Shown here: positions 1 through 44,240 of the stretch, in pieces | How positions within the stretch are numbered: the stretch's first letter is position 1 | Layout: every line of letters begins with the position of its first letter | DNA from: Candidatus Fermentibacterota bacterium | GTDB lineage: Bacteria; Fermentibacterota; Fermentibacteria; Fermentibacterales; JCC-6 | Direction of reading: 5' to 3' | DNA: 44,240 nt | Assembly: GCA_029571005.1 (NCBI GenBank) | Contig: JAKPTG010000017.1 | Span: 1 to 44,240 of the forward strand | The notes under the pieces: model-generated | Told to the model about the DNA's origin: nothing | What the model saw: the letters and a program-made list of their open reading frames with translations, nothing else | Databases searched by the model: none | Position numbers and translations under genes: made by a program

Positions 1-209
1 GTGCTTTTCGGTTGGTGATCACCCGGAGCGTTCTCAAAGAGATTACCGATCCGGCTCAGAGAGCAATGCTGGACACTTTCCTGAAGGCAGGGGCACTGAA
101 GGAGGTTGACCCTGATTCAATAGAGGTTGTGCGTCTTCACCCGGCTCGAGGCTCTTCATCACTAAGTGGAGCACCAGGTCCGCATGGGGGGAGCCGGAGA
201 ATCTGCTAA
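1..209 (+). CDS. Possible 3' end of a gene running in from the left edge
   Basis: The frame is open from the window edge and ends at a TAA at 207-209. The first 45 or so codons read like ordinary protein (a helical stretch with KEITDPAQRAMLD and then KEVDPDSIEVVRL). After about base 150 the composition turns into Gly/Ser/Pro-rich noise, so if the gene is real its tail is probably damaged or it ended earlier. I do not recognise the family. No ribosome binding site is visible because the start would lie outside the window. This could also be a chance open frame. Confidence 0.2.
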   Translation, partial: AFRLVITRSVLKEITDPAQRAMLDTFLKAGALKEVDPDSIEVVRLHPARGSSSLSGAPGPHGGSRRIC

Positions 210-242
210 CCATTGAACCGAAGCATTTAGAATGAGTGCTAC

Positions 243-424
243 GCCGGCCTTTCCTCCCGTGTAACAAGCCCACTACAGCCTTCAGAGTATCACCAGGCCG
301 GACACCAGGAATGGCCTCACACAAAACGCAGCTCTACCGCAATCCGGTCCTTCGCGATGGAGTTCCCGGCCGGGATGACCACGAACCGGCTCATAGGCAG
401 GAACTCGCCGCCCGGCATGACATC
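243..424 (-). pseudogene. Possible remnant of an unknown coding sequence, frame broken
   Basis: On the minus strand a plausible beta-rich segment (SRFVVIPAGNSIAKDRIAVE) hits a stop at 317. The neighbouring frame continues it smoothly (CEAIPGVRPGDTLKAVVGL). The switch falls in the AAAA run at 323-326, so one base too many would explain it. Upstream and downstream of this stretch no convincing protein or start site is seen. The family is not recognised. It may be a decayed relative of the secreted proteins nearby, or chance; the reading rests only on how protein-like the joined segment looks. Confidence 0.22.
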
Positions 425-593
425 AGCCCGGGCAGGGTGATTCAGCGGGCTTGCCCCGCTCAGGGTACCGGCAGAGCGGTTCATATGAGATAACTGCTCT
501 GGGAGATCACCGGGACAGGTCGTCTGCACCGAAGGCCACAATGAGAACGGGCCGCTGATGGAACAGCGGCCCGCTACAGTCGATGTTGCCCGA

Positions 594-2178
594 CTACCTC
601 AGCAGCACCACCCGGGTGGAAGCCTCAAGTTCAGCGCTGGAGAGCCTCACGAAGTACAACCCCCTGGGCAAGGGCCTGCCCGCTCCCGCCCAGGCCGTTC
701 CAGTAGTGGGCCTGTGAGCCCGCGGGCAGGGTTCCCAGATCCTGCGTTCTCACAAGCCGCCCGACGGTGTCGTAAATCTCGAGTGTCAGCGGGGAAAGGC
801 CGCTGCTCTGGAAGGAAAACTCGACGCCCGAAGCCGTGGGGTTGGGAGAGGCATGAAGAGAGGCATGAGGAGAAACCGGTATCTCTTCCAGTGTGGCATC
901 GATCCCTACGTCCGGATCACGCCACCGGGCGATGTAGTTGGCAGGGCTGCCTCCGACCTGGGTAAAGTCCCCCCCGACGTACACATCCGAGCCGCTCACA
1001 GCGATGGCATAGACCGAAGGGTATTCTCCTCCTACACCGCTTCCCAGAGGATGCCAGGAACTGCCGTCCCACCGGGCAATGTAGTTGGCAGGGCTGCCTC
1101 CAGCCTCGGTAAAATGCCCTCCAACGTACACATCCGGGCCGCTCACGGCGATGGCACTGACCGAAGAGTATTGTGCTCCTTCTCCTCCTCCTTCTACACC
1201 GCTTCCCAGAGGATGCCAGGAACTGCCGTCCCACCGGGCGATATTGTTGGCAGGGCTGCCTCCAGCCTCGATAAAAACCCCCCCAACGTACACATCCGGG
1301 CCGCTCACAGCGATGGCAAAGACGCATTCTTCTTCTACTACACCTACACCGCTTCCCAGCGGATGCCAGGAACTACCGTCCCACCGGGCGATGAAGTAGG
1401 CTGGGCTGCCTCCGGCCTCGGTAAACCATCCCCCTACGTACACATCCGGGCCGCTCACGGCGATGGCTACGACCCAAGGGTGGTATATTTCTCCTTCTAC
1501 ACCGCTTCCCAGAGGATGCCAGGAACTGCCGTCCCACCGGGCGATGTAGTTTGCAGGGTTACCTCCAGCCTGGATGAAATCACCTCCGACATACACATCC
1601 GAACCGCTCACGGCGATGGCACGGACTCCGTGGTTCACACCGTCTCCGAGAGCATGCCAATTACTTCCATCCCACCGGGCGATGTAGTTGGCAGGGCTGC
1701 CTCCGGCCTCGGTAAATCCTCCCCCAACGTACACATCCGGGCCGCTCACAGCGATGGCACGGACTCCGTCGTTCACACCGCTTCCCAGAGGATGCCAGGA
1801 ACTGCCGTCCCACCGGGCGATTCGGCCGACAGGGCTGCCTCCGGCCTCGGTAAAATCCCCCCCTACGTACACATCCGAGCCGCTCACGGCGATGGCACGA
1901 ACTTCGTCGTTCACACCGCTTCCCAGAGTGTACCAGGTGCCTGCACCGTACTGCCCCCCTGAAAAAGGAGCAGGTTCCCCGGAAAGGGATGCCTCCGCCA
2001 CAAACAACGGCTCCCCATCGGGGCCGTAAGTCATGCGGAACCCTTCGGGATCGAAACTACCCGACGCACCCTCCATGATTCTTCCGTCTGGTGTAAGTAC
2101 CGTGGAAAGAGACGCATCCCGGCCGGCGAAGGCCGCAGATGCGATCACGAGAAGCATAACCATATGAGCTACGTTCAT
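594..2178 (-). CDS. Secreted seven-repeat beta-propeller protein with C-terminal sorting domain (frameshifted)
   Basis: This is a predicted exported surface protein. A signal peptide (MNVAHMVMLLVIASAAFAG) follows an ATG at 2178 with a G-rich ribosome binding site; an in-frame ATG at 2205 lacks one. After about 85 residues come seven near-identical 44-54 residue repeats, each with the cores AIAVSG.DVYVGG.F and IARWDGSSWHPLGSGV, as in other bacterial propellers with seven blades. A FlgD/T9SS-type C-terminal domain follows (SPNPTASGVEFSF...). In the given sequence the frame ends early at 631. Dropping one G from the GGGGG run (forward CCCCC at 660-664) restores LYFVRLSS...STRVVLLR, ending at a TAG at 594-596. 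The gene is therefore either frameshifted or carries a sequence error. Its ligand is unknown. It stands alone, with a promoter-like site upstream. Confidence 0.8.
913..1923 (-). repeat. Seven tandem coding repeats of about 138-162 bp
   Basis: The seven propeller repeats are highly alike at DNA level as well as protein level. The blocks matching CACCGGGCGAT.TAGTTGGCAG and ACATCCG.GCCGCTCAC recur with a period of 138 bp in the upstream three units. The other units run to about 162 bp because the linker between blades varies (short insertions such as GEIYHPW or GGGEGAQYSS). Such near-identity points to recent duplication or to gene conversion between units, and makes the stretch prone to copy-number change and to misassembly. 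Confidence 0.85.
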
Positions 2179-2226
2179 GTTCCCCCCCTCTATGAGCAGA
2201 TCCATTTCGTCAAAACCGCTATAGGG

Positions 2227-2254
2227 AATGTACCCGGATTGATTGACCTGTCAA
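2227..2254 (-). promoter_or_regulatory. Probable promoter for the propeller gene
   Basis: Reading leftward, TTGACA (2249-2254) is followed after 16 bp by TACATT (2227-2232). The site lies about 50 bp upstream of the ATG at 2178. The -35 box is a perfect sigma-70 match; the -10 box is weaker. Confidence 0.4.
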
Positions 2255-2413
2255 GGTTCCCGAGTGGTGTAAACAGGTCGTTATTGCAGAGAGCTGTCCA
2301 GTCATGATTCCCTGCCGGCGGTTCCGATACCTGTCTGACGCCGGTTTGCGTAAACCGCCCTTTCAGCCCTCCGTAGGCTTCCCCGCCCGGGAGACATTTA
2401 TTCGAGTGAGCCT

Positions 2414-2569
2414 TTACGGCAACCCAGAAGGCCGAGATGAAGCGGTCCGGGTTTCCACTTCCCGAAGCTGTAGGACTCCAGCGTCGGAGGTGATGAAACC
2501 GCCGTCGAACCCGCCGACGGCCCTGCGGGAACCGAGCCCTTGAAATCCGAGTTCCGACTGAGCATTATC
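2414..2569 (-). pseudogene. N-terminal remnant of an IS1380-family transposase
   Basis: The translated stretch ELGFQGLGSRRAV followed by FDGGFITSDAGVLQLREVE matches the N-terminal signature I know from IS1380-type transposases (a glycine-rich FDGG.ISSDGG.LLLREVD). The frame stops about 10 codons after LREVE, and nothing of the DDE catalytic core follows, so only the first tenth or so of the gene survives. No terminal inverted repeats or target duplication could be recognised. A minus-strand promoter sits just upstream (2633-2662). It appears to be a dead insertion sequence fragment. Confidence 0.5.
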
Positions 2570-2632
2570 GGGTAACGGAGTGCTTTCATTGCCGGCCGCT
2601 CTTCTGTGGTGTAACTTGTGCTTGTACAATCA

Positions 2633-2662
2633 ATTATACTACTTTAGAACGGCCTTGTGCAA
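2633..2662 (-). promoter_or_regulatory. Promoter-like site facing the IS1380 remnant
   Basis: Reading leftward, TTGCAC (2657-2662) and a perfect TATAAT (2633-2638) are separated by 18 bp. On the plus strand the same AT-rich spot offers TATACT (2635-2640), which could serve the membrane protein gene starting at 2759, but no good -35 box accompanies it. Confidence 0.42.
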
Positions 2663-2758
2663 CTCACTGGTGAGCAATCCGGGCTAAGAGAGCTGAAATG
2701 ATCTTTTGAAGGACTGCAGTAGCGGACCGAAACATCCTTGACGGGGGAGTCTATAACC

Positions 2759-4462
2759 GTGAGACCCGCAGCCACAGGAATCATGCTTGCAGTATCCACC
2801 GCACTTGCCTTGGTTCTACTGCTCCTCCCGACGCTCAGAACAGGTTTCCTCTCGGATGATTTCCTCGATCTGCATCACACTTTCTCCCTGGAAAGCTTTA
2901 CCCGGTTCGTCTTCACCGGATTCAGACCCCTGAACGAAGCGGTTTACGCACTGGACGCATCGCTCTGGGGCGAGACGAGGCCTTGGGGCTGGCATCTGAC
3001 GAACATTCTCCTCCATGTCCTCTGTGCGATCCTGCTCTGGAGAACGGCCCTCGCGGTTTTCAGGGACAAGTCGGTCGCTGCCCTGTCAGCGGCTTTCTTC
3101 CTCCTGTCACAGGCTGCCGTCCCCTCTTTCGCCAGGATCTCCGGGAGAACGACCCCTGTGGCGATCGCTCCGCTCCTTGGAGCGGTCATCGCTCACTGCG
3201 CCTACATCACAGGGAAGAAGAAGAGCCACCTGTTCCTCGCCATGCTGCTGTTCCTCTCATCCCTTTTCGCCAAGGAGACCGCGCTTGCCTGCGCACCCCT
3301 CTTTGGATTGGTTTCGATGCACCTGATCACATCGGAGAAACCTCGGCTCTTTTTCAGGCACACTGCTCTATATCTTGTGCCAACCTTCATTTATCTCGCC
3401 TGGAGGATCTACTGGCTGGGGCTGACCCTCGGGTATTCAGAATCCACAGGTTTCGGGCTCTTCATGGTCAACAACCTCGCAACACTGGTCAAGATTCAGT
3501 TCTCCCCCTGGCTGGACGGGCTGTCGGTCAGGATTCTCACAGTCCTCGGCACGGTTCTGCTTTTCACATCGAAAGCCGATTGGAGCCGGAAGCTGCTCCT
3601 TGCAGGCTTCATCATCCTGCCGCTTCTCACTGTGGCTAACCTTCCCCCGAGGACTTATTACGCCTATGCAGCCCTGCCGGGGGCCGCCCTTCTCTTCGGC
3701 GCCGCTGCAGGTTCCCTGAAGGGAAGATGGCGGGTTCTGACCCCGGTTATCCTTCTGGGATGCTTCCTTGTCTCGCGTGACGAGCTGGCGAGATTCCGAA
3801 ATGCCGATGCATACACCCGATCCATTATTGACAGGCTGGCGGACCTGGAGAGTAGTTATCCGGACGGGACGCTGATTTTCGTGAGCGGGATCAAGAGCGG
3901 CGTCGCTGGTTACGGCACTATCTGGCCGGGCGCGTACAGGGAAGCGTTGTCCACGATAGGAGTCGCCGGATCGGGGGTATTTGACGAAACCTCGTTCTGG
4001 GAAGAGGCATGGCCGATCATCGCCGCCGGTGGGGAACCTGAATGCATCTTTACGGATTTTTCAACCGATTCGACCATGGTTATACCCTTCAGGCCATCGG
4101 CCCGATTCGACGCCACCGGCATTGACTCGATCATTATCGGCGATCGGGAGATCCTGTCGATCTCCGATGATCTCTGGATGATGAACTCATGCCTTGCCAC
4201 CAGCCAGATAAGTCTGTTCGTCTCGGATCCTTTCGACGAGAAAGGCTGGGTGGAAATCCAGCCGGCGGCCATCAGAGGAGACAGTATCCTGTTCGATCTG
4301 GAGAGCTCGACCGCATGGCTCCTCTCAAGGGATTCCGGCGGTTATCTCCATGTCGCTGGGCCTGAAAGCGATAGGCTTCTTCTATTCTCATGCGAAAGGC
4401 TATGGTTGGACCACCTCCTTGAGCGGATGGAAATGAAGGCCAAGGCTCAGGTCGCCTCCTGA
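2759..4462 (+). CDS. GT-C-fold membrane glycosyltransferase-like protein
   Basis: This is a polytopic membrane protein of 567 residues. The GTG at 2759 is preferred because GGGGGAG lies 9 bp before it; a TTG 21 bp upstream is in frame but lacks a site. A first membrane helix (ALVLLLLPTL) is followed by an acidic pair, SDDFLDL, in the first outer loop. After it comes the signature FRPLNEAVYALDASLWG, then WHLTNILLHVL, seen in TMTC-like and Rgt-like GT-C enzymes that move sugars from polyprenyl phosphates. About ten hydrophobic helices fill residues 1-360; the last 200 residues are soluble and probably outside. Donor and acceptor cannot be read from sequence. It is a lone gene of lower GC than the main clusters, convergent with the next gene. 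Confidence 0.7.
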   Translation: MRPAATGIMLAVSTALALVLLLLPTLRTGFLSDDFLDLHHTFSLESFTRFVFTGFRPLNEAVYALDASLWGETRPWGWHLTNILLHVLCAILLWRTALAVFRDKSVAALSAAFFLLSQAAVPSFARISGRTTPVAIAPLLGAVIAHCAYITGKKKSHLFLAMLLFLSSLFAKETALACAPLFGLVSMHLITSEKPRLFFRHTALYLVPTFIYLAWRIYWLGLTLGYSESTGFGLFMVNNLATLVKIQFSPWLDGLSVRILTVLGTVLLFTSKADWSRKLLLAGFIILPLLTVANLPPRTYYAYAALPGAALLFGAAAGSLKGRWRVLTPVILLGCFLVSRDELARFRNADAYTRSIIDRLADLESSYPDGTLIFVSGIKSGVAGYGTIWPGAYREALSTIGVAGSGVFDETSFWEEAWPIIAAGGEPECIFTDFSTDSTMVIPFRPSARFDATGIDSIIIGDREILSISDDLWMMNSCLATSQISLFVSDPFDEKGWVEIQPAAIRGDSILFDLESSTAWLLSRDSGGYLHVAGPESDRLLLFSCERLWLDHLLERMEMKAKAQVAS

Positions 4463-4513
4463 CCGGCGAACTGCACTACAGACGGCAAAGCGGAATCTAC
4501 ACCTGTCAAACTA

Positions 4514-4534
4514 CTTGATAATACAGATATCAAG
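4514..4534. repeat. Perfect inverted repeat, 7-bp arms
   Basis: CTTGATA (4514-4520) and TATCAAG (4528-4534) flank a 7-base spacer in an AT-rich gap between convergent genes. It may be a weak terminator for the gene ending at 4462 or a protein binding site; no T-run follows. Confidence 0.45.
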
Positions 4535-4543
4535 CAGATTGGT

Positions 4544-4557
4544 GCATACATGTATGC
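4544..4557. repeat. 14-bp perfect palindrome
   Basis: GCATACATGTATGC is a perfect dyad 9 bp past the previous inverted repeat. Its size and symmetry fit a dimeric regulator site, but it lies downstream of both neighbouring genes, so its role is unclear. Confidence 0.4.
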
Positions 4558-4606
4558 TTCCTTGTAAAGACAGTTCTTAAAAGTAAAATGAATAAAGTGT
4601 TACTAA

Positions 4607-4624
4607 GCTTCCCGGCGGGTAAGC
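4607..4624 (-). terminator. Possible terminator of the small membrane protein gene
   Basis: Reading leftward, GCTTACCC and GGGAAGC can pair around GCC with one bulged A, followed by TTAGTAACACTTTATT. The stem is G/C-rich at its core and the tail is only moderately T-rich. Confidence 0.33.
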
Positions 4625-4663
4625 CGTAACGCCGTCATCATTTAGATGCCGGACCCAGTCCCC

Positions 4664-4981
4664 TCACCTGAACAGCCCCACAACATCGAGCTGGTCGCAC
4701 ACATACAGCGAAAGAAGCACCGACATGAGGAGCGCAAACAGCAACGTGACCTTCATGGAGGCGTCGCGCAGTTTCCCGCCCATCAACGCAAGGCCGACCA
4801 TCCCGAAAGGGCCGACGGTGGCCATGAGAAAGGCCCCCGCCGCTCCGAACAATTTGAAGCCGAAATCCACCGTGTTTTCAGCGTCCCTGATCGCCAGCGC
4901 AAGGGAAAGCCACAGGATGACGACCGTATATACGATGATGCCGCCGTACACAAGGCACCGGTTTCTTTTTCTATAATCCAT
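4664..4981 (-). CDS. Small membrane protein, family not recognised
   Basis: The 105-residue product has three hydrophobic segments (about residues 11-32, 42-65 and 77-97) with a basic N-terminus (MDYRKRNR), which suggests the N-terminus stays in the cytoplasm. CGGAG lies 6 bp before the ATG. The hydrophobic pattern is clean, so it is likely a real gene. It partly overlaps a small upstream frame with a strong ribosome binding site, which suggests translational coupling. No catalytic motif is visible and no function is proposed. Confidence 0.65.
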   Translation of the reverse strand: MDYRKRNRCLVYGGIIVYTVVILWLSLALAIRDAENTVDFGFKLFGAAGAFLMATVGPFGMVGLALMGGKLRDASMKVTLLFALLMSVLLSLYVCDQLDVVGLFR

Positions 4982-5165
4982 GGCCTGCTCCGATAATTAT
5001 CGCTGCACCTTTCGACCCCGCCAGCCCGGAATGCCGGCACACCTTCCTTCGCACACCGCGGCCCCGGTACCCGCCGGCGGCGGGCCGGTCGGCGACCAGT
5101 CGGGTCAGGTCGCCGGTGAGGGGGATGGTTTCAGCCTGCCCGTCACTGGAGCCAAGGTTGGTCAC
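4971..5165 (-). CDS. Small upstream ORF with a strong ribosome binding site
   Basis: AAAGGAG sits 5 bp before a GTG at 5165, one of the best initiation sites in the window. The 64-residue product (MTNLGSSDGQAETIPLTGD...) begins like a normal protein but becomes Gly/Arg-rich and has no recognisable fold. It ends 10 bp inside the membrane protein gene. It may be a leader ORF coupling translation to that gene, a small real protein, or the start of a longer gene broken by a frameshift. Confidence 0.38.
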   Translation of the reverse strand: MTNLGSSDGQAETIPLTGDLTRLVADRPAAGGYRGRGVRRKVCRHSGLAGSKGAAIIIGAGHGL

Positions 5166-5649
5166 TTTATCTCCTTTTCTATTGCACAGCTAAACTAAAA
5201 ACGTGACGCGTGGTAAAGGCCCCGTAAACCGCCGTAAACTGTTTGCTAAAAACTGTTTTGAAGGCTGTCGGTTCAAGTATAGCACAAACGTTGATAGAAA
5301 TACACGGGTTGTTCGTGCGGGTCATGCACCGGTATTCCAGGGCGAGGCGCGTGTGTGCGGAACCTCCTCCCGGGCGTCGTCGTCTGCAAGGCGGGGGGAG
5401 TGCCCGTCCCAGGGTGTCGGCCGCCCGGGTCGTACCGCCCCCGGGTCGCCTACGAATCAACCTGGGCTGGTAACGCTCCTTTACCCTTCCCGGGTTCGAT
5501 CGTAACGGACTCGGCCGGGAGTGGTGAACACCCCCGGCCGACAAGACCGTGCCTGCCCGGCGAACGCTTCCGGGCCAGTCACCATGCTCCCTTTGCCCGT
5601 CGGTTTCCGCGTCCGCGCCGACGCCATGGCGTCACGGTTCGGATACGCC
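5166..5649. other. Intergenic stretch with hairpins, no convincing gene
   Basis: No protein-like frame is seen in these 484 bases. The right part holds a perfect 14-bp palindrome (GACGCCATGGCGTC, 5620-5633) and a hairpin with 8-bp arms CGGCCGGG/CCCGGCCG (5512-5519 and 5533-5540). Both lie just downstream of the leftward propeller gene ending at 5650 and could help end its transcript, although no T-run follows. The left part is AT-rich and contains a minus-strand TATACT (about 5278-5283), a possible -10 box for the small ORF at 5165. Confidence 0.4.
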
Positions 5650-6842
5650 CTACCGGAGAACCACCACGGGCCTGGATTCCTGACGGGAAACCACCATGTA
5701 GAGACCCTGGGGCACCCAGCCCACGTCCAGCAGCCAGAGCCCCGGCTCCGCGCAGAACGCCCTGCCGACGGTCCTTCCCGCCAGGTCAAGGAGTACCGGC
5801 GGATCGGTCTCGCCGACCGCGGTTCTCACCCGGACAACGCCGACCGCCGGGGAGGGACCGGCGCTGAACTCCGCATCCGGCGCATGGGCGGGGCTGTCCG
5901 GTTCGACTCCGAAGGGATCGGCCGAAACGTCCAGGCCGTAAGGACTGGTCACATAATAGGAGGCGACGAGCTGATGACCGCGGTCGTAACGCCTGACGTT
6001 GTTTGCGTCGCAGTCCGCCACCCACAGGATTCCATCGGAATCCACGGCAAGGCCGCTGCCCCCCGGAAACGCCGAGGGATCAACGAGTGCGCCGCTGTCG
6101 GTGTCAATGAGAATCACACCCTGCCCGTAGCAATCACCCACATAGAGGGAATCGCCGCGGCACACCCCGATCGAGGGGCAAACCCGGTCGTGATGACCCC
6201 GGTCACCTCCCCCGAGGCGATGTCTATCACGTGAATCTCGCCGTCGGTAGCCCCGTAGGTTCCGGTGCAGATCGCGTACACCTGGTCAACGCCGTCGTAA
6301 ACACAGCTCTGGACATTGAGCCCGACGCTGATCGTGTCGCAGGGAGACAGTGTCGCGATGTCCATCACCACCACCTTGTTGTCGGACAGCCACCCCCCGC
6401 ACGCCGCGTATAGCTTCCCCTCCGCCACACAAAACCATTCGGGGTTGGGGCCGATCCCCTCCACGTATCCCAGCAGACTCATCTCTGCGGCATCCACAAT
6501 GGCGATGCTGTTGCCAAGGGCGCAGGAAACCGCAAGGGTGTCGCCGCAGAGCGGGCGAACGGCCCAGCAGTTCATCCCGGTTCCGATACCCAGGGCCTGG
6601 CACGTCCAGTCAGCGGGATCGAATTTCTGGAGCGTGACGTCATCGCTCATGGAGTTGACCACGAAAAAGTTGTTCAGATACCAGAGCACGTCGTTCGGAA
6701 AGGTCCCCGGCGACGCCACGTTGGGGGTGACGGTGCCGGAAACCGCATCTATTTCGGTGAGTGTTGTTCCATAATCGCTTATCACAAGCGCAATTGCGCC
6801 AACAGCGGCAAGCCGCGCCAGTAGGGTCAACGCCGACAGCAT
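5650..6842 (-). CDS. Secreted YncE/BtuG-like beta-propeller with VVVLR tail (frameshifted)
   Basis: A GGAGGTGGAAC ribosome binding site precedes the ATG at 6842, and a hydrophobic N-terminus suggests export. Repeats of the type GD.L.VSCALGNSIAIVDAAEM, AEGKLYAACGGW and GEIHVIDIASGEVTG are those of YncE-like propellers; the Bacteroides cobalamin-binding protein BtuG is one such fold. The frame breaks at about residue 222. Adding one base in the GGGG run at 6175-6178 joins ITTGFAP to SIGVCRGDSLYVGDCYGQG and on to the C-terminal domain ending SRPVVVLR, giving about 397 residues. It follows the CWC gene behind a minus-strand cobalamin riboswitch, so B12 binding at the surface is a reasonable inference. 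The direct evidence is only fold-type repeats and context. Truncation, or a sequencing error in the run, cannot be told apart. Confidence 0.72.
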
Positions 6843-7026
6843 GTTCCACCTCCGATAGAAGACATTGTCAATCCGGTTGCATCTGAAATGGACACGAACA
6901 ACCCCGCGCTCCGCCGGCCGAGGGCCGGCATCCGCTGGGCGTTACGACGGAATCTCCGTTCCGGCGGCCTCCGGGCCGGTACCAAGCCCTGCGTACAGGA
7001 TGCCCGACGGATATCCGCTCCCCCCT

Positions 7027-7341
7027 TCACGTCAGGCAAGGGTCACCAACGGTACGGGGATCCGGAACGGACGGTTCTGTTTCTTCGCCCGTGCCGCCGT
7101 CCGGCTGCGTTGCGCATTCCCTGCAGACGCAGGCGACCCCCCTCGCCTCGGCGGGTATTCTGTCAAGCACGCTCCTGGGCACCGATACCGTTTGACACCA
7201 GCAGGATGACAGCCCCGCAAGCCTTCCGCAGCGGTTTTCCTTCCCGCACAGGGGGCAGCGGGACGGGTCAACCGCCGCCGTGTTCCGGGAATCGGGCTTC
7301 ACTCCGCCGGACGATCCGGCGGCGTCGTTCGCTTTCCTCAT
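7027..7341 (-). CDS. Cysteine-rich CWC family protein
   Basis: The 104-residue product carries the CWC signature: CPLCGKENRC, then SSCWC, then a P...L..IP spacer and ACVCRECA. These paired cysteines probably bind a metal, and the family has no settled function. The ATG at 7341 is favoured because GAAAGG lies 8 bp upstream; a TTG at 7347 is also in frame. The protein has no signal peptide, so it should be cytoplasmic. It is the first clear gene after the leftward cobalamin riboswitch (7611-7783), with a leader of about 250 bases, and precedes the YncE-like propeller by 184 bases. A tie to cobalamin or cobalt handling is inference from position only. Confidence 0.72.
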   Translation of the reverse strand: MRKANDAAGSSGGVKPDSRNTAAVDPSRCPLCGKENRCGRLAGLSSCWCQTVSVPRSVLDRIPAEARGVACVCRECATQPDGGTGEETEPSVPDPRTVGDPCLT

Positions 7342-7575
7342 CGTCAAAGCCTTTCACCTTTCCATCGGCAAGGGAAAACCGGTCGGTGGGCGACCGGTGT
7401 GACGGACACTCGATTGAACGGGCTGAAAGGGGACGGGCTCCCGCCGGCGCGGGGACGAGCGTCCGGATTCGCCGGTTGCGGGAAAACCCGATGTACCGAT
7501 GAACGAAGCGATGCACGGAAAGGCTTCCGACAGGTGCACCCGGCACCCCTTTCACTGAGCGGGTCTCCCGCCCGC

Positions 7576-7606
7576 AAAATGAAGAACCCCAGGAGCCCGC
7601 TCCTGG
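7576..7606 (-). terminator. Terminator hairpin of the leftward cobalamin riboswitch
   Basis: Reading leftward, CCAGGAG and CTCCTGG form a perfect 7-bp stem around CGGG (7589-7606), followed by GGTTCTTCATTTT. It begins 4 bases after the aptamer closing stem, where a riboswitch expression platform is expected, and would stop transcription before the CWC gene when B12 is bound. Confidence 0.6.
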
Positions 7607-7610
7607 AAGC

Positions 7611-7783
7611 CTCTCAGCAGGTCTTCGGACTTACGGGCGGATGCTCACCTACTTGCCGCGACTTCCCGAAGGTTTACCTTCAGTGTCTTTCTGCGGCTTT
7701 CGTTCCCGTTCACCGCTGCGGGACAGTTCCGGAATCGCACCGGATTCCCTTTTCAGGCAACCCATGGGGCTGCACACTGAGAG
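7611..7783 (-). promoter_or_regulatory. Cobalamin (B12) riboswitch, minus strand
   Basis: The minus strand shows the conserved order of a cobalamin aptamer: AAAGGGAATCCGGTGCGA, TTCCGGAACTGTCCCGC, and a 3' segment AAGTCCGAAGACCTGC. CTCTCAG (7777-7783) and CTGAGAG (7611-7617) close the element as P1. A sigma-70-like promoter lies directly upstream (7792-7821), so transcription should begin at the aptamer edge. Downstream are a terminator-like hairpin, the CWC gene and the YncE-like propeller gene. In known family members, bound adenosylcobalamin or a relative represses expression. Confidence 0.9.
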
Positions 7784-7791
7784 ACGGATCA

Positions 7792-7821
7792 TATATACAG
7801 AGCCCTGCGAAACCGGGTCAA
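7792..7821 (-). promoter_or_regulatory. Promoter of the leftward riboswitch transcript
   Basis: Reading leftward, TTGACC (7816-7821) and TATATA (7792-7797) are 18 bp apart, ending about 8 bp before the aptamer. An imperfect inverted repeat (GCGAAACCGGG ... CCCGGGTGGTTCGC, about 7807-7836) overlaps the -35 region and lies between the two divergent promoters. Confidence 0.6.
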
Positions 7822-7832
7822 GCCCGGGTGGT

Positions 7833-7861
7833 TCGCTCCTGCGGGCCGAACGCATTATACT
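7833..7861 (+). promoter_or_regulatory. Promoter of the rightward riboswitch transcript
   Basis: TATACT at 7856-7861 ends 6 bp before the first base of the rightward aptamer, the right distance for a -10 box. The -35 region (about 7833-7838) is poor, so the promoter may be weak or need an activator. Confidence 0.45.
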
Positions 7862-7867
7862 GTGCAG

Positions 7868-8005
7868 GCCCGCGGCGTCAGGGAAGCCGGTGTAAATCCG
7901 GCGCGGCCCCGCCGCTGTAACCGGAAACGAAACCGCACAATGCCATTGCCGAAGCGAGAAGGCGCGGAAGTAGGGTGTCCGGAAGCCAGAAGACCTTCTG
8001 CGGGC
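7868..8005 (+). promoter_or_regulatory. Cobalamin (B12) riboswitch, plus strand
   Basis: The hallmark core is complete: AGGGAAGCCGGTGTAAATCC, GGCGCGGCCCCGCCGCTGTA, and at the 3' side GGAAGCCAGAAGACC. GCCCGC (7868-7873) pairs with GCGGGC (8000-8005) as P1. The start codon of the secreted protein is 34 bases downstream, with its GGGAGGG site at about 8028-8034. No terminator is seen, and TTTC.C.ACC (from about 8010) could pair with GGTGGAAA over the ribosome binding site, so control is probably at translation. Confidence 0.92.
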
Positions 8006-8039
8006 GGTAACTTTCACAACCTTCGAGGGAGGGTGGAAA

Positions 8040-8933
8040 ATGCGGGTGATTCGTGCATTCACTTCAGGACTACCGACAGGGATAGTCCCGACGGCCTTGG
8101 CGGCGGTGCTTGCGGTCGCCGCCGCATCGGCGGATCCATGGGCCGACGCATCTCCGGCGGTGGAATACGGCCCCGGGGCCGGCTTCGGGCAGGCTTTCTA
8201 TCCGGACAATATCCTTGGGCCGCCGGATCCGGGTGCGACGCCGTCGCAGCCCGCCTACACCGAGGACGAACTGCTCACCCTCGGAAAGGATGGGTGGGTG
8301 GTCCTTCAGTTCGTGGACAACACCATCGTTGACGGGGACGGCCCGGATTTCACCGTATTCGAGAATGTCATGCAGTCCGGTTCCTCCTACTTCAGGGAGA
8401 CGGCCTTCGTTGACGTGAGCCAGGACGGCGTGAACTGGGTCAGGTTTCCATGGGACCCGGTCACCTTCGACGGGCTCGCGGGAGTCTGGCCCACCACCGG
8501 CGGTGACCCCACGGACCCCAGTGTTTCGGGGGGCGACCAGTTCGATCTTGCGGATGTGGGCATGCCATGGGTAAGCTTCGTCAAACTGACCGACTGCGGG
8601 GACTCGGTTGAGGACGGCGGGCTCTTCGACCTGGATGCGGTCGTTGCGGTGAACAGCGTCGAAACGGGCATCGGCGGGACCGGACCGGATGCGCCCCGGC
8701 TGATCTGCTTCAGCCCCGCGACGACGGGCCGTATCGAACTCTTTGCCGGAACCGCGGGCAACGTGATGGTCTTCGACCTCGACGGAAGGCTCGAGTTCAC
8801 CTGCCCCGTCAGCCCGGGCATGAACAGCATCGCACCGCGTGACGGCGCAATGACGCCCGGCGTTCGTTTCCTGGTCTTCGGGGAACAGGGCACCCCGGAA
8901 AGGGCCTCAGCCTCCGTGGTCGTCCTGCGCTGA
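8040..8933 (+). CDS. B12-riboswitch-controlled secreted surface protein with VVVLR tail
   Basis: The 297-residue product has a signal peptide of about 32 residues and a domain marked by GFGQAFYPDNILGPP, DGPDFTVFENV, VDVSQDGVNWVRFP and GGDQFDLADVG..WVSFVKL. I know this arrangement from bacterial cell-surface proteins often found near cobalamin riboswitches; the fold looks discoidin-like. The C-terminal 75 residues form a small sorting domain ending SASVVVLR. GGGAGGG precedes the ATG. It has its own plus-strand cobalamin riboswitch, so it should be made when B12 is scarce. A role in B12 capture is likely but inferred. The nearest downstream gene is on the opposite strand, so it is a one-gene transcript. 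Confidence 0.72.
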   Translation: MRVIRAFTSGLPTGIVPTALAAVLAVAAASADPWADASPAVEYGPGAGFGQAFYPDNILGPPDPGATPSQPAYTEDELLTLGKDGWVVLQFVDNTIVDGDGPDFTVFENVMQSGSSYFRETAFVDVSQDGVNWVRFPWDPVTFDGLAGVWPTTGGDPTDPSVSGGDQFDLADVGMPWVSFVKLTDCGDSVEDGGLFDLDAVVAVNSVETGIGGTGPDAPRLICFSPATTGRIELFAGTAGNVMVFDLDGRLEFTCPVSPGMNSIAPRDGAMTPGVRFLVFGEQGTPERASASVVVLR

Positions 8934-9386
8934 CGCCCCTGATGTGCGGGCGGGCGTAAACACGGAGAGAACTCCACTGTCCAGCGGGGAAGCGCACGGA
9001 GCAGCGGGGGTTGCCGGGAAGGGTGTGAAAAAAACTGATCGCCCGGTGCGACGGTGAGGGAACCCGAACCATGACGCCAAGGCTCTCTCTGCATCGATAC
9101 CTGCACGATCCCGAGCCTTCGGGCGGTTTCCCCGCCAAAACATCAGACTGACGGACGCCCGGAGGGACCGGAGCGGGGGAGGGCGAACCGGGAGCGGAAG
9201 ACGCCCCCGGGCTCCTCGGATACCGGCAGAGGGTGGATGTCACCGATCCGCCGCTTCTCCGGCGCTTCCGCACCGGAACGCTTTCGGAAGATCCGACACC
9301 GGGGCGGGCATCACGATCAGGGTTCAGCCCGGCACGGGGAGCCGGATGCAACGGCACCCGGCAGAGACCCGGAACGAGGCCCCCGT
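8934..9386. other. Gene-free stretch between convergent units
   Basis: No protein-like frame is visible. A stem-loop CCCGA-GCCT-TCGGG at 9110-9123 runs into CGGTTTCC, and GGCGG/CCGCC follows it with TTTCC as loop. These may end the riboswitch-controlled transcript, but neither has a clear T-run. The rest is GC-rich sequence in which I see nothing specific. Confidence 0.3.
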
Positions 9387-9406
9387 AAAAACCACACGGG
9401 CCGTGG
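9387..9406 (-). terminator. Terminator after the zinc-ribbon membrane protein gene
   Basis: Reading leftward, CCACGG and its complement region (CGTGTGG) form a short G/C stem, followed immediately by TTTTT (forward AAAAA at 9387-9391). It lies 6 bases past the stop at 9412. Confidence 0.55.
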
Positions 9407-9411
9407 AGAGC

Positions 9412-10362
9412 CTACTGTATAGCGGCGTACCGGAACTGGAACCCTTCGTAACCCAGGCTGTCGGTGTACTGCCGCACCTCCTGGGCGATGTCCATCACCT
9501 GCCCCAGATTGCTGTCGTCCGGGAACAGCAGCATCACCTGCACGGGCCGGTCTCCGTAGTCACGGCCGGCCAGCCTCCCGTTGACCTGCCGGAGCACCGT
9601 CCTGAAAGGGGCGGGGTTGAAGCGGAAACCGCCGGAGGGTTCCACGATGTCTATATTAAACTCCTGCACCTCGCCCCGGAGCCACTCCTCGCTGAAGAGA
9701 AACCTCACCAGCACGGGCTCCACGGCGACGGTATCCCCCGGGGTTTCCACGTAGGGCTTCACCAGGGGCACGGACTGGAAGTCCGTCATGGTGCTGTCGC
9801 TCCAGCAGTAGAGATTGTGCGCCTCGAGAATCATGAAGTCCCGCCCCGCCATCTTCTGGGTCATGTAGGCGACCACGGGCCGTATGGAGAGTTCCCTGTT
9901 GCCCAGGAAGGAAACCCGGGTGCCGACCGGGATCAAGGCCAGGTCAACGTTGGTTCTGGGCACCGCCGAAGTGCCTTCGGAGCTGAACTCGTAAACTATG
10001 TCCGTGGAGAGCCGGAGGGGAAGCGAGTCGCGGATTGTCTGCTCCTCCGCGATCTCGATGTCGTAGCCGCCGTTGACCGGCGTTTGCTCGTACTCCGCCC
10101 TGTCGAAGCTGCTCAGGATGAAGATGGTGATGGCGACGCCCACGGCGATGACCATGACCGCAATGTACCCGGAAATGCTTCTCTTCGGCACCCAGAGTTC
10201 GGGCTTACGACCCGCCGCCTTCCGGCCCCCGGGGAGCGGGGTGCGAAGGCCCGACCTCTGCTCGCTCAGGGGCAGGTTCTGATTCTTCAGCTCGAAGCCG
10301 CAATTGCCGCAGGGGCCCTCGGCCCGTTTGCCGTTGTCGTGCCCGCAGATTCGACAGAACAT
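9412..10362 (-). CDS. Zinc-ribbon membrane protein with ExbD-like periplasmic part
   Basis: Residues 3-21 form a zinc ribbon (C3, C6, C18, C21) in the cytoplasm. A linker leads to one membrane helix at residues 63-86 and then to a 230-residue periplasmic part. The end of that part (NGRLAGRDYGDRPVQVMLLF, then a long helix and YEGFQFRYAAIQ) resembles the periplasmic domain of ExbD/TolR. An earlier segment with MTQKMAGRDFMIL may be a degenerate copy. The start ATG directly follows the TGA of the foldase gene, with GGAGG inside that gene, so the two are co-translated. A role in force transmission or envelope sensing is possible, but no ExbB partner is in view. Function unproven. Confidence 0.62.
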   Translation of the reverse strand: MFCRICGHDNGKRAEGPCGNCGFELKNQNLPLSEQRSGLRTPLPGGRKAAGRKPELWVPKRSISGYIAVMVIAVGVAITIFILSSFDRAEYEQTPVNGGYDIEIAEEQTIRDSLPLRLSTDIVYEFSSEGTSAVPRTNVDLALIPVGTRVSFLGNRELSIRPVVAYMTQKMAGRDFMILEAHNLYCWSDSTMTDFQSVPLVKPYVETPGDTVAVEPVLVRFLFSEEWLRGEVQEFNIDIVEPSGGFRFNPAPFRTVLRQVNGRLAGRDYGDRPVQVMLLFPDDSNLGQVMDIAQEVRQYTDSLGYEGFQFRYAAIQ

Positions 10363-12039
10363 TCAGCGCCCCTCCTCCAACCCGCCATCCGCAGATGGGT
10401 TTTCCGCCAGGGAATCCCCAGGCGCAAAGAAGGATCGGAAGAACTCCTCCCGAATGTAGGGACGATACACCTCTTTCAGGCTGTCCACAAGCGCGGAGAT
10501 CTCCCTTACCTCAACCTCCGCCATCACCATCGGTTCCAGCAGCGGCCTTACCTCTTCCAGTTCCGGAGAGTGTTCCGGGATAACGTCCTCCAGTCTGAAA
10601 TAGACCATGAACTCAGCACCAAGGGAGCAGACGGCCGCCTCCCCCGGTTCCAGGCCGAGAACCGTCTCCCGGAAGGTTTCCGGGAACTCGTCGATGCCCA
10701 TCGGCCTGGTGAGGGAGGCCCCGGGAGATTCCGAGAGCTGCTGGACCAGGGTCAGGGCGTCGGCATGTTCCAGAGGGTCGCCCCCTTCCCGCACAATCCG
10801 GTTGAGAAGCCCCACCTGCTCCAGGCCCCTGGCGGCGGCATGACGGAAACGACGGGTCTCGGGCATGGTGATGGTGTCGCGGGCCGCGGCGTAATGCCGC
10901 TGCAGGAGTTCCTCGTCCAAGACCATGCGTCCGCTGAGGACCTCAAGGTAGTACTGGTCCAGGATGATTTCCAACTGCCTCTTCCTTATGAAGAATGCGT
11001 TCTCGGGAATGGTGTCGAGCCCCCATTCCTGCGCCGCGGCGGCCTGGAGGTCGTACAGCCCCAGCCAGAAGGCGTAATCCTCGATCCAATCGGGATCGGT
11101 GGCGTCCCTGGGCATCGGGGAGGGCAGATCGGTGATGTTCATGGCCAGGCTGATCAGGCTTCTGTGGCCGCCGTTCCATGTGATGGCGGGGATCCGCTGC
11201 TCCTCGGGAGAAAAGGGTGCGTAGTCGCCCCGGGGGGAACCGGCCCGGGAGGCGATGAGCCTGCACGCCTCGGGATCTATCCGGATACCGCCCGCCGAGG
11301 TCAGGCTGTCCTGGGCCCGGAGCCTGGCGGTCTCCCGCCGGAGCATCAGAGCGATCGTCTCCGGCTGTTGCTCTTCGATCTCTTCGGGAGTGAGTTCCAC
11401 GTACCTGAGGTCTTCCATCTCCAGCACCCGCCAGCCGGGCCTGCGGCGGTAGGGCTCGGAGACCTGCCCGGGCTGAAGGGTTTTCAGTACGGCATAGTCT
11501 TCCCGGTTGGTTCTCACCAGCGGGGTGGGGCCCAAGCGGCCGCCGGTCTGCCGGATGAATTCGTCCGCGGTCAGCTCCGAGACCAGGGCGTTGAAGTTCT
11601 CACCCTGCTCCCGCCGCCGGACAAAGTCCGCCATGATCGAGGAGTCGGCGGAGTAGAAGGCGGAGTAAACCACCATGTAGCCCAGACTGTCGGTGAAGGC
11701 CTGAAGCTCATCCGGCGTAACGGAGACCCCGCCGACCACCCTTTGCAGGTATGCGTTCTGGAGCACTTCCCGGCGGCGCTCATAGAGCCTTCTGGCGTTT
11801 TCGGGAATGGTGTCCAGCCCCATGTCCATGGCGTGCTGCAGGAACAGTTCCCGGGCCAGGATGTTGTCCCGCATCACTATGACCGCTGCGGAATCGCCCC
11901 TTACCCTCTCCATGGCCCTGGCCACATCCTGCGGAAAGAGAGTGCGCTCGCCCACCACCATGACCGCCCCCTCGGGCACCTTCGACCCGCAGGAGACGAG
12001 CAGCAGAACCAGAGCCGCTATAACCGATAGATCACGCAA
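10363..12039 (-). CDS. SurA/PpiD-like peptidyl-prolyl isomerase lipoprotein
   Basis: A TTG at 12039 with GGGAGG 5 bp upstream gives a signal peptide ending in the lipobox LLLVSC; longer in-frame starts would bury it. The mature protein, about 540 residues, begins with a SurA-N-like helical segment (QDVARAMERVRGD..AVIVMR). Parvulin-like segments follow: VVYSAFYSADSS, then TGGRLGPTPLVR, then LQPGQVSEPYRRRPGWRVLEM. A second, more degenerate copy lies at about residues 400-500 (RPMGIDEFPETFRETVLGLE). These proteins help outer-membrane or secreted proteins fold in the periplasm. Residues for isomerase activity are not clearly conserved, so it may act mainly as a chaperone. It is the first gene of a two-gene unit. 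Confidence 0.75.
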   Translation of the reverse strand: MRDLSVIAALVLLLVSCGSKVPEGAVMVVGERTLFPQDVARAMERVRGDSAAVIVMRDNILARELFLQHAMDMGLDTIPENARRLYERRREVLQNAYLQRVVGGVSVTPDELQAFTDSLGYMVVYSAFYSADSSIMADFVRRREQGENFNALVSELTADEFIRQTGGRLGPTPLVRTNREDYAVLKTLQPGQVSEPYRRRPGWRVLEMEDLRYVELTPEEIEEQQPETIALMLRRETARLRAQDSLTSAGGIRIDPEACRLIASRAGSPRGDYAPFSPEEQRIPAITWNGGHRSLISLAMNITDLPSPMPRDATDPDWIEDYAFWLGLYDLQAAAAQEWGLDTIPENAFFIRKRQLEIILDQYYLEVLSGRMVLDEELLQRHYAAARDTITMPETRRFRHAAARGLEQVGLLNRIVREGGDPLEHADALTLVQQLSESPGASLTRPMGIDEFPETFRETVLGLEPGEAAVCSLGAEFMVYFRLEDVIPEHSPELEEVRPLLEPMVMAEVEVREISALVDSLKEVYRPYIREEFFRSFFAPGDSLAENPSADGGLEEGR

Positions 12040-12139
12040 GGCATCCTCCCGTTGTAAGGCCGGCACGGCCTGAATATCTTACCCTGGATTGACTGTTGAA
12101 TGTTTCCTTTTTTCGGGCCTGTGTCAACGGGAGGGTTCC

Positions 12140-13471
12140 ATGGCAGGCGTTTTCTTCCTGGCGTTGCTGACCGCGGTTGTGGATGTTCCGCCCGTCCCCT
12201 CCGGCTGGAGGACGGGGATACTGGCCCAGGACATGGAAACCGGGGCGGAGGTTCTGGCAAGGAACGCCGATTCGCCCTTCCGTCCCGCCTCCACGGTGAA
12301 GGTCATCACCACCCTGGCCGCCCTGGAGTACCTGGGCCCGTCGTACGTCCACACCACCACCATCCAGGCCGACACCGCCGGCGGAAGCCTGTGGCTCGTG
12401 GGCACGGGAAGCCCGCTGCTCAGCGCCGAGGACGTGACCCGGGCCGCCATGGAGACCGCCGCGGCGCTGCCCCCGGGGAGAAACTGGAGGCTCTACCACG
12501 ACGGCACCGGCTTCTATTCCGAACCGCATCCGGCGGGCTGGGACGAGGCGGACTGGGACAAGTCCTACTGCCCCCCGGTGGAGCCCTTGTGCATCGGCGA
12601 CAATGTTCTCCAGATAGTGGTTTCCGGGGTGGGAGGGTCGGTGAGGGTGTTCTGCTACCCGAGGCTGCCGGGGCTGCTCCTGAATCACGAGGGGGTGAGG
12701 ATCGGCACCGGGGGAAGGGTCACCGCTGCGGTATCCGGCTGGGATTCAAACCTGCCAAGGATGACCCTGTCCGGCACGGTGGCCCGGGAAGGGGTCGTCA
12801 CCCTCTACAAACCCTTTGCCGGGGCGCCCGGGGAGCTGTCCGCCTACCTCGAGGAAGAGTTCCGGAAATGGGGGGTGAATGCTGACTTCTCCGGTGAAGG
12901 AACCCCGGGCACGGGAGCCTTCGTCACCTCCACCATGTACTCCCAGCCTCTGTGGGCCCTGATCGGCTCCATGAACAAGCTGAGCCGGAACATCCTCTCG
13001 GAACTCCTGCTCAGAACCGTCAGCCTGGAAACGGCGGGGCCGCCCGCGTCCACCAGGGCCGGCTGCGACATCAGCGGAGCACTTCTGGACCGCATTCTCC
13101 CCGGCGTGTCGGGCTGGCGGCTGGCGGACGGGTCCGGGCTTTCGAGGCTGAACCTCCTCACCCCCAGACAGCTCACCGCCGCCTTCGCCTTCGGCGCCGG
13201 ATCCCCGGTTTACGGTCCGGAGTTCCTGGCTTCCTTCCCGGTGAACGGGACCGACGGCACCCTCTCGGACCGCATGAAGAACATTCCCCGGGGCGCCTTC
13301 CGGGGAAAGACCGGCTCCCTGAACGACACCTGCACCCTGACGGGGATACTGACCGCTTCCTCCGGCAGGCGGTTCGTACTGGCGGTGATGCTGGAGGTTC
13401 CCAGAGGAACCGCCTGGAGCGCCAAGGCCTGGCAGGACGCCCTGGTGGAGGAGATGTACCGGTCGCTGTGA
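12140..13471 (+). CDS. dacB: D-alanyl-D-alanine carboxypeptidase/endopeptidase, PBP4 family
   Basis: The three active-site motifs of a class C penicillin-binding protein are present: SxxK as STVK (about residues 51-54), SxN as SRN in NKLSRNILSELLL (about 281) and KTG in FRGKTGSLND (about 390). The ATG at 12140 follows GGGAGGGTTCC and gives a short signal peptide (MAGVFFLALLTAVVD). The 443-residue length is normal for the family. It trims or cuts cross-links of peptidoglycan in the periplasm. It is divergent from the SurA-like gene (about 100 bp between starts) and convergent with the next gene, with a single base between the two stop codons. Confidence 0.9.
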   Translation: MAGVFFLALLTAVVDVPPVPSGWRTGILAQDMETGAEVLARNADSPFRPASTVKVITTLAALEYLGPSYVHTTTIQADTAGGSLWLVGTGSPLLSAEDVTRAAMETAAALPPGRNWRLYHDGTGFYSEPHPAGWDEADWDKSYCPPVEPLCIGDNVLQIVVSGVGGSVRVFCYPRLPGLLLNHEGVRIGTGGRVTAAVSGWDSNLPRMTLSGTVAREGVVTLYKPFAGAPGELSAYLEEEFRKWGVNADFSGEGTPGTGAFVTSTMYSQPLWALIGSMNKLSRNILSELLLRTVSLETAGPPASTRAGCDISGALLDRILPGVSGWRLADGSGLSRLNLLTPRQLTAAFAFGAGSPVYGPEFLASFPVNGTDGTLSDRMKNIPRGAFRGKTGSLNDTCTLTGILTASSGRRFVLAVMLEVPRGTAWSAKAWQDALVEEMYRSL

Positions 13472-13472
13472 C

Positions 13473-14480
13473 TCAGCGAACCACCACCGCCGTGGCAACC
13501 GCCGATTCCCCGGTCTCGGTCGTGAGCCTGACGAAGTAAACCCCAGCCTCGTTCACGCTGAAGCTTCCGGAGGCCGCGGCGGGCATGGATGAGACCATCC
13601 TTCCCGTGATATCGAAAAGCTGGAGCGTTCCCGCGACTCCCGGAGGCAGTTCCGCGGCAACGGGAATCAGGCCGGTACCGGGGTTCACGCCCAGGGTGAC
13701 CGAGGGCGCCTGCGGGACCGTCCCGTCGCCGACACCCTGGGGAATATCAATGAACCTGCACCAGTCGGCGTTGGGCACTTCGTGATCACTCTGCTGGTAC
13801 GAACACTGCAGGAAGGTGGCGAGGAAGAGGTTGTCGGGGTTCCAGGACGAGGCGATCTCGTACTCCGCATCCACGTAGATGGTATCGGGATAGGGCCCGG
13901 TGAACTCGACCTTCCCCCCGTAGGGGCCCAGCAGATTGTCCCTGAAGGCCTGCTTGAAGTAGGTGCCCGCCCAGTGGCCGGCCCCCGGGACCTGGTCCTC
14001 CACCAGAATGGGCCAGACCCGCATTTCCGTTTCTTCAGCCCACTGGGGCTCCTGCTCGGCGATTATCCTGATGCTTATATGGCCGCTGGTCTCGTCACCA
14101 TTTCTGGCCACCAGGATGTCAATGTAGGCCGGGACGTTGAGGCGGCTGTTGAAATGGTTCGTCAGGCTGGGGGCCGCGGTGACCTGTATCCCGTCGAAGA
14201 TGAGGAAGGGCACCGAGGAAACTCCGTACTGGGCCTTCCGAACATTCTGCTCCGTGGGGTTGGCGGTGTATATGGGGTCGCCCGCGGAGGGCCAGTTCAC
14301 ATGGGCCCTGATCACCGCCAGCCTCCCTGAGGCGATGTTATCGGCGACGAACTGGTTCAGTTGGCCTTCAATGCTCCAGCAGGGGCCGCAGCCGCTGTTG
14401 GTGAAATTTTCCAAGAGCACCACCCTGTCCGCGGCCGAGGCCAGGGTCACCAGGGCGAGAACGGCCAGAACAAAACGCAT
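13473..14480 (-). CDS. Secreted Omp28-like thioredoxin-fold protein with sorting tail
   Basis: A signal peptide (MRFVLAVLALVTLASAA) leads to a thioredoxin-like segment with NSGCGPCW (C31, C34) and later YGVSSVPFLIFDG, the cis-proline loop. This pairing is typical of Omp28-related secreted proteins of the Bacteroidetes group. A beta-rich middle domain follows, then a C-terminal sorting domain (LFDITGRMVSSMPAA ... GVYFVRLT ... AVATAVVVR). TTAGGAGAAGCCC precedes the ATG. The CxxC could act in disulphide chemistry on surface proteins, but no substrate is known. It stands 165 bp downstream of efp on the same strand and could be read from that transcript or on its own. Confidence 0.78.
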   Translation of the reverse strand: MRFVLAVLALVTLASAADRVVLLENFTNSGCGPCWSIEGQLNQFVADNIASGRLAVIRAHVNWPSAGDPIYTANPTEQNVRKAQYGVSSVPFLIFDGIQVTAAPSLTNHFNSRLNVPAYIDILVARNGDETSGHISIRIIAEQEPQWAEETEMRVWPILVEDQVPGAGHWAGTYFKQAFRDNLLGPYGGKVEFTGPYPDTIYVDAEYEIASSWNPDNLFLATFLQCSYQQSDHEVPNADWCRFIDIPQGVGDGTVPQAPSVTLGVNPGTGLIPVAAELPPGVAGTLQLFDITGRMVSSMPAAASGSFSVNEAGVYFVRLTTETGESAVATAVVVR

Positions 14481-14644
14481 GGGCTTCTCCTAACGATTTA
14501 CCGCGGGCGCCCTCCCGGAACAACCGGCGCCGCACCGCGTTGTTTCAATGCCGGAGGTTCGACCGAACCCCGGGGGACGGACTCAAACGCATACCTTTGC
14601 CGGTCGTTTCACGAACACCTCCCTCCCGAACCGGAACCGGGCGG

Positions 14645-15214
14645 TCAGGACCTGGCGGTGACCCTCTCGATGTAGGTGTCGGTCCTGGTGTCCACCCTGA
14701 TGGTCTCGCCTTCCTTCACGAAGAGTGGGACCTGCACCACCAGACCCGTCTCCAGCACCGCCGGTTTCGTCCCGCCGCTGGCGGTGTCCCCCCTGAGGCC
14801 CGGGTCGGTTTCCACTATTGTGAGGTTCACGAAGCTGGGGCTCTCTATCATTATCGGGGTTTCTTCCACGAAGAGGATCTCCACCTCGCAGTCGTCGGTC
14901 AGGTACTTGGCCGCGTCGCCGACCCGGACCCTGTCGAGGGCTATCTGTTCAAAGCTCCTGGGATCCATGACCACGTACTCGTCATCGGTATGGTAAAGCA
15001 ATCGGAAGACCCTGCGCTCCAGCCTGACCTCTTCAACCCTCTCCCCGGCCCTCCAGGTCTTGTCCAGCACCTTTCCGGTGAGAACATCCCTTATCTTGGA
15101 CCTCACGAAGGCGGCACCCTTGCCGGGCTTCACGTGGAGGAACTCCACCACCGAGTAGAGGGTGCCGTCAATGTTCAGCACCATCCCCTTCCTCAAATCG
15201 TTGGAAGTCGCCAA
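14645..15214 (-). CDS. efp: Translation elongation factor P
   Basis: At 189 residues it has the usual EF-P length and three beta-barrel layout. The loop VKPGKGAAFVRSK places a lysine where E. coli EF-P carries its beta-lysine modification; modification enzymes are not in this window. The C-terminal signature is present (GD.ASGGTKPAVLETGLVVQVP.FV..GE.I.VDT). EF-P rescues ribosomes stalled on proline runs. It is the last gene of the long leftward train, 6 bases after aroQ. Confidence 0.95.
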   Translation of the reverse strand: MATSNDLRKGMVLNIDGTLYSVVEFLHVKPGKGAAFVRSKIRDVLTGKVLDKTWRAGERVEEVRLERRVFRLLYHTDDEYVVMDPRSFEQIALDRVRVGDAAKYLTDDCEVEILFVEETPIMIESPSFVNLTIVETDPGLRGDTASGGTKPAVLETGLVVQVPLFVKEGETIRVDTRTDTYIERVTARS

Positions 15215-15220
15215 GAAACA

Positions 15221-15658
15221 TCACCTCCGAAGAAGATTCACCGCGAGGGAAAGCGCCAGAGAGTACCCCATCGGGCCCGCGCCGGATATGACGGCGTCGG
15301 CGCCCATGGCGGTGACGAGCCTTCGTCGGAAGGGCTCCCGGCGATGAACGTTGCTGATGTGAACCTCGATCACGGGGCCCGGGAAAGCGTTGAGGGCGTC
15401 AAGAATGGCTATCGAACCGTGGGAGTACGCCCCCGGGTTGATGATCAGGCCCCCTCCCCGCTCCCCGGCCTCCCCCACCGCCCGGACCAGCTCCCCCTCC
15501 ACGTCGGACTGAAAGGCGGAAAGCCGGACCCCCAGCCCCTCCGCTTCGGCGGAAAGCCTGGATACGATCCCGGCAAGGGTTTCGTCTCCGTAGATTTCGG
15601 GCTCCCGGCGACCCAGAAGGGCCAGGTTCGGCCCGTTTATCAGGGCGATTTCAAGCAT
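15221..15658 (-). CDS. aroQ: 3-dehydroquinate dehydratase, type II
   Basis: The 145-residue product is typical of the dodecameric type II enzyme that removes water from 3-dehydroquinate in the shikimate pathway. Visible active-site pieces are NGPNL near the N-terminus, GRREPEIYG (catalytic Arg and Tyr), INPGAYSHGS (Asn and His) and EVHISNVHRREPFR (Glu, His, Arg). The ATG overlaps the stop of the upstream TPR gene by one base. No other shikimate genes are nearby. Confidence 0.93.
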   Translation of the reverse strand: MLEIALINGPNLALLGRREPEIYGDETLAGIVSRLSAEAEGLGVRLSAFQSDVEGELVRAVGEAGERGGGLIINPGAYSHGSIAILDALNAFPGPVIEVHISNVHRREPFRRRLVTAMGADAVISGAGPMGYSLALSLAVNLLRR

Positions 15659-16275
15659 CAGGAGTACGGCTCGAGGCCAAGTTCCTTCCTCTCATCGGGA
15701 GTGAAGAGGTCGAACAGGCTCCTGGGGGCTCTTTCATGCCCGCCGCCGTCCGGTGCGGAGAAGTCGGCCGTCTCGGCCTGGAAGGAGAGGATTTCGGCCA
15801 TCCTGTCGGTGAGGGGGAAGACCTGTTCCTCTTCTTCCGATGCGCGGGCTTCCCGCTCAGAGTTCCTGGCGGCCTCCCTGGCCTTCCGCAGCATCCTCTC
15901 CACTTCGGCGTCTCCGGGATACTCAAAGAGGAATTCCTCGAAAAGCTCGATGCACCGGCTCCAGTTTCCACGCTCATAGTGCAGTTCCGCCAGGTTTCTG
16001 ATGGCTATGGGGTTCAGGGGATCCAGCGCGATGACCTTATCGAAGGCGTCGAGGGCCGCCTCCGGGTCTCCGGAGTCCCGGCAGCTCTTCCCGAAGACAA
16101 CGCTTACGGATACATTGCCCGGCCACTTCTCCCGGCCGTTACGGGCTACATCCACCGCCTCGGAAGCCCGGCCCGTCTGCCGGAGCCTCTCCGCGAGCCT
16201 GGTGCATGCAATCGGCGTGGGTGTCGTGAACCACTCATGGTAGAGTTCCCTGAACTCGTCGTCAGTCTCCTGCAT
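15658..16275 (-). CDS. Tetratricopeptide repeat protein
   Basis: About 205 residues. Between residues 20 and 135 are three TPR-like helical pairs, the clearest being DPEAALDAFDKVIALDPLNP followed by AIRNLAELHYERGNW. The last 70 residues are acidic and low in structure, ending in SLFDLFTPDERKELGLEPYS. The start is ATG 16275 (GGGGGG 5 bp upstream) or the GTG just before it, inside the end of the lipoprotein gene. No signal peptide is present, so it should be cytoplasmic. It probably acts as a protein-binding scaffold; the partner is unknown. Confidence 0.8.
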   Translation of the reverse strand: MQETDDEFRELYHEWFTTPTPIACTRLAERLRQTGRASEAVDVARNGREKWPGNVSVSVVFGKSCRDSGDPEAALDAFDKVIALDPLNPIAIRNLAELHYERGNWSRCIELFEEFLFEYPGDAEVERMLRKAREAARNSEREARASEEEEQVFPLTDRMAEILSFQAETADFSAPDGGGHERAPRSLFDLFTPDERKELGLEPYS

Positions 16276-17224
16276 CACCGCCCCCCAGCACCCGGAAGGT
16301 ATCCATCATAACCCAGCCCTCCCTCAGGTAGGGCTCCTTCTCCCTTCCGGGATTGTAAACCTCCATGTCAATAATATACCTGGTTCCCTGGAAATCAAGG
16401 ACTCGTGCGGTGAAGGCGCCGGCGTTGAGGTACTCCGGGTTGCGCCACATTCCCGTGACGGTTCGGCCTGTCATGCCCCGGTAGTCCAGCGGCTCCACGG
16501 TCACCCGGGACCTGTCCACCGAGTCTGCGGAGGCGTCGAAGAAGAAGCGCTTCGCCATGGTCTCCCGGGCGACGATCGCCAGGGAGTCGGTGAGTTCCCG
16601 GTTTGCGGGGAAGAACCGGACGCTGAACATCAGAAGACACTCCTCCCCGGCTATCCTCTGATACTGAAGGAAGCCGTCGTCCGGCCTCCATATCCTTGTG
16701 GAATAGGCTTTTGGAACATCAATGGTGAACCCCAGGGCCGCAAGGCTGTCAATCCTCTCCGGGCTGGACATCTGAGTGCTCACGAAACTCCCGTACACGT
16801 ACCGGTGCATCTGGATTTCGTACGCCCCCTCCAGGAGGTCGGAAAGGCCGCCGGGAAGCGCTCCGCCGGTGACCACAGCGCCTATCACCTGCTGATTCAC
16901 GGCCCAAACGTCCTCCCCGAAGTGAAGGCCGGGGCCGGTCTGCTCCAATTTTTCGGGCAGGTATTCGGCGTCGGGAACAAGGAAGAGGATCACCCGTCTG
17001 TCCATGAGGGGGCCTTGAAACTCGTCCAGCTCCGCGAAGGCCCAGGTGAAGACATTTTCCGTCTCGACGGTGGTGACGGTCCGCTGGACCGGGTCCAGTC
17101 CGCCTCCGTCAATGAAGGGCGCCAGATCTTCATGATAAACCACCAGCACGCCCTTGATCGGACCGATGGCCTGATGCCTGCACCCAAGGAGAAGCAACCC
17201 GGCTGCAAGCAGGAGTCTTCTCAT
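16262..17224 (-). CDS. DUF4837-type lipoprotein
   Basis: The ATG at 17224 overlaps the stop of the preceding gene as ATGA and gives a lipoprotein signal with LLLLGC (Cys at 15). The 320-residue body contains WAVNQQVIGAV, GFTIDVPKAYSTRIWRPDDG, and near the end YLNAGAFTARVLDFQGTRYI, the pattern I associate with DUF4837 proteins of the Bacteroidetes/FCB group. The function of that family is not known. A much longer open frame extends upstream but is the antisense-like shadow of the DUF948 gene. It belongs to an envelope sub-block with the DUF948 and TPR genes. Confidence 0.72.
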   Translation of the reverse strand: MRRLLLAAGLLLLGCRHQAIGPIKGVLVVYHEDLAPFIDGGGLDPVQRTVTTVETENVFTWAFAELDEFQGPLMDRRVILFLVPDAEYLPEKLEQTGPGLHFGEDVWAVNQQVIGAVVTGGALPGGLSDLLEGAYEIQMHRYVYGSFVSTQMSSPERIDSLAALGFTIDVPKAYSTRIWRPDDGFLQYQRIAGEECLLMFSVRFFPANRELTDSLAIVARETMAKRFFFDASADSVDRSRVTVEPLDYRGMTGRTVTGMWRNPEYLNAGAFTARVLDFQGTRYIIDMEVYNPGREKEPYLREGWVMMDTFRVLGGGDAGD

Positions 17225-17583
17225 CGTTCCCGCCCCTTCCGGCCCGAGAACAGGGGCTTCAGCAGCCTGAAGAGGCCGAAGGCCAGGGGAAGGTAATTCA
17301 CGGCCCCCGCCGCCACCGGAGTCATGCCGCTGCTGTTTATACCGTGGACCAGGGTTTCCACCTCCCCCGCGGTTCTGCTGATGTGCCGCCCCGTCACCTC
17401 CAGTTGCTGCATGGTTCCCGACAGAACCGGGGAAAGGGACTGCAACTGGATGTTTACATTCTGCATGGTCGCTTCCAGTACCTCGACGGTTTTCCTGAGC
17501 CTGGCCAGCAGTACCACCAGCAGGATCCCGGCCAGCCAGAAACCGCACACCCCGATGAGCAGAATTATCGCCGTAGCGTTCAT
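17221..17583 (-). CDS. DUF948-like membrane-anchored coiled-coil protein
   Basis: The ATG at 17583 is chosen because GGAAGGAGGGGC lies just before it; the frame is open 102 bases further but without a site. The 120-residue protein has one N-terminal membrane helix (AIILLIGVCGFWLAGILLVV), a helix rich in leucine heptads (TVEVLEATMQNVNIQLQSL...) and a second short hydrophobic segment before a basic end (SGRKGRER). This layout fits the DUF948 group of small envelope-associated proteins, whose function is unknown. Confidence 0.7.
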   Translation of the reverse strand: MNATAIILLIGVCGFWLAGILLVVLLARLRKTVEVLEATMQNVNIQLQSLSPVLSGTMQQLEVTGRHISRTAGEVETLVHGINSSGMTPVAAGAVNYLPLAFGLFRLLKPLFSGRKGRER

Positions 17584-17707
17584 GCCCCTCCTTCCAGCTC
17601 CCCCGAAGAGGGGGTGTTTGAAAGCTACCGTATCCCTCTTCCGAAAAGGCACCGGCTTCAGGGGGCTTTCCGGAAGGGACCCCATCGGTCGGATAATAGC
17701 ACGACTC

Positions 17708-18544
17708 TCAGCCCGCCGACAGCTCCCAGGCCTTGACGGTGTTCCGGAGCAGGAACGCGATGGTAAGGGGGCCCACCCCCCCGGGAACCGGGGTTATGGC
17801 CGAAACCAGGGGCTCGACCCCGGCGAAGTCAACGTCTCCGGTTATGGTGCCGTCGTCGAGCCGGTTGATGCCCACGTCCAGCACCACCGCACGGGGTTTG
17901 ACCCAGTCGGCCCGGATCATGCCGGGCCTGCCCACCGCGGCCACCAGGATATCGGCGGTGCGACAGAGGCCCTGAAGGTCCGACGTGCGGGAGTGGGCCA
18001 GGGTGACGGTGCAATGCTCACGGAGGAGCAGCGCGGCCATCGGCTTTCCCACGATGTCGCTTCGGCCCACGATGACGCCGTGCATCCCATGGGGGGATAT
18101 GTCGTGACGGCGAAGCAGCTCCATCATCCCCAGGGGCGTACAGGGGAAAAGCCCGTCCTCCCCCCTCCAGAGCTTGCCCACGTTCTCGGGATGAAGACCG
18201 TCAACGTCCTTGGCGGGAGCGATGGCGGAGGCCACCCGGTGCCTGTCGTACCCCGGGGGCAGGGGAAGCTGACAGAGTATCCCGTGGACATCGGGATCCC
18301 GATTCAACCTCTGGACCTCCCGGATAAGGGCCTCCTCGCCGGCGTCCGCCGGCAGTTCCACCCGGATGCTTCGGATACCCGCCCTGCCGCAGGCCTTCTC
18401 CTTGGAGGACACGTAAACCCGGCTGGCGGGATCGTCCCCCACCAGTACCACGGCCAGGCCGGGACCCGCGCCGCGGAACCCCATGGCCTTTATGGAACGG
18501 GTTGTCTCCCGGGCCAGCTCTTTTCCGGAGAGGATCAGGGCCAT
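17708..18544 (-). CDS. folD: Bifunctional methylenetetrahydrofolate dehydrogenase/cyclohydrolase
   Basis: The 278-residue protein has the FolD signatures: [17 protein letters not shown] with the catalytic lysine, [12 protein letters not shown], the Rossmann segment [18 protein letters not shown], and the C-terminal [15 protein letters not shown]. It interconverts 5,10-methylene- and 10-formyl-tetrahydrofolate, the formyl donor for purine synthesis, which fits a train that also holds purB, purL and purQ. It starts 3 bases after the stop of rplU. Confidence 0.95.
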
Positions 18545-18547
18545 CCT

Positions 18548-18862
18548 CTACCCCTTCGTTATCTTGTCTATGACCACCGTGGTAAGGTCGCGCCGATGGC
18601 CTATGGTCTTCTCGAAACCCTTGCGGCGCTTCCGTCGGAAAACCGTGATCTTCCTGCCCCGGAAATGGCTGTCCACCACCGCACTGACCTTCACCCCCTC
18701 TACGAAGGGGTGACCGACCACGACCTTGTCGTCCTTCACAACCATAAGAACCCTGTCGAAGACGAAGCTGTCACCCTCTCCGTTGGGAAGACGGGGAACC
18801 TGTATCTTCATTCCCGGTTCCACCCTGAACTGGGTTCCGCCGGTCTCGATGATGGCGTACAC
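18548..18862 (-). CDS. rplU: 50S ribosomal protein L21
   Basis: The 104-residue protein shows the L21 pattern: MYAIIETGGTQFRVEPGM, VLMV...VVVGHPFVEG and the basic FRRKRRKGFEKTIGHRR. It starts at a GTG with GGAGG 6 bp upstream. L21 is usually followed by L27 (rpmA); here folD follows instead, so rpmA must lie elsewhere. The 69-base gap to rng contains a CAGGCTCAGGCCTTG stretch that may fold, but no defined leader motif was recognised. Confidence 0.94.
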   Translation of the reverse strand: MYAIIETGGTQFRVEPGMKIQVPRLPNGEGDSFVFDRVLMVVKDDKVVVGHPFVEGVKVSAVVDSHFRGRKITVFRRKRRKGFEKTIGHRRDLTTVVIDKITKG

Positions 18863-18931
18863 TAAAAACCTCCATTTACAAGGCCTGAGCCTGGTTTAAT
18901 CGTTTGAATCCACCGTCGAAAACAGAGACAT

Positions 18932-20506
18932 TTATACCCCGTGCTGCCCTGGAGAGTCAACCTTGTCGGAGTCGTACCTTCCCGTTATCTCATCGTGGGT
19001 GTCCAGACTGAACACCCGGAAATCGCTCTCGGTGAGCCTGGGGTCCTCGTGTATGCTGGCCCGGACCCGGTCTCCCCGGCGGGCCAGGTACTCCAGCCTG
19101 TGGCCCTCGTTCTCCAGCAGGTACTTCGCCACCACCGGGTTCACCGAAACCACCAGGTTGCGGTGCTTCCTGTCGTTGGCGGCCCTCCCCAGGAACCTTT
19201 CGATCCTGGTCACTACGTTTATGGGGGAATGGACCCTGCCGTACCCCCCGCAGTGGGGGCACGGGTCGGACAGGGAATGGATGAGGCTGGGCCGGACCCT
19301 CTTCCGGGTCATCTCCACCAGTCCCAGGGGGCTCAACTGGCAGGTCTTCGTGGGGCTCCGGTCCCGGCCGAGTTCGCTCCTGAGGCAGTTGAGAACCTTC
19401 TCCCGGTGCTCCGGGTTGTCCATGTCAATGAAATCTATGACGATGATCCCCCCCAGGTCCCGGAGCCGCAGCTGCCTGGCCACCTCCTTGGCGGCCTCCA
19501 TGTTGGTCTTCAGGATGGTGTTCTCCTGGTTTTTGCGCCCGACGAACCTCCGCGTGTTCACATCAATGGCCACCAGGGCCTCCGTGTGGTCTATCACCAG
19601 GGAGCCGCCGCTCTTCAGGGGCACCTCCCGGCGCATTATCCCCGCTATCTCGTCCTCCACACCGTAGTGGTCGAAGATGGGCGTCTTCCCGCGGTAAACC
19701 CTGACCCTGCCCGCCAGGTCGGGGGCGACGGACTTCAGGTAACGGCTGATCTGGGCGGCCACGCTGCGGGAATCGGTGACCACGGAGTTCACGTCGGCGG
19801 TCACCAGGTCCCGCATGGCCACGGTTATCACGTCGTGTTCCTGATGGAGCAGCGCCGGGGGCCTGGCCTTGAGGGTGGACTGGCCGATCTCCATCCAGCG
19901 CTTGACTATCTGGTCAACGTCGGACTTGAAGTTATCCTCGGACTGCCCCATCCCGGCGGTTCTGGCGATGATGCCGTAACCCTCGCTCCGGACGTCCTGA
20001 ATGATCTCCCGAAGACGGCTTCTCTCCTGCTTGTCGTGAACTTTCCTGGAAACGCCCGCCACCGGGTCTCCAGGCATGCTCACCACGTACCTGCCGGCGA
20101 TGCTGAGCCTGGTGGTAACCCTGGCGCCCTTGGTGCCTATGGGCTCCTTCGTGACTTGAACCAGCACCTGGTCGCCCTTGTTGAGGGCCTTCTCGATGGG
20201 ACCGGACGTGTCGCGGCACTTCATGGGCTTGCCTTCCACCAGACTCCGGGCGAAGGCCATGGAATCGGAGAAGCCTTCCCGCACATCGGACACATGGAGA
20301 AAAGCGCTTCTCTCCAGGCCGATGTCCACGAAGGCCGCCTGCATCCCCGGCAGAACCGCGTTCACCCGGCTCAGGTAGATGTTTCCCACTATCCGCCGCT
20401 CATCGGCGATCTCAACGATCAGCTCCATCAGCCGGCCGTCCTCCAGCACGGCTATCCGGGTGACCTCCGGATGCTGGTTGATGACGAAATCAACCTTTGT
20501 TGTCAT
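18932..20506 (-). CDS. rng: Ribonuclease G/E family endoribonuclease
   Basis: A 524-residue RNase G-type enzyme, shorter than RNase E and without its scaffold tail. An S1-like RNA-binding part (NIYLSRVNAVLPGMQAAFVD ... SAFLHVSDV) comes first. The catalytic core follows with DHTEALVAIDVNTRRF and GGIIVIDFIDM, whose aspartates bind the metal. Then comes the zinc-link motif DPCPHCGGYGRV. It matures 16S rRNA and other RNAs in the cytoplasm. Its neighbours, the TIGR03960 radical SAM gene upstream and rplU downstream, are a known conserved trio. Confidence 0.93.
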   Translation of the reverse strand: MTTKVDFVINQHPEVTRIAVLEDGRLMELIVEIADERRIVGNIYLSRVNAVLPGMQAAFVDIGLERSAFLHVSDVREGFSDSMAFARSLVEGKPMKCRDTSGPIEKALNKGDQVLVQVTKEPIGTKGARVTTRLSIAGRYVVSMPGDPVAGVSRKVHDKQERSRLREIIQDVRSEGYGIIARTAGMGQSEDNFKSDVDQIVKRWMEIGQSTLKARPPALLHQEHDVITVAMRDLVTADVNSVVTDSRSVAAQISRYLKSVAPDLAGRVRVYRGKTPIFDHYGVEDEIAGIMRREVPLKSGGSLVIDHTEALVAIDVNTRRFVGRKNQENTILKTNMEAAKEVARQLRLRDLGGIIVIDFIDMDNPEHREKVLNCLRSELGRDRSPTKTCQLSPLGLVEMTRKRVRPSLIHSLSDPCPHCGGYGRVHSPINVVTRIERFLGRAANDRKHRNLVVSVNPVVAKYLLENEGHRLEYLARRGDRVRASIHEDPRLTESDFRVFSLDTHDEITGRYDSDKVDSPGQHGV

Positions 20507-20510
20507 CGGA

Positions 20511-22817
20511 TCAATCTCCCTCGCTTATTTTCAACAGGGGAACGGTTTTTCCGTCCTCCCGACGTTTGTAAACCTCTGTCCTGGTTATCACCCCGTGGGG
20601 GACGCCCTCGAGAAGCCTGTCGAGCCTCACCGAGCCCTCCGAGGGGTCGGTCAGGACCCTCTCCCCCCCGGCGGCGACGACCCCGGGTATCCCCTGGAGT
20701 ATAGCGGTTTCCGCACCGGATATACTGTACTCCAGAATACCCCCCGAGTCCGGCGCGGGATCGTGCAGGGGAACGAGCGCCGCGGCCAGAACCCGGAACC
20801 CCTCCGGAAGCACCGCACCCAGCCGGGCGGCAGCCTCCCCGGGGGGCATCGGGGAATGGAGAAACACGTCCAGGTACTCGGCGGTGCTGGCCATGCCCAG
20901 GGGCAGGGGATGGCCGAACTTCAGGAAGGGCCTCCGGGCGAACCCCGCCCCCATGCAGACCGGAACGCCGGCCCGCCGGACCGCCCGTCCCCACATGCGC
21001 ACGGCGTCCAGGTGGGAGGTGAACCGGGCAAGCCCCTCCCTGGAGTACCTCAGTCTGAGCCTGGTCTGCGGGACATCGGCCCTGGGGCTCCCGGGCTCCA
21101 GGAGCTCGGGAACATCCCCCGGCAGCGGGGGGACGTCGCCCGGGCACGCTCCGCACCCGGTGCACCCAGCTTCCCGGCAATCCGGTGTGGACAAACCTTC
21201 CCCCGCCCTCCGGTACTCCTCCAGAAGCCATTCCCGGCACACCCCGGTGTCAACCATGTCCCAGGGGAGAGCGTCCCCCGGTTCCGGCACCCGGGTCGGG
21301 CACGACCGAAGAAGGGGGAACCAGACGTCCTTCCTCAGCAGATCGTTCCAGGCATCGAAAACGGCTCCCTGTCGGAACGCCCGCTCCAGGACATCGGAAA
21401 AACCGGGCCCGGCCATTGCCAGGGCCGCCTCCACCGCGGCGGCTTCCGGGTCGTTCCAGGAGACCTTCGCCCGGCGGCACCCCGACCGGACGAACCCTAT
21501 ACGCCGGCGCACTTCCTCGGGGGGCAGCTGGGCCGCCCATTGAAAGGGAGTATGGGGCTTGGGCACGAAGGGCGACAGGGCTGCGGTGACCTTCCACCGT
21601 CTCCCCCCCACCCCGGCCGCCCTCTCGGCGAGGGTCGAAATGGCCCGCAGGTCCCCTTCGGTCTCCCAGGGAAGCCCCACCATGAAGTACATCTTGACCC
21701 CCGACGCCCCCATGTCCCTGGCGGAGGCGACAGCCTCCAGTATCTCCTCGTCGCTGAAGGGCTTCCCTATCCTCCGCCTCAGGTCCGCGGAGCCCGCCTC
21801 CGGCGCCAGTGTGACATGCCCCTTGAGCCTGCGCCCCGAACCGGCCATCCGCTTCATCGTGTCGGCCCTCAGGCTGGGCTGGGTTATCCTCACCGCCATC
21901 CCCGCCTCGACGGCCCCGAGCATGCGGGAAAGCTCTCCTATCCTCGAGTAGTCGCTGTAGGAGAGGGAAATCACGCCCCCCTCCTCGAAGCCCGTGTCTC
22001 TGAGGGCCCGTTCCATCAGGGCCGCCACGGTCTCGGGCTTCCTCTCCCGGACCGGCCGCGCCAGCTGGGTGGCCTGACAGAACCGGCACCCCCGGGTGCA
22101 TCCCCGGGAAATCTCCACCACCGCCCTTTCATGCACCACCGAAGCGGTGGGCACGATCTGCCTTACCGGTGCCGGGGAATCCTCCAGTGAACGGGCCCTG
22201 GCCATGGGCACCCTTCCCCGGGTGATGCCGGGCACCAGCACACCTCTGAGGCCGGCAACGGCCCGCAGCCGTTCCTCCCGGGGGCCCTCCCGGACCAGAA
22301 GCGACATGAGTTCCACCGCCCCGTCCTCCGCCTCCCCCAGGAAGAAGACATCAACGAAGGGCATGAGGGGAAGCGGGTTCGATATTCCGCCCCCCCCGGC
22401 CAGGATGACCGGGGAGCCCCCGGGCCTGTCAGCGCTTCTCAGAGGAAGCCCCATGAGGTCTATCAGGCTGAGCACGTTGGTGAAGAGGAGTTCGGAGGCT
22501 ATGCCGAACCCGACCACGGCGCTTCCGGAAACCGGTTCCCCCGCCTCCAGGTCAACCCACGGCACACCCTCCCGCCGGTGAATCGGAAGCATGTCCGGGG
22601 CCGGGTGGTAGGCCCTCCTCACATCGAACCCGCCGGAACGAAGCAGCAGGTGCCTGACCAGCTCCAGGCCGAAATTGGATGCGCCTATCTCGTAGGTGTC
22701 GGGGTAGGCCAGGGTCACCCTGGATCCGGAACCGTGGGGGCTGGAGTTCCACTCGCCGCCGATGTACCTCTGCGGCGCCTTCACCCTGGGCAGCACCTTC
22801 TCCAGGGGGTGGGTCAC
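20511..22817 (-). CDS. TIGR03960-type radical SAM protein with C-terminal DUF2344 domain
   Basis: The GTG at 22817 forms a GTGA overlap with the gene before it and opens right at the family N-terminus (RYIGGEWNSS). Longer in-frame starts run into the upstream gene. The 768-residue protein has a cobalamin-binding-like N-terminal domain (YPDTYEIGASNFGLELV), then the radical SAM cluster CTRGCRFC at about residue 238. A further cysteine group CREAGCTGCGAC lies at about 546, and DUF2344 closes it (TSHLDAVRMWGRAVRRAGVP...FARRPFLKFG). The reaction is unknown; linkage to rng and rplU suggests RNA or ribosome modification. Whether B12 is bound cannot be read with certainty. Confidence 0.88.
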   Translation of the reverse strand: MTHPLEKVLPRVKAPQRYIGGEWNSSPHGSGSRVTLAYPDTYEIGASNFGLELVRHLLLRSGGFDVRRAYHPAPDMLPIHRREGVPWVDLEAGEPVSGSAVVGFGIASELLFTNVLSLIDLMGLPLRSADRPGGSPVILAGGGGISNPLPLMPFVDVFFLGEAEDGAVELMSLLVREGPREERLRAVAGLRGVLVPGITRGRVPMARARSLEDSPAPVRQIVPTASVVHERAVVEISRGCTRGCRFCQATQLARPVRERKPETVAALMERALRDTGFEEGGVISLSYSDYSRIGELSRMLGAVEAGMAVRITQPSLRADTMKRMAGSGRRLKGHVTLAPEAGSADLRRRIGKPFSDEEILEAVASARDMGASGVKMYFMVGLPWETEGDLRAISTLAERAAGVGGRRWKVTAALSPFVPKPHTPFQWAAQLPPEEVRRRIGFVRSGCRRAKVSWNDPEAAAVEAALAMAGPGFSDVLERAFRQGAVFDAWNDLLRKDVWFPLLRSCPTRVPEPGDALPWDMVDTGVCREWLLEEYRRAGEGLSTPDCREAGCTGCGACPGDVPPLPGDVPELLEPGSPRADVPQTRLRLRYSREGLARFTSHLDAVRMWGRAVRRAGVPVCMGAGFARRPFLKFGHPLPLGMASTAEYLDVFLHSPMPPGEAAARLGAVLPEGFRVLAAALVPLHDPAPDSGGILEYSISGAETAILQGIPGVVAAGGERVLTDPSEGSVRLDRLLEGVPHGVITRTEVYKRREDGKTVPLLKISEGD

Positions 22818-23317
22818 CGCCAGGGAACCGCCTCCTGGGACACGGGGTTCGCCAGCAGCCCCGATTCCCTGGTTTCGGACAAGGCCGCCGTCATGGCAAG
22901 GGATTCGATGTCCCGGGCCTCCCTCGGATAGCCGAACCTCCAGAGGCTTCCACACCTGGCTTCTTCCACGGGGAAGCCCCTTCTGATCAGGAGTGAGGTC
23001 CAGTTCCGACTTCGGCTGTCCAGGCGATCCCACACAAGAACCCCGGTCCAGGAAAGCCCGTCGTCCTCCCCCGGCGGGCTCCCGCCCTGGGGCAGGATGA
23101 AGCTCACGTGCCTGTTGGGGTTCACTATATCGGTGAAATGGGTGATCATGCCGGCGACCGCCCCGGCCTCCCCCGGCTTCATGAGGAACTCCCACAGGTC
23201 GTACCTGAACAGGAGTTCCGGGGCGGAGCACGGCAGGGTGCGCTTCAGGGTGTACAGGGCCGTCACCGCTTCGGGGTCCGGCGATTTGAGCCGAACCGCC
23301 ACATAGACCGCTTCCAT
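22814..23317 (-). CDS. Candidate PurS-like subunit of FGAM synthase with C-terminal extension
   Basis: The 167-residue product starts at an ATG sharing a base with the purQ stop (TGATG), after GGAGG. Its first 80 residues follow the PurS pattern of strand-helix-strand, strand-helix-strand: VYVAVRLKSPDPEAVTALYT, then FRYDLWEFLM, then AGMITHFTDIVNPNRHVSF. PurS is normally only 80-90 residues and bridges PurL and PurQ, and the purL here is the short type that needs it. The extra 85 residues (from ILPQGG) contain TGVLVWDRLDSRSRNWTSLL and have no recognised fold. The assignment is inferred from pattern and position; direct family recognition is weak. Confidence 0.5.
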   Translation of the reverse strand: MEAVYVAVRLKSPDPEAVTALYTLKRTLPCSAPELLFRYDLWEFLMKPGEAGAVAGMITHFTDIVNPNRHVSFILPQGGSPPGEDDGLSWTGVLVWDRLDSRSRNWTSLLIRRGFPVEEARCGSLWRFGYPREARDIESLAMTAALSETRESGLLANPVSQEAVPWR

Positions 23318-24123
23318 CACGGCACCTCCAGGTAACGGGCCAGACCGGTGAAGAATGACGCTCCAGGCCCCGGTGTCCCCACGGCGCCGCGGGTCCGCCG
23401 GGCTTCCCCCCAGGGGCCCGGAAGGTTGGGCGGTACGTGAAACAGGTGAAGGGCCCTTTCAGGGTGAGGCATCATGGCAAGGATGTTTCCCCGGGTGTTC
23501 ATCACCCCGGCGGCGGCCAGGGCGGAGCCGTTGGGGTTGTGGGGCCATCCGGCCGCCTCCTCCCCCTCCGGGGTACAGTACCTGAGCACCGCCAGTTCCG
23601 AAGCCCCTGCCATGTCCTCGTCCCGGAACACGAACCTGCCCTCGGCGTGGGCTATGGGCGCCGGAACCGGCGCGCCGTCCAGGTCCATCAGCCACGGGCA
23701 CTTCCCGGCGCCGGCGCCGACGGGCTTCATGAACACCCATCCACTGAGGTATCCGGTTCTCCCGGGAGCCAGATTCCCCGCGAGGCACCCCTGCACCGAC
23801 CCCGGGTTCCAGCCCGGCACGAGCCCGCTCTCCAGGAGTATCTGGGCGCCGTTGCAGATGCCAAGTACGGGCTTGCCCGCCTGGGCGTCCCGGAATACCA
23901 GGTCCATGATCCTTTCCCGGGCCGCCACGGCCCCCGCCCTCACCCTGTCCTGGAAGCTGAACCCCCCGGGCAGCACCCAGGCGCTGCACCCCCGGCCCGA
24001 GGCCTCGTCCAGCTCGTTCCAGTTGTATATCCTGCCGTGCAGTCCGCAGGCATCCAGGGCCCGAGCCGTCTCGTACTCACAGTTGGAGCCGGGGAACCTC
24101 ACCACCGCCACCAGGGGCTTCAT
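23317..24123 (-). CDS. purQ: Phosphoribosylformylglycinamidine synthase, glutaminase subunit
   Basis: A class I glutamine amidotransferase of 268 residues. The N-terminal VVRFPGSNCEYETARAL is the PurQ hallmark, the nucleophile cysteine lies in PVLGICNGAQILLESGL, and the triad His in AMMPHPERA. It releases ammonia for the PurL subunit, which makes FGAM in purine synthesis. It overlaps purL by 4 bp (ATGA) and the PurS-like gene by one. The last 30 residues after the PHPER motif are somewhat longer than usual. Confidence 0.95.
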   Translation of the reverse strand: MKPLVAVVRFPGSNCEYETARALDACGLHGRIYNWNELDEASGRGCSAWVLPGGFSFQDRVRAGAVAARERIMDLVFRDAQAGKPVLGICNGAQILLESGLVPGWNPGSVQGCLAGNLAPGRTGYLSGWVFMKPVGAGAGKCPWLMDLDGAPVPAPIAHAEGRFVFRDEDMAGASELAVLRYCTPEGEEAAGWPHNPNGSALAAAGVMNTRGNILAMMPHPERALHLFHVPPNLPGPWGEARRTRGAVGTPGPGASFFTGLARYLEVP

Positions 24124-26393
24124 ACACCCTCCTCACGCCACACCACCGAGGCCAGCATGTCGGACCAGCGGTCCCGAACACCGGCAAGGTCAACCCTCCA
24201 GCCGTCCCCGGAGAGGCCGCCGTCGCCGGTGATCTCACCGATCACCCTGGCATGGTCCGGCAGGCGGTCAACATGCCGGGGGGCCATCTCGAGGAGGTAT
24301 CCCGGAGTCTCGGAGTAGAGCTGCACCGGGTCGGCCCCGATCTCCAGCCTTATCCCCGGCCCTCCGGAGGAGAGCACCATCTCCGCCGCGGCCAGCGCCA
24401 GCCCGCCGACGGATATGTCGTGGGATGCGACTATCCGCCGGGACTTCACCCCGGCGATGACCCAGCGGGCCATTTCCGCCTCCAGGGGTCCCCGGAACAG
24501 GGGGACCCGGCCTCCGGAACCGCCCAGCACCGCCCGCAGGAAGAGGCCGCCTCCGAACTCCCGGTGCCTGGGACCCAGCAGCACCAGCAGGTTTCCGGGC
24601 TCCTTCAGGATCATGTCGCAGCAGACCCCATAGTCATCCAGCCTGCCGAACACCGCCACGATGGGGGACGGGGGGATTGACCCGCCGGAGGACGACTGGT
24701 TGTAGAGACTCACGTTTCCGCTCACTATGGGAAGGGGCTCCCCCGGCTCCAGAAAACCCAGATGCCGGCAGGCCTCGGATATGCCCTCGATGCCCCTCCG
24801 GAACTGGCCCATCACCGACGGCTCCTCCGGGTTGCCGTAGTTCAGGCAGTCCGTGGCGCACAGGGGCACGGCCCCCACCGCGGCCACGTTCCTCACCGCC
24901 TCGCCCACCGCGTGGGCGCCGCCCAGGAAGGGGTCCAGCTCCCCGTACCACGGATTGCCGTCCCCGGAGACCGCCAGACCGACGGAGCATCCGGGAACCG
25001 GAAGAATGACGCAACTGTCGGCCTCCCCGGGCCTGAGCACCGTGGAACCCCTCACCTCGCTGTCGTAGTATGACCACACCGCCCGCCGGCTGCACCCCCC
25101 GAGGGACAGCAGCATCGCGGGAACGTCCTTCCCGGGGTCGCAGGGGAGTTCGCCCGGATCATCGGTGGAGGAGGAAACCGGATCCTCCGCGGGCCTGTCG
25201 TAGAAGACCCCCTCGGTTATCGCCGAAGCCGGAGCGCACGCCGCCTCCGCACCGGCGCAGGTCACCCGGTACACCGGCTCCGAAGTGAACCGGCCTATCA
25301 CTGCCGCCCGGGCGCCGGGGAAGAGCCTGGGCAGCTCGAACCGCCGGTTGTAGATGTCGAGCACGCCCTCGGCGAACCTCTCGGCCACAGCGAAACCGAA
25401 CCTCTCCTGGGTTTCGCTGCATGCCACCACCTCCGGGGGAAGCCCGGGAATCCCCACCGGAACCTGATCCAGGTCCACGTGGATTCCAAGCCCGCCGTGG
25501 GCGGCCATCTCGCTGGTGACACAGGCGATTCCGCCAGCCCCAAGGTCCTTGAAGCCGAAGGGGGCCCCGGTGCCGAAGAGGTACTCCAGGGCGGCCAGGT
25601 TCGCCTGGGAAAGTATCCTTTTCAGGAACGGATCGGCCACCTGAACCGATCCCATCCCCTGCTCCCCGTCTAGGTCGGCGCTGGCGAAGGTTGCGCCCCC
25701 AAAGCCGGTATCGTCGGTAGGCTTGCCTGCCAGGATGAAGACATAGGGTTCGCTTCCGGCCTCCGGGGGAACGAAGCTGTGGACCACCCGGTCATGCCTC
25801 GCTATCCCCAGGGCCACCACGTTCACCAGGCAGTTGTCGTCGTAGCCCGGATGGAACTCGGTGTCGCCCCCAAGGTTCGGAACCCCAAGGGCGTTGCCGT
25901 ACCGCCATATCCCCTCCACCACGCCACGGGCGATGCCCCGGCACCTCTCCCCGGACGGCCCCAGGGGATCACCGAACCTGAGGAGGTCCAGGCTGCCGAT
26001 CACGTCGGCGCCCATGCAGTAAACGTCCCGGACGATACCGCCGACGCCCGTCGCCGCCCCTTCCACGGGAAGCACCTGGGAGGGATGGTTGTGGCTCTCG
26101 TGGGCCACCACCAGGTCGTAGTCAACCCCGTCATGGGTACAGAAACGCACCACGCCGGCGTCCTCCCCGGGGCCGATCACCACCTGGGAGGCCCGGACAG
26201 GAAGCCCCTTCAACAGCTTCCTGGAGCTTTTATACGAACAGTGCTCGCTCCACATTATGTCGAAGAGGTGGAACTCCAGCGGGGTGGGCATCCGTCCGAA
26301 CAGGCCGTGAAGCCGCCGGGCCTCGTCCAGGGTCATGGCCAGCTTCCGCTCGGCTATCTCCCTCTCCAGCGCCTTTCCGATAGTGTCGTCCAT
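24120..26393 (-). CDS. purL: Phosphoribosylformylglycinamidine synthase, synthetase subunit (short type)
   Basis: From the ATG at 26393 (GGAGTGAC just upstream) the protein has 757 residues, the length of the short bacterial PurL that works with separate PurQ and PurS. Family marks include FHLFDIMWSEHCSYKSSRKLL near the N-terminus, VVAHESHNHPSQVLPVEGAAT, DLGAGGIACVTSEMA and SHDISVGGLALAAAEM. It converts FGAR to FGAM with ATP and ammonia in the cytoplasm. It lies between the GAF-domain gene and purQ, with minimal spacing. Confidence 0.95.
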   Translation of the reverse strand: MDDTIGKALEREIAERKLAMTLDEARRLHGLFGRMPTPLEFHLFDIMWSEHCSYKSSRKLLKGLPVRASQVVIGPGEDAGVVRFCTHDGVDYDLVVAHESHNHPSQVLPVEGAATGVGGIVRDVYCMGADVIGSLDLLRFGDPLGPSGERCRGIARGVVEGIWRYGNALGVPNLGGDTEFHPGYDDNCLVNVVALGIARHDRVVHSFVPPEAGSEPYVFILAGKPTDDTGFGGATFASADLDGEQGMGSVQVADPFLKRILSQANLAALEYLFGTGAPFGFKDLGAGGIACVTSEMAAHGGLGIHVDLDQVPVGIPGLPPEVVACSETQERFGFAVAERFAEGVLDIYNRRFELPRLFPGARAAVIGRFTSEPVYRVTCAGAEAACAPASAITEGVFYDRPAEDPVSSSTDDPGELPCDPGKDVPAMLLSLGGCSRRAVWSYYDSEVRGSTVLRPGEADSCVILPVPGCSVGLAVSGDGNPWYGELDPFLGGAHAVGEAVRNVAAVGAVPLCATDCLNYGNPEEPSVMGQFRRGIEGISEACRHLGFLEPGEPLPIVSGNVSLYNQSSSGGSIPPSPIVAVFGRLDDYGVCCDMILKEPGNLLVLLGPRHREFGGGLFLRAVLGGSGGRVPLFRGPLEAEMARWVIAGVKSRRIVASHDISVGGLALAAAEMVLSSGGPGIRLEIGADPVQLYSETPGYLLEMAPRHVDRLPDHARVIGEITGDGGLSGDGWRVDLAGVRDRWSDMLASVVWREEGV

Positions 26394-26394
26394 G

Positions 26395-27567
26395 TCACTC
26401 CACCATCCCGCAACGGCCGCCGAACTCCTCGAATTCCCTCGCTTCCAGGTCCTTCCTGACCCAGGCCACATCGGCTATCCCACCGGGGGCTACCTCCAGG
26501 TTTCTGATCATCACATCACCGATAAGGCTTTCGTCCCGGCTCCGAAGCCCGGGCAGTTCGCCGCCGAGCTTTTCTATGACGGCTCTCAGCCCGTCCCCCG
26601 AGGTTCCGGGCAGAATCAGCAGGAAGCCGTCGTGGCTGAGCCGGATGCAGGTGTCTATACTCCTGAGAAGCTGCTTCAGGTGGTTGGCCGCTACGCTCAT
26701 CACATCCCGGGTGAGGGCGGGATTCCTGAGGTCGGCGCTTTTGATCCTGAGTTCCAGCACCCCCATGGGCTGTTCGAACCGGTACACCCGCTCCAGCTCC
26801 TCCAGAAGAACCGAGTCCGCCGCATCGGCCCCCGGAAGGCCCGTGTCCCGGTCCAGCCCCGTGGTTCTCGAAAACCTTTCCAGAAGCCTGACGTTCTCCA
26901 GCGCCGCGGCGCCTATGGCGCCGATGGACCTGAGGTTCTCGCGGTGGATTCCGGCCTGATCGGCAAAGGCGCCGGCGCCGATGACCCCGTAGAGGATGCC
27001 CTGGAATTCCATGGGCACCGCCACCTCCGGATCGTACCCCGGTATGCCGCTCTCCCCGATGTGTTTTCTGATGATGGCGGTGTCGTTCTCCACGTCCTGC
27101 GCGGTCACCAGCCGCCCGGTTTCTCCGGCGAAACCCAGGAGCCCGTCACCCACGGCAATGGAGAGGGGGGGCTTGAGGACGTTCTCGAGCCCGTGGGTCT
27201 TGTCCAGCCCGAGACGCCGGCCCGACCGGTCGGCAAGGAAGACCGCCACCTGTCCGGCGCCGGCCAGGGTGCTGCAGGCCCTGCAGATGTTCTCCGCCGC
27301 CTCTCCGGCGGTCCCGGCGCTGAAAACCTTCTTCACCATGGAGGGCATCAGCACCGCAAGGTCAACGAAATCCTTCTCCCTCTCCTCCAGAAAAGCCACC
27401 CTCTCCTTCAGGGCGGCGACCTCCCCGCTGAGATTCCTGGCCTTGATGGTCATCCCGGCCAGCTCCTCCTTGGATTCCCTCCTGCTCCGGGCCGCTTTCC
27501 CCGCAAGGGCAAGCCATGCCGCGGCCCCCCCAAGGATCAGCCCCGCAATCGCGTATGCAGCATTCAC
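26395..27567 (-). CDS. Membrane-anchored GAF protein with degenerate GGDEF-like domain
   Basis: An N-terminal membrane helix (AIAGLILGGAAAWLALAG) and a coiled-coil (GEVAALKERVAFLEEREKDF) lead to a GAF domain at about residues 75-235 (AVFLADRSGRRLGL, VPMEFQGILYGVIGAG). The remaining 150 residues have diguanylate-cyclase-like layout (DRDTGLPGADAADSVLLEEL, IRLSHDGFLLILPG), but the GGDEF loop reads SHDGF, so cyclase activity is unlikely. It starts at a GTG with GGAAGGGGG upstream. It sits inside the purine genes, between purB and purL. The ligand of the GAF domain is unknown; a nucleotide is possible by context only. Confidence 0.75.
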   Translation of the reverse strand: MNAAYAIAGLILGGAAAWLALAGKAARSRRESKEELAGMTIKARNLSGEVAALKERVAFLEEREKDFVDLAVLMPSMVKKVFSAGTAGEAAENICRACSTLAGAGQVAVFLADRSGRRLGLDKTHGLENVLKPPLSIAVGDGLLGFAGETGRLVTAQDVENDTAIIRKHIGESGIPGYDPEVAVPMEFQGILYGVIGAGAFADQAGIHRENLRSIGAIGAAALENVRLLERFSRTTGLDRDTGLPGADAADSVLLEELERVYRFEQPMGVLELRIKSADLRNPALTRDVMSVAANHLKQLLRSIDTCIRLSHDGFLLILPGTSGDGLRAVIEKLGGELPGLRSRDESLIGDVMIRNLEVAPGGIADVAWVRKDLEAREFEEFGGRCGMVE

Positions 27568-27586
27568 AGCAACCCCCTTCCGGCGC

Positions 27587-28882
27587 TCAGGCGAGCCCGA
27601 GCCTCGAAAGCACCACTGCCTCGTTATCCGTATGCTTTTCCATGCGGCAGGCGTCCTCGACCTCCTCCCGGGTCAGGACACCCATTATTTCCCCGCTCCC
27701 CAGGGCCGCCTCAAGGAAGGACACGCCCTGTTCCATGGCGGTCATGGCGGCTTTCTGGACCATCGCGTAGGAGTCCTCCCTGGTGGCCCCCCTGTTCACC
27801 AGCAGCAGCAGCAGGGACTGGGAGTGGTACCTGTCGCCGGAAATCTCTATGTTGCGCCGCACCGCGGCCCTGTCGATCACCAGCCCCTCCGCCAGCCCGG
27901 CGGCCTTCCTGAGGGCGTAAAGGGCCACTCCGCAGGCGTCGGGGAAAATGAAACGCTCCGCGCCGGAATGGCTTATGTCCCTCTCGTGCCACAGGGCCGT
28001 GTTCTCCAGCCCCGCGGCCAGGTAGCCACGAAGGAGCCGGGCGAACCCGCACAGCCTCTCGCCGATGATGGGGTTCTTCTTGTGCGGCATGGCGCTGGAA
28101 CCCTTCTGGCCCCGGGTGAAGCTCTCCTCCGCCTCCCCGACCTCGGTTCTCTGGAGGTGCCGGATCTCCATTGCGAATCTTTCCAGAGCGCCGCCGATGG
28201 CGGCAAGGGCGTAGAGGAACTGGGCGTGCCTGTCCCTGGCCACTATCTGGGTGGGCACCGGCTCGAAGCCTATCCCCAGCCTGGAGCAGACGTATTCCTC
28301 GACGGATGTGCCCAGGTGGGCGTAAGTGCCCACCGCCCCGCTGATGGTGCCGGTACAGACCGACTTCATGGCCTGGGAAAACCTTTCGGCGCACCGGAGG
28401 TATTCGGAGTAGTGTCCGGCGAACTTCAGTGCCAGCGTCGTGGGTTCGGCGTGCATGCCGTGTGTTCTTCCCATGCATGGAACGCCCCTGACGCGGGCGA
28501 TCAGGGAGGCAAGGGCGGCGCCGTAACCCTCGAGGGCCTCCCGGATGAGGCCGCCGGCGTCCCGGAACTGGGTGGCCAGGCAGGTGTCCAGTACGTCGCT
28601 GGAGGTCATTCCGAAGTGGATGTGCCGGGACTCGGGGCCCAGGCTCTCCGAAACGCTGGTGAGGAAGGCGATCACGTCATGCCTGGTCACCTGCTCTATG
28701 GCGTTGATCCTGTCAATGTCGAACCGGGCGTTGTCCCGGATTTTCTCGAAGTCCTCCCGGGGGACCTGCCCGGCCAGACATCGGGCCTCCACCGCGAGTA
28801 TCTCGATCTGGAGCCATCTTTCGAACCGGGCCCGGTCCTCCCAGACGGCGGTCATTTCAGGCAGAGCGTACCTCTCGATCAT
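27587..28882 (-). CDS. purB: Adenylosuccinate lyase
   Basis: A 431-residue member of the fumarase/aspartase superfamily. The signature loop is GSSAMPHKKNPIIGERLCG, and the conserved HFGMTSSDVLDTCLA and GRTHGMHAEPTTLALKFAGH segments are intact. It acts twice, on SAICAR in purine synthesis and on adenylosuccinate in AMP formation. GGAGCGGGA precedes the ATG. Neighbouring purL, purQ and folD make a purine cluster. Confidence 0.96.
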   Translation of the reverse strand: MIERYALPEMTAVWEDRARFERWLQIEILAVEARCLAGQVPREDFEKIRDNARFDIDRINAIEQVTRHDVIAFLTSVSESLGPESRHIHFGMTSSDVLDTCLATQFRDAGGLIREALEGYGAALASLIARVRGVPCMGRTHGMHAEPTTLALKFAGHYSEYLRCAERFSQAMKSVCTGTISGAVGTYAHLGTSVEEYVCSRLGIGFEPVPTQIVARDRHAQFLYALAAIGGALERFAMEIRHLQRTEVGEAEESFTRGQKGSSAMPHKKNPIIGERLCGFARLLRGYLAAGLENTALWHERDISHSGAERFIFPDACGVALYALRKAAGLAEGLVIDRAAVRRNIEISGDRYHSQSLLLLLVNRGATREDSYAMVQKAAMTAMEQGVSFLEAALGSGEIMGVLTREEVEDACRMEKHTDNEAVVLSRLGLA

Positions 28883-28893
28883 TCCCGCTCCAA

Positions 28894-29199
28894 TCAGGGA
28901 AGTTCAGCGCCGGAGGTGAGACCGGCGGAAATCCAGGCGAACAGGGAAAGGTCGGGCAGGTAAACCCGGTACCAGCCCTCGGCCTCTCCCATCACAACCA
29001 GGGTGTCACCCTGGTGAACCCGGCCCACCACGGCGTAAACCGTGCCCGGCCCCTGCCGGAGGTTGACCACGCTGCCCGTGACCACGGTGCGGCTGGGGGG
29101 CGCGGAGGGGGAAGCCGGGGGGGAAGGGACGGAGGAGGTTTCCACGGAAGGCCCGCACCCTAAGGCCAGGCACAGGAGGAAAACCGCCGGGTATCTCAC
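28894..29199 (-). CDS. Small SH3-domain lipoprotein
   Basis: From a GTG at 29199, which forms a GTGA overlap with the ispH stop, the 101-residue product has a lipoprotein signal (FLLCLALGC, Cys at 15). A Ser/Pro linker follows (SSVPSPPASPSAPPS), then a bacterial SH3 domain (SVVNLRQGPGTVYAVVGRVHQGD, EGWYRVYLPD). Such domains usually bind peptidoglycan or envelope proteins. Much longer open frames upstream in this phase overlap ispH and are not credible. Its place between ispH and purB seems incidental. Confidence 0.8.
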   Translation of the reverse strand: MRYPAVFLLCLALGCGPSVETSSVPSPPASPSAPPSRTVVTGSVVNLRQGPGTVYAVVGRVHQGDTLVVMGEAEGWYRVYLPDLSLFAWISAGLTSGAELP

Positions 29200-30920
29200 G
29201 AAAGCCCCGCCCGGCAGAGCAGAAGGGGCAGAAGCCCGGCCGCCAGAAGGCTTCCGTCGGCTATGGTGCGGACCCACATTTCGGGGAAGAACCGGTCGTT
29301 CTCCATGAAAAACAACCCGGCGGCCAGAAGCAGGGGCCCCGCCGTAAACCCGAGGCTGCACGGGGGCAGGATTCCAAGGAGCCGGCCCACCGGGTGTATC
29401 AGGAAGGCCAGCAGGAGACAGATCAGCAGCAGGGTCCTGCACCGTTTTTCCCCGAGCTTCAGGGGCAGGGTGTCCATACCAAGGAGCGCGTCGCCCTGAA
29501 GGTCCACCAGGTCCACGAAGAGGCTCCGGGCGAAAAACAGGGCCGTCAGGGAGACCGGCCAGGGGAACACGGAAACGCCGGGGCGATCGAGGGGGATGGT
29601 GGCGGCGGGAAGCACTGCCAGAAAGAAACCCCAGCCAAGCGTGAAGAGCACCTCGCGGGAGCCCGGCACACTCCAGAACCCCAGGGGGATGAAGGGTTTT
29701 CTGAGCAGCGGGACACAGTACAGGGCGAAGAGCAGCGACGCCACCGCCACCGAGGGCACCCACCAGCCTCCCATACTCAGGCTCAGGGCCGCCGCCCCCA
29801 GGGCCGCGGCCGTGTAGAGCGGAAAAAGCAGACGACGGTGGCGTTTCATGCACTCCTGCCGTTCCTGGCTGGTCGTCTCCAGGTTCCCGGACCCGAGCAC
29901 CGCGGATATCCCCGTGAACGCCCACAGGAGAAGCCCGGCGCAGAGGGAGGCGGTCAGCCACCCATCGCCCCCGAGCACCTCCTGCTGGGCCAGGCCGATG
30001 AACACCGCCGCCAAGGGCACCTGGACCCCGATGTAAACCAGGTTCCGCAGGAGCGAGAGAAGAAAACCGGACCTCCCCGCGGTCCCGTGTATCTCCATCA
30101 GCCTCGCCCTTACCTTTCGGATGCTCCAGCCCGGGGTGGAGGCCCCGGCGGTCACCAGGACCCGCCGGTAGCCTGCCACCCGTTGTACCGGTATCTGATC
30201 CTCGCCCTCCACCTGGAAAACCGGAAGCCCCGATTCCCGGGCGATGGCCGCGAGCCGGGCGGTGTTGGCGCTGTGCGCGCCCCCGACCACCACCACGCAG
30301 TCAGCCTTCTCCATCAGCGTCCGCAATTCGGTCTGCCGACTCTCGGTGGAACCGCAGATGGTGTTCTCGCTTCCGCAGTCGGGCCACCGGCGCTTCAGGG
30401 CCTCCAGAGTCAGCCGGTAGTTCTCGGTGTTCTGGGTGGTCTGACATATCAGAAAGGGCCTGGCCAGCCCGGGCAGGGAATCCACGTCGCCGGGACCGCC
30501 GATGACCGTTCCCCGGCCGCCGGCGCAGGACAGGACCGCCTTCACCTCCTGGTGCCCGGAGTCGCCCAGTATGAGCACGTCGCAACCCTCGGCGGCCCGG
30601 GCTCCCGCAATGGAGAGCACCCTGCCCACCTTGGGGCAGGTCAGGTCCCTGAGCACCAGGGGGAGCCTCCGGAGCCGGGCCCGCTCCTCCCTGGTGACTC
30701 CGTGGGTCCTCAGGAACAGGGTGCCGTCCGACAGATTCCAGGGGTCCTCTACGGTGTGAACCCCCCGCTCCTCCAGGGCTTTCAACACCTGGGAGTTATG
30801 AACCAGGGGGCCGAAGACCCGGAAGGGGGCGCGTCCCCTTTTGATCTCGTGGACCACCCTGTCCACCGCCCGGCGGACCCCCCAGCAGAATCCGGCGGTT
30901 CTGGCCACGGTTACACTCAT
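29196..30920 (-). CDS. ispH: IspH fused to a UbiA-like prenyltransferase domain
   Basis: Residues 1-278 are a full 4-hydroxy-3-methylbut-2-enyl diphosphate reductase, the last step of the MEP pathway. The three iron-sulphur cysteines are at C12 (GFCWG), C95 (LTCPKVGRV) and C189 (ICGSTESRQ); H41, H73, H123 and E125 (GHQE) are in place. Residues 284-574 form a UbiA-like membrane domain with about eight helices. Its second aspartate motif is present (FVDLVDLQGDALLGMDTLP, D470/D473/D477), but the first (NDxxD) is replaced by GSGNLETTSQERQE. The fusion could link IPP/DMAPP formation to prenyl transfer, or the second half may have lost activity. GAGGCATC precedes the ATG. It heads the long leftward gene train. 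Confidence 0.85.
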   Translation of the reverse strand: MSVTVARTAGFCWGVRRAVDRVVHEIKRGRAPFRVFGPLVHNSQVLKALEERGVHTVEDPWNLSDGTLFLRTHGVTREERARLRRLPLVLRDLTCPKVGRVLSIAGARAAEGCDVLILGDSGHQEVKAVLSCAGGRGTVIGGPGDVDSLPGLARPFLICQTTQNTENYRLTLEALKRRWPDCGSENTICGSTESRQTELRTLMEKADCVVVVGGAHSANTARLAAIARESGLPVFQVEGEDQIPVQRVAGYRRVLVTAGASTPGWSIRKVRARLMEIHGTAGRSGFLLSLLRNLVYIGVQVPLAAVFIGLAQQEVLGGDGWLTASLCAGLLLWAFTGISAVLGSGNLETTSQERQECMKRHRRLLFPLYTAAALGAAALSLSMGGWWVPSVAVASLLFALYCVPLLRKPFIPLGFWSVPGSREVLFTLGWGFFLAVLPAATIPLDRPGVSVFPWPVSLTALFFARSLFVDLVDLQGDALLGMDTLPLKLGEKRCRTLLLICLLLAFLIHPVGRLLGILPPCSLGFTAGPLLLAAGLFFMENDRFFPEMWVRTIADGSLLAAGLLPLLLCRAGLS

Positions 30921-31004
30921 GATGCCTCAAAGATAATACATCGGGGCCGGTTCCGTCCCCGTGCCCGTCATGAGGTTCAGTCCGGCGGAAGCGGCAGGCC
31001 GGCT

Positions 31005-31034
31005 GAAAGAAGGGGCCGGCCCGAAGGCCGGCCC
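31005..31034 (-). terminator. Strong intrinsic terminator with UUCG loop
   Basis: Reading leftward, GGGCCGGCC-TTCG-GGCCGGCCC is a perfect 9-bp stem with a UUCG tetraloop, followed by CTTCTTTC. It lies 22 bases after the stop of the secreted protein gene and separates it from the ispH-led train. Confidence 0.8.
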
Positions 31035-31056
31035 ACAGAGCCCGAAAAGATCGAGG

Positions 31057-31671
31057 TTAGAACAGGGCCTTGATGGAAGCCCAGCTGCCGGCCTCCAAGG
31101 AGTAAGTGAACTCGCCGTGGGCGCGGATAAGGTAGTCGCCCAGCTCGCCCCAGGGCTCCCAGACGATCATGTCGTCGCTGAAGAAGCTGTTCTCCCCCGG
31201 GGTGTTGTCGCCCAGAACGCTGGGCCAGCCGCCGGCGCTCATGGTGGTGTTGATCAGGCCCCAGAAGTTCTGCTCGACATCCAGGGGGGTGGCGAAGGTG
31301 TGGTAGCAGGGAGCGTAGTGAGGTGCAACAACCACTGCCTGGGCAAGGCAAGGACTGACGGGCCCCATGTCGTCGCCGTTCCAGATTTCGCTGTAGAACT
31401 CATCGGTATCCCAGGGACGCTCATTGTGCTCGTAGAACCAGTACTCCATCTGCTCAAGGGCGAAACCGCCGCTTGAGGGGTCGAAATCCTGGGTGTTGAA
31501 CCAGGTGCCCCGGTAGGTGCCGCCCCAGGTAAGCCAGTGGGGGCTGCCGTCGTCGTACTGGAGCACTTCCGCATCGTAGCCGCCGCCGCCGACGCCCGGA
31601 ACGTCAACCCGGACCTGGCCGGCGAAAGCCGCCATCGCGAGTATTGCGAGAACCGCAACTGCCTGCTTCAT
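31057..31671 (-). CDS. Secreted protein of unknown function
   Basis: From the ATG at 31671 (AAAGGGG upstream) the 204-residue product has a clear signal peptide (MKQAVAVLAILAMAAFAG). The mature part is aromatic-rich and beta-like (YDDGSPHWLTWGGTYRGTWF, FALEQMEYWFYEH, WGLINTTMSAGGWPSV), with two cysteines that may pair. It lacks the VVLR tail of the other secreted proteins and ends in IKALF, so it may stay in the periplasm or be an outer-membrane-linked protein ending in Phe. It has its own promoter and terminator. The family is not recognised. Confidence 0.72.
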   Translation of the reverse strand: MKQAVAVLAILAMAAFAGQVRVDVPGVGGGGYDAEVLQYDDGSPHWLTWGGTYRGTWFNTQDFDPSSGGFALEQMEYWFYEHNERPWDTDEFYSEIWNGDDMGPVSPCLAQAVVVAPHYAPCYHTFATPLDVEQNFWGLINTTMSAGGWPSVLGDNTPGENSFFSDDMIVWEPWGELGDYLIRAHGEFTYSLEAGSWASIKALF

Positions 31672-31729
31672 GATTCCCCTTTCCCGTTTTTCCGGTTGAT
31701 GCACGAACCCAGCGAAAGATCGCGAAGCA

Positions 31730-31758
31730 ATAATTGCCCTTCTTCCGTCCGGCGTCAA
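31730..31758 (-). promoter_or_regulatory. Promoter of the secreted orphan gene
   Basis: Reading leftward, TTGACG (31753-31758) and AATTAT (31730-31735) are 17 bp apart, giving a leader of about 50 bases. The -35 box overlaps the uvrB stop codon. Confidence 0.52.
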
Positions 31759-33728
31759 CCCCCGCCGAGAACCTTCCTCAACCTGTCCCTCAGGAGAGCC
31801 GCCTTCTCAAACTCCAGCTCCGCGGCGGCCTCCATCATCCTCCTTTCCAGTTCCTCCGCCGTCAGGGTTTCCATCCCGGCTTCCTCCACCTCCGCCGAAC
31901 CGCTTCCCCCGGATCCGATCATGTCCGCGATCCCGGTGGTTCGCAGTATCTCCTCGCGGCTCTTCCTGATGGACTCCGGGGTAATTCCGTGCTCCCGGTT
32001 GTATCCGGCCTGGATGGAGCGGCGCCTCTCCGTCTCCTCCAGGGCGGCCTTCATGCTGTCGGTAACCCGGTCCGCATAGAAAATCACCGTTCCGGCATTG
32101 TTCCGGGCGGCCCTGCCCGCCGTCTGGATCAGGCTCGTCCTGCTCCTGAGGAAGCCCTCCTTGTCCGCATCCAGCACCGCCACGAGCCTGACCTCGGGAA
32201 GGTCCAGCCCCTCCCGGAGCAGGTTCACCCCCACCAGCACGTCGAACTCCGCCAAACGCAGGTCCCTCAGGATGGAAACCCGCTCCAGGGCGTCAATTTC
32301 GCTGTGGACATACCGGGCGGCTATGCCGAGCCTGTCCAGGTAGGCCGCCAGTTCCTCGGCGGTCTTCTTGGTGAGAGTGGTGATCAACACCCTGCCCCGT
32401 TCCTCCAGTGTCCGGCGGATCTGCTCCACAAGGTGATCCACCTGTCCCCGGGCGGGGTGTATCCTCACTTCCGGATCCATCAGCCCGGTCGGCCTCACTA
32501 TCTGCTCCACCACCTGCCCGCTCCTCTCCAGCTCGAAGGGGGCCGGGGTGGCGGACATGCAGACCTTGTTCCCCGTGGAGGCCAGGAATTCGTCCAGGAA
32601 CAGGGGCCTGTTGTCCAGCGCGGAGGGAAGGCGGAAGCCGTGGTCCACCAGGGTCTGTTTCCTGGACCGGTCTCCCAGGTACATCCCCCGGATCTGGGGG
32701 ATGGTCCTGTGGCTTTCGTCTATGAACACCAGCATGTCCTCCGGGAAATAGTCAACCAGGCATTCAGGCGGCTCCCCCGGCGCCCGCCCGGCGATGTGCC
32801 TGCTGTAGTTCTCTATCCCCGGGCAGTAACCGGTCTCGCCAAGGAGTTCCAGGTCGTATTCGGTGCGGGATTTGAGCCGCTGGGCCTCCAGAAGTTTCCC
32901 CTCGGCCCGGAACCCGGCGAGCCTCTCCTCGAGTTCGCCGCGGATGCGGCCCATGGCGAGGTTGAGTTGCCTTTCCCCTATGACGAAATGCTTGGCGGGG
33001 AAGATGATGGTCTGCTCCAGGCTGCCCAGGACCGCTCCGGTGAGGTGGTCAACTTCCCGGATGGACTCCACCTGGTCGCCGAAGAACTCGACCCGGAGCC
33101 CCCGGTCCGAATACGAGGGAATCAGGTCAACCGTGTCGCCCATGACCCGGAAGAAACCCCTGAGCGGGGTGACGTCGTTCCTCCGGTACTGCATGGAGAC
33201 CAGGTCGGAAAGCATCCTGTCCCTGCCCGGGCTTTCCCCGACCTTCAGCCGGAACCCCCGCTCCATGAAGGTCCGGGGGCTTCCCAGGCCGTAGATGCAG
33301 CTCACCGAAGCCACCACTATCACATCCCTGCGGCTCAGGAGGCTGGCGGTGGCCTTCAGCCGGAGCCTGTCCAGCTCCTCGTTCAGGTCCGCGTCCTTCT
33401 CAATGTACGTGTCGCTGGCCGGCAGGTAGGCCTCGGGCTGGTAGTAGTCGTAGTAGCTCACGAAGTACTCCACGGCGGTGTCCGGGAAAAAGCCCCTGAG
33501 TTCACCGTAGAGCTGGGCGGCCAGGGTCTTGTTGTGACTCACCACCAGGGTGGGTCTTTTCACCCGGCTGATGACCGAAGCCATGGTGAAGGTCTTTCCC
33601 GAGCCGGTGACCCCCAGGAGGGTCTGCCATTCCATGTCCCGCTCGAGGCCATGCAGCAGAGCCTCCACCGCCCGGGGCTGATCGCCGGCCGGCTCAAAGG
33701 GCGACTCGAGACGGAAGAGTTCCGGCAA
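31755..33728 (-). CDS. uvrB: Excinuclease ABC subunit B
   Basis: A full-length 657-residue UvrB. The Walker A loop is TGSGKTFTMA, the DNA-clamping beta-hairpin is YFVSYYDYYQPEAYLP, helicase motifs include VFIDESHRTIPQIRGMY and QTAGRAARN, and the UvrC/UvrA-contact UVR motif closes the protein (ELEFEKAALLRDRL). It verifies damage in nucleotide excision repair. It starts at a TTG with a GGGGG site overlapping the pheT stop, so translation is likely coupled. uvrA and uvrC are not in the window. Confidence 0.97.
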   Translation of the reverse strand: MPELFRLESPFEPAGDQPRAVEALLHGLERDMEWQTLLGVTGSGKTFTMASVISRVKRPTLVVSHNKTLAAQLYGELRGFFPDTAVEYFVSYYDYYQPEAYLPASDTYIEKDADLNEELDRLRLKATASLLSRRDVIVVASVSCIYGLGSPRTFMERGFRLKVGESPGRDRMLSDLVSMQYRRNDVTPLRGFFRVMGDTVDLIPSYSDRGLRVEFFGDQVESIREVDHLTGAVLGSLEQTIIFPAKHFVIGERQLNLAMGRIRGELEERLAGFRAEGKLLEAQRLKSRTEYDLELLGETGYCPGIENYSRHIAGRAPGEPPECLVDYFPEDMLVFIDESHRTIPQIRGMYLGDRSRKQTLVDHGFRLPSALDNRPLFLDEFLASTGNKVCMSATPAPFELERSGQVVEQIVRPTGLMDPEVRIHPARGQVDHLVEQIRRTLEERGRVLITTLTKKTAEELAAYLDRLGIAARYVHSEIDALERVSILRDLRLAEFDVLVGVNLLREGLDLPEVRLVAVLDADKEGFLRSRTSLIQTAGRAARNNAGTVIFYADRVTDSMKAALEETERRRSIQAGYNREHGITPESIRKSREEILRTTGIADMIGSGGSGSAEVEEAGMETLTAEELERRMMEAAAELEFEKAALLRDRLRKVLGGG

Positions 33729-33729
33729 A

Positions 33730-35373
33730 TCAGCCCCCGATGGGTTCCAGGTCCACCTCGAAAGCCGAGACGGGGACGGGTATCCCCCAGGCTTCCAGCA
33801 CCAGGGGATGCAGCTCCCCGACGATCCCGGCCCTCTTCCCCCCCAGAAACACCGACGCGCTCCTTCCGGGTATGAACCTTGGATCGTCCACGGACTCCAG
33901 CGTCAGTTCAAGACCCCTTCCGTACGCCAGAACACCAAGGAGGGAGTGAACCGCACCGAAATCCATGCCCGCGCCGGAGGCGATGAGACCCAGGCTCCAG
34001 AGGGTGCGGAGCCTGCCCCGATCCCTCCTGAGCACCTCCCCCAATGTGAAGAGCCTGTGGGGGAACGCCGCGTGGCCGCTCACGGACTCTACCTCAAGAA
34101 GGCTCGGAAGCACGGTGTTGCTCACGGCGGAGTACTCGGCGGTCATCGGGTTCGAGATGAGCACCGGAGGGTCCGGGGTAAGGGTCTGGAGAGACACCTT
34201 GCCCGGGCTGGTGAGCACCGGGCGGAGGATCTCCTCGCACCCCGCGCCCACCAGAAGCAGCTTCACCGCGGCTCCCAGCCGGGATTCGGGGGAGGGACTC
34301 CCCAGGGTGTAGTCTCCGGGAAGCAGAGGATCTATCCTGTTGAAGCCGTAAGCTATGGCAATATCCTCCACCAGGTCCGCGGGGTGGATGCCGTCCCGGC
34401 GGTAGGGGGGCATCACCGCGGTGACCGTACGGTCATCCACGGTCACGGAAGAGTAATCCATCCCGGACAGGAGTTCCGGCAGATCGCAGGCCCGAAGGTC
34501 CAGCCCGATGGTGCGGGTTATCCGTTCGAGGGGCACCGTGAGGGTGTCGGCGAAGACCGTAGGGCAGGGCACCGCCTCCCCGTCCGGATAGCGGACCGTG
34601 ACCCTTTCGATCACCGCGCCCCGGTCCTCCAGGGCGCAGGCGAAGATGGCGGCCATGAGCGCGACGGTGTGTCTGTCCGTTCCGGTCACTTCGCAGAAGA
34701 GGTCGCGGTCCCCGGGGGTCACCCGGCCGGTTCCTTCGCTGTTGAGCACCGGCGGGAAGGAAAGCGGCTTTCCCCGGGCGTCCTCCAGGAAGGGAAAGAC
34801 CGGGGCCCCCTCAAGGATGCCGGCGTAGAGAAGACCGGTTTCCGTGGACCGCAGCGTGTCCGCAAGGGTCATTTCCCGTTCCGCCCCCAGGGGGTGGAAG
34901 ACCGTCTCCGGGTCGGCGGGACGGTAGCACACCGGGAAGGATATGTCGGAAAGCCTGTAGATACCGGCCGCGGCGGCGCGCCTCCCCCTGCCCAGGGTGG
35001 CGCAGAGCTTCTCCTGGGCGTTCACCAGGGCGGCCAGACCCCGGTCGTCCAGGGAGAGGTCCCGGCACACGAAGCACGAGATGAACGGTCTGACGCCCTC
35101 CAGCCCGGGCCGGACCAGGAGTTCCCGTCCCCGGTCCTCCATCCGGGCCAGGTGCTTCTCAGCGCCCCTGAGCCGGCAGCGGATTCCCCGGGCCACGCCT
35201 TCCACCGTCCAGAGGTCCGGGCGGTTCGTATCGTTGAGTTCTATCTTTACGGTGTCCCCTTCGATTCCGTCCAGCTCCCCCTTCAGGGGCTCCAGCAGCT
35301 CCCGAAGGCGGCTCGGGTCCGAAAGGCCCGCCAGGGACAGCAGGTCGGAGAGGCTCGCCTCTATCTTGGGCAT
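33730..35373 (-). CDS. pheT: Phenylalanine-tRNA ligase beta subunit, archaeal/eukaryal type
   Basis: At 547 residues it is far shorter than the usual 790-800 residue bacterial PheT and lacks the N-terminal EMAP/tRNA-binding and C-terminal anticodon (FDX-ACB) domains. It matches the archaeal/eukaryal layout: a short N-terminal part (KIELNDTNRPDLWTVEGVAR), a B3/4 editing-like region, B5 (MPPYRRDGIHPADLVEDIAIAYG) and a class II core-like end. Spirochaetes are the known bacterial example of this type. It follows pheS by one base and is coupled to uvrB. Confidence 0.88.
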   Translation of the reverse strand: MPKIEASLSDLLSLAGLSDPSRLRELLEPLKGELDGIEGDTVKIELNDTNRPDLWTVEGVARGIRCRLRGAEKHLARMEDRGRELLVRPGLEGVRPFISCFVCRDLSLDDRGLAALVNAQEKLCATLGRGRRAAAAGIYRLSDISFPVCYRPADPETVFHPLGAEREMTLADTLRSTETGLLYAGILEGAPVFPFLEDARGKPLSFPPVLNSEGTGRVTPGDRDLFCEVTGTDRHTVALMAAIFACALEDRGAVIERVTVRYPDGEAVPCPTVFADTLTVPLERITRTIGLDLRACDLPELLSGMDYSSVTVDDRTVTAVMPPYRRDGIHPADLVEDIAIAYGFNRIDPLLPGDYTLGSPSPESRLGAAVKLLLVGAGCEEILRPVLTSPGKVSLQTLTPDPPVLISNPMTAEYSAVSNTVLPSLLEVESVSGHAAFPHRLFTLGEVLRRDRGRLRTLWSLGLIASGAGMDFGAVHSLLGVLAYGRGLELTLESVDDPRFIPGRSASVFLGGKRAGIVGELHPLVLEAWGIPVPVSAFEVDLEPIGG

Positions 35374-35374
35374 G

Positions 35375-36925
35375 TCACGCCTTCCTTCCGGGCAGCCAGT
35401 CGGGCTTGACCGCCATCTGCCTCAGCCGGGCGAGATCCGGGGTGACCAGGTCGCGGATGTCCGAGAGCCCCATGGCCAGCAAGGCCATCCGGTCCAGCCC
35501 GAGCCCCCAGGCGATGACCGGCACCCGGACGCCCAGGGGGAGGGTGACCTCCTCCCGGAAGAGACCGGCACCGCCCATCTCGAACCAGCCGAGCACCGAG
35601 TGCTTCACGTGGAGTTCCACCGAGGGTTCGGTGAAGGGGAAATAGGCGGGGACGCACCGGTAGCTTTCCGCCCCGGCGATCTCCTGGGCGAACAGCTTGA
35701 GAAGGCCAAGGAGGTGCCTGAAGTTTATCTCCTCCCCCAGCACTATGCCTTCCACCTGGAAGAAGTCGGGCAGGTGGGTGGCATCCACCTGGTCGTACCG
35801 GAAGCACTTGGCGATGCCGAAGTACTTCCCGGGGATATCCGGCCCGGAAGCCAGGGTCCTGGCGGACAGGGCGGTTCCCTGGGACCTCAGTACCGCCTGC
35901 ATGGTCCTCGGGACGCTGAAGTCGTACCCCCACCCCCTGCCGCCGGTGTCTCCGCCGTGGCGGTGCACCTCGGCCACCCGCTCAACAAGGGCGGGTTCCG
36001 GCGGATCAACCCGGGCTCCCTCCTCCAGGAAGTACGCGTCGTGTATGTCGCGGGCGGCGTGAAACTGGGGCATGAACAGGGCGTCGTTGTCCCAGCACTC
36101 GCTCTCCGCCAGGGGCCCCGTCATCTCCCGGAACCCCATGGAAACGAATTTCTCCCGGACCTCGTCCAGGAAGGCCCCGTAGGGATGAAGCCTCCCGGTG
36201 GGAATCCTGGCCGGGGGAATGTCCACCCGGTAACCTCGGAAAACCGCATTTCTCCACTCCCCCGAGGCAAGGATCTCCCGGGTGAGCGCCCCCAGGGCGT
36301 TCACGTCCCCGACGGAAGCCAGGGCACGCTCCCCTTCCGGGGTGACCGCCAGGGTGTTCTCGGTCCGTTCCTCCAGGAGGAATTCCGCGCCGCTCCTGCC
36401 CCGTTTGGGCGCCCGGGCGGAAACCAGGTCCGCTATCCGGGCCGGAAGGTCCTCCAGCATGACCCTGTCGTCACGGCCCAGGGGCTCGTAAACCTGTTCC
36501 CATAACTCCCGGAAGACGCCCCCGGTGCCGTCGCCCACCCGAAGGTCCAAGGCCCCTCCCTGGATGACCCCCTCCTTCGTCGCGGCCCCCAGGGCGCTCC
36601 CCCACCGGCCCTTCTGGAACCTTGGGTCCTCCTGGACCTCCTGGAGGGTGGAGGCCCCCTGAAGCACCCGCTCCAGCAACGCGAGTTCCGGAGTGGTTCC
36701 CAACCTGAGGTTTTCCTCGCCCACCGGACCGGGAATGACCCTGACGGCGGTCCTCGACCCGGCGATCCTGGCGTATCCCCTTGCCAGGAGCCACTGGGCC
36801 GCCCTTCGGTACGATCCCTCGTCCAGACCGGTACCGGCGATGCACTCGGCGTCGTTGCACCCGGGGTGTTGCACCAGCCATCGGAGCAGGGCGATTTCCA
36901 ACGGATGCAGGTGGGTGTCGCTCAA
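35375..36925 (-). CDS. pheS: Phenylalanine-tRNA ligase alpha subunit, archaeal/eukaryal type
   Basis: The TTG at 36925 follows GGCGGAGGGAT; no ATG fits. The 516-residue protein has N-terminal winged-helix DNA-binding-fold segments (ALLRWLVQHPGCNDAECIAG...) in place of the bacterial coiled coil. The class II catalytic core follows with HPYGAFLDEVREKFVSMGF, LRSQGTALSARTLAS, YFGIAKCFRYDQVDATHLPD and GWGLDRM-like GLGLDRMALL. It charges tRNA-Phe with PheT as a heterotetramer. This version is standard in archaea and eukaryotes and rare in bacteria, which points to an old lateral transfer. Confidence 0.9.
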   Translation of the reverse strand: MSDTHLHPLEIALLRWLVQHPGCNDAECIAGTGLDEGSYRRAAQWLLARGYARIAGSRTAVRVIPGPVGEENLRLGTTPELALLERVLQGASTLQEVQEDPRFQKGRWGSALGAATKEGVIQGGALDLRVGDGTGGVFRELWEQVYEPLGRDDRVMLEDLPARIADLVSARAPKRGRSGAEFLLEERTENTLAVTPEGERALASVGDVNALGALTREILASGEWRNAVFRGYRVDIPPARIPTGRLHPYGAFLDEVREKFVSMGFREMTGPLAESECWDNDALFMPQFHAARDIHDAYFLEEGARVDPPEPALVERVAEVHRHGGDTGGRGWGYDFSVPRTMQAVLRSQGTALSARTLASGPDIPGKYFGIAKCFRYDQVDATHLPDFFQVEGIVLGEEINFRHLLGLLKLFAQEIAGAESYRCVPAYFPFTEPSVELHVKHSVLGWFEMGGAGLFREEVTLPLGVRVPVIAWGLGLDRMALLAMGLSDIRDLVTPDLARLRQMAVKPDWLPGRKA

Positions 36926-36938
36926 ATCCCTCCGCCTT

Positions 36939-39257
36939 TCATTCCGAAACGCTCCAGAGTACGGTGCCGGGATCGGTGAAGACCCCCTGTTCCGGCCTGG
37001 GAATCCTGTTCTCGCCCTTGAGGGTCTCTCCGCACCCCGGGCAGAGCATCGAGGCACCCTCCTCAAGGACGGTGTCACAGAAGGGGCAGACCCGCTGGAG
37101 AATCATGTCAACGTATTCCGCCAGTTCCCCGACGGTGATGATCCCGTCGCCGTCCAGGTCCGCCCCGCCCCGGCCGCCCTGAAGAAGAATCGGGGTGAGT
37201 ATCCTCTCGCTGACGCTCAGGTCCTCCCGGGCCGCGGTGAGCACCAGGGCATTGTCGCCGTCCCGGAAGTCGTTCACGAAGCCGCCGCTGTGGCACGCGT
37301 CCAGGAAGACCAGGGAGAGCCCGGGGAAATCCCTGAGCCTGCCGGCCAGCCGGTCGTCGTCCATGTCGCCGTCGTAGAAGCAGAGCGTCTCGTTCATGGA
37401 GTCTTCTTCCTCCGGCCCTCCGGAACCCGGAGGCTCCTGACTGCCGTGACCGCTGTAGAACACCACCAGCCTGTCCTCCGGGCCGGCCCTCTGGAATATC
37501 TGTTCCAGCGCCCTCTCGAAGGCGCCCAGCGTGGCGCTCTGGTCCACCAGCACCACCATATGATCGGGGGGAACCCCCCGTTCCATCAGGAACTCCCTGA
37601 CATCCATGGCGTCCATGCTGCACCTGGACAGGACGTCCACCAGGTCGCTGTACCCGCTGATGCCCACGATCACCGCCCAGGTCTCCCGGCCCGGGGTTCC
37701 GGGGGCCAGGGCGGTCAGGGAGATGTTCTCGGCGCTCAGCTCGAAGGTGCCCGACGCCCGGCGCTCGTAGGCGTAAACCGTGACCGCGTACTCCGCCGGA
37801 TTCTCCACGTAAACGGCCACCGCCTCGTCCGAGGCCGAGTCGTGGCGGCTCCGGGCCCCTTCGGCCTGCAGGTCGAACCCGGGGCCGCTGACCAGCATGT
37901 CCAGGTCCATCTCGTCGGGCTCCCCGGTGAGCTTCACCAGAAGTATGCTGCCGGGCTCCCCCCGGACGGTGTGGAAGCTGACCATCCTGCGGTCGGTGTC
38001 CACGGAACCGGAAGCCCTCCTCCGCAATCGGGCGCCGCCCCCCGGGGTGAAGCTCAGTCGGCAGCTCCCCTCCAGATCCATTCCGCTGAAACCGGGCGCC
38101 ACCCAGACCGTGTCTCCGGAGCCGATCCAGACCATGAACTCCTCGTCGCCCCTCATGGTGGCCATGAGCACCGAGGCTTCGCCGGGACGCCGGAAGAGCC
38201 TCAGGTCTCCGTCCCTGGTCTTTTCGAAGAGGGCCGATACGACATGGAACCCCTCCGGACCCGGGCAGTATCCCACCAGGGGGGCCAGCCCCTCCGAGGC
38301 CCGCACCTCCAGGGAGCCCCCGTCTCCGGTGATGATCGTGTCGGGGGAGGTGAGGGTGAGGACGAACCAGGGGTTCTCCCGGTCCTCGCCCGGGTAGTTG
38401 ACCACCTCCGCCACGAAGGTGTCGCCGCCCCCGGGGATCATCACCATTTCGCTGTAGGAGTACGTGGCCGACGACCAGAGGACTTCCCCGGAGGAGCCCC
38501 TCACCAGAAGGTCGAGGTCGTCGTCGCCCCGGTAGGCGAGCTGCAGCAGGGAAGCCCTGCTCCTTCCGGGAATCAGAAATCTCTCTATCCGGCCGGGCCG
38601 GGACTCCATCCGCACGATGCCTTCGAGAACCCTGAAGTCCCCCACCCTCTCCATGCTCACGGTGAAATCGCCGCCGCCGCTCTTATTGTAGCGGGAGACC
38701 AGAACCGTGACGGACTCTCCGGCCTGAAGGTTCAGCATGACCTTTTCGTTGCCGTCGGCACTGTAGCTGCCGGCCCACCGCCTGTTGCCCGGGCCGTACA
38801 CCTCCAGGTCCAGGTCGGCGGGTCCGTCTCCGGTGAGGATGATCAGGTACCGCCCTTCCGAAGGGGGGGTCAGGATGAAGGCCTCCGCCATGACGCCCCG
38901 GGGCAGACAACCGGAATAGGGCAGTGTCACCGGGGCGGGAAGGCGGCGGGAGAGTTCCGCGGTGAGGGTGCCGCGCCCCTCGGCCAGAACCCATAACCAG
39001 TAGTCGGAATAGGCGGACAGCACCAGGGAGCCGTCGTCGGAGACGGCCAGCGCCTGACCGGCGTCATCGAAGGCCGTGAGACGGCAGGCCGGGGCCGCCT
39101 CGAGTTCCAGCAGGGCGTAATCCCTCTCCAGAATCCTGAACCAGGCCTCGCCGCCGTCGGCGGAAAGGGTTATCGAGGCGCCGGCCTCGAGCACCGGGAC
39201 ATCCCCGGGGTTCGGAAGCACAACGCCGATGAGCAGGAACACTACGGCGGCGGTCAA
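36939..39257 (-). CDS. Secreted caspase-fold (C14) protease-like protein with zinc ribbon
   Basis: A TTG start with GGAGGTGAAGGA gives a signal-peptide-like N-terminus (AAVVFLLIGVVLP). Residues 25-540 are beta-rich pre-peptidase (PPC-like) modules (EGRYLIILTGDGPADLDLEV and similar). A caspase/metacaspase domain follows (ETWAVIVGISGYSDLVDVLS) with the catalytic dyad in VVFYSGHGSQ (His, about 603) and FLDACHSGGF (Cys, about 654). Next are a calcium-binding-like loop DLDGDGIITVGEL and a C-terminal zinc ribbon (CPFCDTVL ... CPGCGETLKG). It is probably an outside-acting cysteine protease cutting after basic residues, as metacaspases do; the substrate is unknown. It sits 13 bp ahead of pheS. Confidence 0.82.
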   Translation of the reverse strand: MTAAVVFLLIGVVLPNPGDVPVLEAGASITLSADGGEAWFRILERDYALLELEAAPACRLTAFDDAGQALAVSDDGSLVLSAYSDYWLWVLAEGRGTLTAELSRRLPAPVTLPYSGCLPRGVMAEAFILTPPSEGRYLIILTGDGPADLDLEVYGPGNRRWAGSYSADGNEKVMLNLQAGESVTVLVSRYNKSGGGDFTVSMERVGDFRVLEGIVRMESRPGRIERFLIPGRSRASLLQLAYRGDDDLDLLVRGSSGEVLWSSATYSYSEMVMIPGGGDTFVAEVVNYPGEDRENPWFVLTLTSPDTIITGDGGSLEVRASEGLAPLVGYCPGPEGFHVVSALFEKTRDGDLRLFRRPGEASVLMATMRGDEEFMVWIGSGDTVWVAPGFSGMDLEGSCRLSFTPGGGARLRRRASGSVDTDRRMVSFHTVRGEPGSILLVKLTGEPDEMDLDMLVSGPGFDLQAEGARSRHDSASDEAVAVYVENPAEYAVTVYAYERRASGTFELSAENISLTALAPGTPGRETWAVIVGISGYSDLVDVLSRCSMDAMDVREFLMERGVPPDHMVVLVDQSATLGAFERALEQIFQRAGPEDRLVVFYSGHGSQEPPGSGGPEEEDSMNETLCFYDGDMDDDRLAGRLRDFPGLSLVFLDACHSGGFVNDFRDGDNALVLTAAREDLSVSERILTPILLQGGRGGADLDGDGIITVGELAEYVDMILQRVCPFCDTVLEEGASMLCPGCGETLKGENRIPRPEQGVFTDPGTVLWSVSE

Positions 39258-39287
39258 TCCTTCACCTCCCGAAAACCGGTAATATGT

Positions 39288-40019
39288 TCAAGGCTCCGGA
39301 TTCCGGCAGGATTCCGGCGGGGGGAAAGCCGAGGCGAACACACCGAAGGGCGGCAGCCTTCCGGGCTCCTGAAGGCAGGCCCCCACCCTCCCGGCCAGGT
39401 CGTGACAGCACAGCAGGCAGTAGCCGAACAGTCTGGGCGACAGGCTCACAACCCCGGGGACTTCCTCCTCCCCGGACCTGAGCAGCAGCGAAAAGGGTTC
39501 CTCCCGACCCACCCAGGGCCGTGGAATCCTCCCCTCCCTGGGCCAGACCGAGAACACCATCTTCAGCGAGTAGTGACCGGGGATGGGTCTCGACAGCATC
39601 TCCATGAACAGGTCCATGTCGCCGCCCAGGTGGTGCATGGCGGCCCTGGACTGGGCGGGCGGCCTCACCGGGTTGCATCCGGGGCCGGGAAGATCGGTTA
39701 TGAAGTCAATTCCGGCGTTCCTGGGGTAGCCAAGCTCCAGGAGGGCCCGGGCTTCACGGCGGCACGCCAGGAAGAGGGCCGCCGCCCCGGCGGGGGGAAG
39801 TACCCCCGAGGTCGTCAGGTCGTCCCAGAGGTGTACGCTTCTGTAGGTATTCGCCAGCCGGGCCCCCGAAGGGGTTTTGCTCACGTCCCGGACCGTCTGA
39901 AGGAGCCGGGGCAGCTGGGGCACCTCCACCCCGGCGTTGTCAACGCCCCATTCCCCGGCCTGCCGCAGGAGTTCGGCGCTCAGGGCCGGGTTGAGCCCCT
40001 CCAGCGGGAACCGGATCAC
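39288..40019 (-). CDS. Conserved-looking protein of unknown function, coupled to the Xer gene
   Basis: A GTG at 40019 overlaps the recombinase stop as GTGA. The 243-residue product has no signal peptide and reads as a mixed alpha/beta cytoplasmic protein (FPLEGLNPALSAELLRQAGE, FLACRREARALLELGYPRNA, MDLFMEMLSRPIPGHYSLKM). It carries a cluster YCLLCCHDLAGRVGACLQEP with four cysteines near the C-terminus, which could bind a metal. I do not recognise the family. Tight coupling to a tyrosine recombinase could be functional or simply positional. Confidence 0.7.
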   Translation of the reverse strand: MIRFPLEGLNPALSAELLRQAGEWGVDNAGVEVPQLPRLLQTVRDVSKTPSGARLANTYRSVHLWDDLTTSGVLPPAGAAALFLACRREARALLELGYPRNAGIDFITDLPGPGCNPVRPPAQSRAAMHHLGGDMDLFMEMLSRPIPGHYSLKMVFSVWPREGRIPRPWVGREEPFSLLLRSGEEEVPGVVSLSPRLFGYCLLCCHDLAGRVGACLQEPGRLPPFGVFASAFPPPESCRNPEP

Positions 40020-40927
40020 CGGCCGTTCCCCCGGGGATGGCACCGGGCCACGACCTCCGACAACCTGGTTCTGTCCACCGAAGTATAGATTTCCGTGGTT
40101 CTGATGTCGGAATGGCCCAGGAGTTCCTGCACCACCCTCAGGTCCGCACCACCGGCAAGGAGATGGGTTGCAAAGCTGTGCCTCAGGGTATGGGGGTGCA
40201 CCCGCCCGGAAACCCCCGCCCTCAGGGCGGCCCGCCGGACGACGCTCCAGATGGTCATTCTGGAGAGCCGTCTTCCGCTCTTGGACAGGAAGACCGTCCT
40301 GCCGGAGCCCTTCCGGGCCAGCCGGGGCCTTCCTTCCGAAAGGTACCGCCCCATCCACCCCATGCAAGGTTCGCCCATGGGGACGATCCTCTCCCTGGAG
40401 CCTTTTCCCAGGGGACGCACGAACCCCTCTTCCATATCGAGCCTGTCCACGGTCAGGTCCGTCAGCTCGCTCTCCCGGAGCCCCGAACCGTACCCCAGTT
40501 CCAAAAGCGCCCGGTTCCTGAGCCCCAGGGGCCCGTCTCCGGGCTCGGCCTCAAGGAGCTTCTCCGCCTCGGACACGGTGAGATGGTCCGGGAGGTCGAG
40601 CCCCGGCTTAGGCCCCCGCAGGTGGCGACAGGGGTCCTCCGACAGCTCCCCCTCCTCGAGCATGTACCGGAACAGGGCCTTCACCGAGGATATCTTCCGC
40701 CGAACCGTCCGGGGGGCGAGGCCGGAGAGCGAAAGCCCTGTCACCCACTCGGACAGGTCGCCGGGGGCGGGACTGGGCATTCCCGGAATGTCCCTGAACG
40801 CCTGGGCTATGTCGTTCATATAGGCCGAAACCGTGTTGGGCGAAAGGCCCCGCTCCAGAACGATCACCTGAAGGAACCGGTCAACCAGCTCCTCAGCGGG
40901 CCCGAATCCAGTTTCCGAACCAGACAT
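40016..40927 (-). CDS. Tyrosine recombinase XerC/XerD type
   Basis: A 303-residue tyrosine recombinase. An N-terminal SAM-like domain (VLERGLSPNTVSAYMNDI) is followed by the catalytic domain with Arg in GYGSGLRESELTDL, Lys in GKGSRERIVP, the box HTLRHSFATHLLAGG, LGHSDI and the tyrosine in TTEIYTSV. Length and motifs are those of the Xer enzymes that resolve chromosome dimers at dif. A plain XerC versus XerD call is not possible from sequence alone. It sits among housekeeping genes without att-like repeats, so it is not read as a phage integrase. Confidence 0.9.
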   Translation of the reverse strand: MSGSETGFGPAEELVDRFLQVIVLERGLSPNTVSAYMNDIAQAFRDIPGMPSPAPGDLSEWVTGLSLSGLAPRTVRRKISSVKALFRYMLEEGELSEDPCRHLRGPKPGLDLPDHLTVSEAEKLLEAEPGDGPLGLRNRALLELGYGSGLRESELTDLTVDRLDMEEGFVRPLGKGSRERIVPMGEPCMGWMGRYLSEGRPRLARKGSGRTVFLSKSGRRLSRMTIWSVVRRAALRAGVSGRVHPHTLRHSFATHLLAGGADLRVVQELLGHSDIRTTEIYTSVDRTRLSEVVARCHPRGNGR

Positions 40928-41969
40928 GATCCCCGGATCTCGCCGGAAGGCTCCGAGGCCTGACCAGGGTTACGGGGAGGCCCATGGACACCAGCAGCCG
41001 GAACTTTTCGGAAGCTTCCCGGCGGCTTCTCCCCAGGGCCACAACGGAATGGGTCCGCCGCACCGCCCGTTCCGCGGCCCCAGCGGAAAGACCCAGGCTG
41101 CTCTGGAGCAAAAGCGCCGTACGCACCGCTTGGCTGTCGGGCACCGGGCACATGAACACCGGATGGAACGGCCCGCACACCGCCGGAGGCACGCCGGGCG
41201 CAACCTCCGGCTTCCCGGCGGGGGGTATTCCGGAAGCTCTGGCCGGGGCCGAGAAAACGGTCGGATACGGTTCCGGAAATGAGGAGCCCTTCAGGGGCGC
41301 CGCCCGGCCGGGGCTCTCGCCGTGGGCTTCGGGAGGAAGCGGGGTGTACCGGTGGGGTTCCCGGAAAACCATTCCGGCCTCGATGGTCTCCACGGGAGGG
41401 GGCAGACTGCGGTAGAGCGACGCCGGTGGACCGCTGCTCACAACGGGCGCCGTCGGTTTCCCCCCCGGAGGCGAACCGGCGGTTTCAGGGGCCGCAGGCG
41501 CGTCTCCGGACTCCAGCGCCTCGGGCCGGATCTCCACCACTCCGCCCGCAGCCTCTATGAACCTGCGCACCGCGGCCGCGGTTTCAGGGTCCGCATTCCT
41601 TCTGAGGGCGAAGGGTATCCTGGAAAGAAAGGCGATAACCTCTTCCTCGGGCCTTCCGCTCATCTTGACGAGGGCGGCCCTGAGCCGGCCCCGGCTTCCC
41701 GGGGAGTAGCCCGTCAGCACCACCCGGAAACCCTCCGCGGCTGCGGCCGCGGCCGTGGAGGGAACAACCTCCAGGGTGATTCCGTCGAAGGACAGGGAGG
41801 CGGCCAGACTGTCCGCCACCCCACGCCCCATGCCTTCCCGGATGACCAGCCCTTCGTCGGAGGCGAGCCCCCGGCGCACCTCCGAAGCCGGGAACCCGGT
41901 CCTGGTGCAGAGATGGACCACCGCCGCACCGGAAGGGGAAAGCCCCCTGGCGATCACCCTCCAGTCCAT
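40893..41969 (-). CDS. Protein with three L7/L12 C-terminal-like modules
   Basis: The 358-residue protein has no signal peptide. Three segments, at residues 3-69, 81-148 and 268-337, share the pattern of the ribosomal L7/L12 C-terminal domain: a first strand, a helix over a hydrophobic patch, a second helix, then a long helix followed by a final strand. The middle copy is clearest (VVLTGYSPGSRGRLRAALVK ... AAAVRRFIEAAGGVVEI). A Pro/Ala/Gly-rich linker of about 120 residues separates copies two and three. These modules could be protein-binding; the partner is unknown. The 3' end overlaps the recombinase start by 35 bp. Confidence 0.68.
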   Translation of the reverse strand: MDWRVIARGLSPSGAAVVHLCTRTGFPASEVRRGLASDEGLVIREGMGRGVADSLAASLSFDGITLEVVPSTAAAAAAEGFRVVLTGYSPGSRGRLRAALVKMSGRPEEEVIAFLSRIPFALRRNADPETAAAVRRFIEAAGGVVEIRPEALESGDAPAAPETAGSPPGGKPTAPVVSSGPPASLYRSLPPPVETIEAGMVFREPHRYTPLPPEAHGESPGRAAPLKGSSFPEPYPTVFSAPARASGIPPAGKPEVAPGVPPAVCGPFHPVFMCPVPDSQAVRTALLLQSSLGLSAGAAERAVRRTHSVVALGRSRREASEKFRLLVSMGLPVTLVRPRSLPARSGDHVWFGNWIRAR

Positions 41970-41974
41970 CGGAC

Positions 41975-42985
41975 CTAACGTTCCGGAAGCGCCTGACTCT
42001 TCGTCAGCCAGAGAATGTCACCGGGAGAGATCAGAAGCGCGGAGCGGTTGCTGACCACCATGGCGGAAGCCGAAAGCCTCTCCGTGGTCAGGATGACCAG
42101 GTCCGCCACCGGAAGGTCGGCGGTGATGATAACCTCGTGATCTCCCACATCGTACCGCTCACCGCAGGTAAAGGCCGAAAAGACGTCCCCGGGCCGTATC
42201 CCCGCTTCGGCGCCCGCATTGATGTATACCACGTCGAAGACGTAGGCCCTGCGGGTGTCCGGGTTCTTCAGGGCCAGGACGTGCACCGAGAAATCCCGGG
42301 TGGACGGCTCATTGTTTATCAGAACTTCCTCCGAAGCCCTGTAGGGGAACACGAGGTCGCCCTCACGCACCGCAAGGTATCCGTGCTCCAACTGGACCAC
42401 CGCCGTGGAAGGCCTCGTCTCGATGACGCTGCACACCCCGGCCGCCCGGTAAACCCGCCCGCGGCCGCCGGTGGAAGGGTCCCGGACCTCTTCACCCTCC
42501 CTGAAGATCCGAAGCACCTGCCCGGGCGCCGCCCCCTGCGACGATCCGTAGTCTATCTCCAGCATGTCCCCGGGAAGCCCGCTGTCAAACCTGAAACGGG
42601 CGTCCTCCTCCGTGTTCACCTGCACCACCCTGCCCAGGGGGGCGACCGGGTCGAAGGCCACCATGCCGGCCCCTTCCCTCTGGAGCCTGCTGAGTATGGG
42701 CTCGCTGGACCAGTTCACCACCGTCGAAGCGGGAATAGAGACGGTGCGGACCTCCGGACCGTAACCCCCGGTGGAGTTCAGGGCCCCGGGTATGTTGATG
42801 AGCATTCCGGGGCAGAGCTGCTCCGGGCCCCCTATCTGGGGGTTCGCAGCAAGGATTTCTTCCCAGCGGAGGGGCGTGCCGTAGAAATGAAGCGACAGGT
42901 CCCAGAGGGTGTCTCCGTAGCCGACAAGGTAAGTTCCGGCCATTGCCGACACAGCCATAATCACAAGGAGAACAGCTACTTTCAT
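41975..42985 (-). CDS. Secreted LysM-domain protein
   Basis: An AGGAGG site precedes the ATG, and a signal peptide (MKVAVLLVIMAVSAMAG) leads directly to one LysM domain (GTYLVGYGDTLWDLSLHFYG ... GMLINIPG, residues 17-66), which binds peptidoglycan. The remaining 270 residues contain two or three FlgA/SAF-like beta modules (APGQVLRIFREGEEV, GIRPGDVFSAFTCGERYDVG). Similar LysM proteins in other phyla serve as envelope anchors. It heads the eight-gene leftward train ending at uvrB and is read from the promoter at 43043-43071. Confidence 0.82.
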   Translation of the reverse strand: MKVAVLLVIMAVSAMAGTYLVGYGDTLWDLSLHFYGTPLRWEEILAANPQIGGPEQLCPGMLINIPGALNSTGGYGPEVRTVSIPASTVVNWSSEPILSRLQREGAGMVAFDPVAPLGRVVQVNTEEDARFRFDSGLPGDMLEIDYGSSQGAAPGQVLRIFREGEEVRDPSTGGRGRVYRAAGVCSVIETRPSTAVVQLEHGYLAVREGDLVFPYRASEEVLINNEPSTRDFSVHVLALKNPDTRRAYVFDVVYINAGAEAGIRPGDVFSAFTCGERYDVGDHEVIITADLPVADLVILTTERLSASAMVVSNRSALLISPGDILWLTKSQALPER

Positions 42986-43042
42986 CGCTAAACCTCCTAT
43001 TTTACTTGAAGCCGTCCCGGCGTCAATATCATAACTTCATAA

Positions 43043-43071
43043 ATTCTATTGTGTAGAACGGCGTTCGTCAA
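43043..43071 (-). promoter_or_regulatory. Promoter of the LysM-to-uvrB gene train
   Basis: Reading leftward, TTGACG (43066-43071) and TAGAAT (43043-43048) are exactly 17 bp apart, in the AT-rich gap after the lectin gene. The leader would be about 50 bases. The -35 box and leader length match those of the promoter at 31730-31758. Confidence 0.66.
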
Positions 43072-43094
43072 CCACCTGGGAAAGCGCCTCCTCA

Positions 43095-43823
43095 TCAGAA
43101 GGAGAACCGGGTTCCGGCCGCCGGGAACACCGCCGTTGTTCCGGTTCCGCGCCCGGGCCCGGCGGTGACCGCAACGGTGTAGCCGCCATCGGAAACGGGG
43201 CTTCCTGGGATGTGGGCATTCACCGCCAGTTGAATCTCACCGTCGCCGGCGGCGTTTCCGGTCCATCGGGAACCGGTCTGGATCACCTCGCCCTCATCTC
43301 CGATCCGCATTATCAGGGCCCCCCCCACGGCCTGGGGGACCAGGGAGGTGGTGGCGGAGACCTGCACCACCCCGTCGGGATCGGAGCTTCCGACCTCGGT
43401 GGAGACCGTTCCCCCGGCGGAGACGGTTATGAAGTCCCCCCGGCTCACCCGGATATGGGTGTTCATCCAGCCGGCCCGGGCCGGAACATCGAACACCGCG
43501 GAAGTGACGGCGGTGTTCCCCCAGACGATGGCGGCCACGGATCGCAGGGGCATCTCCACGGAACCTCCCCCGGTCTCCACCTCCACCACTCCCTTCGCCA
43601 GGGTGACCGTGCCCAAGAGGCAGGCTCCGTTTCGTCCCCAGACCCTGGCGGGGGCGGAGGGCACCTGCACGGTCACGCCGCCTACCACCGCAACGCCGTT
43701 TCCAATGGTTTTCAGCCCGCCCACCACCACGGAACCGTCCGCGGTGTGGATCCTGTCGGACGGGGTCTTGCAGCCCAGCACGACCAGGGCCGCAAGGACG
43801 ACCGTTAAACATGTCCTACGCAT
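43095..43823 (-). CDS. Lipoprotein with LecA-like (PA-I) galactose-binding domain
   Basis: The ATG at 43823 follows GGAGGCTACCC and overlaps the lon stop by 8 bp. The 242-residue product has a lipobox (LVVLGC, Cys at 18) and a first beta-rich module (GSVVVGGLKTIGNGVAVVGG). From about residue 115 it resembles the LecA/PA-IL lectin fold: GWMNTHIRVSRGDFITVSAG, DPDGVVQVSA, ALIMRIGDEGEVIQTGS, GEIQLAVNAHIPG. In Pseudomonas LecA this fold binds galactose with calcium; whether those ligands are kept here is uncertain. It probably sits on the outer membrane or periplasmic face. Confidence 0.72.
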   Translation of the reverse strand: MRRTCLTVVLAALVVLGCKTPSDRIHTADGSVVVGGLKTIGNGVAVVGGVTVQVPSAPARVWGRNGACLLGTVTLAKGVVEVETGGGSVEMPLRSVAAIVWGNTAVTSAVFDVPARAGWMNTHIRVSRGDFITVSAGGTVSTEVGSSDPDGVVQVSATTSLVPQAVGGALIMRIGDEGEVIQTGSRWTGNAAGDGEIQLAVNAHIPGSPVSDGGYTVAVTAGPGRGTGTTAVFPAAGTRFSF

Positions 43824-44240
43824 GGGTAGCCTCCCGGTAAAGGAGCATTTCGACGGCCTGCTCCAGGGTGTCAACCGTAATAATGTCCATTTTGGAAATC
43901 TGCTCCGCCGGTATCTCGGCCAGGTCCCGGGAGTTTTCCCCGGGGATGACGACCCTGACGATGCCGGAGGAGAGGGCTCCCAGCACCTTTTCCTTGATGC
44001 CGCCCACCGGGAGTATCCTGCCCCTCAGGGTTATCTCCCCGGTCACGGCGGTGTCGGCCCGGAGCGGTATCCCATTGAAGGCGCTCAACATGGAAGCCGC
44101 CATGGCCACCCCGGCGGAGGGGCCGTCCTTGGGGGTCGCCCCGGCCGGGACGTGAACATGCACGTCCGTCCGGGACAAATCCTGCTCCCCGGCCCGGCCC
44201 GTGGCGTTTATCCAGCTCAAGGCCGCCTGGGCGGACTCCT
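43816..44240 (-). CDS. lon: ATP-dependent protease Lon, C-terminal part (cut by window edge)
   Basis: The 141 visible residues are the end of the proteolytic domain: DVHVHVPAGATPKDGPSAGV with the catalytic serine, and GGIKEKVLGALSSGI with the catalytic lysine. The frame continues past the right edge (ESAQAALSW). Lon degrades misfolded and regulatory proteins in the cytoplasm. The stop overlaps the lectin lipoprotein start. Confidence 0.97.
   Translation of the reverse strand, partial: ESAQAALSWINATGRAGEQDLSRTDVHVHVPAGATPKDGPSAGVAMAASMLSAFNGIPLRADTAVTGEITLRGRILPVGGIKEKVLGALSSGIVRVVIPGENSRDLAEIPAEQISKMDIITVDTLEQAVEMLLYREATHA

Follow-up and report, generated by a model that had tools for sequence, protein, structure and literature searches.

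A locus of a Candidatus Fermentibacterota bacterium probably encodes an accessory corrinoid-capture module, whose two secreted proteins would bind the ligand at the cell surface and hand it over to BtuB. The locus occupies positions 5650 to 8933 of the stretch of DNA analysed here (44,240 nucleotides, termed the window), which is contig 8 of a 1.87-Mb assembly with a completeness of 92.6%; a plasmid search returned no match. A preliminary description had proposed that B12 capture is built here on proteins with sorting tails rather than on lipoproteins, and this proposal is supported by homology to the domains of BtuG1, retained ligand contacts, linkage to cobalamin riboswitches and the lack of a lipobox.

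Organization of the locus

Two full-length matches to the cobalamin riboswitch model RF00174 are arranged divergently, separated by 28 nt, and both exceed the gathering threshold of 31.5 bits. The minus-strand riboswitch (7599..7796; 121.5 bits, E 4.1e-30) precedes a gene for a cysteine-rich CWC protein (PF14375; 7027..7341, minus strand; 50.7 bits against a Pfam cut-off of 24) and then a beta-propeller gene (6842 to 5650), while the plus-strand riboswitch (7825..8016; 96.4 bits, E 6e-23) ends 24 nt upstream of the start of a gene for a secreted, BtuH-like protein of 297 aa (8040..8933). As had been described, both proteins lie behind riboswitches and have a VVVLR terminus in common; no other long frame of the window ends in three aliphatic residues followed by any residue and K or R. 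No cysteine is present in the signal region of the propeller or of the 297-aa protein and, hence, their sequences are not those of lipoproteins.

The propeller is a BtuG homolog

The propeller gene (5650..6842, minus strand) encodes a Sec signal, a BtuG-like propeller and a C-terminal sorting tail. A feature not mentioned in the preliminary description is that the gene is split over two frames (6117 to 6842 and 5650 to 6165) by a slip near positions 6165 to 6182, in a short C-rich run; the frame downstream of the slip is uninterrupted through the tail. The frameshift may reflect an error of sequencing or assembly; if it does not, only the BtuH-like arm of the module would work. When the first 242 residues were searched as a single sequence against the PDB, the YncE-family/BtuG1 entries 8ptf, 8ptd and 8blw were detected at E values of 1.7e-7 to 5.5e-7, with the next matches at 0.7. 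A family profile built from the window protein and 18 relatives had BtuG structures as its top nine matches (6e-10 to 2.8e-8), including cobalamin-bound BtuG3 and BtuG2 (structure codes from PMC10404256). These searches indicated that the window propeller, earlier designated YncE-like, is a BtuG homolog.

The predicted sorting tail of the propeller (5653..5868, minus strand, ending RPVVVLR) was located by positional alignment with relatives matching Por_Secre_tail (PF18962); the window tail had no HMM match of its own, and the tail of one representative relative scored just above the cut-off (27.6 bits against 27). The propellers of the relatives are single intact frames of ~395 to 414 aa from the likely start, with mutually alignable tails. 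A lipobox cysteine was not found in the signal peptides of these aligned relatives, termed module 2, whereas the BtuGs of module 1 in this phylum do have one. In a tree, the module 1 lipoprotein BtuGs formed one clade (support, 1.0) and the module 2 propellers, including that of the window, another (0.998); all of the tailed propellers together were weakly grouped (≤0.81), and the window propeller was on a long branch.

The surface protein is a remote BtuH homolog

The gene for the 297-aa protein is intact in a single frame and encodes a Sec signal, a domain of the B12-binding type and a sorting tail; searches against Pfam assigned the protein to no family. Sixty diverse homologs were aligned (alignment A2), coming from Calditrichota/KSB1, Zixibacteria, Gemmatimonadota, Ignavibacteria/Melioribacteraceae, Kapabacteria, Chlorobi, Sumerlaeota, Binatia, Deltaproteobacteria and Armatimonadetes. 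An AlphaFold model based on these homologs had a pLDDT of 90.7, as compared with 51.7 when 17 close homologs were the input. The T9SS-type tail (8700..8930, plus strand, ending ASVVVLR) is modelled as a separate beta domain, distinct from the BtuH-like domain (8127..8669, plus strand).

In a Foldseek search of the PDB with this model, the only match below 0.001 was chain B of the BtuB1-BtuG1 structure (8blw_B; E 4.3e-4), with a TM-score of 0.40 for domain and tail searched together. CBM32 and DDR1/factor VIII-type entries were among the weaker matches, and a fold search of viral structures gave generic beta-sandwich matches only. The core-domain profile had a single PDB match at E ≤ 10, namely, residues 430 to 498 of 8blw_B (E 0.0053), a region that is the C-terminal extension of BtuG1 and homologous to BtuH2 (PMC10404256). 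The protein had been called discoidin-like, but it is better described as BtuH-like.

The cobalamin contacts of BtuH2 include Gln333, Asn399 and Phe401, and its ring contacts are Tyr510, Trp511, Trp577 and His476 (PMC8941943). Gln333 and Asn399 contact the nucleotide loop of the cobamide, the Asn contacting the phosphate (PMC8941943). Stepping from the BtuG1 extension to BtuH2 (7biz) yielded the segments PGQFIN and DFCVQGNAFDG and, once the chain numbering was shifted by 100, the residue types of Gln333, Asn399 and Phe401 were located exactly where predicted. Across the 60 homologs, the columns of these three of BtuH2's contacts contained Asn at position 399 in 60, Phe at position 401 in 54 and Gln at position 333 in 41. 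The window protein has retained the Gln (8190..8192) and the Asn (8364..8366), with Met at the Phe401 position. The profile and the model both point to the 297-aa protein being a remote homolog of BtuH.

Por_Secre_tail was matched by 38/60 homologs, and the family profile matched the T9SS tail structures 8glk and 8glj at E values of 0.03 to 0.05. The window protein has no lipobox, and no PKD match was obtained. Part of the NCBIfam model NF033170 (the LIC_13355 lipoprotein family) aligns with every one of the 60 homologs. Membership of the surface protein in DUF4465/BtuJ was rejected, as the DUF4465 model matched none of the 60.

The two domains also occur in one frame. Fused proteins of ~600 to 650 aa, with a signal, a propeller and a BtuH-like domain, were detected at 11 loci (L111, L113, L117, L118, L120 to L125 and L127) in KSB1/Caldithrix-type genomes, and most of them end in a T9SS-type or FlgD-type tail. 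Their profile matched BtuG1 in two separate stretches (2.8e-20), with a generic YVTN-repeat surface layer protein as the top match. These proteins have the domain order of BtuG1 without the lipid anchor. The two separate genes may be products of fission or, alternatively, the fused gene a product of fusion.

Linkage to riboswitches and btuB in relatives

Other Fermentibacterota have 23 copies of the BtuH-like gene, of which 20 are preceded by a same-strand cobalamin riboswitch 71 to 1,359 nt upstream; the three exceptions sit at contig ends and, hence, the figure is 20/20 for assessable copies. The propeller gene is normally located between the riboswitch and the BtuH-like gene. Outside the phylum, 55 loci were scanned, and a riboswitch was present upstream in 33, in every case on the same strand and no more than 4.9 kb away. 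Neighbouring genes were btuB-like in 35/55 and btuG-like in 26/55, while 11/55 loci had none of these features. A lack of linkage between the homologs and B12 genes, which by the preliminary description would have spoken against the proposal, was therefore not borne out. Module 2 is missing from many relatives and was not detected in a genome of the same genus (G040), indicating that the module is dispensable.

The genome encodes a standard uptake system and type IX secretion

A search of the genome, as envisaged earlier, for further riboswitches and BtuB/TonB genes detected a third cobalamin riboswitch (contig C61, 1205 to 1387), which precedes a TonB receptor of the btuB type cut at the contig end. 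Contig C92 starts with a second BtuG-like propeller, and in relatives the gene order is riboswitch, btuB and lipoprotein btuG. Genes of the BtuF, BtuD and BtuC types are located on contig C90, where no riboswitch was found. Neither of the two transcription units of the locus includes a transporter gene, as first reported, but a btuB with its own riboswitch and the btuFDC genes are encoded on other contigs. Given these genes and the second btuG of the genome, a transporter-less system was rejected. The module adds to, rather than replaces, the standard btuB-btuG system.

The T9SS component SprA was detected at 359 bits, and 32 sorting tails in the genome scored above the cut-off. Placement of the two proteins by a type IX-like tail, as proposed, is consistent with these findings and with the PF18962 matches of relatives, but both window tails individually score below every T9SS HMM cut-off. 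The B12-binding domain has ten matches in the genome and CbiC, the one marker gene examined in this 92.6% complete assembly, is absent, which points to a consumer of B12 that does not make the corrin ring.

Discussion

The comparisons described above point to extracellular capture of cobamides, on behalf of a BtuB encoded elsewhere, as the most likely role of the module. When cobalamin is scarce, both riboswitches would let their transcripts be expressed, a direction of control presumed here. The propeller and the BtuH-like protein would cross the inner membrane by the Sec route, losing their signal peptides, and the type IX secretion system would then carry them across the outer membrane by way of their C-terminal tails, so that they end up on the cell surface or are released. 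Each protein may then bind a cobamide and pass it to the TonB-dependent BtuB, which would work with its own BtuG, import being completed by BtuF-BtuDC.

A jelly roll of the CBM32/discoidin type that binds carbohydrate or matrix, for example as an adhesin, and is merely co-regulated with B12 uptake would account for the weaker Foldseek matches. It would also fit the match of all homologs to the Leptospira LIC_13355 family, for which binding of laminin and plasminogen is reported (PMC11891782). This explanation is improbable, as the best and only significant structural match is BtuG1, the only profile match is the B12-binding H-domain of BtuG1, the phosphate-contacting Asn is invariant, and the domain is fused to BtuG-like propellers and adjoins btuB behind B12 riboswitches across phyla. 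In other bacteria, genes for cobalt uptake are likewise under the control of cobalamin riboswitches, and the proteins might, therefore, have a ligand different from intact cobamides, for instance cobinamide or cobalt, or serve as chaperones in the periplasm. Such roles appear very improbable, since the two retained BtuH2 contacts face the nucleotide loop of the cobamide (PMC8941943) and the sorting tails argue against residence in the periplasm.

Decay of the module in this particular genome, with the propeller a pseudogene and the locus contributing little, is unlikely but deserves more weight than either of these explanations, and it is compatible with a capture function for the family. The frameshift, the long branch of the window propeller and the patchy presence of the module, extending to its absence from a same-genus genome, are all in its favour. 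Set against these are the intact frame after the slip, the short C-rich run, in which an assembly error is plausible, the very high scores of both riboswitches and the intact BtuH-like gene.

The proposed capture by the tailed proteins resembles known systems in its domains but not in its anchoring. Features that define BtuG are femtomolar binding of cobalamin and a complex with BtuB. In Bacteroides thetaiotaomicron, BtuG1 (BT_1490; PDB 8blw) is a propeller fused to a BtuH domain (PMC10404256); both domains are present here, fused in the same order in the KSB1/Caldithrix relatives, and control by a B12 riboswitch is shared. BtuG1 is, however, a lipoprotein stably bound to the BtuB1 encoded by the adjoining gene, whereas the window has two proteins with Sec signals lacking a lipobox, T9SS-type tails and a btuB located elsewhere. 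Likewise, BtuG2 (BT_1954; PMC6143338) shares propeller homology and riboswitch linkage but is a lipobox/LES surface lipoprotein encoded beside btuB, which is not in the operon of the window propeller. BtuH2 (BT_1956; PDB 7biz; PMC8941943) shares the B12-binding domain and the Gln333 and Asn399 positions but is a lipoprotein and has PKD domains at its N terminus; the window protein has neither a lipobox nor PKD domains and also differs at Phe401. BtuJ/DUF4465 (PMC13398666) is similarly an extracellular B12 binder of the jelly-roll type linked to btuB and propellers, but its model matches none of the homologs of the surface protein. Leptospira members of the LIC_13355 family (NF033170) are lipoproteins studied as adhesins, with no B12 link in PMC11891782. 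As the propeller and the surface protein lack the sequence features of lipoproteins, we assign the locus to the BtuG/BtuH kind as a variant with T9SS-type tails and not as BtuG or BtuH proper.

BtuG was reported as exclusive to the Bacteroidetes, having been found only there among gut genomes in 2018 (PMC6143338), and BtuH was reported as a domain without structural homologs. Propellers beyond the Bacteroidetes are not wholly new, since DUF4465 proteins have been described beside propellers (PF16819) in eight clades (PMC13398666). No paper on B12 capture by proteins with sorting tails was found in the literature searched, which excludes most subscription journals. We tentatively suggest that T9SS-displayed BtuG-BtuH capture of cobamides could be widespread (Fermentibacterota, Calditrichota/KSB1, Zixibacteria, Gemmatimonadota, Ignavibacteria, Chlorobi and others), apart from the lipoprotein route of Bacteroides, and that the BtuH-like family may reach Leptospira (the LIC_13355 adhesin). 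If so, uncultured bacteria would have long and widely relied on high-affinity capture of B12 at the surface, with a secretion tail taking the place of the lipid anchor. A large family that is still uncharacterised, and that includes proteins of a family known from Leptospira, would thereby gain a function. It would also raise the question of whether a captor that is not fixed to BtuB can hand over the vitamin.

The divergent double-riboswitch layout of the window is shared by Ca. Fermentibacter (L076), where a CWC gene (13630, minus strand) adjoins the divergent riboswitch pair.

The BtuH-like family and its attachment

All of the BtuH-like proteins in an alignment of 60 diverse homologs (60/60) were matched by NCBIfam NF033170, the model for the Leptospira lipoprotein LIC_13355; because of these matches, the LIC_13355 family, reported as an adhesin, may have a B12-related role. 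The BtuH-like proteins of four homolog loci (L123, L130, L142 and L166) carried a C-terminal tail of dockerin-like appearance in place of the type IX secretion system domain, suggesting that the C-terminal attachment device differs from phylum to phylum. A further match to the sorting-tail model Por_Secre_tail, above the cut-off, was present in an unrelated protein (window 13509-13685, minus strand).

Organization of the B12 loci

Both genomes with a divergent double riboswitch had a cysteine-rich CWC gene (PF14375) attached to the B12 module, located on the minus strand at 7027-7341 in the window and at about 13630 in the Ca. Fermentibacter locus (L076), while a motif search of the remaining loci examined detected none. 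In six Kapabacteria/Ignavibacteria-type loci (L134, L149, L152, L156, L157 and L159), the BtuH-like gene was close to 5S rRNA or tRNA genes, and no riboswitch was detected in any of these loci, which may have a divergent one or lack it altogether.

Elsewhere in the source genome, a btuB fragment (contig C61:1-1387) and a btuG fragment (contig C92:1-688) each stopped at a contig edge, and these probably represent a single riboswitch-btuB-btuG operon split by assembly. The BtuG-like propeller gene of the window (minus strand) contained one frameshift, at 6165-6182 inside a short C-rich run, being either a genuine mutation or an assembly slip; the reading frame was unbroken on either side.
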